DNA of 64,000 nt, taken from assembly GCA_022113835.1 (NCBI GenBank), contig JAILWY010000021.1:5456001-5520000 (forward strand). The letters are read 5' to 3'. This DNA is from Atopsyche davidsoni. Taxonomy: Eukaryota; Arthropoda; Insecta; Trichoptera; Hydrobiosidae. The position numbers and the translations under genes were made by a program. Under the pieces are notes generated by a model. That model made no database searches, was not told where the DNA came from, and worked only from the letters and a program-made list of their open reading frames with translations. How positions within the stretch are numbered: position 1 is the stretch's first letter; each line of letters starts with the position of its first letter. Shown here one piece after another: positions 1 to 64,000 of this stretch.

Positions 1-1839
1 TTAATTGGACATATTAATGCATTTAATTAATGCAAATGTATTTAGTGCAAAAGATTCTAGGAGATAACTTAAAATTAAGGTATAATTGAACGAAATAATT
101 AGTGTCTGTTTAATTAATTTTATGAGCATCATGTCTAACCATTATAATAACTTTGTAAAACATACAACTTACAATTATTATACTGCTATGTAAGTATTTG
201 AATTATGTAGCAATTTTTTTTAAGCAATTACAGTTTTAACAGCATGTGCAGTTAAATAAAAACAGGATTACTTAACTTATAACAAATAACTAATTGGCAT
301 TTATAATGATGAATCAAGCATTTTATCAGTAGTTACAGTTAAAGCAATCATTTGTTAATTTAGACTTAGTGCTATAATTGGAGTTATGTTAATCATTCGT
401 TTGTTTAAATTAAACCTTTGTGCTGAGGCATACAAAGCATGTGTAAATCTTATCTGATTCTATCCAGCTAATGTGTGTTATAAATACATTTCTTTCACCC
501 AGCACTGCTGTCCACCAGCTCTGCAAAAAACGCTGGCCATCCAGGACACGCGCGAAAGCCTCCATTGTGACTGCCAAAATTAGCGGATTTTTCATACTTT
601 AAACTTCACAAGTTCAATTATTTTTTATGTGAACATCATAATTATCAACCCATTCATTCGTTTCTAAAGGTGTATAAGAACAGAGATTGCTTACGTTACA
701 AATTTAAATTTTCTGAAACGTTTCCAGTTGAGTACTTTATCTCCTTCGCTATGCCCAGTGGAAATATCACTTGTTTTCTTTCATCCCTAGCTTTTGGGCG
801 GTTCTGCATTCATATACACCACAGCATTATTTTATTTTATGTTCTACTCCTTTTTTGTTACGTAAATCAGGTATGCAAGACCATGATTCTGGCATATGAA
901 TCTTAAATTGTCTTTTGATACCATACTGATTTTATTTACAGTATGACAAGAAATCGTCTACACGAGATGACTCATTAGTATTATTAGTTATTGATTCATG
1001 ATATTGGAATTCATAATTATGTATACCTATACCAAATGACTAATGATATTAGTTTTGAAATATGTTGGTAATGTTGATATATTCACATTTAAAATAAGTT
1101 TTTAAAAATAGTGTAAGCTCATCATTATTTTAAGTAAAAAAATGATTTATAGCCTTTAAACTAAAAAAAATTGTAAAAAACTTTTGTATGGATACGAGGT
1201 TTTGGGGCTTTAAAGGTTATTCTCGCTTGTATAGCTGTAACAATGGCTTGAATTTGTAAGGCCGTTTAATTTGTTGATGCTACAACACCTACTTGTACTT
1301 ATGAATTTGCATATTTTTAAATACATTATAGTACATTGCGAAGCGGTGTACACCTTTTAACACGTTCGCTCTCAGCTGGTCTTCCATTGTTCCCGGAGGG
1401 CATCAGGTATCGCCAATCTAAGCCCGCGAGCAGAGCTCCACCGTCGTGTTATTTTATTTTAACAATGGGTTCACTTTTGTGTCAGGGTTCGACAACAGTT
1501 TTAGTGCATTATAAATTTCCATCACATTATCTTTTCGTTTTGTAATTTTATTAAATAATTTCATAAGGATAATATTTAATTGTTATTTTTAAACTTAAAA
1601 AACATTATCAATTAGTGCCTTATAAATATATGATATAAAATTATATATATGGTGTGTAATCAGTGTTTTAAAACTGCGTTCCACACGCAAAAATGAATAC
1701 GAGCTTTCATGATATTGCCAACACCATTTTAGACTTAATTCTTATTAAAATGTTTGCACACTGGATAATTTTATTTTTAAATCTAGTGAAACCATAAGTT
1801 GTTTTATGCATAGCTGTTTGTTGAACCTGGTCTTCTTAG
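1..1839. other. AT-rich non-coding stretch
   Basis: AT-rich sequence with no reading frame that looks coding. Slightly richer patches lie at about 480-560 and 1336-1460. The second contains an acceptor-like CTCTCAG at about 1376 and a weak donor-like CATCAG|GTATCG about 35 bases later, too weak to call an exon. Nothing else is supported here. Confidence 0.6.
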
Positions 1840-1914
1840 GCAAATGAATCTGTATAACAAGGTGCATGCATGGTTCGCTCCTAGTCCAAGGCTTCCTAAC
1901 ACCTCCGGTACCAG
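1840..1914 (+). other. Candidate 75-nt exon with perfect 5' splice site
   Basis: The segment is bounded by an acceptor-like TCTTCTTAG ending at 1839 and a perfect donor, ACCAG|GTAAGT, at 1914/1915. One frame is open through the whole segment, starting after the first base with Gln-Met-Asn-Leu-Tyr and ending with two bases (AG) left over. The other two frames were not both open. The translated peptide is not recognised. It could be an internal exon of an unrecognised protein or of a long non-coding RNA. The donor match is direct; the exon status is inference. Confidence 0.3.
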
Positions 1915-2738
1915 GTAAGTTTATTGTCCTCCGCTTTACGTTATCGCCGTCCGTGTTTATGTAATCGTATTTGTGTAATCAGACCTTTGGGTCGCAAGAG
2001 ACTTAATGCAGTGCTTCCTAATGTGGTAAATGCTGCTGGAGACTGCACCAGCACCGGGTGCTGGCCACTTAATATGGGCAGGTCCCTAACAGGTTCAAGA
2101 TCATTTGAGGATCACATTATATTAATAAAGTACTTTTTTAAAAATAATTAACCGTTAACTATAATTTATTCAACATATCACCGTAAATCAAATATATTTA
2201 ATTTTAAAGTGACCAATATTCTGTATAGATTTCGCTGATATCAAGAAAATTAAAATGCATTTTGTATATCATTTGCATATAACAGTTGTATATATTATAT
2301 ATAGCAAATATATTTGGCAGTCTTCTAAGATAATCAATGATTTTTATCAATTCGTTAATTGTTTCGACCAGGTTTTGTTTATCAGAAACGTTTTATCAGA
2401 ACTATAAAAAAAACTATTGTCCTAAGTCTGCAGCACACTAAAAACTCACTAGAAGTTTACATTCAATGCTAACTTTCAACGGTCTATCCTATCGTAAGCT
2501 GGGTGATATAACTGGCGTATTTAGTATTTGTCGACTTTTTTTATTTGATACCACTACCTTAGTTTGACTCACATCATTATACTTTAGTATATTTAAAAAA
2601 AAACTGCTTATAAGAAAGAAAAAAAAAGGCCACAAGTAAAATAATTAGTAAACTAGCAGTTCAAAACAATCAGAGACACTTGCAGTTATATTCAGATTGC
2701 TTCGTCTCTGACATTTACCTGATTTGAAAAAGGTTAAA
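1915..2738. other. Non-coding stretch
   Basis: Follows the candidate donor at 1915. The part at 1925-2110 is less AT-rich and includes the self-complementary CACCGGGTGCTGG neighbourhood near 2050-2065, but no domain or known RNA is recognised. The rest is AT-rich, with an A-run at 2620-2630. Confidence 0.5.
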
Positions 2739-3044
2739 TCAAGGATTTGAAAGGACTCTTTTGAACGAATTTTTATTTTTTTCATTCGTGTTCTTAATAT
2801 CACCCTTCTTTTTAAGTGGTTGTTTTACTTTCTTTGTTGTTTCAGGTTTTTGGCAATCTTTTTTTAGGAATTTCGACACGTCAGTTGGTTTTATTGTCAG
2901 TAGCGTAACACGGTTTGACAGGTCCAGGACCGGACACGGAGGTAATTTACGATATATATAAGCTGCTCTGGTAACATTCGATAGGCCTCGTAACCTGACA
3001 CCATCACAGACATTTGTACCGCTTGACTGTACCATCAGATGCAC
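2739..3044 (-). CDS. Unrecognised open reading frame, possible terminal exon
   Basis: A minus-strand frame runs from about 3044 (first internal Met near 3035) to a TGA at 2739-2741. Read from the 5' end, the first half is mixed in composition (for example RLRGLSNVTRAAYIYRKLPP). The second half is lysine-rich and polar (for example KKVKQPLKKKGD), as in a basic disordered tail. Base composition here is clearly less AT-rich than the surroundings. An acceptor-like ATAGTTTAG lies just upstream on the minus strand near 3048. No domain, signal peptide or membrane segment is seen. The length of about 100 codons can arise by chance in a window this size, so this may not be a gene. Confidence 0.25.
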   Translation of the reverse strand: MHLMVQSSGTNVCDGVRLRGLSNVTRAAYIYRKLPPCPVLDLSNRVTLLTIKPTDVSKFLKKDCQKPETTKKVKQPLKKKGDIKNTNEKNKNSFKRVLSNP

Positions 3045-4107
3045 TTCCTAAACTATTATCATTTAATTGGTTATAATAACCTAAACTCAAACCAAACTTT
3101 ATATATACTAACATAATAAACAAAAAATAATTGAGTACATACTTTAAGCTATCAAAAAACAATTATGACAAATTTTTCATAAAAGTATTAGGGAGATTAA
3201 GAACCAGTGAGCTATATTAGGTATTTTGGAAAATATGGCCAAAATGAATCATCAGGAGATCCATTTCTTAGTGCATTTTGTGCAAGACTCTCAAGATATA
3301 TTTGCAGTTAATTGATAAATAGTTTGAGAACCACTTGAACACGTCGAAAAGCTCCGCGCGGTCCCTTGAAAGCCTGTGTATTTCATAAGCGATTTGACCC
3401 CAAACGTATTTTGACGGGAAGGGCTCAGAGCCGACACATGTAGCGGTGCAGTCTGGAAAATATTCCGTAGTTTATTATTTTCTTTAAATTTTAAAATATT
3501 GAAAAAGAATAATATCTTCTTAGAAAATATTATTTAATTAAAATTGCAAAATGATTTTTTTTACGAGTAATCCACAGCCTCTGAATATCACAGATTTCCG
3601 GCTAAAGTCCTATTAGAGGAAAATTCCAACATTTTTATTGTTTTATATATATATTTTTTTTTTATTTCTTTGTGCATATATAGGACTTATATAAGTATAA
3701 ATGATATAAATATTTTAATAAAGTTTTATTTACGAACATCGTATGGTAAATTTATTTATGTTTTTATTTCATGATTCAGTGTAGTATTTTATTTGTTTAG
3801 TATATTATATACTCCTTAATTATTGTTACCCAAAAAAACAACTAAACATTTTCATAATTTTGAAATAGATATACTTACTATTTATTATTTTTCGGGTCTC
3901 CTAGAGCAATCAATACAAATGGTCTTGAACTAAGAAATAAACAAAAAAATATCTGTAGCTTTACAATTCGTGCAAATTGATGTTGTGTGTCTAATTTTAA
4001 CATTACTATAATTATGTTCGATATGATTTTATTACTGCAAATTCCTATATTAAATGTAAATTCAGCATTACGAATTTACGAAGTACCTTTGTTACTTGGC
4101 CACGCAG
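3045..4107. other. AT-rich non-coding stretch
   Basis: No coding signal. A moderately GC-rich patch at about 3340-3460 shows no recognised motif. A TA-rich, T-rich tract lies at 3640-3670. Confidence 0.5.
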
Positions 4108-4194
4108 TTCACCATAAATAACCGTGTTGGCATGCTACAGAGGCTTTATATGACAGCTTTGATATGCGCCCATCATTCCTTAGCGAGATTGCAG
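4108..4194 (+). other. Candidate 87-nt exon with perfect 5' splice site
   Basis: Acceptor-like GTTACTTGGCCACGCAG ends at 4107 and a perfect donor, TTGCAG|GTAAGT, sits at 4194/4195. The segment is 29 codons long and exactly one frame is open (starting Phe-Thr-Ile-Asn-Asn, ending Ala-Arg-Leu-Gln), leaving phase 0 at the donor. The other two frames stop early at TAA. The peptide is not recognised. Phase 0 does not match the phase-2 donors at 1914, 11489 and 12424, so these need not belong to one protein. A long non-coding transcript is equally possible. Confidence 0.3.
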
Positions 4195-5995
4195 GTAAGT
4201 CCGCGGTCGGGAAATAATGGAAGAGACGGTACAGGTAATACCCGGTCAGGGATCATCAATATCATTATGTATTATGGCCCTGTTGAAGCCATGAATTCAA
4301 TAATAAATTATGAAAACCGCCTCTCTTGCTCGTTCTATGGTGTCGAATGACTGAATATTTTGGTTACTGTCGTAAGTCTGTTCATTTCAAAGTTTTATAA
4401 ATGCACAAAGCACATAAAAGAAAAATAAACAAATAGGTTTAACTCAATATAATCACTTATCATGGAGTGGCGTAACACCAGGTGAATGGCACAATTTAGA
4501 TTGTCGGGATTGATTGTAATAATTTAAATAGAAAAATCATGATATTTGTTTTCAAATAAATTAACGCATAGTCTGTTATCTGCAGTCTTACTATTATTGT
4601 GAATATAAGTAAACGCAGTTCATATATTTGCAATTAATTTCTTAATATATTTTTTTGTTGATTAATTTGCCATGACAGAGCAAGCTATTTTTTTTTACAC
4701 TTTACAAAACATAATTTTGTTATTTTACTTAAATAAATATACAACCGTATCGAAGAAATTCATAACTATTGCACTACGCACACGGTAAGCAAGGAAGGTA
4801 ATAAATATTAGTAGAATTATCTTTTAATTTTGTTCCAAAAAAATATATAAAAATACTTTTACAGTAGGATTCTTAGATAAAGTTTTCTCCATTTATAGTT
4901 AGTTGTAGAAATCATTTCAGTTTTGTGCATTGGAGCGCATATTCCACATATTGCATAGCAATTAATCTATAAGATAGACCAATGACATCATTAAAAAGAG
5001 CTTTTATACAATTATTAATAAATATGGTGTTTTCATCCACTTTTTATGTTCAACCTATAATACCATCTTCAATAATAAACCCTGCATTGAGGCAATAAGC
5101 CGTAACCATTCAACCGCGTCGTTCCTGATACATTTAATTCAGAACCGGTGTTGGTAATTGGCCTGCTGACGTGCCCCTCGCAAAAACCAACTTATTGTTC
5201 CATGTTATCTCGTTAAGATCTGATATCTCTATATTATTTTCTACTTTACATTGCAATTTTATAGACACGAACAAAAACAAAATTGCATCACATTAAGCTT
5301 TTTATGCAGCCATAGCAATGTTCTATCATTATTAACACTGCGATTGCTATCGATCTAAAATTAAAGCATTTTAAAAATAAGTACTCGTTATATCTTTGCT
5401 TTATAAACACAATTTTTGCTGTTAAAATCTAATTGAATACGCTATTGTCTTGTTAAAAAGATGTCTCTTTTTTATTTAATATATATTTTTTTCCAAAATG
5501 AGCAATGTATGTTGGCTTTCTAGAATTGTATGTTTGTAATAAATATATTAATTGTATATTGATGAAAATAGTCTTGTTATTTTTGATGTCGATAATACTG
5601 CGCTCTTGATGTGATTGTTCAATCAAAAAGATGGTTTGAAAAATTATATTTTGAAACAATTATTATATATCACTGAAAAGATTTAATGACATGAAGTCAC
5701 AACGCTTATAGAAATTGTAACTTTTTAAAGTATCTCAGATTTATTTTAATCAGCTGTGTTACGTTTTTTTGGGTAATCTTGTTTTTGCACCTACGGAAAT
5801 GCACCCAAATTAAAGTAATCTAAAAATTATTCATTTATAAACACAACATTCAGTAAGAGTAGAAGACCGCGGAAGTCAACACAGATTAGCAATCACGCAT
5901 TCACAGGCAGGGGTGACTATATCCGACTTGCTGCGATATATAAATTCAATATTTTTGACAGAGAGTACTTGGTGGAATTTCATTTTAATATTTTT
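4195..5995. other. AT-rich non-coding stretch
   Basis: No supported gene. Only scattered poly-T and poly-A runs and a mildly GC-richer patch at about 5110-5210 are seen. Confidence 0.6.
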
Positions 5996-6540
5996 GAATA
6001 AAATACTTGAGTGATTTTCCACATGTTCGTTTTTATTTGCGACCGGTTTCGCCAACCTTCCACGTTGGCATTATCAAACAGAGGGAGATTTTATATAATA
6101 ATAAGCAATTAGGTAAGCAATTGTTAGAGGGAGAGGTTCTTGGAAAGAGAGTGATTGTCAGGTGGTAAGGGCTAATGTGATTTAATGTAAATAATTGCAA
6201 ATTTTTGTAAACAAATGTTTTTATATTAATGAGGTAATTATCTACATTATATAAAATCTCACTCTGTTTGATAATGCTAAAGGCCAAAAGCCACCCCCCC
6301 CCCACCAATCCCTCCAAAATCCCCCCACCCTCCTCCCACCCACACACCACTCCACATAAATACAACTACATGGTGACACACGCCACCAAGCCAGTATGAA
6401 AGCGTTTGAAGAAAAGACAAACATATTTTTTTGTACCGCTGCTAAAGCCAAAGACGATTGATTGATCTTTGATAATGCCAACGTGGAAGGTTGGCGAAAC
6501 CGGTCACAAATAAAAACGAACATGTGAAAGTATTTTATTC
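5996..6540. mobile_element. Fold-back MITE-like element
   Basis: The left end (5996-6078) and right end (6471-6540) are long inverted repeats. The left contains ACATGTTCGTTTTTATTTGC then GACCGGTTTCGCCAACC; the right carries their reverse complements. The left arm has about 8-9 extra bases near its outer end. Each arm has a subterminal palindrome, GCCAAC-7 bases-GTTGGC. A second nested inverted pair (about 6068-6102 with 6245-6278) shares ATTATCAAACAGAG. There is no transposase, so it is non-autonomous. A truncated relative lies at 25221-25304. The superfamily is not assigned. The two arms could also be parts of two overlapping insertions. Confidence 0.75.
6291..6353. repeat. C-rich low-complexity tract inside the fold-back element
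   Basis: Runs of C (ten in a row at about 6294-6303) and CCCACCC-type repeats dominate the + strand. The minus strand is therefore G-rich and could form G-quadruplexes. The long Gly/Trp-rich minus-strand frames across it are artefacts of this composition. Confidence 0.7.
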
Positions 6541-6647
6541 AAAAAAATATATATTCTTTAAATCACATATATATAACCTGAATCATTATAGATTTTCTTG
6601 TATTCTAAACTTTGAGACAATTATATTAATAAAAAAAAATACTCAAC

Positions 6648-6712
6648 TGAGATTCGAACTCGAGACCCCATGATCGGGAAATAAGTGAGACAGACATACT
6701 ACGGACTTTATA
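6648..6712 (-). repeat. tRNA-derived repeat fragment (SINE-like head)
   Basis: On the minus strand, GAGTTCGAATCTC is a good box B / T-arm (five-base stem around TTCGAAT). It is preceded by ATCATGGGGTCTC, like the variable region and anticodon 3' side of a tRNA. It resembles the minus-strand fragments at 7389-7453 and 33446-33528, in which GATCATGAGGTC or a close variant sits at the same distance from the T-arm. No complete cloverleaf or tail is visible, so it is called a degraded tRNA-derived repeat. Confidence 0.4.
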
Positions 6713-6774
6713 CCTGCAAATAATTTCGATTCAAGTACATAATTTCTAATGCTCAGATGTGCATGTAAAGATAC

Positions 6775-7015
6775 GGTTACACGGCGACGCGAGGACGCGG
6801 CGACAAATCGCCGGTCGTGCCGCCGCGCCCGCACCACGCAGATCGCGCCCGCGGGCGTCCGATCGCGGATCGCGGATCGCGGATCGCGGATCGCGGATCG
6901 CGGCCGCGGCGACTCGCCTGCTAATTAATTGTCGCGCCGCGCCGGGCGTGATCGCGCGGCCACTGCGCATCTCCGATCGCCGCGAGACGGCCGCCAGGGC
7001 TGCGGAACGTGTGAC
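6775..7015. other. GC-rich island
   Basis: An abrupt GC-rich block in AT-rich sequence, with many CpG dinucleotides and repeated GATCGC/GCGATC words. It contains the 8-bp minisatellite at 6861-6903. Long arginine-rich frames on both strands result from the CpG repeats and are not taken as genes. It could be a regulatory island, an unmethylated CpG cluster or a retained repeat; sequence alone does not decide. Confidence 0.6.
6861..6903. repeat. Short tandem repeat, 8-bp unit GATCGCGG
   Basis: About five consecutive exact copies of GATCGCGG, ending in CGGCCGCGG. The unit carries GATC and CGCG words, so the tract is very CpG-dense. Confidence 0.95.
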
Positions 7016-7053
7016 CGAACCTTATTTTTTTTACTTCATTAGAGCCAAGCCGG

Positions 7054-7347
7054 CTACACACGCAGCGGCACAGCTTGCGACCGAAATGCAATCAGCCAGT
7101 AGCGTCCCTAAAGCCACCTGCACACGTCGCGCCACAACTTGCAGCCAGCCAATATCGTCCTTATTTGTGTTGTTTAACCACAAAAACCACCCAAAATAAA
7201 GGGATGGCTTTGGCTGTGGGCAAATCGGTCAGAAGTTGTAAGGCTGCTGCCTTGTTTTTTTAAGCTTTGTCTTAGTAAACAACACAAAAGCGGACGCTAT
7301 TAGCTAATTGCAAGTCGGTCAGAATTAGTGTCGCGACGTGTGTGGAG
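7054..7347. mobile_element. Nested hairpin MITE-like repeat
   Basis: The outer arms, 7054-7108 (CTACACACG...CAGTAGCGTCC) and 7292-7347 (GGACGCTATTAGC...CGACGTGTGTGGAG), are imperfect inverted repeats. Inside lies a second inverted pair, about 7119-7160 and 7200-7252, of the same family (CACACGTCGCGCCACAACTT...). This suggests one copy inserted in another. The loop contains ACCACCCAAAATAAAGGGA, which recurs at 15393-15533 and 23456-23550. There is no coding capacity, so it is a non-autonomous element. Confidence 0.7.
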
Positions 7348-7388
7348 GATTTTTGTGACAATAATACGATATATCCTAACTAAACAAG

Positions 7389-7453
7389 ATGGGGATTGAA
7401 TCGAAGACCTCATGATCTAAAGTCAACGGTCTAATCAATGATACAACAAGCCA
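7389..7453 (-). repeat. tRNA-derived repeat fragment (SINE-like head)
   Basis: Read on the minus strand, CATTGATTAGACC followed by GACTTTAGATCATGAGGTC and a TTCGATTCAATCC T-arm follows the order of a tRNA from box A to box B. The fragment at 33446-33528 aligns along most of this length. It lies about 700 bp from the related fragment at 6648. No conserved downstream tail can be defined from these copies. Confidence 0.45.
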
Positions 7454-8789
7454 ACAAATTTAAATATAATATTTCAATACTTTGGAAAAATTTTACTATT
7501 AAATTTTATTTTAAAGTGTTTTAAATACCAATTCTGGCATACATTCAAAAGTTTTTAAAAGTCACATAAAAAAATGATGAATTGCTAACCCTTTCACCGT
7601 GGTTTTTTTCCATGTTGAACATTAGGCCTGATATTTCCCTTAAAGTAGTTATCTCTTTTAGTTATATTACAATATTAATTTCCAGTACGACCGAGTTGAA
7701 CCACTAGTTGTTGTTTTTTTTTTTTTTTTATTTCAAGTATTAATTTTAATTTTAAAGCCCTGGAATTTTTGGCACAGCCCTGAATGTGATTGAACCAAAG
7801 GGAATGTTGTCGCAGGATGTTGGAATTCGCGCATCCTTTTGCAGAGTGCCTGAAAAATCGCTTCGTGCTGCCGCACCCTTATCCGGAGAATCGAACGGCC
7901 GGGATCTAGCTTTAGTTGGCCATGTTGCTTTGGTTGAAAATAAAAAAAATAATGCTATAAATGCGGGCTTACATAATTTAAAAAAAAAATGTACAGTAGA
8001 ATATTATTTTATTCAGCTTTGTTGTAAAGATAAATAGATTTATAGTATGGTGTGGAGAATTAATTTCATGAATAGAAGATGTTTAATGATAATTCTACTT
8101 ATTTATTTTAATAATTTTATTGCATATTTCACAAATGACAGGTCTGTATTGAAACAACATGAATCTCATTACTTAAATTTTGCCAAAAGACTTTGACAGC
8201 AGATTAATCTTAATTATATTTTAAGTTGACAAGTGTACAATGCACAGAAAACATTATTTATCATATAATTATGACTCATAGCCCAGGCTATACAGGAAAC
8301 CCGCTTGCTTGCGTAAATATTATAATTGTTTTATTTTATTAGGTTATTGAATTTATTTATATGTATGATAATTTAAATTATGGCTTTGATCTCAATAAAA
8401 AAAAAACAGGTAAAATATGTTTGAAGGCGCTATAAACGGATGCTGAATAAAGTATTAGACAGTTTGCCAATGAATACATTAATAAAACTCCTAATAAGAA
8501 GTTTTAAAGCTTAAAAATTATTTAAAATATTATATAAAATCATTTTTGTGTCTAAAGATCGACGTTTAAACAATTTGAAGAATTTAATATGGGTGGTATT
8601 TAAGACCTCTATATCTTGACATAAAGATTACCGATTAAACAGACTATTTAACGGTATTAAACTAATTAACGGTATACAAGAAACTAGAAACATTTGTTAA
8701 TTTATATTTCAGTTCTATTGCAAGCATTATACTCTTTGTGCATAGTTCATAGTACATAGCTGCTTTGCAATAATGATGAATAAAAAATA
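7454..8789. other. AT-rich non-coding stretch
   Basis: No gene. A T-run lies at 7713-7729. A mixed-composition patch at about 7780-7930 has one open frame of no recognisable character. Confidence 0.55.
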
Positions 8790-8799
8790 ATAGTTTTTA

Positions 8800-9240
8800 A
8801 CTTACGAGCGCGCTTTATCGTCACGGGGCTACCGTGCGCCTAGAAAGTAAACAGCATTAATAATGGCGGATTGAATGTCACGGGGCGGCGTGTTTGCAAA
8901 CACCCGGTCACTATCTCACATCGGCCGGTACATTAATCACCACTATCGCCAATAATAAATAATGCGATACGTTTTGAAAGCGCTGGGCTGGCAGCACCGC
9001 GCCGGACAGGCCCGGACAGGTTAATTAATAAGTCAACAATAAATTTAATTTAATTGTATAAAACACGTGACGTGGCGTACAGAGTGCGGCCGATTTCAGT
9101 CCATCCGACAGCACACAGAAAGCCCGCCGAATAAAATACGGTCCAGGAACCAAGCCTTGCTACGGACTGTTTAGAGCGCACTACACACGTAGCAACAAAC
9201 CGGCAGCCGACCAACACAAGGCGCAATCGCAAAGGAAATA
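8800..9240. promoter_or_regulatory. GC-rich island with homeodomain- and forkhead-type words
   Basis: A less AT-rich block. It contains GTAAACAG and the palindrome TGTTTGCAAACA (forkhead-like), GTTAATTAATAAG (homeodomain-like), a duplicated CACGGGGC, AATGGCGGATTG (Pho/YY1-like GCCAT core) and a duplicated CCGGACAGG. The density of such sites fits a conserved enhancer, but the motifs are short and function is inference. No transcript start or coding frame is supported. Confidence 0.35.
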
Positions 9241-11421
9241 GCCGGTCACAATTTATTAATCGGTTGATGAAATTTGTTTGCCGGTTGTCGGATGTGTTCT
9301 AATTTGATAAATGAAATGTCTTTCTTGCTCATTTTAAGAATATATTCCGGAAGAAAATAAATTTGAAGCATGACCATGATAATTCTTTCTCAAAATTTAA
9401 TTAAATTGCAATTCAATAGTATGATTTGTCTGGAATTTCTAACTAAACCAAATATATAATCCCATTCTATTCTTACCAGTACCTAAATTTTAGAGAAACA
9501 AATCAAATCGATACATCATAATACCGAAGAAAGCAACTTTAGCCACCTAATTTGTTCTATTTTTTTTTTAAGAGATTATATTATTTTCATACGATTTTGT
9601 TGATAAGTATAAACATTTTATCTCTGAAAGCTAAAAACTTTTTAACCTGTCGAATACAGTAGTATTTTAAATTTCAATAACAAGCAGAGCAAAACTGTTT
9701 TTAATTTACTACGTAATACCCAGTGCCAGAAACATTATTAGATTTCAAGTATATAATTAATTTCTCAGCCTGATATATTTGAAATACCTTAATAGTTAAC
9801 CGTCGATATTTTCAATATTAACGTCACCCGGCCTTAATCTTATCTCCGTTTAATAATGCCTTCCGTATTTCTACTCTGCGTGGCGCTAAGTGGTAATATA
9901 TTTGAGATACAAGGTGGAACATAATTTTCATAAAAAATATTATCACACAAAAAATACGTTGTACAAATACATATATTAAAATATTTGTTTGATTTAATTT
10001 TGCAGAAACACCAGATGCAACGTTAATTTTTCTCGTTGATTGTTACAGACTTTAGGATAGACTCCAGTAAAGTACCCACCGAAATTATTAAACTACCAAA
10101 TATACCTTGTTGGTTGAAATTTTGCAGCCAACGCTTTGAACTTGAACTAGAGACCAAGATCACTTTAATTTATACATATTTACATGCATCATTAAATTAA
10201 TAAACTGACAAACGGACTACATTGGTATTTGTATTAATACCTTCGAAATATCAAAATTTTACTATTGAAACCACCAAAAAAAATGAATTAAATGTATTAG
10301 TATTACACTACTTTATTACAGTAAATTATTTAGCACTAGTTGGCAAAAGCCTTCTTTCTGTCATGAGTCGCCTAAGAAAAATAGGTCAAAAAACACGTAC
10401 CAGATGCACTATTTTAATTTTAACTACTTCTACAAAGAATTCTTAACCCAATTTAAAAAAAAATTTGCAAGCAACGGTGTTTTGAATTTCAGAAAATAAA
10501 TTTTATGGTTCGTGATTTTGTTTGAAGAAATAAGTTATTTTTTTTAATGAGCCCCAGTTGTCGGGAAGTTGAAGTGTAGATTGTCAGGAATATGAGCCGT
10601 CTGAAGTTACATAATATACGCATTAAGATATCACGGCTGCAATATATATGCGAGAGATAAAGATAACTGGATGTATAATTACACACCTAAGTCGGTACTG
10701 TCGTACCTGTGATTTGCAGTCATTAAAATGATAATGCCAATAAACACACCTGGATAGTACAAAACTAATATCGTGTAATTGTAAAGATTATTTGTCTGAT
10801 AAAACTCAATTACAATATAAATATTATTATTTGTAATTTTATTAAAAGTAAGTATCATTATAAAAAAAACCTACAAATTGATGGAAATGTAATCCCAGAA
10901 CGTACATTTTTTTTATTTCGAGGTCCTAATTCTTATTTACTTATTATTATAAATTTTGAAGTTTTTAAACGTCATAATTATGCAGGTTTTAGAAGTAAGT
11001 AACCCTTCAATATAAATTCTTTCTCTGGTGGAGGTTTTCTGTATTTTCGTGTTTATAAACAGGCAACAGCATGTGAAGACAAGCACATGCAACTGTCTCA
11101 GACTACTTACCACTCCTTGTTTACCTCATCCCTTGCGTACTCATACTATTACCAAATAGGGTGGAATCACATTTATAAAACAATGAATAGATTGATATAG
11201 AAATCGTTTAAATATTTTAGCAAATCGAAATAATAAATACCCTTGGAATATCCATAGAAGTTAGAGGTAAAATAGACACATTCAACTTTTTATCTTTTGT
11301 GTGATGTTTTTTTTATGTTAATTGTTTACGTTTTCGACATAATAATAAATACTCACGCGACAGCTATGCATGTGAGTAGAGGCGGCATACAAAGCAATTT
11401 GATAAAATAAAAACACGTTGT
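9241..11421. other. AT-rich non-coding stretch
   Basis: No coding frame, repeat or RNA gene is recognised. Small mixed patches at about 10540-10640 and 11080-11160 carry no known motif. Confidence 0.6.
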
Positions 11422-11489
11422 ATGTGGAGACACTTACGGCGGGCGGTATCTCTGATTTATGGGCCTCGTGACTGGCTCATATATCACAG
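11422..11489 (+). other. Candidate 5' coding exon ending in perfect donor
   Basis: An ATG at 11422 opens a frame of 22 codons plus two bases, beginning Met-Trp-Arg-His-Leu-Arg-Arg. It runs without a stop to a perfect donor, ATCACAG|GTAAGT, at 11489/11490. The leftover AG gives the same phase as the candidate donor at 12424, and both fit the acceptor at 12629/12630. The peptide is not recognised. Alternatives are an untranslated lncRNA exon or chance. Confidence 0.25.
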
Positions 11490-11510
11490 GTAAGTAAGTA
11501 AGTAAGTAAG
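11490..11510 (+). repeat. GTAA microsatellite at a splice donor
   Basis: GTAA repeated five times plus one G. It begins exactly at the predicted GT of the donor after CACAG. Each register again gives GTAAGT, so the tract contains several overlapping donor-like hexamers. Confidence 0.9.
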
Positions 11511-11610
11511 GTAGCCGAGATGAAACACTTCGATAGCGACGGCCAACAATGGCGACAAATGGGAGCTGCGGCAGTCAAAACAAACACTCGACGTGTCAGC
11601 TGCTAGATTA
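11511..11610. promoter_or_regulatory. Small GC-richer patch with ATGGC/ACAAATGG words
   Basis: Contains AACAATGGCGACAAATGGGA and then GACGTGTCAGCTGCT (a CAGCTG E-box). The ACAAATGG word recurs in several other islands of this window. Regulatory function is inferred only from this recurrence. Confidence 0.25.
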
Positions 11611-12416
11611 AACATTTCAAAATACCACACATAATTCATTTTTTTATAAACAATAACGAGAAAATTTTTGGCGTATACTTCGAGTTCAATTCTAGAATTG
11701 TTGACTTTTTTTCATGCAATATTTTTATGCTTTGCATAAAGTTAACTCTACTGAAACATCAAAGTTTACATTTTTTCTCATCTCTAACCGTGATTGCTAC
11801 ACACTTAAAAATCCGGTAGTTATTGAAAACATGAAAGGACTAAAAAGTGGAAGTATAGTTTTTTTTAAATTATGAAAGTGAATATAGAACTCTGACTCCC
11901 ATGTATTAAACTAAGGGGTTGCAACGTTTTTGTTTGCGACAAATTTTTATATTATTGATACTATAATGCCCAAGTTTGAAATCCAAAAAAATATATATCT
12001 AATTATAAGTCTTTGTACTCTACATTAAAACCACATTCAAGTATAAGCCGTTTTTATTAATAGTTGTGAGATCAGTAGTATTTTTTTTATAAACAATAAT
12101 AATTCCATGATACATTTAAAACTTGTCCCTGTGCTAATTTTGGTTTACCTAAGGACCTACATATAAATATACTTTCACAATTAAATATCAGCAATTATCA
12201 TACGTCAGATAAGAGTTAATGTTTTTTACGTTTAAATACTCAGTGAATTGATAGGCAGCCACAATAACATTTCGATCCGAATAAATTTCATTAATTTTAT
12301 TTTTTAGTTATTGGCATCTCACAATAAAACAAAACGAAAACAGAGTCGATCCATCGCGGCATTTCAACACTGCCCGGTTGTTCCGTGACAGATTATTTAG
12401 TTACCTGTAGTCCGAA

Positions 12417-12424
12417 ATGGACAG
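12417..12424 (+). other. Candidate exon 3' end with ATG and perfect donor
   Basis: ATG-GAC-AG is followed by a perfect donor, GACAG|GTAAGT, at 12424/12425. The exon would extend upstream to an unknown start; 12340-12416 is less AT-rich than its surroundings. If spliced over the 205-base interval to 12630, the frame continues to a stop at 12694-12696, giving a 24-codon reading frame. A second frame through the same junction is also open, so coding is uncertain. Confidence 0.3.
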
Positions 12425-12629
12425 GTAAGTTGACGTGTTGTACATAATGCGGTTAAATAAATAAACTGACATTATAAAACGTGCTTGAATAAATTATGCT
12501 CAATGTTAAATATAGAGTCATGGGTATTTCAATGGCCAACTCATACAGGACCGAATGGGGTTGCCGTTAAATTGAGATACAATCAAATATTTATGGAATA
12601 ATTGATTGTTATTTTATTTTTATTTTCAG

Positions 12630-12696
12630 AAACAGATATGAGCGAGGCGATAAATTTAAAGCCAGCAGTGAGTGGCAAGCAGTGCATATAATATAA
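12630..12696 (+). other. Candidate exon after strong 3' splice site
   Basis: A pyrimidine-rich tract with TTTTATTTTTATTTTCAG ends at 12629, a convincing 3' splice site. In the phase supplied by the donors at 11489 and 12424, the frame starts Asn-Arg-Tyr-Glu-Arg-Gly-Asp-Lys-Phe-Lys and stops at 12694-12696. A further donor-like AGCA|GTGAGT lies at 12667/12668, so the exon could end there instead. The peptide is not recognised. The clear acceptor facing the perfect donor 205 bases upstream makes this the best small-intron candidate in the window. Confidence 0.35.
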
Positions 12697-13110
12697 TATT
12701 TTGCACGTTTTTTTGAGTTAATTTAGTTATATAGACACTCTACAGTTCTCTTTTTCTGGGATAGCATGCGTATATTAAATATTAATTATTTAAAAAATGC
12801 TCAAATTTGAAAAATATGAATGCTACATAGTTAGTGAAAAATTGTCAGTAAGGCGTAAAGAAAAGCGATTAAAAACAACTGTGTGTTTTTTGTTGATTTG
12901 CATTTATTTTATTTTATATTACAAATGAAAAATAACCCTAATAAAAATAAAGAAAAATTATTTTAATAAAACTAATTTTGTTTATTTATAACAATCATTG
13001 TTTGATAGCAAGAACAATACTTAGAACATAAGTATGTATACGCTTGTTATTTCCAGCTATTGTTATAAATGTTGTCTAAAAACTATTCTTTATTATCATC
13101 ATTACAATCA
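12697..13110. other. AT-rich non-coding stretch
   Basis: No gene or repeat recognised; strongly AT-rich with runs such as ATTTATTTTATTTTATATTAC. Confidence 0.5.
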
Positions 13111-13117
13111 ATAAAAC

Positions 13118-13530
13118 GTCATTCTGGCGGTTCGTTATAAAAGCCGCAGAGAAAAAACTCCATAGACCAAAATTTACAACGCCAATAAAGCATATTATTA
13201 CTGATCATAAATATATAAAACCAAACTGCTATAAATCTAGCTTTAAATAAAAATTTAGTTTCCCACGATACGCACGCGATTGTAGCCTCTATGCGCGGGG
13301 ACATTAGGGAGACTTCAAACGGCGCAATCTGGCGATATTTACGATACAAGATTTCAGCTACATTAAGCCATATATCTTTGTTTCTATCGGCGGATATATC
13401 TATCGAGAGATTGTAGATCGTACAATTTCGCTGTGTTGAGACTTCCACGGAACATCGCATGTCTCGGCTGTGTAAATTGAGCTACACGAGGGCGTCCCAG
13501 CCTGTATTATAAGTTGGCGTAAATTGTCAC
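13118..13530. other. Mixed-composition block, possible conserved non-coding element
   Basis: Less AT-rich than its neighbours, especially 13260-13510. It contains a 113-codon minus-strand frame (stop at 13119) with no recognisable domain. Several ATCGCGAT/CGATAT-like words and AAACGGCGC are present. It may be a regulatory block. The frame length alone is within what chance produces here. Confidence 0.25.
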
Positions 13531-15055
13531 CGTGTGTCAGTAAATAAGACGTGAATTTATTGACTTATAATTTCTCATTGTTTTTAGTGAGACACATAGA
13601 CGATTAAAAATTTTCAACGTTTTTATACACCATGTCGTCATATATTATTTTTTTTTTTACCTGCAAATCGAATCATCTCTTTCTCGAATCTATTTTAACT
13701 GTGCTTTTGAAGACTATGTCTACGCATGTTTTTCGTTAAAATTAACGCCAAAATTATATTATTACTTTGTGTAATAATCTACTGCATGCCATAAAGTTTT
13801 ATTTTTGTTGCAAAAATTTCTACTCGTTTTATACATCATACATATCGCACTTCTCAACTGATTTTAATGAAACGATGTGCAAATAAAGCGCATTAACGTA
13901 ACTCTACATTTTCATGTTTCAAGTGCGTAATTCGTTCAGGCCTTTCACCACACCATTTCCTTAAGTAGTTATTGCAGTAAACTTATATTCTTTAATTAAC
14001 CTAGATCACGATAGTAGGTAGATATATAAGCAAATGTTATAAAAGCGATAAAAAAAAAAAAAAAAAGAAAAACTTTACAGATACTATACATAATTGAAAT
14101 AGGGAAACTATACTTACAACTGTCTACGTGACGTATTTTTATATTCTTTTATATTTGGTAATTCTCACTACTCTGGTTCTTATTTCATTTTTGTTAATGG
14201 ATATATTACAGATTGTATTTCTCTATAACTATACCAAATGTCATAAGGAAACATGCTAGAGATTTTTATTCTTCGGATTGGCTAAAAAAGTCTTCAAGGG
14301 ATGAAAACTGATATATTAAAATATAGTTATTTGGCTAAGTTCTTTATAGACCTTATATATTTAATCAAAAATAAATGCTACAGTTAATTATTTTAATATT
14401 TCACCCCGCTGTGAACTGTGCAAGAAAATTAAGTGAATTCTAAAAATGATAGATAATGATTGCAGTCGTGTTTGAAATATATCGCCGCTGGCATTGCTTT
14501 ATGATATAATTTTTTTTTCTGAAATCATATTAGGTGAGAACAATGCAAGTTATGGTATTTATTTACTAGTACATTACAGTATATTTGTCAGATACTTATT
14601 GTCTGTTGGTTTTAGGTTTAGTCCAAAATAAGTTAAATGCAATAAATAAAACAACAATCTCAAGTAACATCAGTTTTTACGGCACATATTTTTATGTCTA
14701 AACATTATATGTATTCACAGATGATTAATACAAGAAATCGAGTATTTCTAGCCTTTGTCACGCATGTTTTTGTCGGTATTTTAAATCTGTTAACTTCGTT
14801 GAAAAGGGACAACGTGTCAATTATTTATCACTAATTCAGATATTTCCAGCAAAAAACCTTTCCCACCTTAATGGAAATCATTAATCTCGCATATCTTAAT
14901 TTACTATCCGCGCAGCTCCGCGACACAGAAATGCGGCTTTATCTCACAGAGAAACGGCACGCCATTCTAGACCTTGCGGCCCGCAAACTTTGCCTAAATA
15001 AGCCATACGGCAGATAACAAAAAAAATAAATAAACAATAAAGGCGTTAATTAAAA
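13531..15055. other. AT-rich non-coding stretch
   Basis: Nothing supported. An A-run of about 16 lies at 14051-14066. Confidence 0.6.
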
Positions 15056-15059
15056 AAGG

Positions 15060-15260
15060 CTATCGCGCTCCTAAATTCGATATCTCGGGAGCTTATCTCG
15101 GACACGAACCGCGCCGCGAGGAGCCGAGGGCGGCGACGCGGCCGCCATCTGTTATCCGAAAGAAGCAACAGTATAAATAACACGATGGCCATCTCCGCTG
15201 CGTGCGAGTTTACCGAAATCACTCATCGCGCTTACAATGCTCCCTCGCTCAGATACGAAT
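15060..15260 (+). promoter_or_regulatory. GC-rich island with TATA box and YY1/Pho-like site
   Basis: A GC-rich block (15095-15150) contains GCCGCCATCTG at 15141-15151. It is followed by a good TATA box, TATAAATAA, at 15172-15180. A start site would be expected near 15200-15206. This is the most promoter-like arrangement in the window. No recognisable coding frame follows, and a MITE lies 130 bases further on, so any transcript would be non-coding or spliced. The call rests on motif order only. Confidence 0.3.
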
Positions 15261-15392
15261 CGACACCTTCGGTACGAGAAGCCGGGCTTTCATTAGCGGC
15301 GGGTCTGTCGGCATTCAATGTTTCATGAGATTTATGCCACCTTTTTGTTTTTTTTTAAATTTTTTTTTATTGTTATTGAATGGGATGCCTTC

Positions 15393-15533
15393 TATACACG
15401 CCGCGACGCAACTTTCAGCTTGCCAATTGCGTTCTACTTTGCGGTGTTTAACCATTAAAAAAAACACCCAAAATAAAGGAACGCTATTGGCTGATTGGAA
15501 ATCGGTCGCAAGTTGTGCCGCTGAGTGTGTAAA
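15393..15533. mobile_element. Hairpin MITE-like repeat (same family as 7054-7347)
   Basis: Left arm CTATACACGCCGCGACGCAACTT at 15393-15415 pairs imperfectly with right-arm CGCAAGTTGTGCCGCTGAGTGTG. Inner arms are CTTGCCAATTGCG and CGCTATTGGCTGATTGG. The loop includes ACACCCAAAATAAAGGA, shared with other family members. No protein is encoded; long frames across it on both strands are shadows of the palindrome. Confidence 0.75.
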
Positions 15534-17435
15534 AACTTTAAAAAAGGCTCTCATTTATTCGGATGATTTTTATCAAACGATGTTATATAAATGACTTAAA
15601 AATAAATAACTTTCTTTATGGCTATTGTTATAATACGGTATGTGGCTTTCCCCTGATCCTGTGCGCAGGTTGTGGAGCTTACAAGGTGTGGCTTAGGTGA
15701 TAGCGTACATGTATTTCTTTATTTTCACATTGTGATATATAAGTGTTCATTCACAACACAATCATAATAGCTTTTTGAGATCAGTACGTGCATGCTTTAG
15801 ACTAAATTTATATTTAACTGTTATAAGTTTAAGTATAATAAATCATATCTAGGGGAAATTGTAGTATTTAACTATCACACTTAACACTGAGCAAGATATA
15901 CCTATTTGTCTACATAACATGGTTTTTACAATCAAAACAAATTTAAGTCCGTGCAATAGATAAAACTGCTTGACCAATCAGCAGTCGATTTTGTTTCGCC
16001 TTATTTGTAGTTGAAAAATAGTTAAACGCAATTCCGAGTATCGTTTGACTAAGCCTTGATGGAATTGTGGCGGAATACCATTCTGGGCAAACTTAATTGG
16101 ACCCTGGTCGTATACTTTGACCATTAGCTCCTTTTGGATTCTACAACTAAAGATAAAAGATAAAGAAGTAGGAATTAAATATTTTATCAGATTTTTAATA
16201 TTTATAAAGTCTTTAGCACAAAATTGATTTTTTGAAATACATGTTTCATTTTGTAATCTTAATAAAATATACTAAATAAATTTGTTTTCAATATTTCATA
16301 AAATAAAAAGAGATTGTGTATTGAAAATAAATAATCTCTGCTATGTGATATCATTTAAATATTACATGACATGTGAAAAGGTGTTTATATTGATTAAACT
16401 ATTATACAATTTACAGGCACTCTTCTAGAAGCACGTCTATTTTTTGTTTGTTAGTTTGTTTAAAATAATTAATTTCAGTAATTTAGTTTCAGAATACAGT
16501 GATAAAATTTACTCGTTTATAATAATTGTTAGCTTATAGTATGTGTGTAAATTGTGCAAAACCAATTGTATGAAGGTAATATGTATGAAAACGATAAGTT
16601 CAGTACTTACTATAAATACAACGAAAATATTCTCTCGCCGCACCTTCTTTTAATTAAATGGCGTCACGTTGGTTATCTTTTTTTAAAATGTTTTGATTAA
16701 TGTATTAATTTTTACTTTTGCGCTTTGAGCTTCTGCACAGGTTTCACGATGATTATTTTGAAAGATTGATTCTCATCAGCGTGTCTCGGAGTCGTTAATC
16801 ATTAATAACGTTGCAATAACAGAACCTTCACTGGAGGTGCATCGTGATTGCAATAACCGTCTTCGACTGCAATATTTCATTCTGAAAGTTACAGGGTACT
16901 ATATGTTGAAGCCGAATAAAATAAATCATTTTTTAAAAACCAAATTGACATTTTAGGAAGGAGGAAAAAAAAACTAAAATTACGAGATTTATGTGGTATA
17001 TCTTAATATTATAAAAATTCATCCAAGGAAAAAATATATTTATTAACTTAATTGAAATATATTATAACTAGAGGATATTCGTAAGGTTTCATTTTTAAAA
17101 AATTATGTCCCTGAAAGAATTTATCAGGAGTGCAACATTAAAATATTCCGTAATAATATACCAAGCAAAGATTTGAAATGATTGAATAAAACAACAACGC
17201 CGCTTCAATAATAAACATTCTTGAGCATGTAGTATTTGATAGTCACGCCCAATGAATCCACGTTTCATGAAATAACCATGAAAAAAATTTATCAAAACAT
17301 TTACAGAATCTCACAGATCACCATGAAAACTGTAAAACTCTTACAGGTGTGGATTAAAACACAACAGATGATCGTGCTTTTTGTTGAGATAAAATTAAAG
17401 CTTGGCGTATATACCATGCTGTATATGATGGTTTT
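15534..17435. other. AT-rich non-coding stretch
   Basis: No supported gene. Mildly GC-richer pieces at about 15645-15710 and 16740-16870 show no recognised motif. Confidence 0.55.
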
Positions 17436-17439
17436 ATTA

Positions 17440-17575
17440 AATTTATTGCCTTGGGATACAGCGTTCCTCCGCGATCGAAGGTTTTTTGCCCGGCGTGATG
17501 GATTTATTTCAGCGCTTGACGGAGCGCGCTAAGCTGATCTCCTGAAGGCTTCGGCTTTCCGCCCGTCTCAACTTT
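17440..17575. other. GC-richer patch of unknown nature
   Basis: Abrupt change in composition, with GCGTTCCTCCGCGATCGAAG and a small stem-loop AAGGC-TTCG-GCTTT near 17546-17559. It resembles the end of an old repeat more than a gene. No second copy was noticed in the window. Confidence 0.25.
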
Positions 17576-19833
17576 ATGTAAATCTTACTTATAATGTAAA
17601 TGTTAGCCAGTGTAAATGTAAAATGTTATTTATAAATGTGATTATCACGGCAGGGTTATTTATTACCGTGTCAGGTTAGTAATACATTATTTTTATATTT
17701 ATTCCTTCTCGAATTCGTAAATAAATTTTAATGGATGTTATTTATCAGGGGTTTGAATTTCAGCATATTACATGAATATAACTTTAAAATATTGAAATAT
17801 AAAGTAGCAGTTGGAGTTCTGTATAAGCACCTCTTATCTTTGAAAGACAATAATGATATAATATACATAATAATAAATCATGTTTAATAATAAAATCACA
17901 AGATGCCATGAAACCAATAACGTTTAAATTCCTAATGCAAAGGTTTGAATTATAGTTGGTGCTAAGCATTTAACTTGGTGTATCATATTCTTTCCGTTCA
18001 ATTTTTAGAAATATCCTTTGTTTACCATTCAGCAAGCAATCAAAAGTTACCCAACAGGCATTAACACTGTATCGAGTGCAGCTAAAAAACTAATAGGCTT
18101 TTTTCAAGAGACCTACTATGCAATCTGAAAAAAATAAAAATTCTTGAAATACCGTAAAAGTTGGGACCAACACCGTCACGATACAATTATGTTTCTTAGC
18201 ATGTTTATTTTATAAAGTCTAATCCATCACTGTTTTTCTATTCTTAATTAACAAATCCTTCACGTTTTCCTTATAAAGTTCTCATGTTTATCTGATAAGA
18301 TTTCAGTAATAAATCAATCAGACGTACTTAAACCATATACAGGTACCTAAGGCCCATTGTTTTATTGAATTATACACAATGCCTGCAATACCTAATAACC
18401 TAATGACTCGGCGTGTACTTCATCTCAGTCAACCTCCGATAGATTCACACGTCCTGTATGTGTCGACAGCTCTACAGCCTTGTAATGTCAAACCAGTCCA
18501 AAACGCGGACTTCACTACTTTCTTATCATAACAAATTATTATTTACCAGAGGTGAATCATACGATGTCTTGCTAAATAAAATATTACTACCAAAAAAAAT
18601 TACAAATATTCACCGCTCAAGGCTGCTTTAAACTGAATAAAACGAAGTTAATATTTGTACCAGATGATTATAATTTTTTTTTTATATCTCTTATAGATGA
18701 TTTTTAAATAGTATACATTAAAATTCTATTACTTTTTGAGATTCAATAATTGTTGAAATAATGTATCTAATATCAGTTCTAAGTTGTAGTGAAATTATAT
18801 CGCTGCAGGGTTAAATAGCTCACACTTTTTGATTAATATATAAAATACATTTTTCCTAGATATGAATTGGAATGCATTATTTAAAGTGGTTTGATATAAG
18901 ACGTGCAAATATAATATCATGTAATGACAAAAATATTTGTAGAATTTAATTATAATATTTTTATGAAATAATAGTCCATTTCCATTTACATCCAATTTCT
19001 TTTGTTTTATTTTGTTTTTTTAGTAATAGGTTTTTGTTTGGCATCTACCCTTATATTTAAACAAGTAAAATGATGAAATAAATATTTACAAAAACATTAT
19101 TCATGACTTTTTGAATAAAGTTCATATTATTTACGATTATCATTTTCCATGTGTTTGAAACTCAGTATAGTTTTTTTATAGGTTTTCACTTATTTATTAT
19201 TTTTAAAAGATCATGCGACTCCCTCACCCCACGCCACTGCACGCTACAGGCTTGTCACTTGCCCACACTGGAGATTGAGTTTTAACACAATTAGCATATT
19301 TATACAATTATTAGCATAATTACAACCGCAACACAATACTTTTTGTACAACTGCATTAAATTAAATCTAATGTATGATTTTATCAAACTATTATTATGGC
19401 CACCACTTTATAACATTTGTTTTATTGTGAACTTTTCTCATAGTACCTAATAAATTAGCTTGATAACCAACTACGTTTATATTCAATAATGCAAAATAAC
19501 ACAAATTGATATGATGAATATTTTAACGTAAATTTTAAATGAAATCTAACGACATTTTAAGTGATACTGAAGGAACTTAATAAGAATCATATATAAACAA
19601 AACTTATACAGAACTTGCATGTTTTGAATGGACGATTACGATTCTCATACATTTTGTTTTACTTTCTTGATTATCAGGTATTGAATTGTATTGTTGAGTA
19701 AACAATGATTATGAATGATTAATTTCCACTGTTGAGATAAGAAGAAATAAGTTGTTGATATATTTATTTATATGAAAACCTATTGGTAGTATCAATTTAT
19801 GAAAAGCTATTTAACGGATATTTTATAAAATAT
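17576..19833. other. AT-rich non-coding stretch
   Basis: No gene or repeat supported. Small mixed patches lie at 18390-18510 and 19215-19270. Confidence 0.6.
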
Positions 19834-20037
19834 TGATTGGCCTGGGCACATTGATTCATATGTAGAGTATGACTGTTAAAAATTCTCGATAAACGGAAGT
19901 GATTCGTTAGTACAGGGGTTCGTACACCGGTCATGTAAACCAGGAGATGTGGGTTCAAATCCCACACAAATCACGATGATATTTTTCTGAGAGTTTCTTT
20001 AAGTCATCTTCTATATATGAACTAATGTGACTAATCA
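19834..20037 (+). mobile_element. Solitary MITE with tRNA-like module (204 bp)
   Basis: The left terminus TGATTGGCCTGGGCACATT and the right terminus, reading inward on the minus strand TGATTAGTCACATTAGTTCA, are imperfect inverted repeats of about 36 bp with one 4-5 base gap. They enclose a 73-nt tRNA-like cloverleaf (19901-19973) and a conserved segment GATGATATTTTTCTGAGAG. The element is flanked by TAT on both sides, a possible 3-bp target duplication. It is homologous end to end with the six 205-bp copies at 46737-49022 but clearly diverged from them. No protein is encoded. Terminal repeats are typical of DNA transposons and are not expected in tRNA-derived SINEs. Confidence 0.75.
19901..19973 (+). 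tRNA. tRNA-like sequence, Thr(TGT)-like, inside MITE
   Basis: A full cloverleaf can be drawn. The acceptor is GATTCGT with ACAAATC (one C-A mismatch). The D-stem is GTAC/GTAC. The anticodon stem is CCGGT with ACCAG (one C-A mismatch), around loop CATGTAA with anticodon TGT. The variable loop has five bases. The T-arm is a perfect five-pair stem, GTGGG/CCCAC, around TTCAAAT, and the discriminator is A. The stretch from the D-stem to the T-arm resembles eukaryotic tRNA-Thr. Position 33 is A rather than the near-universal T, and acceptor and anticodon stems each have a mismatch. A pseudogenised, element-borne tRNA is therefore more likely than a working tRNA. No T-run terminator follows directly; the first TTTTT is about ten bases downstream. 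Confidence 0.5.
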
Positions 20038-20089
20038 TATTAGTAATAATTTTATAAAACGTTAGGAAATCAAGTTTTTTTTTATTGTA

Positions 20090-20400
20090 ACACTATATTC
20101 GGTACTAGACACTTTACAAACTGAGTTTACAGTGTAACTTACAACGCCACGACTTATCACCGACGCTCAGCGACACAACACCTCCTGACCCGCTGTCTCG
20201 TACCCGGCGGGGGACCGGCGCTGATGGACAGCTCCCTTAATCACTCAGATTAGAGAACATTGAGATAAGTCTTTAATTAACCATGACTGGGAGAAATCCA
20301 AAACGCAAAGGCCGCACTCATGCCAGCTGATCGGACTCGGCAGCCGACGTGTTCCATGCGATTGTGCTCGGAATGAGAATGGCGACTTTTGTTTCTGTTC
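20090..20400. promoter_or_regulatory. GC-rich island
   Basis: A block of mixed composition with CGCCACGACTTATCACCGACG, GTACCCGGCGGGGGACCGG, a CAGCTG E-box (near 20325) and AATGGCGACTTTTG. It has the same character as the other islands. No coding frame is recognised, and function as a regulatory element is inference. Confidence 0.3.
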
Positions 20401-23190
20401 TTCTTTGTGTTATGCTGTTTAATTACGTAACAGGTTTTGACAATGCAAAATTTATCTGTGACCTATAAAAAAGCAATAAATTATTATTATCTTAACAACT
20501 AACATGCTATCTGTATTTTAAATCAGCTGTTGGGTGTCTGTCAGCTTAGATCAGCCGAAATATTTTTGATTTATTTATTCATAAGTTTATTCGAACGCGT
20601 AAAAAATATTGATTGTAATAACTTCGTAAACTCACAGCATAATAGACGAGGATGGATTTATAATAAATGTTTTTGAAAATTGAAATTATGTTGTAAGCAT
20701 CACAAATACGCACAATTAAAAAAGTCAGCGACGTATTCTCAAGGCGAATCAAGTGTTTTTTTTTGTACATTACGACTTCAAAACATTATTTAAATATATT
20801 TGCTTTCATTGCTACTGAAATATAATTTTAATGAGTCAATATTGTGAGTAGATTTTGATTCTTCTATGTTGAGTAACATAAGGATACCCAAACGAATTCC
20901 TTGAAGATGAAGCAGCTTAATACCCAAGAATCAAAATCAACTTTTAAACAATGGCTGCCAAAACCTACGAACATAGAAGTTAATATAATTTAAAAAGTAA
21001 ATGTAATTTACTTTTTATTTTTATATCAAATCGTTTCATATTGAATTACCTATATGTTACAGGTGTATGACGTCAGAATATGAATGGACTTTCGAATCAA
21101 TAAGTTTTTTCTGCATCAATTGATAAAACTGTCAAAAGCGAAGGAGTTGTTTAATACCTTGACATGTTGCGGACATCGCGACTAAATTATTATACCATTG
21201 ATTAACACATTATTACTGGGATTAAATATTACCATACGGACTAGTAACATTCTTTGAAAACAAATGTCAGAATTACAGCGCACAGTCGTCCTACGTACGA
21301 ATCAACAAGTAAAAAATAAATCAAGCTTGTCGATCAGCCACAAACGCAGGGAAAAACAAACAAAGCCAAACTTAAAAAAATATAGAAAAAAAACTATGTT
21401 TTAATATGTATATAAATTTTTCTATATGAGTTGATTGGTAGCATAAAATATGTTGAATAAAAACACAGTGCATTATGAGCATTAAATTGGAATTAAATGC
21501 AATAAGATAGATATTATTTTTCGTGCTCTTTTAAATTTAAACAAGTTTCCGTGTAAAAGCAAGAACATAATACATTTTAATGTAGATCGGTTTTGGAAAT
21601 ATGTAGCTGTTATGTGTATTCGTCCAAAAAACTAAAATGCACATGTCAAATCAAAAATCACATATATACGTATAAATTAATCTTCACTGCATTTTGATTT
21701 AGTATTAGGTAGAGTACAAGAAGTTTTAATACTTGCAATTAATAAATTATAAGTGGGCAATCCTGGTTTTTCCCCTGATCTTCAAAGAATATAAATGCGT
21801 CGATAATTAAAATTTAATCATTCGTCAATCGGGCTATAGTGTCAGTCTACAGTGAGCTGTCAACAACCGTCAAATTCTGGTTGGCAATACGACCAAATCT
21901 GGAAAACCGGTCATTGTTTTTGATCGACTTTCCTTTTTGTTTCTAGACAGCCTCAATGATATCAAGTCCGCGTCAATCAACTTGATAAATATGACATTTG
22001 ATTAAAAATTAAAAAAATATTATTGATAAGTGAATAACTTATATCTAGAAGTTTTTTGTAGGCTCGTTTTTACCGGCTGTCGTTTTTTGAAATTACGCCT
22101 ATGCTGCTGGTAAATTAGAAACGAATTTGTCAACAGCATGTTACTTTAAACTTAATAACTAAATAACACAAATATTTTAATAATTCATGTGACCTTTTTT
22201 ATATAATCTATTTTAAATAACCCACACATATCTAACCAATAGAATTTGTGTAACTTTCATAACTATCATGAGACAATCAACTTTTTTAAAATGCAGAAAA
22301 TAGATTGTTCGTTCCAACTACAAATTCATCGATAGTAGAGTATATTTTATTGTTTAATTCTAATAGTTATAATAAAAGCGAAAGTAACTTTCTCCGAGAA
22401 ATGCGTTTTATTATTATTTTTTGATATTTTAAATAGGTAGTTTGTTTATTTTATTTTTAAATCGAAAAATAAACAGGAAGGCTAAATAACATTTTATCAA
22501 ATTTTTATTTTTATTTTGTAGGCTTCATTTCCATAAACGACCAGCGATGCCTAATAACAGATAGTGATCTTACTTTTTGTTAAATTAAAAACAATATTTA
22601 CAAAATGATACTTATATTTGCATTTACAGCTTTATCTGATCACATAAAAAATATTTTTATATGAGTTTAATAAGATAATTTTAAATTGTAAAATATTTAT
22701 TGTTTTCAAAAAAAATAAATTTATCATTATGTATTTGTGATTAATAACCGCTTGATACAACTTTAATTTTTAGTAATATAAATTGATAATGTAATAAATA
22801 TAAAAACAGAAATAGCATTCTAAATATTTTACATGAGTGTGCATTTGTCCGTGCTTCTTGATAAACTTCATTCATTCAGACATGTCCCTTAATCTTTCAA
22901 GTCGTTTTATCAAATATCTTTACCTTCTTGGGTTTTGAGCTTTAAATTTTATTTTAACTTTATTTTGAAATAACTGATGGAAATATTTAGAAAAATTGAA
23001 GTACCTCGTCACGTTTTCCAATCGAAACTCGGACAGGATCACAAGTAATCGCTGTATTGGATCGCACCAATGTAACAAAAACATAGGTAAAAAGGTGACT
23101 ATCTCAACTTGCCAATGGAAAACAAGCTGTAGATTGCAATCAAACTGTCAAATTCAACCTGATTTTTTAGCAGTCAATGCTATAAACTTT
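20400..23190. other. AT-rich non-coding stretch
   Basis: No supported gene or repeat; scattered mixed patches only (about 21270-21360 and 21810-21990). Confidence 0.6.
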
Positions 23191-23400
23191 TTAGCTGCGC
23201 AAAAACAAAGACGCTGTTACCTCCGTGCTCGCGCCAGCCGCGAAATTTCCGAGGTGTTTTTAAGAATGCCTGGAATAATTTCCGAAGTTTATTTCGAAAT
23301 AAAGTTTAAAACGCCGCGCAGTGCGCGACCCATTAGTCAGCTGGGCTGCGAGAGCTGCGGGGCATTCTTAGCGCCGAGCCCGCCGCAGGGTTGACACCTG
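23190..23400. other. GC-richer patch
   Basis: CpG-containing block (GCGCGCGCC-type words, AAACGCCGCGCAGTGCGCGA). A + strand frame spans 22996-23394, ending at TGA, but has no ATG until about 23266 and no recognisable domain. It is described as an island rather than a gene. Confidence 0.3.
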
Positions 23401-23455
23401 ATTTATATCAGAAAATTGTGTGGATATTTACTCATTTACTATATAAAAATTCTTT

Positions 23456-23550
23456 TTGCTTGCAGCTAGCCAATAGCGTCCTACATATTAGGCAAAACCG
23501 TAAAAAAACACCCAAAATAACGGGACGCTACTGTTTAGCTGCAAGTTGTA
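23456..23550. mobile_element. Degraded hairpin MITE-like repeat
   Basis: Inner arms TTGCAGCTAGCCAATAGCGTCC (near 23459-23480) and GGGACGCTACTGTTTAGCTGCAAG (near 23523-23546) flank a loop with AACACCCAAAATAACGG. The outer arms seen in the 7054 and 15393 copies are missing. It is recognised by comparison with those copies. Confidence 0.65.
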
Positions 23551-23659
23551 TAATCGTTAGTTATTCAAAACACGAAGATCTACTCATATATGTAATACAT
23601 GCTTTATTTTCTTAACTTGTTAAAATCACCTTAACGATACAAAATCAACGAATATAAAT

Positions 23660-23960
23660 GGCTAAGAGATTACGAATACTTTTGCTAATGAGCGCTCTCG
23701 CCTTTTAAGAACTGCAGGAACTCTCAAATGTTGAATTAATAATATCAAACAAAACTCTGTCGTTTTTTAAACAAATTAAATTTTAACTAGATAAATTACA
23801 AGTATAATTTCCATAAAAAAACACACTGTACTTATTTGCAATATTTCACACGCAAGCAACAAATACTAATATAAATAAATTTGATTTTGTTTTTCAAAAA
23901 GTATGAATGACCCTTTTAAAAACGTATGCTCTTACAAACAAAAGGGATTGCTATTTTTTA
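23660..23960. repeat. Dispersed repeat shared with 36945-37060
   Basis: CTAAGAGATTACG and CGCTTTTAAG-type words, followed by TCTTACAAACAAAA, occur in the same order here and at about 36945-37030 (CTAAGAGATTACG, CGCTTTTTAAG, CTTACAAACAAAA). The identity is patchy and the boundaries are unknown, so it is an old repeat of unassigned class. Confidence 0.35.
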
Positions 23961-24219
23961 GGTCATTCTAATTTGTTAAAATAATCTGTTTTTCCGTGTT
24001 TTCCGAGTTTTCCGCTTTTCAGTTTAATCATACAAAATGTCTTAATCTACGTTCACATGTGAAATAATAAAAATTTCTTACTTATAATCAAGTATTGACA
24101 CTCTATCTAAATGAAGACAATATTTTGATTTGTGATAAAAAGTAAGACGTTTCATATAATTTTATCAGTCAACACCTTTACAAATCGTCTTGATTTTTTG
24201 TTTTGGTGTGATATAAATT

Positions 24220-24480
24220 GTTTGCAGCCCTGTTTATTGGCTAGGGCAGGCGCTATCAGCCGCGGGCCGCGGTCCCTAATCGGTCCATCTGCCATTTGTT
24301 AGTCCCTTTTATTCCGCGGCCGCTGCAGTAATGTATGCTAAATTTATGCACTGATAAAGCCCACCTTTTCGTTATTTATATTATGCATCGCGAGGCGCGC
24401 GAGGCTGCGCGAATATTTGTTGCGGCCTCTGGCTTCGAAAGCTCTGCCCTGTCTTACCCAGGGCTGCCAAAAGTTAACAT
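24220..24480. promoter_or_regulatory. GC-rich island
   Basis: Contains CCGCGGGCCGCGGTCC, GCCATTTGTT (reverse of ACAAATGGC), GCGGCCGCTGCAG and GCGAGGCGCGCGAGG. It shares the ACAAATGGC word with several other islands. No coding frame is recognised. Regulatory role inferred. Confidence 0.3.
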
Positions 24481-25220
24481 TTCGATGCCGTATTTACTAT
24501 TGAATTTAAAATCGTATTGTTAAATGCTGAATTTGATTTCTTACAAAAGACTATAATTCATGTATGTAAACACAATTGGTTTTGATGCATTGTCATCATC
24601 TAAAGTTTCTCAAAAAAATCAAGTATTATTTTAGTCATAAATGATAGATGTACCTAAATTATTTATAATGAAAAACATATGTGTACTCTAAACATAAAAT
24701 AAATGGATTAACAAAAATGATATACGGCTGAAAATGTTTTTTCAGACACATTGAAATAATCAGCAGTTACGGTTTTATGGTTCATAAAAACGTTCATATA
24801 TTATACACATATAAGACGCCGCAAATAAAGGTCACCCTTCAGCTACTGCTATCTGCTGCGCTGGCGGCTCTTCTGCATCAGGCTGTATTTATTACAGGGT
24901 AAGGCTGACCTGTAGGGCTGGCAGGGTGGTGCTATACCAAGAATAACAATACACCAAAGTAACTCAGACCAACACGCTATTATCAAAGCAAGCGTGTCTA
25001 ACGCTCGAGGTACGATATATGTGAGCACGTATTCATCCGCCTATCGAGGAGTCAGGAAAGTATACATTAATCTTAGTGTATTATATCTTAGAACAGCTTA
25101 ACTAAAAATGCTACATAGTAAATAGATTATGGAGGGTGTAAAATTTATAAGCATATAATAACATCCCTGTCAAGTTATTAAAGCTTATTAAGGTCAACTA
25201 CAAACAATCCAAATAATAAT
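24481..25220. other. Non-coding stretch
   Basis: AT-rich to 24830. A mixed patch at 24835-25060 has a tandem-like GGCTGACCTGTAGGGCTGGCAGG, with no recognised gene. Confidence 0.5.
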
Positions 25221-25304
25221 GAATAAAGTACTTGACTGATTTTCCACATGTTCGTTTTTATTTGTGACCGGTTTCGCCAACCTTTCATGTTGGCAAAACT
25301 GGTC
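25221..25304. mobile_element. Truncated fold-back MITE terminus
   Basis: Matches the left end of the element at 5996-6078 (ACATGTTCGTTTTTATTTG, then GACCGGTTTCGCCAACC). Here the sequence immediately turns back as GTTGGC-AAAACTGGTC, giving a compact hairpin. It is a solo or internally deleted terminus. Confidence 0.75.
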
Positions 25305-25559
25305 AAAAATTTATAAACATACACTTATTTCAATATTTGTACATAAATAAATTTTGAATTTTAAAATTGATTACAAATTCCCAAGTTTATTAATATTATA
25401 AGTATGAAATAACCACCAGCTATTTTCATGTATAAATGATAATTTTAGGTTTATTGCAAATTTTCACTATGAATTAAATTTGAATTTTGAGTATATTATG
25501 TTTAATGTACAAAATAATTTCAGTTTTAATTTTTCATATAAATAGTATCTAGACTCAGT

Positions 25560-25730
25560 GGTTTAGTGAAGGGCTGTGTTACAAACTGAAGTGCTTAGCC
25601 GAGTGGGGCAAAATAATGGGTGGAGCCTAAAGAGAGATCATGAAGGAGGTAAGTGTAGATACGACAGAAACGTGACTGTCCGAGTCAAGCTGCAAGAACA
25701 TATGTTTATTTATGCACTTTAATCTATCCC
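25560..25730 (+). other. Mixed patch with GAG|GTAAGT donor-like site
   Basis: A less AT-rich segment with a strong donor context, AAGGAG|GTAAGT, at 25648/25649. It includes TTAGCCGAGTGGGG, which resembles a tRNA box A, but no box B follows at tRNA spacing. It could be an lncRNA exon end or an old repeat; neither is established. Confidence 0.2.
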
Positions 25731-27640
25731 CAACTACGTACCGCTGCAGTTCAGGGAAGTTGTATGCTTTTGCAATGCACCAAAGCAGGTGTTACTAAAA
25801 CATCAAGATCAATATATAAACAAAGTATTAAATCGATGCTTTACGTTTTGAAGAAAAATCTAGATAATTTGTTTAGGTAAGTTAGGTTATTTCATTTGAA
25901 ATATATATTTTTTTTATTATGCATTAATTTTGTTTTTCAAGCACAATGATTAAAACGCGACAAAACAGTCTCGTAAAAACTTTATCAATTTTAAAGTTGT
26001 ATGTATATAAATAGGCCAATATCAAGATGTATAAAATGCGATCTTGATATTAAAGGACATATAAGAACAAATTTTGTGAAATTAGACAGAAAATAAATGT
26101 ATTTGTAACTATAGATCCAATTCGGTATCGCCGATAAATTCCAACCGCTTAAAAGAAATTAAGATCAACAACGAAATAATATCGAAATTCAGTGATAATA
26201 TTTTAATATAGATTTTTAAGAAACACCTATATATAATTAGAGACAAAGAATCTCAAAACAACTAATCATATATGTACTACAACATATATTTTGTATACAG
26301 ACATCACGCGTAAAACATCCTCAAAAGAAAATTCTTGTTATTTTTCGTCATTTTGAGTGTTACCTCCAAAACACATATGTCACCTACAATACTTATTTTA
26401 TAAAAATATTTAAGCTTTAGTAAGTTCCTAGCACCTGCTTTAAACAAAATTACCTGAAAATTGGATAAGAAAGGTTATGTTGTCTTTCATTTAACTATAA
26501 TGAGAAATAAATATGTATGAGGTAGGTATTGATTGTTAGCTGCATTATATAATATTTAAATTCAGTTTCCAATAATTACGAATACCTGACGTTGGGAAGG
26601 CCTGTCCAAGATAATGAGAAGGAGATTTAGACGAAGAAGGTTAAGGGTTAGATACGATGGATATGCAAAGGAAACAATATTTAAACACGTTTTCAGAACT
26701 AACCACGTATTTTGTTTGGTTATATGTAAATTATTAACCCTACTATGGGGGTTTAAATGGTTATCTATCTATCTCTGTCTTGTGTTTAAAAATAAAAGTG
26801 CAGGAATCCAAACTTATCTCCGCTTAAGACTCTGGTACCACAGTAATGGAACCATCTTAAGAAAAAGACACCTGTACTTCTTACTATCTTATTATTCAGC
26901 AAGCGTTGTAATAACGGTCATTGGTTGTTATTAAATTAACCAATACTTCCGTGTAATGTGTCTAAAGTATATGACGCGTCATACCTAAAGTCTAAATAAA
27001 TCATCGTTTCCTTCATACAAATAAACGTACCAGCGTAGGCTTAGATTCCTCAATAAACATTACTAATCAGTAACGATAACACATTTTATCACCTGTTTCC
27101 ATTTACCGCAGACAATTTTTTTTAATTTCTCAACACAAATCTAAAGAAAACTTATGTGAGAGAAATTCCGCCAAAGTGAATTGAAAAACGTGTTGTGCCT
27201 TCTATTGATCGAGTGGAAGTGGTTTCTTTTAAAATATTTAACTGTTTCTACGTATTTATTTTATCTCATCAGAGTATATATACAACGTGACATATGTTTT
27301 AATATCTAATTTTTAATGCTCTTAAAAATTAACACCTCGTAAAAAATGATTGTCTTGGAAATCTGCTGTGACTTAATTAAATCTTTATAATATGAATTAA
27401 ATATAATTATTTTAGTCAGATTTATGGTCTATATAAATTTAAAAATTACCATGAGTAGCTCAAGATTATTGAAAGAACGTTTATAAAAATTATTGTAATA
27501 TACAGCGGCTTCATACCTGAAATTATTTTCATTGAAATCGCGAGCGCGTTCAATATTATATTTGTTGCCTTTCTTTTTAATTTTTTAAAAGTATTTATAT
27601 AATTTCTAAAAGATAACAACGTTATCTTCACACCCAGGAC
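25731..27640. other. AT-rich non-coding stretch
   Basis: No supported gene. A 106-codon frame at 26614-26934 begins with a run of arginines from AGAAGG repeats and then becomes random hydrophobic; it is not considered coding. Confidence 0.55.
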
Positions 27641-27925
27641 TAGCAAGCTCTGGCGTGGAGATAATCGCAGTGTCACTTAGCACCGGAGAAAAAACATCAA
27701 CGCGTCTTCAGTACAAAAACAGCCGGCCGTACTTCGCACATGGCCCTGACTTCCATCCTCAATCGTCTTCGCGTCTCCCTGATGAAACTCGGATCATTAA
27801 GTTGGCAGCTAATCACCGGCTCTAGATCCTGGAGGCACCTCGTCCATCATCAGTCAATGCCTACGGACTTAGGTGCTGAAAGATCTTCGTGCGAGCGCCT
27901 GGTCAGGGCTGAGTCGGGAAAAATA
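27640..27925. other. GC-richer patch, possible exon
   Basis: An abrupt block of balanced composition containing an open + strand frame from ATG 27740 (Met-Ala-Leu-Thr-Ser-Ile) into AT-rich sequence, with an acceptor-like CGTCTTCAG near 27709. No domain is recognised and no good donor follows. It could be a non-coding exon or an island like the others. Confidence 0.25.
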
Positions 27926-28830
27926 GTTTTATTTATATTGGTGATATTTATTATTACTAACGATTTTTTAAAACTTACTTTGACTTCGTATAATTAAAAT
28001 ATTTTACTTAGAAATACATAAGTGATAACTTCTTTGTTTCTTTGGTGATTATTTTTCCATCCTGAGAAATAGAAATGGATAAATTTTGTGTATTTAAAAA
28101 GATAAACATTACTTTAAACTGACTTTTTTTTCGATGAGAATTCTTTAAACATTTGACTTGAGTTATTAACATTTATATAAGCTTAAATGACTTAAAAAAA
28201 ATTATAAAAGTAAATCGTAGTTTATAAATAACTTGACATTTTATTATGTAGATAATACTGTGATTTTTAAGACACTATAGTGGTAATGAGTAATCAAAAA
28301 AAAAAATATATATATTTATATATAAATATATGTATGCACTTAAACCAAGAATTCTAAACATTATAAGTGAAAGGAAAACTTCTCAGCATCAACGAGTTCG
28401 CCAAATCCACGAATAAGTTACTGTGTTTTTTCCCGTACATAAATAGACACTGAATTTAATTACATTTTAGCAGTGGACAATGTTTATGTACTTAAAGTAG
28501 TTCATTAATTACTACTTATTCTTGGTATCCATGGTTATTTGCATAATAAAGATATCTAAATAATAGCGCAGTTAATAATACTGTAAATATTTTACAACAA
28601 ATAATCGTGACGAAGGCTAAATAGCAATAATTTATCTGCAATCAACCGATAAAAAATAGAAATCTAAAACACTGCAGTGGCGTTTGGTGGTGACTTAAAT
28701 AAAAATATGTGTAAATATATTTTTATTATAACTAGTCAACCTTTTATTTCATAAAAATACTCGAATTCGTACAGTTAAAACACTTGAAAATCTAATCAGA
28801 ATATCCCGTCTGTTTTTTGGCATTTTAAGC
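27926..28830. other. AT-rich non-coding stretch
   Basis: Contains an AT palindrome-like tract at 28298-28335 (ATATATATATTTATATATAAATATAT). Nothing else is supported. Confidence 0.55.
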
Positions 28831-28980
28831 TGCCTATACACGTTGTGACACAACCAAAAACCAAACAGTGATTAGTAAATGACTTCAGTTGTTTTTTTTA
28901 GTACTTAAGCGGGAAAAAAACAATGCAAAAGAGGACGCTATTGTCTAATCACTTCGCTTTTTGGTTAAATTGCAGCGTTT
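28831..28980. mobile_element. Hairpin MITE-like repeat, divergent member
   Basis: Begins CCTATACACGTTGTGACACAACC, like the outer arm of the 7054/15393 family. Its arms AACCAAAAACCAAACAGTGATTAG and CTAATCACTTCGCTTTTTGGTT are inverted repeats, and it keeps GAGGACGCTATTG on the right side. It is a divergent or recombined copy with no coding capacity. Confidence 0.6.
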
Positions 28981-30575
28981 GCAGTCCTTTCGCTCACTTT
29001 GATTATATCTCTGAAAAATAATTTATAAGCAATATTTTTGAATTTATTTCGGATTTTTAAATTTTCCACATAATATGCATTTAATATGCGATAAATAACC
29101 ATATATATATAGAAGATCATTGTACTGTAGAAATGTCTTACCGCACGCCACTGTGTTTTACCGACCAATTTAGTTGACCAAGGTTGTAATTGGTCACAAC
29201 TAGATCCTTTGCATAGCTTGCAGCCGCCATTGGACAAAAAAACAAATGAAATCCGACACTATTAATTTTGATCTGAACGTATCTGTTCCGACAGGTTGTC
29301 AACAGACCGAATCGCTTGTTTGATCTTCTATCACATGGCCGTTTGAAGCGCGTTTCTAATTTGAACGAACCAGTGAATTGTACAATATATATCATATCAA
29401 AATTAAACAAAAAAATTGATATAAATTTTGATTTACACGTTATTTTTCAAATTTGTGTTTTTTGGCATATAACTATTTTTAACAAGTTAGTATGAATTAC
29501 ATAATAAAAACCCGGTATTTGAAATTTTTAGCATAAAAAATTGTTGAAAATAAATATTAATTAAAGGTGACTCAGTGTTTTAGATATCACTGTAAATAAT
29601 TATTGATGCACTTATGGGTTGAAAATAAACTTTCGAATAAAATTGATTAAAAAAAAGTAGACTTATCCTTATAAAAATTTTAATGTCCACCTTGATTTTT
29701 TTAATCTTTTGCTACCTACACATAAAAACATACATTGCTAATTAAAATAAAATTTAGTTATAAAAAAAAAAACTTATTAGCAGCTCTATATAAGGCCAGA
29801 AAACTAATCCGGCCCATGTCAACAGGGACGTCACAAGCTCTTGATTAACAGGGGCGATATGAAAGTACCCACAGAAATCAAGCCGACCGAATAATCACTA
29901 TAACCAGTATTATTTTTAACATGTGTAAATATTTTTAAAAATATTATTATTTTAATAGAAGATTTGATATTCAATTTTTTTAAAAAATATTTATGAAAAA
30001 AGTTAAATTTTTAAATTGAAAAACTAAATAGTCAATACTGCTGGGTCATTAACCATCTCACGACTGCAAAGCAATTTCACCCTTGCGATCATCAATCACC
30101 CAGCGTCTTGTTCCTTGGACACTATACCGCGCCCGCCGTGTAATTAGGGGCCATTATCGCGCGCTTGTTTTTTTTATTCACAGCAGTAATTATGTACCGA
30201 CCGTACTGCCTCATATTATGGGGTACTTTCGACGTTTCGACGTTTCGATTATCTGTTATGGGACATTCGTGTTTTTAATTTGAAGTGTGTGCTTAATTTG
30301 CGATATTTAAAATTATTATATAACTTTCAGTAAAATAAAAAATAACAAGTCATATTATTTCAAATGTATATATGACTTAACGCAATTCGAGATCTCTTAC
30401 GTGTTTTAGAGAACATTGATACAGGGCAAAAATATATAAAGTTTTCGATTTCAATGTGTTTTGGTCCAATTCAAGTTGTAACCTTAAAAAAGTATGTTTT
30501 TTTTTTTTAATTATAATTTTATTTAAAAGTAAAAAATATATATACTAAGGAAATTCAAAAACCACGTTGAGCTTT
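28981..30575. other. AT-rich non-coding stretch
   Basis: Contains a possible relic of the hairpin family at about 29195-29265 (CTTGCAGCCGCCATTGG). A small GC-richer patch at 30060-30165 is also present. No gene supported. Confidence 0.5.
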
Positions 30576-30800
30576 TCAAAAAAAGCCAGCAAACCCTCGG
30601 AGTCAGCCGGCACAGCCTCGAGTCCCAAGATCCACCTTCCCCGGTTGACAGCTGCCCGACGGCTCACGAAGATTAATGCACGCGTCCATTTGTCCGGCGG
30701 ACATCTTGGAAATGGCGGCCGGCGAGTGACAGCCGCCATCGCGGCCGGGGTTATTAAACGCACATTTAGCGGCCCGCTTCAACACGAAAATGTCATGTAA
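30576..30800. promoter_or_regulatory. GC-rich island with YY1/Pho-like sites
   Basis: Contains ACATCTTGGAAATGGCGGCC (30701-30720) and GCCGCCATCGCGGCC (from 30732), and near 30686 a CCATTTGTCC word. Frames are open on both strands, which shows low stop frequency from GC content rather than coding. The motifs fit Pho/YY1 (core GCCAT), so a Polycomb-type or enhancer element is possible but unproven. Confidence 0.35.
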
Positions 30801-32385
30801 TTTTTTTGAGTAATTGAGATTCGTGTAGTTTCAATGTGCCCAAACGAATCAACTATATTTTTTAATAACTTCTCTATTTCAAATCGCATTATAATAATGC
30901 TCTAAGTATATATTAAATGTGGACAACCATCATATTTCATATCATATTGGAATGCTTTAAGTATCTTGATGATGCGCGTTCGTTTTTATGTTTCTTCAAG
31001 AATCCGGAAATGTAAAAATACTTTTACTAAACAGTTTCTTGTTGATTTACTTAATAAACTGTGAATACACATAAAAAAAAATTAGCTACGTATGTACATA
31101 GTAAATATATTTACATGACTGTCTGTATAATTAGAAACATCAAGAAATTACTATGTTAAAATTTTGGTATTGTACACTTCACTATTTTTTTAAACAAAAT
31201 TTTAATTTTAATTTAATATATTGTTTTTTTTTAAACATCTTTTTTCTATTTATTTACTTTAATACAATCCATTGTTAGCATACATTTTAAACAATATTTT
31301 TATTACGTATTTCAAAAATATTCTACAAGCCTTTTGATAATTACGAATCAATAATTTACTCAATAATTAAAGCCGCTTTCTAGTATTTGATATAAAATTC
31401 AAATCCAACTCAAACGACACGTATAATTATAGAGCTGTCAGCATAAATAATTAGAGGCTATGAATTCCACCATTTTTCAATAATTCAAAGACCGCCATTG
31501 TGACAATTGCTACGCGAGGTCGTTTATTTAAATTTTAAATGAGATATTTATTAATCGCCCTGTCGCCGCATTTGCTACAGTTTGTAAAGCCATCGAATAT
31601 TCTGTCAGTTTATTAAGCAGCTCGTACACGGCATGCCTGCGAGCGAGAACAAAGAATAAAATTTTAAATAGGCTGTAATAATAAAATTTAAGAAATAAGA
31701 GCTTCAAACATGTTATGATGTTTATCTAATCTAAATAATTTAACTTATCATATTATTCCGTTATTTAACTTTATTCGCTCAAATTCTATGAATGATGATC
31801 CGTTTATTACGATATAAAGACATGCTTATAAAGTAAATATAAAATAGTTAATATGTATACATTAATTTATAAAAATAAACTATGAATATTGATACTACAC
31901 CTTCGATTACACTTTAGTTTGATAAAAAACTTTAAATGTGTGAAAATTCATGTAACGTTTTATGTTAACAATACAAATAAATACAACCGCCAAATTAAAA
32001 ATAATATTAATCTTTGTAAAAATTAAATTATATTCGGGAGGAGTAGGATAAAGCATTCACTCTAGGACAATCTTTATCATACATTATTCACGCCAGCTTG
32101 ACTACTAACGAAGACACATTTCAATCAACAAACTGTAATAAACGTACGCACAAAAAAAGCTTATTTCAACACGCATGTTTCTATTTTGAATTAAAACATA
32201 TAACTTCTCTGAATCACCTTTTACAACGGTTTGAAGCCATTACTCATTCAAATAAGAAAAATGATTTAAAAAATCTTATACTTATATTTTATAAAAAACA
32301 ACTAAACACTTTGCATCCAATGTAATAAATAAACATCTGAAAATGTAGTTTTTGATATCTTTTTAGCAATATAGCAAAACAGAAC
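30801..32385. other. AT-rich non-coding stretch
   Basis: Nothing supported. A mixed patch at 31490-31640 contains ACCGCCATTGTGACAATTG and CTGTCGCCGC. Confidence 0.55.
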
Positions 32386-32389
32386 CACG

Positions 32390-32600
32390 AAACCCAGTGG
32401 CGTGCGCGCCGCCATTAGGGGATATTTACGAATTGACGTCCAATCATAAGAGCCCTTAGATATAATTAGTGCTGCTATTAATCACATATAATTGGCAGGC
32501 TGGCTGTTATAAAGAGGAATTAAGGCGATGAGTGGCTATCGTTGTTTTACATTTTTTATTCGATAATTACCCACCACGAGCTGCCTTTGCGTGAGTACTC
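32390..32600. promoter_or_regulatory. Balanced-composition block with homeodomain-type words
   Basis: Contains GTGCGCGCCGCCATTAGGGG (Pho-like), TGACGTCCAATCATAAGAG, ATAATTAGTGCTGCTATTAATC and ATAATTGG. These clustered TAAT cores and a GCCAT core in a block less AT-rich than its neighbours suggest an enhancer. Inference only. Confidence 0.3.
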
Positions 32601-33445
32601 TGTCATAAGCGTTACTAAATTTTTGACGACTATTTTATTTATTTTTTATCAGTCATTAACGTATTTTCGAATCAATCTAAACACTAAAAATTTCAGTCAA
32701 CATATGCATGTACTTATTATATAACTAAAAATATTTTAAAAAATATATTCATAATTAAAAACACAAACATTTATTCATAAATTTTATCATTTCATTGCTC
32801 ATTTGCGTGTTCGCAAGCTAATAAAATACAAATGCACACAAATCTTCTATATAAAAATAAATAAATATAGCAAATCGGATAAATCACTAACTACTAGTGG
32901 AACTGCGTTCAAAATAATATTTTGTTTTTTTTTTTTTTTAAATTAATGCAATGGACTACTTAATTATTTAAATGGTAATTACTATTAATAATGAGTTATG
33001 TAGGAGAACAGGACGTTAAACGTGATTCTCTTATAAAATTATAATTAAATTATTAAGTACTCAACATTTAGCATTTATATACTGGCTTATTAAAAAAATT
33101 ACTTCCTATGTGTATTATGAGGTAATTGTCTTCGCTAATCAGAGTGGACTTTGTGCACAGGGTGTTCCAGTTTTTGTAGTTGCCGCCTCTGTTGGATCAC
33201 CCTGTTAATTACGACCGCAGTTATAAAGCACCTCTCACTTCGTTATTTCTGGGGAAAAACACCGACACACCTTTATGGCCCGGACTTCGAATGAACGCAC
33301 CGGAAATAAATATTTTTGGTATTATTACTTAGAAATTTAATACAAAAACAAGACAAATAAAAAACAACAATTTCAATATAAATTGTTTTCAAGCAACCAG
33401 AAACAGGCATGAGCATTATTACAATAATTTGGAATTAACTTGCCA
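32601..33445. other. AT-rich non-coding stretch
   Basis: A T-run lies at 32926-32939. A mixed patch at 33130-33300 has no recognised motif. Confidence 0.55.
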
Positions 33446-33528
33446 AGAGGGGGATCGTACCAAGGACCACTTGATTTAAAGTCTAACCTCAATCAAATGA
33501 TGTGTCTTTAAAATAATCAAGCCATGTT
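33446..33528 (-). repeat. tRNA-derived repeat fragment (SINE-like head)
   Basis: On the minus strand, GATTGAGGTTAGACTTTAAATC, AAGTGGTCC and TACGATCCCC align in order with the fragment at 7389-7453, and both have a nearby GGCTTG upstream. The T-arm is degraded (TGGTACGATCC). It is called an old tRNA-derived repeat. Confidence 0.4.
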
Positions 33529-36480
33529 AAAATAATGCCAGTAGTTCGGCCCTGCAAGGCAGTATTTTTATATTGCTGCTAAGACAACAGCGCTCTATCA
33601 AAACCTCGGTATTGTTGCATTGTTCCGGCACACACGTTATCTCGAATTTAATTGAATCATATATCATAAACATAATTACACTCAGCTCTCGCTCTAAATT
33701 ATTTCACACATTATGTAAACAGCTTAATTATACGATATATCTGGGAAAATAGGACATGCCTTAATAAATTAAACCATGCTTTAGATAATCTTTATGTATT
33801 TTTTTACATTTACTTTAATAAACGTCACACTAGTAAATATACCTTTAAAAAATCTAAATAATCTCTAATATCCCGAATATCTATAGTCAAAATAAATTTA
33901 TTGTGATTCAAAATATAAATAAATCATATTTTATCCAAATCAATATAAATAAATAATTTTTCCATCGATCGTAAAAATTTAAATATATTGAAGCTTGAAA
34001 AATGGATACTCCTCAACATTTAAGAACTTATGTCATATTTGTACAATGTATATATTATAGTATTTCAATATCCACAAAACGGTTTTATTCGCATAAAATA
34101 AGCACGATTTGTAAACATCTTGCATATTTAGAGTATTTAGATTATATTCACACAAACTCGCTGTTAAGTTGACTTAGCTTTAATATCTTACGTTCGTGGG
34201 ACAAGCATAAATAAGATATAGTATAAAGATGATCCCAGCTGTTTTTCACATAGTTTATTTGCTATGTCGCTTTATTCATGCTCTACCTATTTTAATTTAA
34301 CACTCTCAGTCTTCCGATGTGCCAGATTTAAGAAAAACAAAGGCGATCAAATTTCAAAATATATAATAAATTTACGTCATTATTTCAACTTTTGTACTTA
34401 AAAAAAACACATTTTAATTAGGATTAAAATATTTTGGATGAGACTCTATTTAAAAATAAAGATATTATTAAAGAAGTTTTAATATATGAGAGTGGTATTC
34501 TTTAATATCTCGTGAATTCTTTCAGCAGTGGGATATCTAAAAACTGTGTAAAATGAAATTTACGACCCAACTCAGTAGTTAAAAATATCTTAAATCATGT
34601 TATATGAAATGAAAAGCTTTTTGGACCACAGAACTTTGGCAACACGGCAATATATAATGCAGCCCAGACGTAAATTTATATTTATTTGCTAAATGTCCAA
34701 ACATTTTTATGAATTTATGGGATTGCGCAATGACAAATTTGATGATGTTTTATGTTTATGTTGGTATGCAACTGGTTTTCTAGTCAAATGAAACGTAAAT
34801 TATGTTAAAAGTCAAATCAACAATTCACCTCAATCTTTTATATTTTAGGATTCATCTCGCCTCATTGCATCTGACGATGAATGACAAACTTTTTTATTTC
34901 ATTCAGAGACGAATTGATATGCAATGTAACAAATTTTACTTCTTATAATAAACAGTTTACTACATATAAAATATATTTACAGGAATCTTTCAGAATTATA
35001 GATTAAATATCTCTATTTTTAATAATAACTTTAATACGTTAAAATTTAAAATATATATTGATTGCAGAAAAAACTATATTAAAAAGTTAAAGCTGTCTGT
35101 GCTTGATGGGTTAGCTCGACTCTCAAAATATTGCATTTAAACTAGGTTCATGTCATTAAATATTTTTATTCCTCAGTAATTAGAGCTTTTAAGTTGAAAT
35201 AATAAAATTGTTATAAAAAATATTAATGACAGGGTATAAATTACATTAATGTTATGAAGCTGTAAATTTACTCACAATTAACGAAATGATTTATTATCAT
35301 TGGGGTGATTTTTAAGTATATCGTCAAATATTTAATTCAAATTTCAGAAATAATAGAGTAATAGATAACGAGAAACTGGTTTTAATAATTGAAGAAAATA
35401 ACATAATTAAAGCTATTGTTTATTTATTTGAGTCTTTACTTTCCAAAATATACTGTTATAATATCATTATTAATCATTTAATATTATTGTCTAAAATAAA
35501 ACATATTGTGCGTGAGTAATATCATTAAAAATATTTTTAATTGGCAGATAAGAGAAACGCTATAATATATCTGTTTTTTAACGCCAACATAATAATTTTT
35601 TGTATTCATCTCTTTCATATATAAAATTTATTTCATTTCACCAGTATTTAGGTTCGCTTTCATATTAAATATATTTTACTATCGATCAAATGGAAAAGCT
35701 ACCAAAATACAGACATTAAAATTTTAAAATTATAAATTTGATTTCGAGCATTCTTCACTTAAAGAAAAGTTTGATATTCTTATATTCCTGGCGATGATAT
35801 AACGGCCCACATGTGTGCTGTTTATCATGGCCTAATATCTTAAAGATGTGAAATTTCATGGGCTTAAGTATGGTTTTATATTAATGTGAGTTATAATATA
35901 ATAAAAACAATTATAAAAAACTAAAATTAGAATTTATGTTATGGATGCAAAAGATCTCTACACTGAGAGAATGACATGTCGACGAAAAACACTGACAGTA
36001 AAAAAATATCTATTAAATATAACTTTGCCCAATAAAATGTCCTAATCATAAACTTATAACATGCAGAAAAAACACCAAAGACCTTTAAAATAAGACATGC
36101 TAATATATGCATAAACCCTATTTCATATTAGTGAATACTTAAATAAACTATATAAGTTTTTGAGACAACTGGCGTTTATTAGTGCAACAGTAAGATCGTT
36201 AATTTTTTTTTCTATCTAAGTTCTAAACTCTTTTACGAAATTAGATTTATCTTCCAAACTATTTGTTTTTTTTTTTTTTTTTTCATATTTTAGCAATTGA
36301 TCACAATTTTTTTATTATATTAGAATACATATCTTTAGTAAGAGCAAAAAAAATTGTGTACAACAATTCATTTGTTTTTTGTGTAGTTATTTTTAAGTGA
36401 ACTTATGAACAATTGAACATTTTTGATTATAGGTTACTTTTTAAAAATGATCATTTTGTAAATGTAGATTAAAGTAAAAT
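33529..36480. other. AT-rich non-coding stretch
   Basis: About 3 kb of strongly AT-rich sequence with no gene, island or clear repeat. A T-run lies at 36266-36284. Confidence 0.65.
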
Positions 36481-36944
36481 ATATAAATTCTTAAGCTGCA
36501 TTGTTGTGGCTGATGGACGTCCTTGTCGGTAATGCAGCGGCCTTATTGTTGTTTCAGTTTACGAGGAAATTTTATGACTTCAAATCGAGACAACCGGCGG
36601 TAATCTAATCGAGACAAAGATAGTAAATTCTTCACATTAAAGACGTCCGCGATACATTTATAAGCCTCCTATGAATTTTTTTACACCATGGATATATTTT
36701 ATTGGTGCCCATGGAGTTGTAAATTTTGATTATCTTGATTTTCAGAGACGTAAGTACTTTTTTTTTTTATTCATACCTGATAATTAAATTTCTAAAATAA
36801 CTAATATTTTAAATTTCACAAGTTATATGACAAGTATTGACCACTTTAATCCATTTAGTAATTATTTGAAAAAATATATTTAAAAATTGTATATATTTAT
36901 AAAAAAACATATCAGAAAGATTCATATTTAAAAAACAAATACTA
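36481..36944. other. Non-coding stretch with small mixed patch
   Basis: 36495-36660 is less AT-rich (CGTCCTTGTCGGTAATGCAGCGG; ACCGGCGGTAATC). GATTTTCAG sits only four bases before a GTAAGT donor-like word at about 36743-36754, too close to define an exon. No gene supported. Confidence 0.4.
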
Positions 36945-37060
36945 AGAGATTACGTGTATTTTTATTCATCAGTGTTTTCGCTTTTTAAGTCTGGAGACAT
37001 CTTTCAAAGGCAAAATCGCTTACAAACAAAATAATTGTTATCTTTACAAATAAAATTTAC
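36945..37060. repeat. Dispersed repeat shared with 23660-23960
   Basis: Carries CTAAGAGATTACG, CGCTTTTTAAG and CTTACAAACAAAA in the same order as the copy at 23660-23960. Boundaries and class are unknown. Confidence 0.35.
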
Positions 37061-37195
37061 TACTTAATAAGTTACATAATAAAAACATTATCTTGAAATA
37101 GGCTTTTCAAATAATTCGAAGTTTAATAAAGTGAAGAATCTTTTAGAGTTTTTAAAAGTTAGACAATGAAGTTAAAAATATGTGTATGGTTAGTT

Positions 37196-37322
37196 ATGCA
37201 TCTGATGATGACCTAGTCTATTCGGTCGAAACTAGTCATGCAAAAGAAGACAAAATACAAAGTTACTTTTATCATTTTATTAATGGATCTTCACCAATCA
37301 AATGCCTTGTCCCTCAACAAGA
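37196..37322. mobile_element. Partial hairpin repeat, GATGATGACC family
   Basis: Begins ATGCATCTGATGATGACC, then GGTCGAAACTAGTC, AAGACAAAATACAAAGTTAC and ATGGATCTTCACCAATCAAA, ending CCTCAACAAGA. The second half is the reverse complement of the left arm of the element at 60542-60745, so this is one arm of the same family. It is non-coding and its class is not assigned. Confidence 0.7.
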
Positions 37323-38500
37323 TTTTTAATTAAATCCAAATTTTATTAAAAATAATCAAAGCACAATTTTTTTAAAATAAAAATCCCTTCTTTAAATTCG
37401 TTAATATTCGTTTAAATATTTAGCACGATAAATTTAGGCAATGATTATTAAATTATTTATTTCCATTAGCTCAGAAACCACCCCTGTACGTCCAACGAGG
37501 GTAGTGCCCTGCCCCCTGTCCGAGGCGGTCCCGGGCGATAGGACTCTGGGGGCGATTCCGGGGTAGATCGGACGCCTTACTCCTTATTATCCTTGTATGA
37601 GGATTTACCAGCTCCTGTTGAAATGGCTCTGGAGATCCTGCTAGATCAGTGTATTTGAACTTTCAAGAGAATAGGATATCCCTCGATCGAGAGATATATA
37701 CAAGGGATAATGCCAATTTGTGACTCTACGGTTATGGAACCTGAAAATGCGTGATTCATTTATAACGTTTTTTTTTATTTACAGTAATACAATAAGTAAT
37801 AAACATAAATAATAAAAAGGGTGCATATCCTTGTAAGTCTATTTAAAAAATGCATAATGATCCCTTCTTAACAAATCCTTAGGTTTGAGAAAAGTTTGCC
37901 AATTATAAAATTAATATAAAATGAGAACTTAAATATAAATACTTAGAAACAAAATCAATATGGAAGTTTAAAAAAATATGTTATTAGATAATTCTGAATT
38001 CCTCTTTTCTGTTAATACTACAAAGCGCTTTTATATTTCATTACGTAATTTCGTATATTGTTTTGAACTTAACCAATAGAAAACAAAAATTACCCTTTGT
38101 TTTTCTTAACTCTATAATTGTAAATAGCCCAAATTAAAACTAATTTTGTATCGCAACGGATAAAACCATTTTTAAAAAAATTTAAATCAAGACTAAGCAG
38201 CCAATGAAATGTTCTACAGAATAATCATACTCAGTTAATGCTAAGTAAAATGCATTTCTAAATGATTAGAAAATATTATAATTAATACAAAGATGATTTT
38301 TATAGCAAACTAATATTTGCTAATCTGCTTTTCAAGAATATAATCATTCGCTAATCGGGTTCTTCTTAGATTTATTTATTTGGTATTTATACTTATTGAG
38401 TTATCGGTAAGTGACAAAATGGCATGGCAGTTCAAACACGATTCTGAAACAAAAGTAATACAGACATTCAAAACGAAGGTGGCACGTAAGAAAATAAAAA
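37323..38500. other. Non-coding stretch with GC-rich patch
   Basis: 37480-37630 is GC-rich (CGAGGCGGTCCCGGGCGATA; GGGGCGATTCCGGGG) and shares GCGATAGGACTC with 50219-50230. No reading frame or domain is recognised. The remainder is AT-rich and featureless. Confidence 0.45.
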
Positions 38501-38720
38501 AGACATGGCAAGGGTAAGAAAGGGTAAAATCAACCCTTCCCAGACAATCGCCGGGCTTCGGTAAACGGTCACCAGGGGCCGGTAGTGCGCCCGGGGGCGG
38601 AAAAGAGACAATCTCGTCTCGTTTCCGCTGTACAAGGAAATCACGACAGAGTGGTGAACTTAAATCCATCGGATTTGTCAAATGGCTAAATGGATTCTTG
38701 GTCCGTGCTAAAAAAAGTAG
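38500..38720. promoter_or_regulatory. GC-rich island
   Basis: Contains CCGGGGGCGGAAAAGAG (also in the island at 43390) and TTTGTCAAATGGC. A 116-codon minus-strand frame ending at 38376 crosses it, proline-rich in the island and random in the AT flank, so it is not called a gene. It is likely of the same nature as the other islands. Confidence 0.3.
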
Positions 38721-39355
38721 TAGCAAAAAAACGCTTTTTTATGTAGTGCGTGTTAAAAATTTGTATCAAAAGTTATCTCGTCTAACTGCCAACAAGCCTG
38801 AGCATTTAGCATTAGCGTTTATTTCACCTATACCAAGAATATTATATTATATATACGATTGTTTTTTATGATGTAAAAAGTCTAGGATCGCTGAAGCGCA
38901 ATTCAGCAATTATAAATTCGAATAAATAAATCTCAAAAGAAATGCTGAAATTGCTTCTGTTACCAAAATTAGCTAAAGTGTTTGTTAAAGACAATTTGGA
39001 TAAAAATGCAAGAACAGACATTCAAATATAGTTTAAAATTTGATAACTTTTACTGAAACACAGACTTACGATGTATCTTTAACAAAAAGTCTGTCGCAAA
39101 TACTTAACAATATTTTAAATAAAATTCCTTATCTCTGAAATGCCTACTTAAAATTTCAAATTCACGCAGCTTTGTTTGGGCCGAAAATAAATTTATTTTT
39201 GTTGCTAAATACAGCAATTAAAAATATTTATACTAAAAATAATAAAAGGAAAACTCTTAAAGCTTCCATTAAAGGCTATTTATTGGGCAATTGAAAAAAA
39301 AGCTTTTTATAAAAATCACCATTAGCGTACATTTTCACCTCTCCACCCCATCGAA
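38721..39355. other. AT-rich non-coding stretch
   Basis: Nothing supported. Confidence 0.6.
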
Positions 39356-39600
39356 AGAAAACGCCAGCCACGCCACACAATCCGACAAATTCAATCGCCG
39401 CCCTTATCGGCGGACCAGGGCGGATAATTCCCGCCTACCCTTTAAAAAGGCTGAATATAAAAACATAAAACGCCTCCGTAGGGCGGAGGAGCAACGTAAA
39501 AGTTCATGATCCACCCCGTGGCGTAATAACGTAACAACGTGTCCGTTAAAGAGCGGACAGATGGTATCTCGCAGGATATCCCTCGCTTGAGGGCCGAACT
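39356..39600. promoter_or_regulatory. GC-richer island
   Basis: Contains AATCGCCGCCCTTATCGGCGG (a GCCG-centred inverted pair), CCAGGGCGGATAATTCCCGCC and a CTTTAAAAAGG palindrome, plus GCCTCCGTAGGGCGGAGG (a hairpin near 39472-39490). Regulatory role inferred from composition and clustered palindromes. Confidence 0.3.
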
Positions 39601-39975
39601 CGGTATATTCGCAAAAATATATTTTTTAAATATATTCCACATCATATTATTTCACAGATGGAATGTGTTGTGAAGTTAAAAATATTTTTAAAGCTGTTCA
39701 TATTATTAAAAAAAAATTGCTAGTAACAGCATAAAACATTTTGTAAAATGATTTTTAAATTCCTGTTAAAAAATCATTACTTATCTTCTCTCGAACAGTT
39801 TTGATTTGCAGTACAATTTAAAATATTACAATGAAAATAATTGCAGATTTTATGTCAAAAATAGTACATTTATTCATATTTGTGAATTCTCCAATATGTT
39901 TTCATATGTAATCTTTAAAAATATTTTATAAATTTGTTTTAATATATAATTAAAAATAAAACGCAATATTTCCGG
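39601..39975. other. AT-rich non-coding stretch
   Basis: Nothing supported. Confidence 0.55.
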
Positions 39976-40200
39976 ATACCCGAGTCCCTCCCACAGAATC
40001 ACCAACAGACAAAAGGGGTGGGCAACACGGGGGGAAAGGTTGTCACGGGCAAAAGTCTGACAAGAAAATGTGGCAACATTCCCCGTGACAGCTTCCGTTG
40101 GACAAATCAGTGTTTATCGCCGCCCGCCATTACCTCGCCCGCCGCCATCTTGCGTGCGGGGGGGGGGGGGGCGCTAGCGGCTACTCTTGGAGAAGGATAA
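39976..40200. promoter_or_regulatory. GC-rich island with perfect YY1/Pho consensus
   Basis: GCCGCCATCTTG at 40141-40152 is the exact reverse complement of the YY1/Pho consensus CAAGATGGCGGC. A CCCGCCATTACC lies 20 bases upstream, and ACAAATCAG at 40102. A G-run of 14 (40158-40171) follows at once. This is the strongest single protein-binding motif in the window. No coding frame is supported. Confidence 0.4.
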
Positions 40201-40540
40201 ACGTTTAATTCGATAGCAACTGTATTTTGAATTGAATTGGACAATGGTAAGTAATTCGATTTTTTTTAAATATAATAATGAATAGTTCGGAATTGTTGCA
40301 TATTTTTTTAAAGAGTTTTAAACTATCAACTGGTGTTTTTTTTTTTTCTACTAGCCATTTTTTAAATTACATTAAAATTAATCATATAATTTTTTTTACT
40401 TGCTTAAATGATTTGTTAAATAACTACGAATAAAATCTGAAAAACAAATATTTTTGTATATATTGAATATTTTAGTATTTTTTGAATTGTGTGCTTACTT
40501 AATTTTGAAAACTCTATTACTAAATATCCAGGAGTATAAT
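40201..40540. other. AT-rich non-coding stretch
   Basis: A donor-like ACAATG|GTAAGT lies at 40246/40247, with an ATG directly before it. There is no other support for an exon. Confidence 0.4.
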
Positions 40541-40750
40541 AAAATCTCGCTTTCCCTGACAGAAAGAGACGTCGGGAGACAGTTCGTCGCGCCTAATAAC
40601 CCACTGAATGTCAATTAGTGCCCCGGTGTCCCCTTTTGTTTGCAACTTGTTCTGACTTACCCTCGAGTCAGCGTCGCTCCCGCTGTCCCCTTCAGGAGTT
40701 ACGGCTCGCTAATGAAAACTTACCCGGAATTGATTGCCTCCAAATGTATT
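40541..40750. promoter_or_regulatory. GC-richer island
   Basis: Contains GAGACGTCGGGAGACAGTTCG, CGCGCCTAATAACCC, GTGCCCCGGTGTCCCC and TCGAGTCAGCGTCGC. Same character as its neighbours; no coding frame recognised. Confidence 0.25.
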
Positions 40751-43305
40751 TATTTTGAAAATTTTCCTCTGAATAAATACAATTAATTCAATGATTTATT
40801 TAAAATTATATTAATACATACTTAGAGACTTTCGTTTTAGTCAGGTTGGGAATTCGAAAGTTCGAAGATTGTATTAATTTTATTTCGCTTTGAGACTCGG
40901 TACAACTCCTGGTATTTTGGATTTGTAAAATCACGTATTATCTTTCGGTGTGCAGTCTTTAAAACCCTTATTTAAACTCACTGCCACCAAAGACATCTTA
41001 GGTGTATGTTAATACAAATATCTGGAATGACTGCTCTATTATCTGCTAATTAACTCAAGTCACTCACAAAAAAAGTCACTCACTTATCCATACTCGATAA
41101 GATAAGAATATGAAAACTGGATTTACTTTTTTGTATTTCAAATAACAATCACAACATTAACAAAGTATAACAATAATAAAGTAATTAGTATAAAAATTAT
41201 GACACGATTTATTTTATCAACCAATTTAGAAAGTCTGATCCTACAATCTCATGATAACATATTCACACACTAGGTATAGCATATTCGTGATAATTAGAGA
41301 CTAATCAACTATCGTTTATTTTCTTTTTATTTTCCATAATATAGCTTTTTTAATTAATATTTGCATACCATACACATATTTTCAGCTATATTGTCTAACT
41401 TTTAAAACCCCTTAAAGATTATTCAATTTATTATACGAATTAATTGAAAAAGCCTGCTTCAAGATAATGTTACTTGAATAAACGACAATTTTGTCTTTAA
41501 AATTATATGAAATTCATTGAGGTAAGGAAAGCAGCTAATTTTGAAGATCCTTGCAACTTTGATACTCTATACTCTGTACAAAATACAACGCTTTTATTGG
41601 ACAATTTTACCCACCTTCCCCTTTCATTGCTTTTCTGAATTTCTTGCTTTGCTTGCACCGCTCTTGCCCTCTTCTCCCCTGGGGAACATTCAAGGGTAAG
41701 AGGGTACAGATACGGTGATTAGAGTGTGCTATCGCTAAAAACTTGACAATTTATTGAACATTACGTTTTTGGTGCAAATTTTACAAATTATCTTATTTCA
41801 TTTTTCTATAAAAAATTTGTTTCAAAATTACTTAATTTTCTTCAATAGCTCCAATTATTTAAACCACATATTGAATATTTTACAAATATACATTAAACTA
41901 CCAGATTTATGTATAAAAAATATTTTTACTCCTTAAAGGCATTCAAAAATCAAAAAAACTAAAATCATTTTATCAAGTTTTTACAGTATCGAACTATACA
42001 TCGAGATTTTTCAAAACAAAAATGCCTCCCATTGCTTTGTTTTATAAAAACCTTATTATTATTTAAATTAGCTTTTAAAACAATTTCAGTATAATATATA
42101 CGCATAGTAAAAGATATAGTAAACATAAATATAGTTTACAACCTGTAGTGACCCTAACACGGTATTAAATTTGCAAAAAAAAACTAGAACTACATTGCAC
42201 TGTCTGCTTGACCAGATCAAACCCAATAACACTTTGATAAACGGCAACAATAAAATTACTTGATTTTAAAGTTTACTGTTATAAATAAAACACTTTTTCG
42301 CAAATTTCAGCATTTTTACTCATTGTTATGCCATCCAATATAAACACTGAGGGTGTTTACAAATATTGTTGGCTTAATTTTCATTAGTAAAGCTTAGGTG
42401 GTTGTGGGCCAACATTGATCTATAAATATGATCAAAATCAAAGTTTGATACTAGTCTTGTATTTATTTAAATTAAATTAATATTTAAATATACAGGCTTG
42501 TACATATTAATAGTATTGAAGACTATTGAGATAAATCTTAGAATGATACTCGCAAGACAATGATCTTGTATATCAAGCCTTTTCTCATCATTGTACCGTC
42601 ATCTTCCACTTTCTACAGACACCCCTTGCCTTAACTTAACTTTACACCCTTAACTAGGGGCATGTTTAAAATACGGCGGGGTGTCATGAAGTCTTAGAAG
42701 GGTACTTGGCAAACATTACGAACAGTCATTATGCAAATTGTCGGAAGGGTTGAATTTTAGAGCTTCTAGATTAAGAAGGCAGCCTTTTTTATAAATACTA
42801 ATTTTATTGTTACGAATGTAAACTTAGTAAATAAACTTTATGACTCACTTATTAAAAAACAAAACAATCCAACTGAAAACTTTATTATACTATGATTGTT
42901 TGGGGATTATTTTGGTTTTTATAACCCTGGATACTCTTTTAGCAATTCTCTATTTATGGCTTATGCTGGAAATACTAAAAGCTGAAGACGACTGCAATCC
43001 TGCAATCATCTCTATAAATTTTAATTGTTGCTCTGTTGTCGTTTTCAATCATAGTCTTCTATTTAAAAGACTTACACTCTTTGTTCAGACTCACACCAAT
43101 CGCATTCAGTGTAATTTCTATAAAATAAACTGTAAATTATTTAATTGTTTATTATTTGTCTGCTTCTTATTTCGTTGTTATCACAAAATACTATTAATGC
43201 GTATTAATTTTTGTCTTCATTATTCATCCACAATTTAAAACCACGCTTAAAAATAATTAAACACTTTCATCAAATTACAAGTAGAAAAGAATCCATCTCA
43301 CTCTC
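40751..43305. other. AT-rich non-coding stretch
   Basis: Mixed patches at 41600-41700 (CT-rich) and 42600-42760. A 132-codon + strand frame at 42840-43238 is AT-rich, hydrophobic and cysteine-scattered, without any domain. A frame of that length is not surprising in 64 kb, so it is not called a gene. Confidence 0.5.
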
Positions 43306-43309
43306 GTAG

Positions 43310-43520
43310 TTGGGGGTAGGTTGAAGCTGTGAGTAAAGGGTGTCGTAGAAGCCTTCGTTAATTCATTGGAGTGATGGCGTTCATTTGTCAGCCCCGGGGG
43401 CGGAAAGAGGTGGAAAAGAAACGGACAGTGCACCCCTCTCTCTCGGCTCAAGATTGATTGAACGAATAGAACTTGTTCTCACGTCTCCGGCTTGTGAAAA
43501 ATTAACGGGGGCGCTGGTGT
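43310..43520. promoter_or_regulatory. GC-richer island
   Basis: Contains CATTTGTCAGCCCCGGGGGC and CCGGGGGCGGAAAGAGG. The latter 13-base core is identical to one in the island at 38590. Frames on both strands are open, as expected from composition. Confidence 0.3.
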
Positions 43521-43955
43521 TAGATCTTGATTTTACTTTTGTGTGTGTGAAATGTTTGATAATAAAATAATGTGAGTAATTTATCACTACATTTTAGATA
43601 TTAAGACCTATTTTCTATGTTATTAGCTAAACCATTATTTCCGATTTTTGCCGAATATTATAAGAGATATTACGCTATCGTTAATAGACTTTCAAATAAA
43701 AAGTGAAATCCAATAATAAACACCATTTTAGTCTGGGAAATTAATTAAAACGCACAATTCTTATATAAATTTAAAACGTACATATTATTGTGCTTGTCGA
43801 AAGTTCCAGACTTGGGTCTCACTCCATAAACAATAATAAATGGTCCATCACTTGTAAGCCAACTTCCACCCGAAAGCTCTATCAAGTAGAAAATCACAGT
43901 ACTACAAAAAGCTCTAACATTCAAAGACATTAACCAATGCACCCTTCAGACTCCC
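43521..43955. other. AT-rich non-coding stretch
   Basis: Nothing supported. Confidence 0.55.
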
Positions 43956-44115
43956 CGAAGCTTATCCTTCCCGCCCAGTGACAGTGCGACCATCACAATA
44001 CGTCACATCTGACCGCAGCGGTGACGACGTGATCATGGGGCGGTCAGACCACAGTCAGAGCACCGGCTGACAAATGGCACGGGAGGGGAGGAGGGTGAGT
44101 TAGGGATTAGGGAAT
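43956..44115. promoter_or_regulatory. GC-richer island
   Basis: Contains GTGACGACGTGATC, GGGGCGGTCAGACC, CTGACAAATGGCACGGG (44067-44083) and a purine-rich GGGAGGGGAGGAGGG. The ACAAATGGC word links it to the islands at 24.3, 50.3 and 61.1 kb. Confidence 0.3.
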
Positions 44116-44605
44116 GCTTCCGATCTGTGGCTTTGGTAGATTGAGATACTTTGTTTCTTTGAATTGCGACACTCTAGATGGCTTTTATGGATTTAGGAGA
44201 TGTTGATAAAGCTGTACATTAATTAATATATATACACATATAATATAATGTATAAACACACGCAATACTATTATTTTTCTTATTATCCCGATTAAATATT
44301 ACATATGATATTTCATCATCTTAAATAGGTACCATAAGTATAAGAATAACACTGTATGTTGCCACTTGTATGTCCATGACTCTCACTGTGAAATAAATAT
44401 TTAAACATTTATTGCATGCAAATTATAACATGAAATACTTTCTATTAAATTGCGTCTTTTTTGTATTGAAAATTTTATTTTATTACAAATAAAAATCAAA
44501 TCAACTGACAAATAGCTAAAACAATTCGTAATTTATGATAATGTCACCTTTTTCCTAAATATAATTATTACACAATTCTTTGCAGCATTCCCTTTCAATT
44601 AGTCG
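44116..44605. other. AT-rich non-coding stretch
   Basis: Nothing supported; includes ATATATATACACATATAATATA at 44227-44248. Confidence 0.55.
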
Positions 44606-44835
44606 AATCGCGTCTCAATTAAAACCCTAAACGCGTGACGCTCCTCATTCCCTCGCAAGGGATGAATTTAATTACCGGGTAAGACACACCCCCAGGAGCT
44701 GTCAGTTCACATAACGGATCAGCTGTTGGCAAGTCGCAGCTGATATGACGCGTCACCCTCGCGCCTACCCTGACGGCTTGATACCCTCCCCTAAGCCCAG
44801 GCCAGAACAAGGGGTTGGTTGTCAGATAAAATTAT
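44606..44835. promoter_or_regulatory. GC-richer island
   Basis: Contains CGCGTGACGC, AATTTAATTACCGGG, GATCAGCTGTTGG and GCAGCTGATATGACGCG (paired E-boxes CAGCTG). The two CAGCTG boxes about 16 bases apart suggest a bHLH-bound enhancer. Inference only. Confidence 0.3.
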
Positions 44836-46165
44836 AGCCGATTGGAATTTGATTATTTAATGAAGTCGAATGAGACAGTCGAATTAACTCACTGTCTGGG
44901 GAGATTGCTAAGTTCGTTGATTGCGTTCAAATTGAAATGGACAACTTTTTATAAAGCAAGAGCAGCATAGTAAGTATTATAACTACATAGTTGGATTTAC
45001 TCTGGACCTTAAATAGATCCTCCAAATCCAACTATAGGACCATTCAATACGTGAGAGTACTTTCAAACTGATTTATAAAATATATGCCTTCAACTTTTCG
45101 ATGTACCTAATATATACGAGTATGTTTGTATATTTTTTTAAGTTTGGTTTTATTTCAATTTGCAAACTAATAATAGAAGAATATCAGAATGATTATTTAA
45201 ATCAATATTGTATGTTATAATAATATTACATAAAAATATGATTTTTAAGTTATCGATTTATTATTTGATAGTTTTTAAATTTAACATTTTTTTCGTAGAT
45301 TGAGCGATTTTGAAAGTGGTTAAAACCACTTGATTCGGCATCCATTGCAATCGTATGAAAGATACGTAAATAATATGAGAAAAATAAATTCTGTTATTTC
45401 CGTTGCGAGATAAATTTCATGTTTTTACATTTGTACTTAACTTTAAAATATATATTGATATTTTTTTAAAAATCACACGTGTCTTTCTCATAAGAATTAT
45501 TTTTAAGGGTGTAAATGATCTCATTGTTTATTAGAAATTTCATGTGCTGATTAAAGCCCTTGTTCATCCCAGGCAATAACCAAATAAAAATTTGATTTAA
45601 TTATACGCTTAAAATTAAAATAAAGTGATGAAATTACCAATTCAGGCCTTTTAATCGAGGCAATCTATAATATGCTAATGTGAAATTAGATTTAGCTACC
45701 AGCATATCAGTCAACACGGAAACTTTCCATGTTCTTCAAATTTAGGGATTGCAGTGGATATGAACCATTGGTACGTGAAAGGTATAAATATACTTGTAGA
45801 AATATACATATGGATGAAGTGGATATTACATTGTTGTAATAGTCTTAAAGTGGTCACAAAAAAATACTGTTTTACTTTTTTTACTGTGTTATTTGTTACC
45901 GCAATGACAATCATATATAAGTAAGCATGAGCTTTTTTAAAATTAAATAATGAATACCAGTTTCAATGCATAAAATAATAACAAAGCTATAAGAGAAGAC
46001 AAGAAGCATCGTTTTCGTTTTAAATTTATTTATCTTATATTTATGCAATTTGTTTCATAAAAACAAAGTGGCTTAAAGATTTAAAAGCATTGTATCCAAA
46101 GGCTGTTTTTTCAAATAGAGGTACGCTTATTTTTTCAAATTTTTTTCTACATTTAACCACGGTTT
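44836..46165. other. AT-rich non-coding stretch
   Basis: No gene or repeat supported. Confidence 0.55.
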
Positions 46166-46400
46166 TAATGTTTTCGTCGAGCGTTTCAGGTGGCTCTGTG
46201 TTATTTCGGCGTGTACGGATGTATTCAATAAATAATTTCCCCGCTTTCCGCGACTCCAGTGCCCCTGGCTGGCGGGCCGCGCCGTATCGCTGTGTCCTAA
46301 TAAGTTTATCTTGCGCCCCTGACAGCTGACAGCTGGTCGGGGGCGGGGGAGGGGTAATTACTCTTAGGGATGCGTCGCAGGGAGCTCCACTCAGTATGTT
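46166..46400. promoter_or_regulatory. GC-richer island
   Basis: Contains CAGTGCCCCTGGCTGGCGGG, CCTGACAGCTGACAGCTGG (two overlapping CAGCTG E-boxes, 46319-46337) and GGGGGCGGGGGAGGGG (G-rich, Sp1-like or G-quadruplex-prone). No coding frame recognised. Confidence 0.3.
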
Positions 46401-46653
46401 ACAGATTGTAATTTATTTTGATTTTATAAGATAAGACAGGTTGTTCTCATATGTAGCGTAGGCCAATGCAGCCTTTGGTACTCCTCCGCATCAAAAATAA
46501 ACGAGTATTGAACATAGATGTAACAAACCTCATAGAAATAGAAACTAAAACATATAACTGAATTATGTGCCAAGTGTGTAAAAAACGGTACAAAAATATT
46601 ATCTTAGTACTTAAATATTAGTTGATTCACGAAATATATTAGAATACGTGAAA

Positions 46654-46667
46654 ACATTTCTATTGTA
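46654..46667. repeat. Left 14-bp direct repeat flanking the array
   Basis: ACATTTCTATTGTA is repeated exactly at 49022-49035, on the other side of the array. It looks like a target-site duplication of 13 or 14 bp; the first A of the right copy also belongs to the element end. Confidence 0.75.
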
Positions 46668-46736
46668 TATTAATTTTAGATTAATGTTAATCAGGATGCG
46701 TATTTATTTACCCATGCAGGTATTAGTATGTTTATG

Positions 46737-46941
46737 TGATTAAGCATATTTTTTCACACATTGAAAACGATTAAAGAAAACTCTCAGAAAATATCATCGT
46801 GACTTGTGAGGGATTCGAACCCACATCCCCAAGCTTTCATGGCCGGTGCATTTATCCAACTATGCTAACGAGCCACTGCAATTTAGTGAGAATTTCTAAT
46901 AATCATATTCTACATATGAACTAATATGCTCGGGCTAATCA
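46737..46941 (-). mobile_element. tRNA-containing MITE, array copy 1 (inverted)
   Basis: A 205-bp copy with termini TGATTAAGCATATT (left) and, inward on the other strand, TGATTAGCCCGAGCATATT. The two ends align as inverted repeats with a 5-base gap. The tRNA-like module is at 46800-46874 on the minus strand. Confidence 0.8.
46800..46874 (-). pseudogene. tRNA-like module, array copy 1
   Basis: Cloverleaf with acceptor GGCTCGT/ACAAGTC (one G-T, one mismatch), D-stem GCAT/ATGC, anticodon loop CATGAAA (anticodon position TGA), T-stem GTGGG/CCCTC with one T-T mismatch, and loop TTCGAAT. Box A is TAGCATAGTTGG and box B is GGTTCGAATCC. A at position 33 and lack of the long variable arm argue against a working tRNA-Ser. 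Confidence 0.5.
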
Positions 46942-47140
46942 ATATTTAATGATTTGCAAACACTGGACTTTTTAATTAAAGTAACAAGTGAAGCATTTTT
47001 ATATCCAAAGCTGGTTATTATTATTTTTAAAATCTATTGATGTTTTAGCCGAGACGCGCACCATTCAATTATATTAATTTTAGATTAATGTTAATCAGGA
47101 TGCGTATTTATTTACCCATGCAGGTATTAGTATGTTTATG

Positions 47141-47345
47141 TGATTAAGCATATTTTTTCACACATTGAAAACGATTAAAGAAAACTCTCAGAAAATATCA
47201 TCGTGACTTGTGAGGGATTCGAACCCACATCCCCAAGCTTTCATGGCCGGTGCATTTATCCAACTATGCTAACGAGCCACTGCAATTTAGTGAGAATTTC
47301 TAATAATCATATTCTACATATGAACTAATATGCTCGGGCTAATCA
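47141..47345 (-). mobile_element. tRNA-containing MITE, array copy 2 (inverted)
   Basis: Looks identical to copy 1, exactly 404 bp downstream. The tRNA-like module is at 47204-47278 on the minus strand. Followed by 45 bp of spacer, then the polarity switch. Confidence 0.8.
47204..47278 (-). pseudogene. tRNA-like module, array copy 2
   Basis: Looks identical to the module in copy 1; same cloverleaf and same TGA at the anticodon position. Confidence 0.5.
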
Positions 47346-47384
47346 ATATTTAATGATTTGCAAACACTGGACTTTTTAATTAAA

Positions 47385-47396
47385 GTAACAAAAATA
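47385..47396. other. Inversion junction of the array
   Basis: The inverted unit, reading ...TTAAAGTAACAA in its spacer, changes directly into AAATATGCTTAATCA, the terminal part of a direct-orientation MITE. No extra sequence is inserted; A bases at the joint make the exact point uncertain by a few bases. Confidence 0.8.
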
Positions 47397-47605
47397 TGCT
47401 TAATCACATAAACATACTAATACCTGCATGGGTAAATAAATACGCATCCTGATTAACATTAATCTAAAATTAATATAATTGAATGGTGCGCGTCTCGGCT
47501 AAAACATCAATAGATTTTAAAAATAATAATAACCAGCTTTGGATATAAAAATGCTTCACTTGTTACTTTAATTAAAAAGTCCAGTGTTTGCAAATCATTA
47601 AATAT

Positions 47606-47810
47606 TGATTAGCCCGAGCATATTAGTTCATATGTAGAATATGATTATTAGAAATTCTCACTAAATTGCAGTGGCTCGTTAGCATAGTTGGATAAATGCA
47701 CCGGCCATGAAAGCTTGGGGATGTGGGTTCGAATCCCTCACAAGTCACGATGATATTTTCTGAGAGTTTTCTTTAATCGTTTTCAATGTGTGAAAAAATA
47801 TGCTTAATCA
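47606..47810 (+). mobile_element. tRNA-containing MITE, array copy 3 (direct)
   Basis: 205 bp from TGATTAGCC to GCTTAATCA. Preceded by AAATAT, so the base context just outside the left end (TAT) equals that of the solitary element at 19834. The tRNA-like module is at 47673-47747. Confidence 0.8.
47673..47747 (+). pseudogene. tRNA-like module, array copy 3
   Basis: Same 75-nt cloverleaf as the other array copies (TGA at the anticodon position). The D-loop is two bases longer than in the solitary Thr-like module at 19901. Confidence 0.5.
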
Positions 47811-48009
47811 CATAAACATACTAATACCTGCATGGGTAAATAAATACGCATCCTGATTAACATTAATCTAAAATTAATATAATTGAATGGTGCGCGTCTC
47901 GGCTAAAACATCAATAGATTTTAAAAATAATAATAACCAGCTTTGGATATAAAAATGCTTCACTTGTTACTTTAATTAAAAAGTCCAGTGTTTGCAAATC
48001 ATTAAATAT
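47811..48009. repeat. 199-bp array spacer
   Basis: Non-coding sequence between MITE copies 3 and 4, repeated between copies 4-5 and 5-6, and in part at both the left end and the inversion joint. It contains GGTGCGCGTCTCGGC. No relation to the flanks of the solitary MITE was seen. It is the sequence carried along when the unit was amplified. Confidence 0.75.
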
Positions 48010-48214
48010 TGATTAGCCCGAGCATATTAGTTCATATGTAGAATATGATTATTAGAAATTCTCACTAAATTGCAGTGGCTCGTTAGCATAGTTGGATAAA
48101 TGCACCGGCCATGAAAGCTTGGGGATGTGGGTTCGAATCCCTCACAAGTCACGATGATATTTTCTGAGAGTTTTCTTTAATCGTTTTCAATGTGTGAAAA
48201 AATATGCTTAATCA
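48010..48214 (+). mobile_element. tRNA-containing MITE, array copy 4 (direct)
   Basis: Looks identical to copy 3. The tRNA-like module is at 48077-48151. Confidence 0.8.
48077..48151 (+). pseudogene. tRNA-like module, array copy 4
   Basis: Looks identical to the module in copy 3. Confidence 0.5.
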
Positions 48215-48413
48215 CATAAACATACTAATACCTGCATGGGTAAATAAATACGCATCCTGATTAACATTAATCTAAAATTAATATAATTGAATGGTGCGCG
48301 TCTCGGCTAAAACATCAATAGATTTTAAAAATAATAATAACCAGCTTTGGATATAAAAATGCTTCACTTGTTACTTTAATTAAAAAGTCCAGTGTTTGCA
48401 AATCATTAAATAT

Positions 48414-48618
48414 TGATTAGCCCGAGCATATTAGTTCATATGTAGAATATGATTATTAGAAATTCTCACTAAATTGCAGTGGCTCGTTAGCATAGTTGGA
48501 TAAATGCACCGGCCATGAAAGCTTGGGGATGTGGGTTCGAATCCCTCACAAGTCACGATGATATTTTCTGAGAGTTTTCTTTAATCGTTTTCAATGTGTG
48601 AAAAAATATGCTTAATCA
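48414..48618 (+). mobile_element. tRNA-containing MITE, array copy 5 (direct)
   Basis: Looks identical to copy 3. The tRNA-like module is at 48481-48555. Confidence 0.8.
48481..48555 (+). pseudogene. tRNA-like module, array copy 5
   Basis: Looks identical to the module in copy 3. Confidence 0.5.
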
Positions 48619-48817
48619 CATAAACATACTAATACCTGCATGGGTAAATAAATACGCATCCTGATTAACATTAATCTAAAATTAATATAATTGAATGGTG
48701 CGCGTCTCGGCTAAAACATCAATAGATTTTAAAAATAATAATAACCAGCTTTGGATATAAAAATGCTTCACTTGTTACTTTAATTAAAAAGTCCAGTGTT
48801 TGCAAATCATTAAATAT

Positions 48818-49022
48818 TGATTAGCCCGAGCATATTAGTTCATATGTAGAATATGATTATTAGAAATTCTCACTAAATTGCAGTGGCTCGTTAGCATAGT
48901 TGGATAAATGCACCGGCCATGAAAGCTTGGGGATGTGGGTTCGAATCCCTCACAAGTCACGATGATATTTTCTGAGAGTTTTCTTTAATCGTTTTCAATG
49001 TGTGAAAAAATATGCTTAATCA
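48818..49022 (+). mobile_element. tRNA-containing MITE, array copy 6 (direct, terminal)
   Basis: Looks identical to copy 3. Its terminal TAATCA is the last base block of the array; unique sequence begins with CATTTCTATTG. The tRNA-like module is at 48885-48959. Confidence 0.8.
48885..48959 (+). pseudogene. tRNA-like module, array copy 6
   Basis: Looks identical to the module in copy 3. Confidence 0.5.
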
Positions 49023-49035
49023 CATTTCTATTGTA
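49022..49035. repeat. Right 14-bp direct repeat flanking the array
   Basis: ACATTTCTATTGTA, identical to 46654-46667. Confidence 0.75.
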
Positions 49036-49179
49036 GACAAAAAATAAAAGTGAGTGGATAGCGGTACTCATTACATGTGATGTTTAATGTGAAAGGTAAT
49101 ACGAATTAAATAAATTTATTTTTAAGCTGCGTGCCAGAAAATAAAAGGCTCGATTATATATGAACAATAAAAAAAAAAA

Positions 49180-49450
49180 CACATGTTGACAATTTTCGAT
49201 GCGAAGCAAAGTTTGAGAGCATCTAGCACCGCAAATGCGTCACACGTCGCGCAACTTTGCGGACGCGCGAGCTCCCTACGTTATCGCGGGATGTCCGCGG
49301 GGGTGAGGGGGTGGGGGTGGTGGGGGTGGTGGGGGGTGAGGGGGTGGCGCTCGTATCACGTGACAGAGATTAATGGCGTCACCCGTGAAAAAACACCACC
49401 TGTCGGCCGGCGCGACAAGCCGGACGGACGGTTCTGATTATTTATGCAGT
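49180..49450. promoter_or_regulatory. GC-rich island with G-rich tract
   Basis: 49297-49347 is made almost entirely of G-runs with T/TG spacers (GGGGGTGAGGGGGTGGGGG and similar), a strong G-quadruplex candidate on the + strand. It is followed by ATCACGTGACAG (a CACGTG E-box) and AATGGCGTCACC. The 84-codon frame across it is low complexity and not called a gene. Confidence 0.45.
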
Positions 49451-49825
49451 GGTGGAAGGCACGAGCACCGCTGAATGTACTGAGCACACAGCGAGGGAGA
49501 TAAAACTCTATTTTACATACTCAACAAGTTTAAAAATAATTTATACAAAAAAACACATCATTATATAGAAAGTTTGCGTATCATTATTTTAATCCAATTT
49601 ACTTCTATGTTGTTTTTTTAGTATATCAAACTTTTTTTTAAATGAAGCTATAGTGGTGACAAAACATACATCGTTAAGAACGCATTAATTTTTTTGGACG
49701 TTAGATTTTTAACTAATATTAAAAACATTATTGTTTAATTAAAATAACGAGGTTTTTTTTTGGATAAATGTAATATGTTTATAGGTAATCAAGAGTGAGG
49801 AACATTATATGAGATACCAAACGTG
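49451..49825. other. AT-rich non-coding stretch
   Basis: Nothing supported. Confidence 0.5.
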
Positions 49826-49846
49826 GATGGCTAGCAAACATTTCAG

Positions 49847-49985
49847 GAATGTCTCAGGACCCAAAGCATCGAAGGCTTCTCGAGTCGCGGGAGGACCAGA
49901 AGTCAAGAAGACAGATCGATGACATTTACAGCTTCTGCAGCTCGTCAAGACCTGCAGAGGGGTTGTGTTCGAGGCGCAAAATAAA
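49847..49985 (+). other. Candidate terminal exon
   Basis: An acceptor-like AAACATTTCAG precedes a balanced-composition segment in which one frame stays open for 45 codons (starting Glu-Cys-Leu-Arg-Thr-Gln). Its TAA overlaps an AATAAA poly-A signal at about 49981. The peptide is basic and not recognised. The layout of acceptor, short frame and poly-A signal fits a last exon of a coding or non-coding transcript, but each part is weak alone. Confidence 0.25.
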
Positions 49986-50189
49986 AGAAATAATATAATT
50001 CCTATTGTCTGGGTGTTATATTTTTTTTAACCAAAACTGAAATATGTAGAAGAAACGCGTTCCTATTTTTATAAAGCTGTTAATTTGGAAACAGGTTTCA
50101 GATGAAAACGACCAATTAAGAAACCAAACAAAGCGCACCCAATTACAAAAAAATATAATCTAATTAGAAAAAACCAGTCACTGGTATTA

Positions 50190-50600
50190 AAAAAATCCAA
50201 ATTCTCTACGATCCTGCGGCGATAGGACTCCAGGATAGAGACGTAAAAAAGGCGTACGAGTCATTAATCAAGGACGTAAAAAAAGGATTATTTAAATAGG
50301 AAAACAAAATGTCCTCCCGGTTGACTGATGCCGCCCGCTCGCTTGACAAATGGCGGTACCTCGGGAACTAATGCCCGGCCATCGGTCATTGTCGGGTGCT
50401 GTCGGGACTTGTCGGGACTTGTCGGGACTTGTCGGGACTTGTCGGGACTTGTCGGGGCCTGTCGGGAGTCCTCGGGAGTCCTCGGGAGTCGTCGGGCGAC
50501 ACTAATTGACTGGCGGTCGCGCGGTGACTCATCGCGCCCTCTCTACTAATGAAATGTCGGTTGACTGACGCCTAATAATACAGCAAGAAAAATTGCTCCG
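50190..50600. promoter_or_regulatory. GC-rich island with Pho-like and ACAAATGGC sites
   Basis: Contains TTGACAAATGGCGG (50343-50356), two GGTTGACTGA words (near 50321 and 50558), AATTGACTGGCGG and the minisatellite at 50391-50500. No protein is recognised; the frame through the repeat simply reads its periodicity. Likely a regulatory island. Confidence 0.35.
50391..50500. repeat. 10-bp minisatellite, unit GTCGGGACTT
   Basis: Eleven consecutive 10-bp units. Five exact GTCGGGACTT copies lie at 50401-50450, flanked by variants (GTCGGGTGCT before; GTCGGGGCCT, then GTCGGGAGTC, CTCGGGAGTC twice and GTCGGGCGAC after). The gradient of variants shows expansion in the middle. Confidence 0.95.
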
Positions 50601-52605
50601 TCGTACTTACAAATATAAAGCAAAGTTAAGTTACTCTTGACATTTGAGATGCTAAATAAAATATCTGATACCGATGCACTTAGGGTAGTAATTTTAAATG
50701 TTGTTGCCGTTTATGTCATTAATTTGAATTCGAAAGTAATAGCTCTTATACGGGGTTATATCTGTGATTGCGTCAGGGCGAAAGAATTTTTGACCATTCA
50801 GATAACGTATATATGTTAAGTGTAACCAAACTGTCTATATCATATATTTTTAAGATGAATATATACATTTATATCTAGTATGTGTTAAGTATTTTTTAAA
50901 AATATTTTATAGTTATAATTTCTTATAATAAAAAAAAATGTGGAATACTCTTCATTTGTCGATTTCTTATTAAATTAAAAAAAATGTATCCTTATTTACA
51001 AATTATTTCGTTTTAGTTAATTTTAATGATAGAAGTGAAGTATTATATTTTGTAATAATAATTATAACAGTGAAAATACCATCGTAATTGAATGATAAAT
51101 AAGAGCTTTTCTCGCAACATCTTTCAAAAGTTAACTAAAAAAATGATAAATGGCTCCATACGTGTTGCACTTAGGATTTGTTTTGTCCCCTTCTAAAAGC
51201 TGACACTGGAAGCTCCGGCTAAAGCTCGCGACACATAAATCAACCTGAAGAATAAGAAATATAAAGGCTCCTTGTGTGAGAGATTGCGTACCTCTTCATA
51301 ATTTATTACTATAAAGAGGAATGCTTATCCTATACAGTAAAGAAAACTGCCGTTTTATTCGTCGATCGTGATAAAATTATTTTTATAAAAATAAGCTTTT
51401 TAAAAACATATTCAATCATTTTATTTATATAACAAATAAAGTTTGATTACATGAAATATATATATTCCTCTTTTTTCAGTCAGCAAATAGAAATTATTTA
51501 TCTAAAACATATTTTTTATAACTGTAGAAAAATGGCAGAATATTGCTAATATGGACATCTCCGGTATTTCAATAATCAAAGGTAGTTTTATTCAATTGAT
51601 ATATTTTCTTTTTAATCGTATATTAATTGATAATTTTTACAAAATATATTTTTTTTACCCGAAAAAAAATTATGAACATCGTTTTGACAGGAAACCAGCC
51701 ATATTTTCCACTATGTTACGATGCGGATAATAATTTAAATTTTATTATATTTAAAACAATGTATTAAATCAAAATTGACAGACTATTGCTACAAAAATAT
51801 TATTAGATTAGAAAGCGACTTCTTTTAATATAAAATAACACAACCACAAAATAATATTTATCTTTTAATATTAAATCTGCTATAGAGAAGACGATTTAAA
51901 ATCAACAGCTAGATGAGTTTATTATTTAAATTACTATGAATTATGTATTTTTTTTATAATTATTTAACATATTTTGCAGGGTATTCCGTGAATATCCGAC
52001 GCATTCAGTAAAAGCGTACTATTATCACAAACTTAGCCACACGATCAAAACTTATCAGCATACAAAAACACCAATCAATCATAATTTTCCAACACAATAC
52101 AAATAGTACCGCAGTACAAACAAAGGCGGAATTATGCTCTGACTATACTGCGTATGCGAGCCACAAAAATCAAAATTACTGATGATTTATAAACATTTGA
52201 TAGCATATTTAGGCAAATTCATTTGAACCTAAAAATATATAGATAAAAAAAGACAAATATTTTAACGATAACGAAAGATTGCCTTTTCAATCAATTTTTT
52301 AGACAATTGCTATCATTCACAACAAAATTGTTTCGTTTTATAATCTTTAATTTCAAATGTGATGGTAGTTTTTAGTACAAGAAAGTGTCAAGCTCTAATC
52401 TGTAATTTATTAATAAATGATATATGTACAGTAAAATTATTTACAGTATTGGATATCCTCAATAAAAATAAGTCCCAGAATTAAAAGCTTTGATTTATTT
52501 AAGATTATAATCACATCAACTTAAACGTGGGTCTTTGAAAAAGTCTGTTTAACTGTCATACTTCTGAAGGAGCTAAAAAATAATCACCAAACCGAAATTC
52601 ACGAT
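50601..52605. other. AT-rich non-coding stretch
   Basis: No gene or clear repeat. Confidence 0.6.
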
Positions 52606-52609
52606 TTTT

Positions 52610-52890
52610 ATATCAGTACTTCGATTACGATCACGTAGCTCCCGCATCGTCCCGCGGGTGTGGGAGCACCTTTATCCGACGCGTTCACCCTTCCATAAAA
52701 TATTCGGTCATTAATTTCCGTGACGTCATCACATTAAGGCCTCCCCACACGGGCCGTATCATCCATCACATCGAGCTCGGCGCCGTAATTAATCGATAAT
52801 CGATCGCCTGAATATTTCAATGCCACAAAAATGTGTCCGTGTACACGCGTTCTGACATGTTTATAAATGTGTGAACGAGATCCGTTATTC
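52610..52890. promoter_or_regulatory. GC-richer island with CRE and homeodomain words
   Basis: Contains CCGTGACGTCATCAC (a perfect CRE core TGACGTCA), GGTCATTAATTTCC, and GCCGTAATTAATCGATAATCG (overlapping TAAT and ATCGAT cores), plus CCGCGGGTGTGGGAGCACC. Site density suggests an enhancer; no promoter or coding frame is seen. Confidence 0.35.
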
Positions 52891-55185
52891 CACATTAAAC
52901 AAGCGATAAATCTTGGCGAATTTTCAAATTTTCACTTGATTTATTTTAAAGTTGATTTTATGCACCGCATCTTTATAATGCAATCAGAGTACTAAGCTCT
53001 TCTTATTAATGAAGTAGGTTTTGTTGAAATTTTATTTGTCAACCTGTTTTTATCAACAATCTGATTTTAATCGTTCTAAATATAATAAGATGCATAATCC
53101 ATGGTAAAGATTCTGTATTTATGCTGCGAATATATATTTTTTTGACATTTTATTTTCGCTAGCTGATTTTGGTCTTTGGATATTTCAAAGGTAAAAAAAA
53201 CCGACCGCTTCCTATGCTTACGCTTAATGTCTGATAATATTGATAATGCATAAAAATGATTTAAACTGCTTTCCTCCCCTGTTCGTTTACTTATAGTTTT
53301 CAAGTCTTAGAAAGTAACGCGGATATGGACCTCACTTTTTTTTAGATTATATCAATCTCTTGTTCGTGTAATAAAAGTAAAAAATTATTTCAATCAATCG
53401 ATACAATATAATCAAACCCATAAGTTGGTTTTTCCTGAATACAATATTTTTCATTCAAAATCTGATTGATTAATTCAAGCACTCAACAAAATTGCTGATG
53501 CGATCAACGGTCTATCAAAAACCAAACATGGACTCCATCAATATTATTTATCAAAAATCATCGTAGGGCCACACAAGTCATCAATCACAGCCAGGAGGGC
53601 TGGGGTGGCGCGGATCTACCCCTTATAGAGTTAAATTATACAACAATGATGCGTGACTGTCAAAACAGATGTTTCTGTTCTCAGTTTATACTGATAGATA
53701 TTTCATACTGCGGTAATTTGTATGCTTATGTCACGATGACTTTTTTAATCGAGGATTATTGATGATTGGTGAAAAGAACGCCCTTGCAGTTGATGTTTTT
53801 TAATATTGAATAAAGTACTTATTTATTATTGAAAATATGATTTAAAGTTAATCAACCTGTTAACACTCTTCAAAATGGCATGACTTTAGCGTTTTTTTTA
53901 TAGTACATTTATGAAGTGCCCTTCGATTTTCATTGAGCTAAAAATAATAATCAATTATTATATCATATCCATATTATAACGTGACCGATTATTATGCAAT
54001 TACAAAGACAAGATCATAAAACAATATCTTAGCTATTTCACTGTGCTTTATTGTAAGTTATGCATAAGAAGTATGTATTCAAGAATCGAGTCAAAATATG
54101 TCATTATTTGATGAAATTTAAGCTAGAATTCAAACCATACTAACTTACATCAATATGTACTATTAATATTTTATTTATTAAAATATTTAACTTTGAAATT
54201 ACTCACCTCAAAAACTCGTGATTATACTTTTTTTTAATTTTTACTCTACACGCAAAAAATATCTTGGCTAGAAACAAAGAATCTATATCCGAATAACTTT
54301 AATGGTAGAAAACCTCAAAGGAAAAGGCAAATTGTCAAGTAGTGGAATGCATTTAGAGTCAGTTGGGGTTGGGTCTGATTTAATGTCTCCAGAATGTGCC
54401 TCATTTTACTAAAGTTTTTCCTCCAAAAAATATACTTGCATTCAAAACTAAAATTTTAATTCAATGTAAAACTTAATCTGAAATGAGTAATATCGCAACC
54501 ATTCAGAAATTAATTTGGCAAAAGAAATAAAAATGAAAAACAGATTTCATTAAAATATTACTATAACTAAAAAAACGTTTTTCTGCTCTCAGTGTATATT
54601 AAAAATAATACGTAACTAATTAATTGTAAATCATTACATATGAAATATCCGGTAAGGTACATACTAAAATCAGATGAATGCCTGCAGGTATCAAGCAAGT
54701 GCGTATATCTTTATCAGCGACATACCATCAATGATAATTAAAGATGTATAATTCTGAGCAGGTCCTGAACTAGACGGGTTGAAATATCAATCACGTATTA
54801 ACATTTACCCTTTAAAAAGGCGTATAAATACACTGACCTCATTTAAATAATTTCACTTAAAATAAAACAAATTGAATATTGTATAACTTTTACTTAATAT
54901 TCAATTTATTTATTTTATAAAAAAAATATCATCTTCTATGCAGTTAAGAGTAAGTAATATGTTATGTTCATTTTCAACTAGTTATAATGGTCAAACATTT
55001 TTTTTAATCATTGAAACTAACAGATTGGTTGTTATATCCTTTTGTCCTTAAAAAAAAAATTAACACAAATTTTCGAATTGCAGTAAAAACGAATGTTTAG
55101 ATTAGGTAAAAAATAAAATAAAACGTTATCAGGGTTTTATGAACCATTGCCATTTTCCACTGTCATTCTGCAGCAAGCTTCATCC
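52891..55185. other. AT-rich non-coding stretch
   Basis: A small mixed patch at 53565-53625 (GGAGGGCTGGGGTGGCGCGG). No gene supported. Confidence 0.55.
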
Positions 55186-55420
55186 ACAATTGGTTTGCAA
55201 ATCACCTTATATTATCTACAAAGCGCGTCTGGCAGTCCCCAAAACCCTGGGCCGCCAGGGTCTGATGCATTATGGATGAGCAGGTTCTGATACCTGGAAG
55301 CTGCTTTGGAAGAATGTTCTTTGTCGATAAATGCTGAGGATGGAATCCCATCACCGAAATCTCTAAATGATCAAATAACTGCTATTCTCGTCTCCGAGCG
55401 TACGTAACATATGCGTACTT
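55186..55420. other. Mixed-composition patch
   Basis: Contains CCCTGGGCCGCCAGGG (a near-perfect palindrome) and CGTCTCCGAGCGTACG. No frame of note is open and no motif recognised; an old repeat or regulatory patch. Confidence 0.25.
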
Positions 55421-56260
55421 TTGGAAATATTTCGTAGATAAAATAAAACATAATATTGAGAATATTAAAAACCGGTAGTTTTATAATATATGCATGCGCA
55501 TGCTTTCATTAAAATTAACAAACATTTATCGGTTGACTTTTTAGCCTACTTTGTGTTAAAAATGCAAAAAATATTAATAGCATTATAATAAAAATTAAAG
55601 CTATTTTTTATTGTGGCTGACGTAGTAATTAATAATAGAAATCTACGTAACATTTATTTTTAACACATTTGATGTTATATCGTTGTCCAAATATTAATTA
55701 TGTTTAAATATACATATATACGCCGATACTCAGTTTTAAGTCTGCAATTTATTACAGAGAGATATAATGTAAGAAACCAAAATATTTTTTTGAAATGAAC
55801 ACTTCTGCCATTAAAGAGCTTATAAATTGTAATATAATAAATATTTTTAGTGATTCCCTGGCCATTTGTTTTGAAATATGGACCATCACAAATTAAACCG
55901 GTCTTTCGAGAATTGGCTTTTGTTGGGTCATATAAAGAAATATTTAATGTCGTATTGGAAGTATTATCAACTGTATAATGTTTGCTATTCCCACAGTACA
56001 GTATATATATATTTTTTTTTCCTTGAGGAATTAAAACACTTTCAGGTCCTAACAATGAATTTGACAGAAATGTTCATGTCAATCAATTTTTTTTAATTTT
56101 TATAAATTAACTTTCTTTGTTGTCAGCGACAAATTTGATTTCTTTCTATATTTACAAAGTTTTTGCTGTAGCATTATTTAAAAATAAATGGATATTTTAG
56201 CTGGTTTTAGTTTTAGTTCAATTTCGATCATTTAGATTGTCTGTAGTATATATTGTCGAT
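55421..56260. other. AT-rich non-coding stretch
   Basis: A 126-codon minus-strand frame (55675-56055) is AT-driven and has no domain; overlapping + strand frames are equally long. Not called a gene. Confidence 0.45.
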
Positions 56261-56475
56261 CACGGACAGCTCGTCTTGGTAAGAAATGCATTCCCAAAGG
56301 AGCGGATAAAAAGCCAAGTGGCGATGGTCGAATGGTGAAGCTATGCTATGCAAGATATTTAAAAGCGGTGGTTGGTAAGCTGCGTAAGAAACGGATGATT
56401 GACGACCGTGGGATGTCTGGTGCCTGTGCTGAGGAATGCCGGCCTATTAGCGAGAATCCCAGCTAATAACAAGCA
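56261..56475. other. Mixed-composition patch, possible old retroelement piece
   Basis: Balanced composition with purine-rich words (GGTCGAATGGTGAAGC; GGAATGCCGGCCTATTAGCG). No second copy was noticed in the window and no frame is recognised. Confidence 0.25.
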
Positions 56476-57585
56476 AAAATCCAATCAGATGCTCTAAGTA
56501 CTTATGTTTTCAGAAGAAATTACGGAAATACGAATGTTCTGGAAAATTCTCTTTATTTTAAAGTTTTGTTTAATAACTGATTACTCGATAACTCAAAATA
56601 CTGTTAAGAGATCATTTTTTTAAATTATACTCAGTGTGACAACTAAACTCAACCTGCATTTGATGTTCTCAACTTATATATTTCCTGTTTATTTCTAAAA
56701 AGAAAAATTACCAATTTTAGGCTATTGTTCTAATTATCACGTTTAATGCATAAATTTCATAGAGAGGTTTACTTTTGTAAGCTGTTAATATTAGGAATAA
56801 AATTAAAACGAAGCTCTTGTAATAAATAACAAAAACTTTATAGTTTAAACGTGTATATAAATAAAGGTGTTCTTATAAATTAACTACAAATTTCAACACC
56901 AGATGCAAGCCAGTGCTGCCAGGTTAACGAGTTTTTCCCGACCGAGTAATGCTTTAATGAGTCGGAAATATTGAGCGATCGGGCAACATTTCCTCCAGCC
57001 CTGTCGGCTCGGGAGAAGAAAGCGATTGATTATTAATTACCAAGAGCGGCGGTCCTGGCAGCCCACCCCTGCACAGGCCCGGATTATTAACTACACCACT
57101 AACAAAAATACTAATTTTTATATAGTTTCTGTTCATTACTTATAAATAATTACTTCTCTTTAAAAATAATATAATGCTTGAAATTAACCAAGACTTCATA
57201 CCTAAAAAAAATGTTTCAGATCTTAATCATTGTTATAATGAAAGAGTGACAAAGTATTGGCCAAATATATTAAATTATTTTGACATATATATTAAAATTA
57301 TATTGTTGTTTTATAATCAATGTACTTAAATGTTTAGACTAATAATTGAGATTGATAATATTTTTTGATATCATAGTTAAAAAATATATATATATAATAC
57401 AAAATATGTTTGAGTGTTAGTGTTTTTTAATTATTTCGATTGCTACCGATGTCTAAAAAAGCCGGCAAAAAATAAAAGTGCTCAGTGTTATTTACTTTCT
57501 TAAAACAAGTTGATCATTCATTTTATTGATATGAGTATTGTAAATCAAATCTGTCCGAGTCGTCTTTGGTGACACAGAAGATAAA
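56476..57585. other. AT-rich non-coding stretch with one patch
   Basis: 56900-57090 is GC-richer (GAGCGGCGGTCCTGGCAGCCC). The rest is AT-rich. No gene supported. Confidence 0.45.
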
Positions 57586-57599
57586 ATTGTTTTTTTTTT

Positions 57600-57660
57600 A
57601 TACCCGTAACCTAATACGGACCTGCCTTATATAGGTCGCCGGTCCAAATTAGTGTTTGAC
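57600..57660. repeat. Small hairpin
   Basis: GGACCTGCC...GGTCGCCGGTCC: GGACC pairs with GGTCC, and an alternative GACCT/AGGTC stem overlaps it. It looks like the tip of a small fold-back repeat. Confidence 0.35.
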
Positions 57661-58119
57661 AACTTGTATGGCAGTCACTGATAATTGAAAGAACACCGAT
57701 TTATCATCTTATTTAAATAAAAAAAACTTACGTAGTTCCCCTTGCCCTGCCCGGGAGATCCCCGCCAGATACTGGCGGTGACACTTGTCAACGCGATTGA
57801 AAATACCGACAGCTCTTGTTCATTATTTTAGGACAGAAATCATATGTCAGATTTTTTACAAGTGAAAATATTATTGTTAAGATTGTTTTTAAAACAACAA
57901 CTTATTCTTATTTTTGGAATTGAAAAATCACCGCATAAAAATATATTTTTATATTAAATATATAGGCGTATATTTGATGATAAATACTCATACATTTCAG
58001 ACGTATAGAAATAAGACACTTAATACTTTTAAATGAATACATTTGTTGATAATTTACTTTTTATAATTATTGCATAATGAGATCACTTTAATTTGATTTT
58101 TTTTTATGTATATCTAAAT
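57661..58119. other. AT-rich non-coding stretch
   Basis: A short GC-richer piece at 57738-57800 (TGCCCTGCCCGGGAGATCC). No gene supported. Confidence 0.45.
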
Positions 58120-58124
58120 TACCA

Positions 58125-58195
58125 ACGCAATGTAGGACGCTGTTGGCTAGCTGCAAGTTGGTGGCACGATTTGTTGCTCCGTGTGTAGAGACCTT
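58125..58195. mobile_element. Single right arm of hairpin MITE family
   Basis: GTAGGACGCTGTTGGCTAGC, CTGCAAGTTGGTGGC and CCGTGTGTAGAGA match, in order, the right arm of the 7054-7347 and 15393-15533 elements. No left arm is present. Confidence 0.6.
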
Positions 58196-58279
58196 TAAAC
58201 AGGTATTTCTTAAAAGACATATAACATGTTTTCTTTAATCGTGCCGCCCTCGTATTAAGTTGCATTGTTATATTACGGT

Positions 58280-58489
58280 TTATATGATTGGATCATAAAA
58301 GAAAATCGTAAGATCTTTCTGGGCATCAGATCTTGAACCCAGTCGACCCATAGATAGGCCACGAGGACTGTCACCGTCCATCAGCCTGGACGCGGGTATG
58401 GCGTGCTCCTTGGACACGGGCAAGGAGCAGGGGCTCTCGACTTCCTGCCCCTTGGTCGGTATTACAGAGAACGCCGGTAGCAGCAGCGA
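58280..58489 (-). CDS. Candidate coding exon, unrecognised protein
   Basis: On the minus strand, an acceptor-like GAAGTTTGCAG ends at 58490. The following 210 bases are open in phase (Ser-Leu-Leu-Leu-Pro-Ala-Phe-Ser-Val-Ile-Pro), with stop TAA at 58280-58282. Over the first 50 codons most third positions are G or C (CTG, CCG, GCC, AAG, GAG, CAC), unlike the AT-rich surroundings, as expected of a true exon. The middle is Ser/Pro/Gly/Arg-rich (for example DGDSPRGLSMGRLGSRSD), resembling a disordered cytoplasmic tail. No domain is identified. The last dozen codons become AT-rich, so an unseen donor or the real 3' end may lie before them. Confidence 0.4.
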   Translation of the reverse strand, partial: SLLLPAFSVIPTKGQEVESPCSLPVSKEHAIPASRLMDGDSPRGLSMGRLGSRSDAQKDLTIFFYDPII

Positions 58490-59205
58490 CTGCAAACTTC
58501 TGGGGCAATCGCGCTATTCATCAAACATCTAAAGTTAAATTGAAGTGCATGTTACCAAATAATTTTCATAAACGGTTTATTGCGGTATAAATTACTAACA
58601 AAATCAATTATTTTCTTAGTTCAGAAGGTGCAATACATAAGCAATTTTAGGTTAATTCACTTGATTTATTGTCTCATAGACTTTAAAAATAATCATTGAG
58701 CGAGACTAGATTAATAATATGGTAAGTGAAAGACTCACGCTATTCTGATTTTTATTAAACTTTATGTACTAATATTCCACAATAATTAATAGAAAAATCT
58801 AAAAGCAATTAAAGGGTAGATACGTACGTGTAGTTAAAAAAAGACAGTAGGCCAAAAACCAAAGGATGTGAAGGAGATTATCATTATGGTGAAATATTTT
58901 TTGAGTTATTATTTTGTTTATGTTATTTGATTAAAAACAGCTTTCATCTTTTAACAAAAACTAAATCTTAATTTCAGATTATTCAGAGATAACTATTAAA
59001 ATTCTTGTTTTCAAAAACATTTAATTTTAAGTATTATTGAAAACACTCGCATTTTTTGCTTTCGTACACTATAATATATTATTTTATAGTAATTCAAACA
59101 ATCATAAATTTTTATAAATTTTAACACATTTTTGTACATTTTTATTTTAATAATGGTCTTGGAAGTCTTTGTTAAAAATTAAAACACGTTTTTGAGAACC
59201 TTTGG
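58490..59205. other. AT-rich non-coding stretch
   Basis: A donor-like AATATG|GTAAGT lies at 58720/58721; no exon support. Nothing else seen. Confidence 0.5.
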
Positions 59206-59430
59206 AGGCGCAGCTGTGGCCGAGTGGCGCGGCGTCGGCTGCTGATTGACAACTCCAGATAAATTTATTGCCTGGTCTTCCAAACCAGAATTCTGGATAT
59301 CTGAATGCACGGACTGATTCTCTTCTTTGACTTCCAGCCTTCAGGAATGGAGAAGAAGCATCGGACAGCCTCAGACAAGGAGATTTTTTGTGATGATTTA
59401 TTTCTTGGATTCGATCCGAGATGACGCTCC
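59206..59430 (+). repeat. tRNA-Ser/Leu-like 5' half in a mixed-composition block
   Basis: GCAGCTGTGGCCGAGTGG (59210-59227) is close to the 5' end of a eukaryotic class-II tRNA (Ser/Leu type). It contains a perfect box A, TGGCCGAGTGG, and is followed by GGCGTCGGCTGCTGA. The tRNA 3' half does not follow; the nearest box-B-like word, GGATTCGATCC, is about 190 bases away near 59413. It is therefore a tRNA-derived SINE head or a tRNA split by later change. The 105-codon minus-strand frame across it is considered a shadow. Confidence 0.4.
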
Positions 59431-59950
59431 CGGTGACAGGTTTATCATAATAAAGTAAGTTCAATGATATATATTGATCGAGAATATAAATATTTTAAGT
59501 ATAACCGTCGGAATACATGTTTTGGGATTATAAAAATAATGAAACTACTATAAGAACATTATACTTTGTTTGAAGTCTCAAGTTTGGACGGGCAATAAGC
59601 AAAAATAATAAATTGTCTTACATAACTAAACATTTAATAATTCATGATTATATTTGATGCGAGTCCGTGTAAGTATGACAAATATATAACTATTTATGGG
59701 TGGTAAAATTTCAGAGTAAATTGAGTAAACATCTTCTGTGTTCATAATAAAGATATATGTAAAAAACGTGATTATTTTTAATGCATTATGAACAGAATGA
59801 ACGATATTTGCTTCCGAGAAAACAGAAATTTTTAATTGATAATAGTGTGGAAGCCTTTACAAGGCCTTATTAAAAGAAAGCTCTCTAAAACTACATATGG
59901 ATAAAAAATATTGGAATTGAAATATACACGTACGTGACATTTTTTTGCAG
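59431..59950. other. AT-rich non-coding stretch
   Basis: Nothing supported apart from a GTAAGT word at 59455. It ends with the acceptor TTTTTTGCAG at 59941-59950. Confidence 0.5.
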
Positions 59951-60199
59951 CTCAAATCAATATTCCAGATGGTATCGAGTCGTCAGTTATGCGGTGGAAC
60001 TTCAGGCCAACCGACCGACTTCCGGGCCGCATATAGCGCCGGGGACTTCAAAGGACGAGTGGCGTTCGTAGTGGTGCGCTCAGTGCGAGCGCCGCCGCGC
60101 CGCGTGTTCCGCGTCATCTCGCCCCACGTCAACATATCAAGTGAAAAGTGTTCCCGAGCCGAGTGGATAGGCCCGGTGTGTAGCCAGGAAGTGCTCTAA
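59951..60199 (+). CDS. Candidate terminal coding exon, unrecognised protein
   Basis: TTTTTTGCAG (59941-59950) is a good 3' splice site. The next 246 bases are open in phase 0 to TAA at 60197-60199, with an internal ATG at 59969 giving 76 codons if translation starts there. Codons from 59987 on are rich in G/C third positions (GCC, GGC, GTG, CGC, TTC, AAG), in sharp contrast to the AT-rich flanks. The peptide is basic, with a short hydrophobic strand-like run (RVAFVVVRSV) and Arg/Pro clusters. No family is recognised. It could be the last exon of a + strand gene whose earlier exons lie elsewhere, or a GC island that happens to be open. Confidence 0.4.
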   Translation, partial: LKSIFQMVSSRQLCGGTSGQPTDFRAAYSAGDFKGRVAFVVVRSVRAPPRRVFRVISPHVNISSEKCSRAEWIGPVCSQEVL

Positions 60200-60541
60200 C
60201 GAAGCATTTCACGTTTATATATATATATTACATAACAGCATTACTATAGTTTTTGGATTGATAACATACGTAACAATTAATTTGCAGTATAATAAATACA
60301 TTACCAATTAACTACAGTACTTTATAAACTATATAAACCCTTGAAAGGTGAAAGTACTCACACAAAAAAGTAATCATAATTGGCTGTTTTATATAATGCG
60401 TGTAATTTTTTTAATCACATAAAACAGTTTCTGGTTGTCGTTTTGGATAAACACTGTGTTGTACATTCTAAAAATAGCTCCAATTTATGTAATAAAATAT
60501 TTTTATAAGATTAAATTGAATTATGTTAATTATATTAACTT
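60200..60541. other. AT-rich non-coding stretch
   Basis: TATATATATATATTACATAA follows the candidate stop. AATAAA-type words near 60290 and 60490 could serve as poly-A signals if the upstream exon is real. Confidence 0.4.
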
Positions 60542-60745
60542 TGTTCTTGTTGAGGTACAAGGCTTTTGATTGGTGAAGATCCATTATTGTAACTTTGTAT
60601 TTTTGTCTTCACATCACACCCTATACACCGGGTCATCATCAGTTTAGTCATGCATCTGATGATGACCCGGTGTATAGGGTCGAAAGTAGTTATCCAAATA
60701 ATTCTAATAAACTCAAAGTGAAGACAAAAATACATAGTTACCTTT
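60542..60745. mobile_element. Hairpin repeat, GATGATGACC family
   Basis: The core is a perfect 25-bp inverted repeat (60619-60643 with 60656-60680, ACCCTATACACCGGGTCATC...) with a 12-base loop. An outer pair, about 60591-60612 and 60719-60741 (TTGTATTTTTGTCTTCAC / GTGAAGACAAAAATAC), encloses it. The left flank TTGGTGAAGATCCATTA is shared, in reverse, with 37196-37322. It is non-coding and MITE- or fold-back-like. Confidence 0.8.
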
Positions 60746-60799
60746 TATCATTACATGGTTTTAACTGTTATCATGTAAAATTGACTTGACTCTGAAATC

Positions 60800-61140
60800 T
60801 AACTTGTTGTTCTTTGGCGCACTTTGGCCTGACGGTGACGGTACTTTGACCGCGGCGCCGGTCGCAACCGGGCCGACGTGTCGGCGCCTCAGAAGAGAGT
60901 TTGTATGACAGACGACGCGCGTCATAAGGAAGTAATGGACGGTCTGTTGACTTGTGGCGTATTGTGTCAATCAATCTCCCCGTTTGTTTGATGGGAGCGA
61001 TTACTGCGGGGAGCGCGTGGGGCCGGCTTCAAAGCGCCGCCGGCGAGTGTTCGCCATTAGCTCTCGCTGGGTGTCCCGGCGGCGCCATTTGCCCTGACTC
61101 ACCCTATAATTGTGGCCTGGACGATCCTCTATTTGGATAA
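60800..61140. promoter_or_regulatory. GC-rich island
   Basis: Contains CCGCGGCGCCGGTCGC, GACGACGCGCGTCATAAGG, TGTGTCAATCAATC (Meis/Exd-like TGTCAATC), GGCGGCGCCATTTGCCCTGACTC and many CpGs. GCCATTTG links it to the other islands. It lies about 600 bp after the candidate exon ending at 60199. Function as enhancer or promoter is inference. Confidence 0.35.
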
Positions 61141-61378
61141 TCTGTGGATCTTCAGAGATATCCGAAAAAATAATCTCGCTGTAAAAACTGTGATTTTCGC
61201 GGCTTAAACGCAAATCTCGTTCAATATTTACTCAATGACTTTTCTGTGTGTTTCTTGTTTGTTTTATTTTTGATGAAAAATTATACAGATTTGAATTAAT
61301 GATTCTTTATGGTTTACCCACAAATTTGATGAAATTTAAGAAATATAAAGTCGTATGTAATATATTTAAGATTTAATA
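61141..61378. other. Non-coding stretch
   Basis: AT-rich; nothing supported. Confidence 0.45.
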
Positions 61379-61615
61379 GTGGATTCAGTTGTTAAAATTA
61401 GATGTATTGCAGAACGTCGAGTTATTTTAGAAGAAAGGGGTATTGTAAGCGAGCTGCGAGAGTGTTGTTTCTCAGTCCCATTATTTGGTTCTGTCATCTG
61501 TCAGTCGGATGTGGTATGCATGGTAGGCGAAGACACCCCATTATACTGTTGTCTGAATAAACAGCTAATAAAGGATCATAACAAACGTAGACCAAGAAGT
61601 GCTTCATACACGTAG
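61379..61615 (+). CDS. Unrecognised open reading frame
   Basis: A 78-codon frame starting at a GTG, with no ATG until codon 44, and of more balanced composition than its flanks. The peptide has scattered cysteines and charged residues (for example RRVILEERGIVSELRECC) without a known domain. Absence of an ATG means it would have to be an exon fragment, but no strong acceptor is seen directly upstream. It may be chance. Confidence 0.2.
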   Translation: MDSVVKIRCIAERRVILEERGIVSELRECCFSVPLFGSVICQSDVVCMVGEDTPLYCCLNKQLIKDHNKRRPRSASYT

Positions 61616-62275
61616 AGAGGGGTAACTTTAAATAGATTTATGAAAAACAACAAGCTTTAAATATTTTCAATATTATATTTGAATTTATTACATGTAAGAA
61701 TGTTTAATTGAAACAATAATCATTTTAGTGTACAAACTATCTCTTGTGGATATATCTGTATAAGAGATTTGTTAATACCTTACTAAGCAATTTAAGTTGA
61801 AAAAAATAAGTATGTGTATAAATTAATGAAGATTTCATTAATATTTAAATACTTTTATTTTTATAAAATAATAGGACTCTCGTAGAATATTTTTTTAAGA
61901 AACTCGTTTCAATGATTAACTAGACATAAGCTCATTATACTCTTTTACCATTCACTAAATCGAGATGTTTGTATTTAATGTAAATTAATTAATTATCAAT
62001 GTAGAATATGTGTAATAAAGCATGCAGCTTATTTATCATATAGAGACAATATGTTTTGTATAAGTCAAAGCCTTTTCTTTGCGTTTATTTCAATAACTCT
62101 AAACTATTTAAAAATGCATTTAAAAAATTTCAATGTTTATTCATTTTCAAATATAGATAATATGTTGATTTATATGATGTTTTGTAAGCTAATATATTCT
62201 CAAAATTTTCCCATATATAGCACTGTAATATACGAAATATTTCATAATTAGTCTTGTTCATCTGAGCATATATTA
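61616..62275. other. AT-rich non-coding stretch
   Basis: Nothing supported. Confidence 0.55.
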
Positions 62276-62279
62276 ATCG

Positions 62280-62445
62280 TGAAAACGGCCGCAGCAGGGT
62301 TTCAAATCAAACGCACACACAGAATCCGAAATGCAATTTGTCTGCACCAGCCATAGTCAAGTCCTCTGCCGTCGCACAGGATCTAACATGGCGGTGCTCA
62401 AAGGGGAGTCTGCCACCATCTTGTGAGGCATCTATTTTGTTTGTG
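62280..62445. promoter_or_regulatory. Patch with two YY1/Pho-like sites
   Basis: AACATGGCGGTG (about 62385-62396) and GCCACCATCTTG (62412-62423, reverse complement CAAGATGGTGGC) lie about 20 bases apart in opposite orientation. Each differs from the YY1/Pho consensus by one or two bases. The patch is GC-richer than its flanks. Confidence 0.35.
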
Positions 62446-63640
62446 TTTGAATTTGAACATCAAACCAACGCTTGTCTGACTCATAAATATAAAATCGTTA
62501 GATTATATTTTTTATTATATTATAATTGCTCGATGCTGATGCTGAATATCAACAAATAGATATTTATAAAGGATTAGAATATTTAAGATATTGTTTTATA
62601 ATTCTCGTATATCATTCATAAGAATTTAAAAATATTTTTCTGGTCGAATTTAGTAAAAAACTGTCGAAATCAATATAAGGCCTGTTTCCGGTATACTTTT
62701 TAAGAAAATATTATACACGTTCAATATATTGAATTATTTGATATAAAAACATGTATTGTTAAAAAAAGCATAAGATAACAAGAATTGGAGAGGATGAGTA
62801 TTATTTTGTTTAAAAAATCTATACATATAAATAATAATATTAAATTCTAACTATGTGGTAATTTTTTCCTTAATTTTAATAAAATTCGTATTATTTTAAT
62901 ATAAAAATGATATATTTTTCCATTTTTAATATTTTAATTTAAAAGTCGATGAACAATCATATTCCTATCACCTTTCACTAGAAATATTAACAATTTTACA
63001 GTTCCTCTGAACCATAGGCATTCGAACCTTCTTGGTATTTCCTTTTCATCAAGCCAGACCTTGTTCTGGCCTTTCTTATTCTAGTTTTTTCCTGATCATA
63101 GATGCTCAGTATCAATAGGAGTACAACCATATAAACTAGCAGTGCTTACTTCACTTATTCAACGTGTACTTTTAAGGTAAAAGAAAATAAATTAGTTTAT
63201 ACAAGTTTTTTATAAATATTATTACGGTACTTTACATAAATAGGGTAAACACATTTTCAAAGATTTTTCTTAAATAAAATTCTGACGTCACAATAAAAAT
63301 GTAAAATGGTTGATGTTATCTAAAATATACTTTAATATTTTTAATGAGAAATAATCTCCATTTTATGACTATCGCGTCTCGGTAGTTTCGGACTTTCAGT
63401 AGCAAATTCAAGGTTTCATGAGTGATTCGATTATCTAAAATATTGTATACAATATTTAATTATAAAAACCATGGTTTTCACATTTACGTAGTGCGATGAT
63501 TTGAAATGAATGAATGAACCGATTTTTTTATTTTTAATCATTTGAAAAGCTTCGTTCGTTTTTGTTAATAATATATTAGTTTGACCACTGTGCGGTGGCA
63601 TTACTTGGTCATATTATGATTGATATGACACAAACAAATC
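62446..63640. other. AT-rich non-coding stretch
   Basis: No gene; a TGACGTCA CRE-like word lies near 63283. Confidence 0.55.
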
Positions 63641-63644
63641 TAGA

Positions 63645-63860
63645 AACATCTCAGTTTCTGCCGGGGAGCAGCGCGCAGCCAATGCGCGGAGGTGTCGGCT
63701 GACCCTCCGGCTCAAAGGCCGGCCAGCACAGTGGTGCGCCTGATGCAGCAGTCGGGCCAGGTCCTATTAACATTGAATGATTGGACGCGGCGGCCTGTTG
63801 GCGGCACAGTGCGCTTGTCATGCTGGAAAGCTATCGCCAACATTTGAAAAGCGCATGCAA
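63645..63860. promoter_or_regulatory. GC-rich island
   Basis: Contains GCCGGGGAGCAGCGCGCAGCC, CCTCCGGCTCAAAGGCCGGCC and GGACGCGGCGGCCTGTTGGCGG. One minus-strand frame is open into the AT-rich flank but has no domain. Same character as the other islands. Confidence 0.3.
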
Positions 63861-64000
63861 TAAACAACGAGCTACTTATTTTATTGTATTTTTTTTTACG
63901 ATGAAAATTAAACATACGTTTATTGTATTTGGTGTATACATTACTGCCGTTAAATTTAATAAAATATTTTTTAAAAAGTTGTTTATTAAACTGTGCGCTT
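63861..64000. other. AT-rich window end
   Basis: Nothing supported. Confidence 0.5.

Follow-up and report, generated by a model that had tools for sequence, protein, structure and literature searches.

tRNA-derived SINEs carry boxes A and B, and DINE-1 was later grouped with the Helitrons. Foldback elements have long inverted arms, as does the element described in this study, and to our knowledge carry no tRNA. Retrozymes form tandem units of a few hundred bases, similar to a block found here, in which Rfam listed no ribozyme family. A paper that treats DINE-1 as a MITE argued against its likeness to SINEs partly by the absence of Pol III sites and of tRNA-related structure (PMC2374699). Helenus is a published class of TRIMs, that is, of LTR retrotransposons with a tRNA-like sequence in the LTR, and animal Helenus makes 4-bp duplications upon insertion (PMC10886601).

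Here, we describe an element present in a window of 64,000 nucleotides, which is the whole stretch of DNA that we analysed, from Atopsyche davidsoni (Trichoptera; contig JAILWY010000021.1, positions 5,456,001 to 5,520,000). Like MITEs, this element is short, lacks an ORF and ends in terminal inverted repeats (TIRs), and it differs from them in that it also has a tRNA-like module. With arms and tRNA-like module both present, it does not fit the division between MITEs and SINEs made in the DINE-1 paper (PMC2374699). In contrast to tRNA-derived SINEs such as those of Lepidoptera (PMC8010984), the module here has an arm on either side, and the element includes an internal T-run. The terms “terminal inverted”, “MITE” and “tandem” are absent from the main text of the Lepidoptera article, for which one occurrence of “miniature inverted-repeat” was counted. 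Helenus TRIMs (PMC10886601) are transposable elements of another order. They share with the element the presence of a tRNA-like sequence containing boxes A and B, and the TG...CA ends. Nevertheless, Helenus TRIMs have LTRs, which are direct repeats, together with a PBS and a PPT, and the 4-bp duplication made by those of animals is not seen here. None of the titles and abstract openings found, chiefly outside subscription journals, names a tRNA-bearing MITE, which is not proof of absence.

Results

Inverted arms enclose a tRNA-like sequence

The anatomy of the element, inverted arms around a tRNA-like sequence, is real. The 204-bp unit that a sequence-only reading of this DNA had claimed at 19834-20037 (hereafter u1) is borne out (Table 1), and so is the coexistence of a TIR shell with a tRNA-like Pol III module: homology is bounded near the arm ends and the combination occurs at two independent loci. 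As for the TIRs themselves, proposed to be around 36 bp long, their presence goes beyond chance whereas their length had been underestimated, since inverted-repeat alignment gives u1 arms of around 54 bp with a 5-bp gap. The arm alignment score was 18.5 for u1 and 16.0 for u2, the unit found at the second locus, and the maxima reached by 5000 random window pairs for each were 14.0 and 14.5, so that 0/5000 random pairs attained the score of u1 and likewise 0/5000 that of u2. In u2, the outermost arm bases match and the right arm pairs less well with the left one.

Table 1. Positions of the element, its parts and the neighbouring direct repeats in the 64,000-nt window
Feature	Position	Strand	Remarks
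u1, complete unit	19834..20037	+	204 bp; TGATTGG...CTAATCA ends
u1 left inverted arm	19834..19887	+	54 bp
u1 tRNA-like module	19901..19973	+	ARAGORN, Rfam RF00005; TGT in anticodon place, A just before
u1 box A match	19908..19918	+	TAGTACAGGGG; unit position 75
u1 box B match	19952..19962	+	GGTTCAAATCC; unit position 119
u1 TTTTT, candidate Pol III terminator	19982..19986	+	unit position 149; before right arm
u1 right inverted arm	19987..20037	+	
11-bp direct repeat, left copy	19820..19830	+	ATTTTATAAAA; 3 bases outside u1 left arm
11-bp direct repeat, right copy	20049..20059	+	ATTTTATAAAA; 11 bases outside u1 right arm
Block of 404-bp units	46668..49022		2.36 kb; 1.79 copies inverted (to 47389), then 4.04 forward (from 47390)
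u2 unit	46737..46941	-	ARAGORN tRNA 46799-46874
u2 unit	47141..47345	-	ARAGORN tRNA 47203-47278
u2 unit	47606..47810	+	ARAGORN tRNA 47673-47748
u2 unit	48010..48214	+	ARAGORN tRNA 48077-48152
u2 unit	48414..48618	+	ARAGORN tRNA 48481-48556
u2 unit	48818..49022	+	ARAGORN tRNA 48885-48960; end = block right end
13-bp direct repeat, left copy	46655..46667	+	CATTTCTATTGTA; abuts block
13-bp direct repeat, right copy	49023..49035	+	CATTTCTATTGTA; abuts block

Comparison of u1 with u2 revealed that 159/207 positions (77%) are identical, distributed as 44/54 in the left arm, 8/13 in the left linker, 55/75 in the tRNA-like part, 12/13 in the right linker with its T-run and 40/52 in the right arm. Local homology between both loci comprises 19825-20041 and 47597-47813 and extends no further, which means that it begins 9 bases before the left arm and ends 3–4 bases after the right one; the flanks of u1 and u2 are unrelated. 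Across 49 ungapped arm columns, u1 and u2 differ at 9 columns of the left arm and 14 of the right arm, with 7 columns changed on both arms (hypergeometric p=0.001, a post hoc value that treats neighbouring columns as independent and derives from one MAFFT alignment). Three of these 7 columns acquired the same new base on both arms, and 4 are unpaired in at least one subfamily. Arms changing together, as this post hoc test suggests, are what conversion between the arms or a constraint on their pairing would give. Wobble pairs, G-U versus A-C, amount to 5 versus 2 in u1 and 7 versus 2 in u2; RNA-level selection on the arms as an explanation of this strand bias was set aside (pooled p=0.077, the counts not being independent). 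The same was done with the finding that left-arm changes are all transitions (10 transitions and 0 transversions, versus 21 and 12 in the other parts; post hoc p=0.04).

The tRNA-like module keeps its promoter boxes

The claim that the sequence is tRNA-like and contains boxes A and B was confirmed by ARAGORN, by Rfam RF00005 and by the box consensus. ARAGORN called a tRNA at 19901-19974 in u1 and one in each of the six u2 units, and the RF00005 scores were 45.8 bits for u1 (19901-19973) and 41.6 bits for u2, the gathering score being 29. When both strands of the whole window were considered, a box A followed by a box B within 60 bases occurred in 7 pairs, which correspond to the 7 units, and both boxes keep the consensus in the two subfamilies despite their 23% difference. 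ARAGORN places TGT in the anticodon position of u1 and TGA in that of u2. The base before the anticodon is A in both cases (19933 in u1, 48919 in u2), and thus the U33 feature of a functional tRNA gene is absent; U33, a T before the anticodon, is nearly universal in working tRNAs. Because A and not T precedes the anticodon, the module is tRNA-like, with its promoter boxes kept, and is not a working tRNA.

A T-run, T5 in u1 and T4 in u2, begins eight bases past the module and before the right arm; in u2, that arm contains two further T4 runs. On the other side, both subfamilies carry 67 bp upstream of the tRNA-like part, with the same start at both loci. In tRNA-type Pol III genes the promoter is internal. 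Since the left arm is located upstream of such an internal promoter and the T5/T4 run comes before the right arm, an ordinary SINE transcript made by Pol III should contain neither arm.

The second locus is one block

Six further 205-bp copies had been reported by the sequence-only reading at 46737-49022. These copies do share termini and module with u1, but they are not separate insertions, being parts of one tandem-plus-inverted block in which all six u2 units are 100% identical to one another (205/205 bp). As identical parts of one block of 404-bp units, they count as one locus, and the window therefore contains two independent loci of the family, not seven. Each 404-bp unit consists of the 205-bp element and a 199-bp spacer, and a single circular 404-bp unit accounts for every letter of both the forward and the inverted part. 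On the right, the block finishes where the element itself does (phase 0 of 404; position 49022, ambiguous within 49021-49025); on the left, it finishes inside the spacer, not at an arm end. The adjoining sequence shares 2 bases with the block at its left end, 2 at the inversion junction and 3 at its right end, where no A-rich tail was found. The fold of the spacer is ordinary (z 0.3 versus 100 mononucleotide shuffles), and a hammerhead-type retrozyme was set aside on account of the Rfam listing, which up to E=5 holds no ribozyme family.

The only equal 13-mers that the window contains at the spacing of the block are those of the repeat flanking it (two overlapping starts). Among control 13-mer pairs taken at other spacings and outside the array, 15/17585997 match, and any 13-bp repeat within 40 bp was found in 9/20000 random flank pairs of block size. 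Most likely, the block entered as one piece; its arrangement may also be an assembly error.

Direct repeats around both loci

The 11-bp direct repeat at u1 stands off the arms on both sides (Table 1). Repeats of 11 bp or longer in 40-bp flanks occur at 62/32024 AT-rich control positions, which overlap, and at 25/20000 random ones. Directly abutting the arms of u1 there is a 3-bp match, TAT/TAT, of a kind shown by 2.5% of the window positions at that spacing, with a background that is presumably higher in AT-rich sequence; its flanks (AAATAT / TATTAG) present no abutting 4–6-bp repeat. The flanks of u2 within its 404-bp unit are TAT/CAT. These matches do not establish the target duplication typical of any TIR superfamily, the TAT/TAT match being weak evidence. 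The sequence-only reading had suggested that a DNA transposase possibly moves the element, which the data do not demonstrate: the abutting match at u1 is 3 bp only and no transposase was detected in the window. The signs that this reading had named against its own proposal, among them duplications of 7–20 bp, are partly present, with direct repeats of 11 bp at u1 (offset by 3 and 11 bases) and 13 bp at the block. Both the offset 11-bp repeat and the 13-bp repeat suit RNA-mediated or break-capture insertion.

Discussion

How does such an element move? Our tentative first choice is a non-autonomous MITE- or foldback-like TIR element of around 205 bp that carries a tRNA-derived Pol III module. 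Such an element would move as DNA, both arms being needed for the process and the transposase being supplied in trans. Pol III would transcribe around 90–100 nt that cover the tRNA-like part and terminate at the T-run, and the resulting RNA would be a by-product or render the element some other service, for instance holding chromatin open through TFIIIB/TFIIIC, instead of acting as copy template. The block would then represent a secondary event, in which concatenated copies of one element joined to 199 bp of other sequence were inserted in one step, giving rise to the 13-bp target duplication and the internal inversion. In our best reading, the two long arms, the homology that ends near them, the arms changing together, the box A and B consensus kept by both subfamilies, the T-run inside the element and the left arm upstream of the promoter argue for the DNA route. 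Against it, the 11-bp (u1) and 13-bp (block) repeats fit target-primed insertion better, the left end of the block is not an arm end, abutting matches are limited to TAT/TAT and TAT/CAT, there are two loci only, the window revealed no transposase, and 4 of the 7 columns changed on both arms are unpaired in one subfamily or both. Nor do we know of a TIR superfamily with such termini.

The direct repeats bring to mind an RNA-mediated retroposon, which we regard as somewhat unlikely, and in which a LINE-type enzyme inserts an RNA that spans the entire hairpin and is distinct from the internal Pol III transcript. Such RNA could perhaps arise by read-through or be tandem or circular, and twin priming of a tandem or circular 404-nt RNA would have produced the block. 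Consistent with this are the 13-bp repeat that abuts both block ends and is rare in the two sets of controls, the inversion with its 2-bp junction overlap and the 2 and 3 bp at the left and right ends, and the truncation at one end only, the block finishing at the element end on the right and within the spacer on the left. The 11-bp repeat at u1, infrequent at AT-rich control positions, points in the same direction, and the 11 AT-rich bases between the u1 right arm and this repeat could be a decayed tail. However, this RNA pathway has no use for inverted arms at the two ends and no known promoter would copy the left arm; neither does the right end of the block, which is devoid of an A-rich tail, nor the spacer, with its ordinary fold and no Rfam ribozyme family, speak for it. 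The block can also be viewed as an amplified tandem plus inversion with 2–3 bp of microhomology at all three junctions, as would be produced if the element were not mobile and tRNA pseudogene palindromes had been spread by segmental duplication together with hairpin-provoked, break-induced template switching. This is quite improbable in our opinion, because homology between the loci stops near the arm ends and duplication gives no reason for that.

Boxes A and B in the tRNA-like module and direct repeats that fall in the 7–20-bp range are what an ordinary tRNA-derived SINE with accidental arms would display. Nevertheless, the start is not near the tRNA 5′ end, as both loci begin at the same point and keep 67 bp upstream, Pol III would halt at the internal T5/T4 runs without reaching the 3′ part, and the arms are beyond chance, which makes this explanation very improbable. 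Even harder to believe is that the units are LTRs, solo or in tandem, from a TRIM of the Helenus type, with 205-bp LTRs and a 199-bp internal part, although the TG...CA termini, the tRNA-like sequence inside and the tandem arrangement resembling LTR-internal-LTR would agree with it. The 4-bp duplication that should abut TG...CA is absent at u1. As for the PBS and the PPT, inspection by eye, which covered TGG and purine tracts, located the first TGG at base 23 downstream of the unit and found no purine tract upstream of it. We know of no LTRs with 54-bp inverted arms.

Returning to the TIR element that we tentatively prefer, a broader version would be that its tRNA-derived Pol III core is conserved because it is kept for the element's own cycle, defining a class between MITEs and SINEs; in the boldest form, suggested by the twin-primed look of the block, the hairpin-tRNA unit would also spread as tandem or circular RNA copied at the target. 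We consider this unlikely.

Why does the mode of movement matter? TIRs and a tRNA-type Pol III promoter, which serve to distinguish MITEs and SINEs, are combined in this element. If the element moves as DNA, being tRNA-derived does not imply being a retroposon, tRNA gene predictions in such genomes would be inflated by a DNA element, and SINEs and TRIMs would be joined by one more order of transposable elements that has adopted a Pol III module. If movement is through RNA, it is the inverted arms that need explaining in that pathway.

Other sequences in the window

The window has a GC content of 31.5% and the surroundings of the element are gene-poor. No transposase was detected in it: neither the 17 stop-to-stop ORFs of at least 100 aa nor 3 shorter ones had a Pfam match at the cut-off, and two weak matches (E=0.098 and 0.066) were dropped. 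An autonomous transposon with the same termini, which the sequence-only reading had proposed to look for, was not seen within the window. When the window was scanned with profiles built from the complete unit and from its arms, these matched the seven units only, each of them also in reverse via its arms, and the next matches were dropped as chance (E=0.65 for the unit, 0.067 for the arms). Viral and prokaryote DNA collections yielded 0 exact pattern matches, a result that says little about a eukaryotic repeat.

The window also harbours repeats of other kinds. A dispersed repeat, 85–94% identical and with one copy inverted, is located at 5987-6070, 6468-6548 and 25212-25295, and a diverged pair, 76–87% identical and partly inverted, at 7055-7239 and 15396-15531. 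Another dispersed family comprises 37084-37322, 41367-41471 and 60545-60698, the last of which includes a self-inverted stretch (86% identical) at 60618-60680. Finally, there are two short tandem arrays, one with 10.8 copies of the 10-bp unit TTGTCGGGAC at 50389-50496 and a perfect one with 6.1 copies of the 7-bp unit GATCGCG at 6861-6903.
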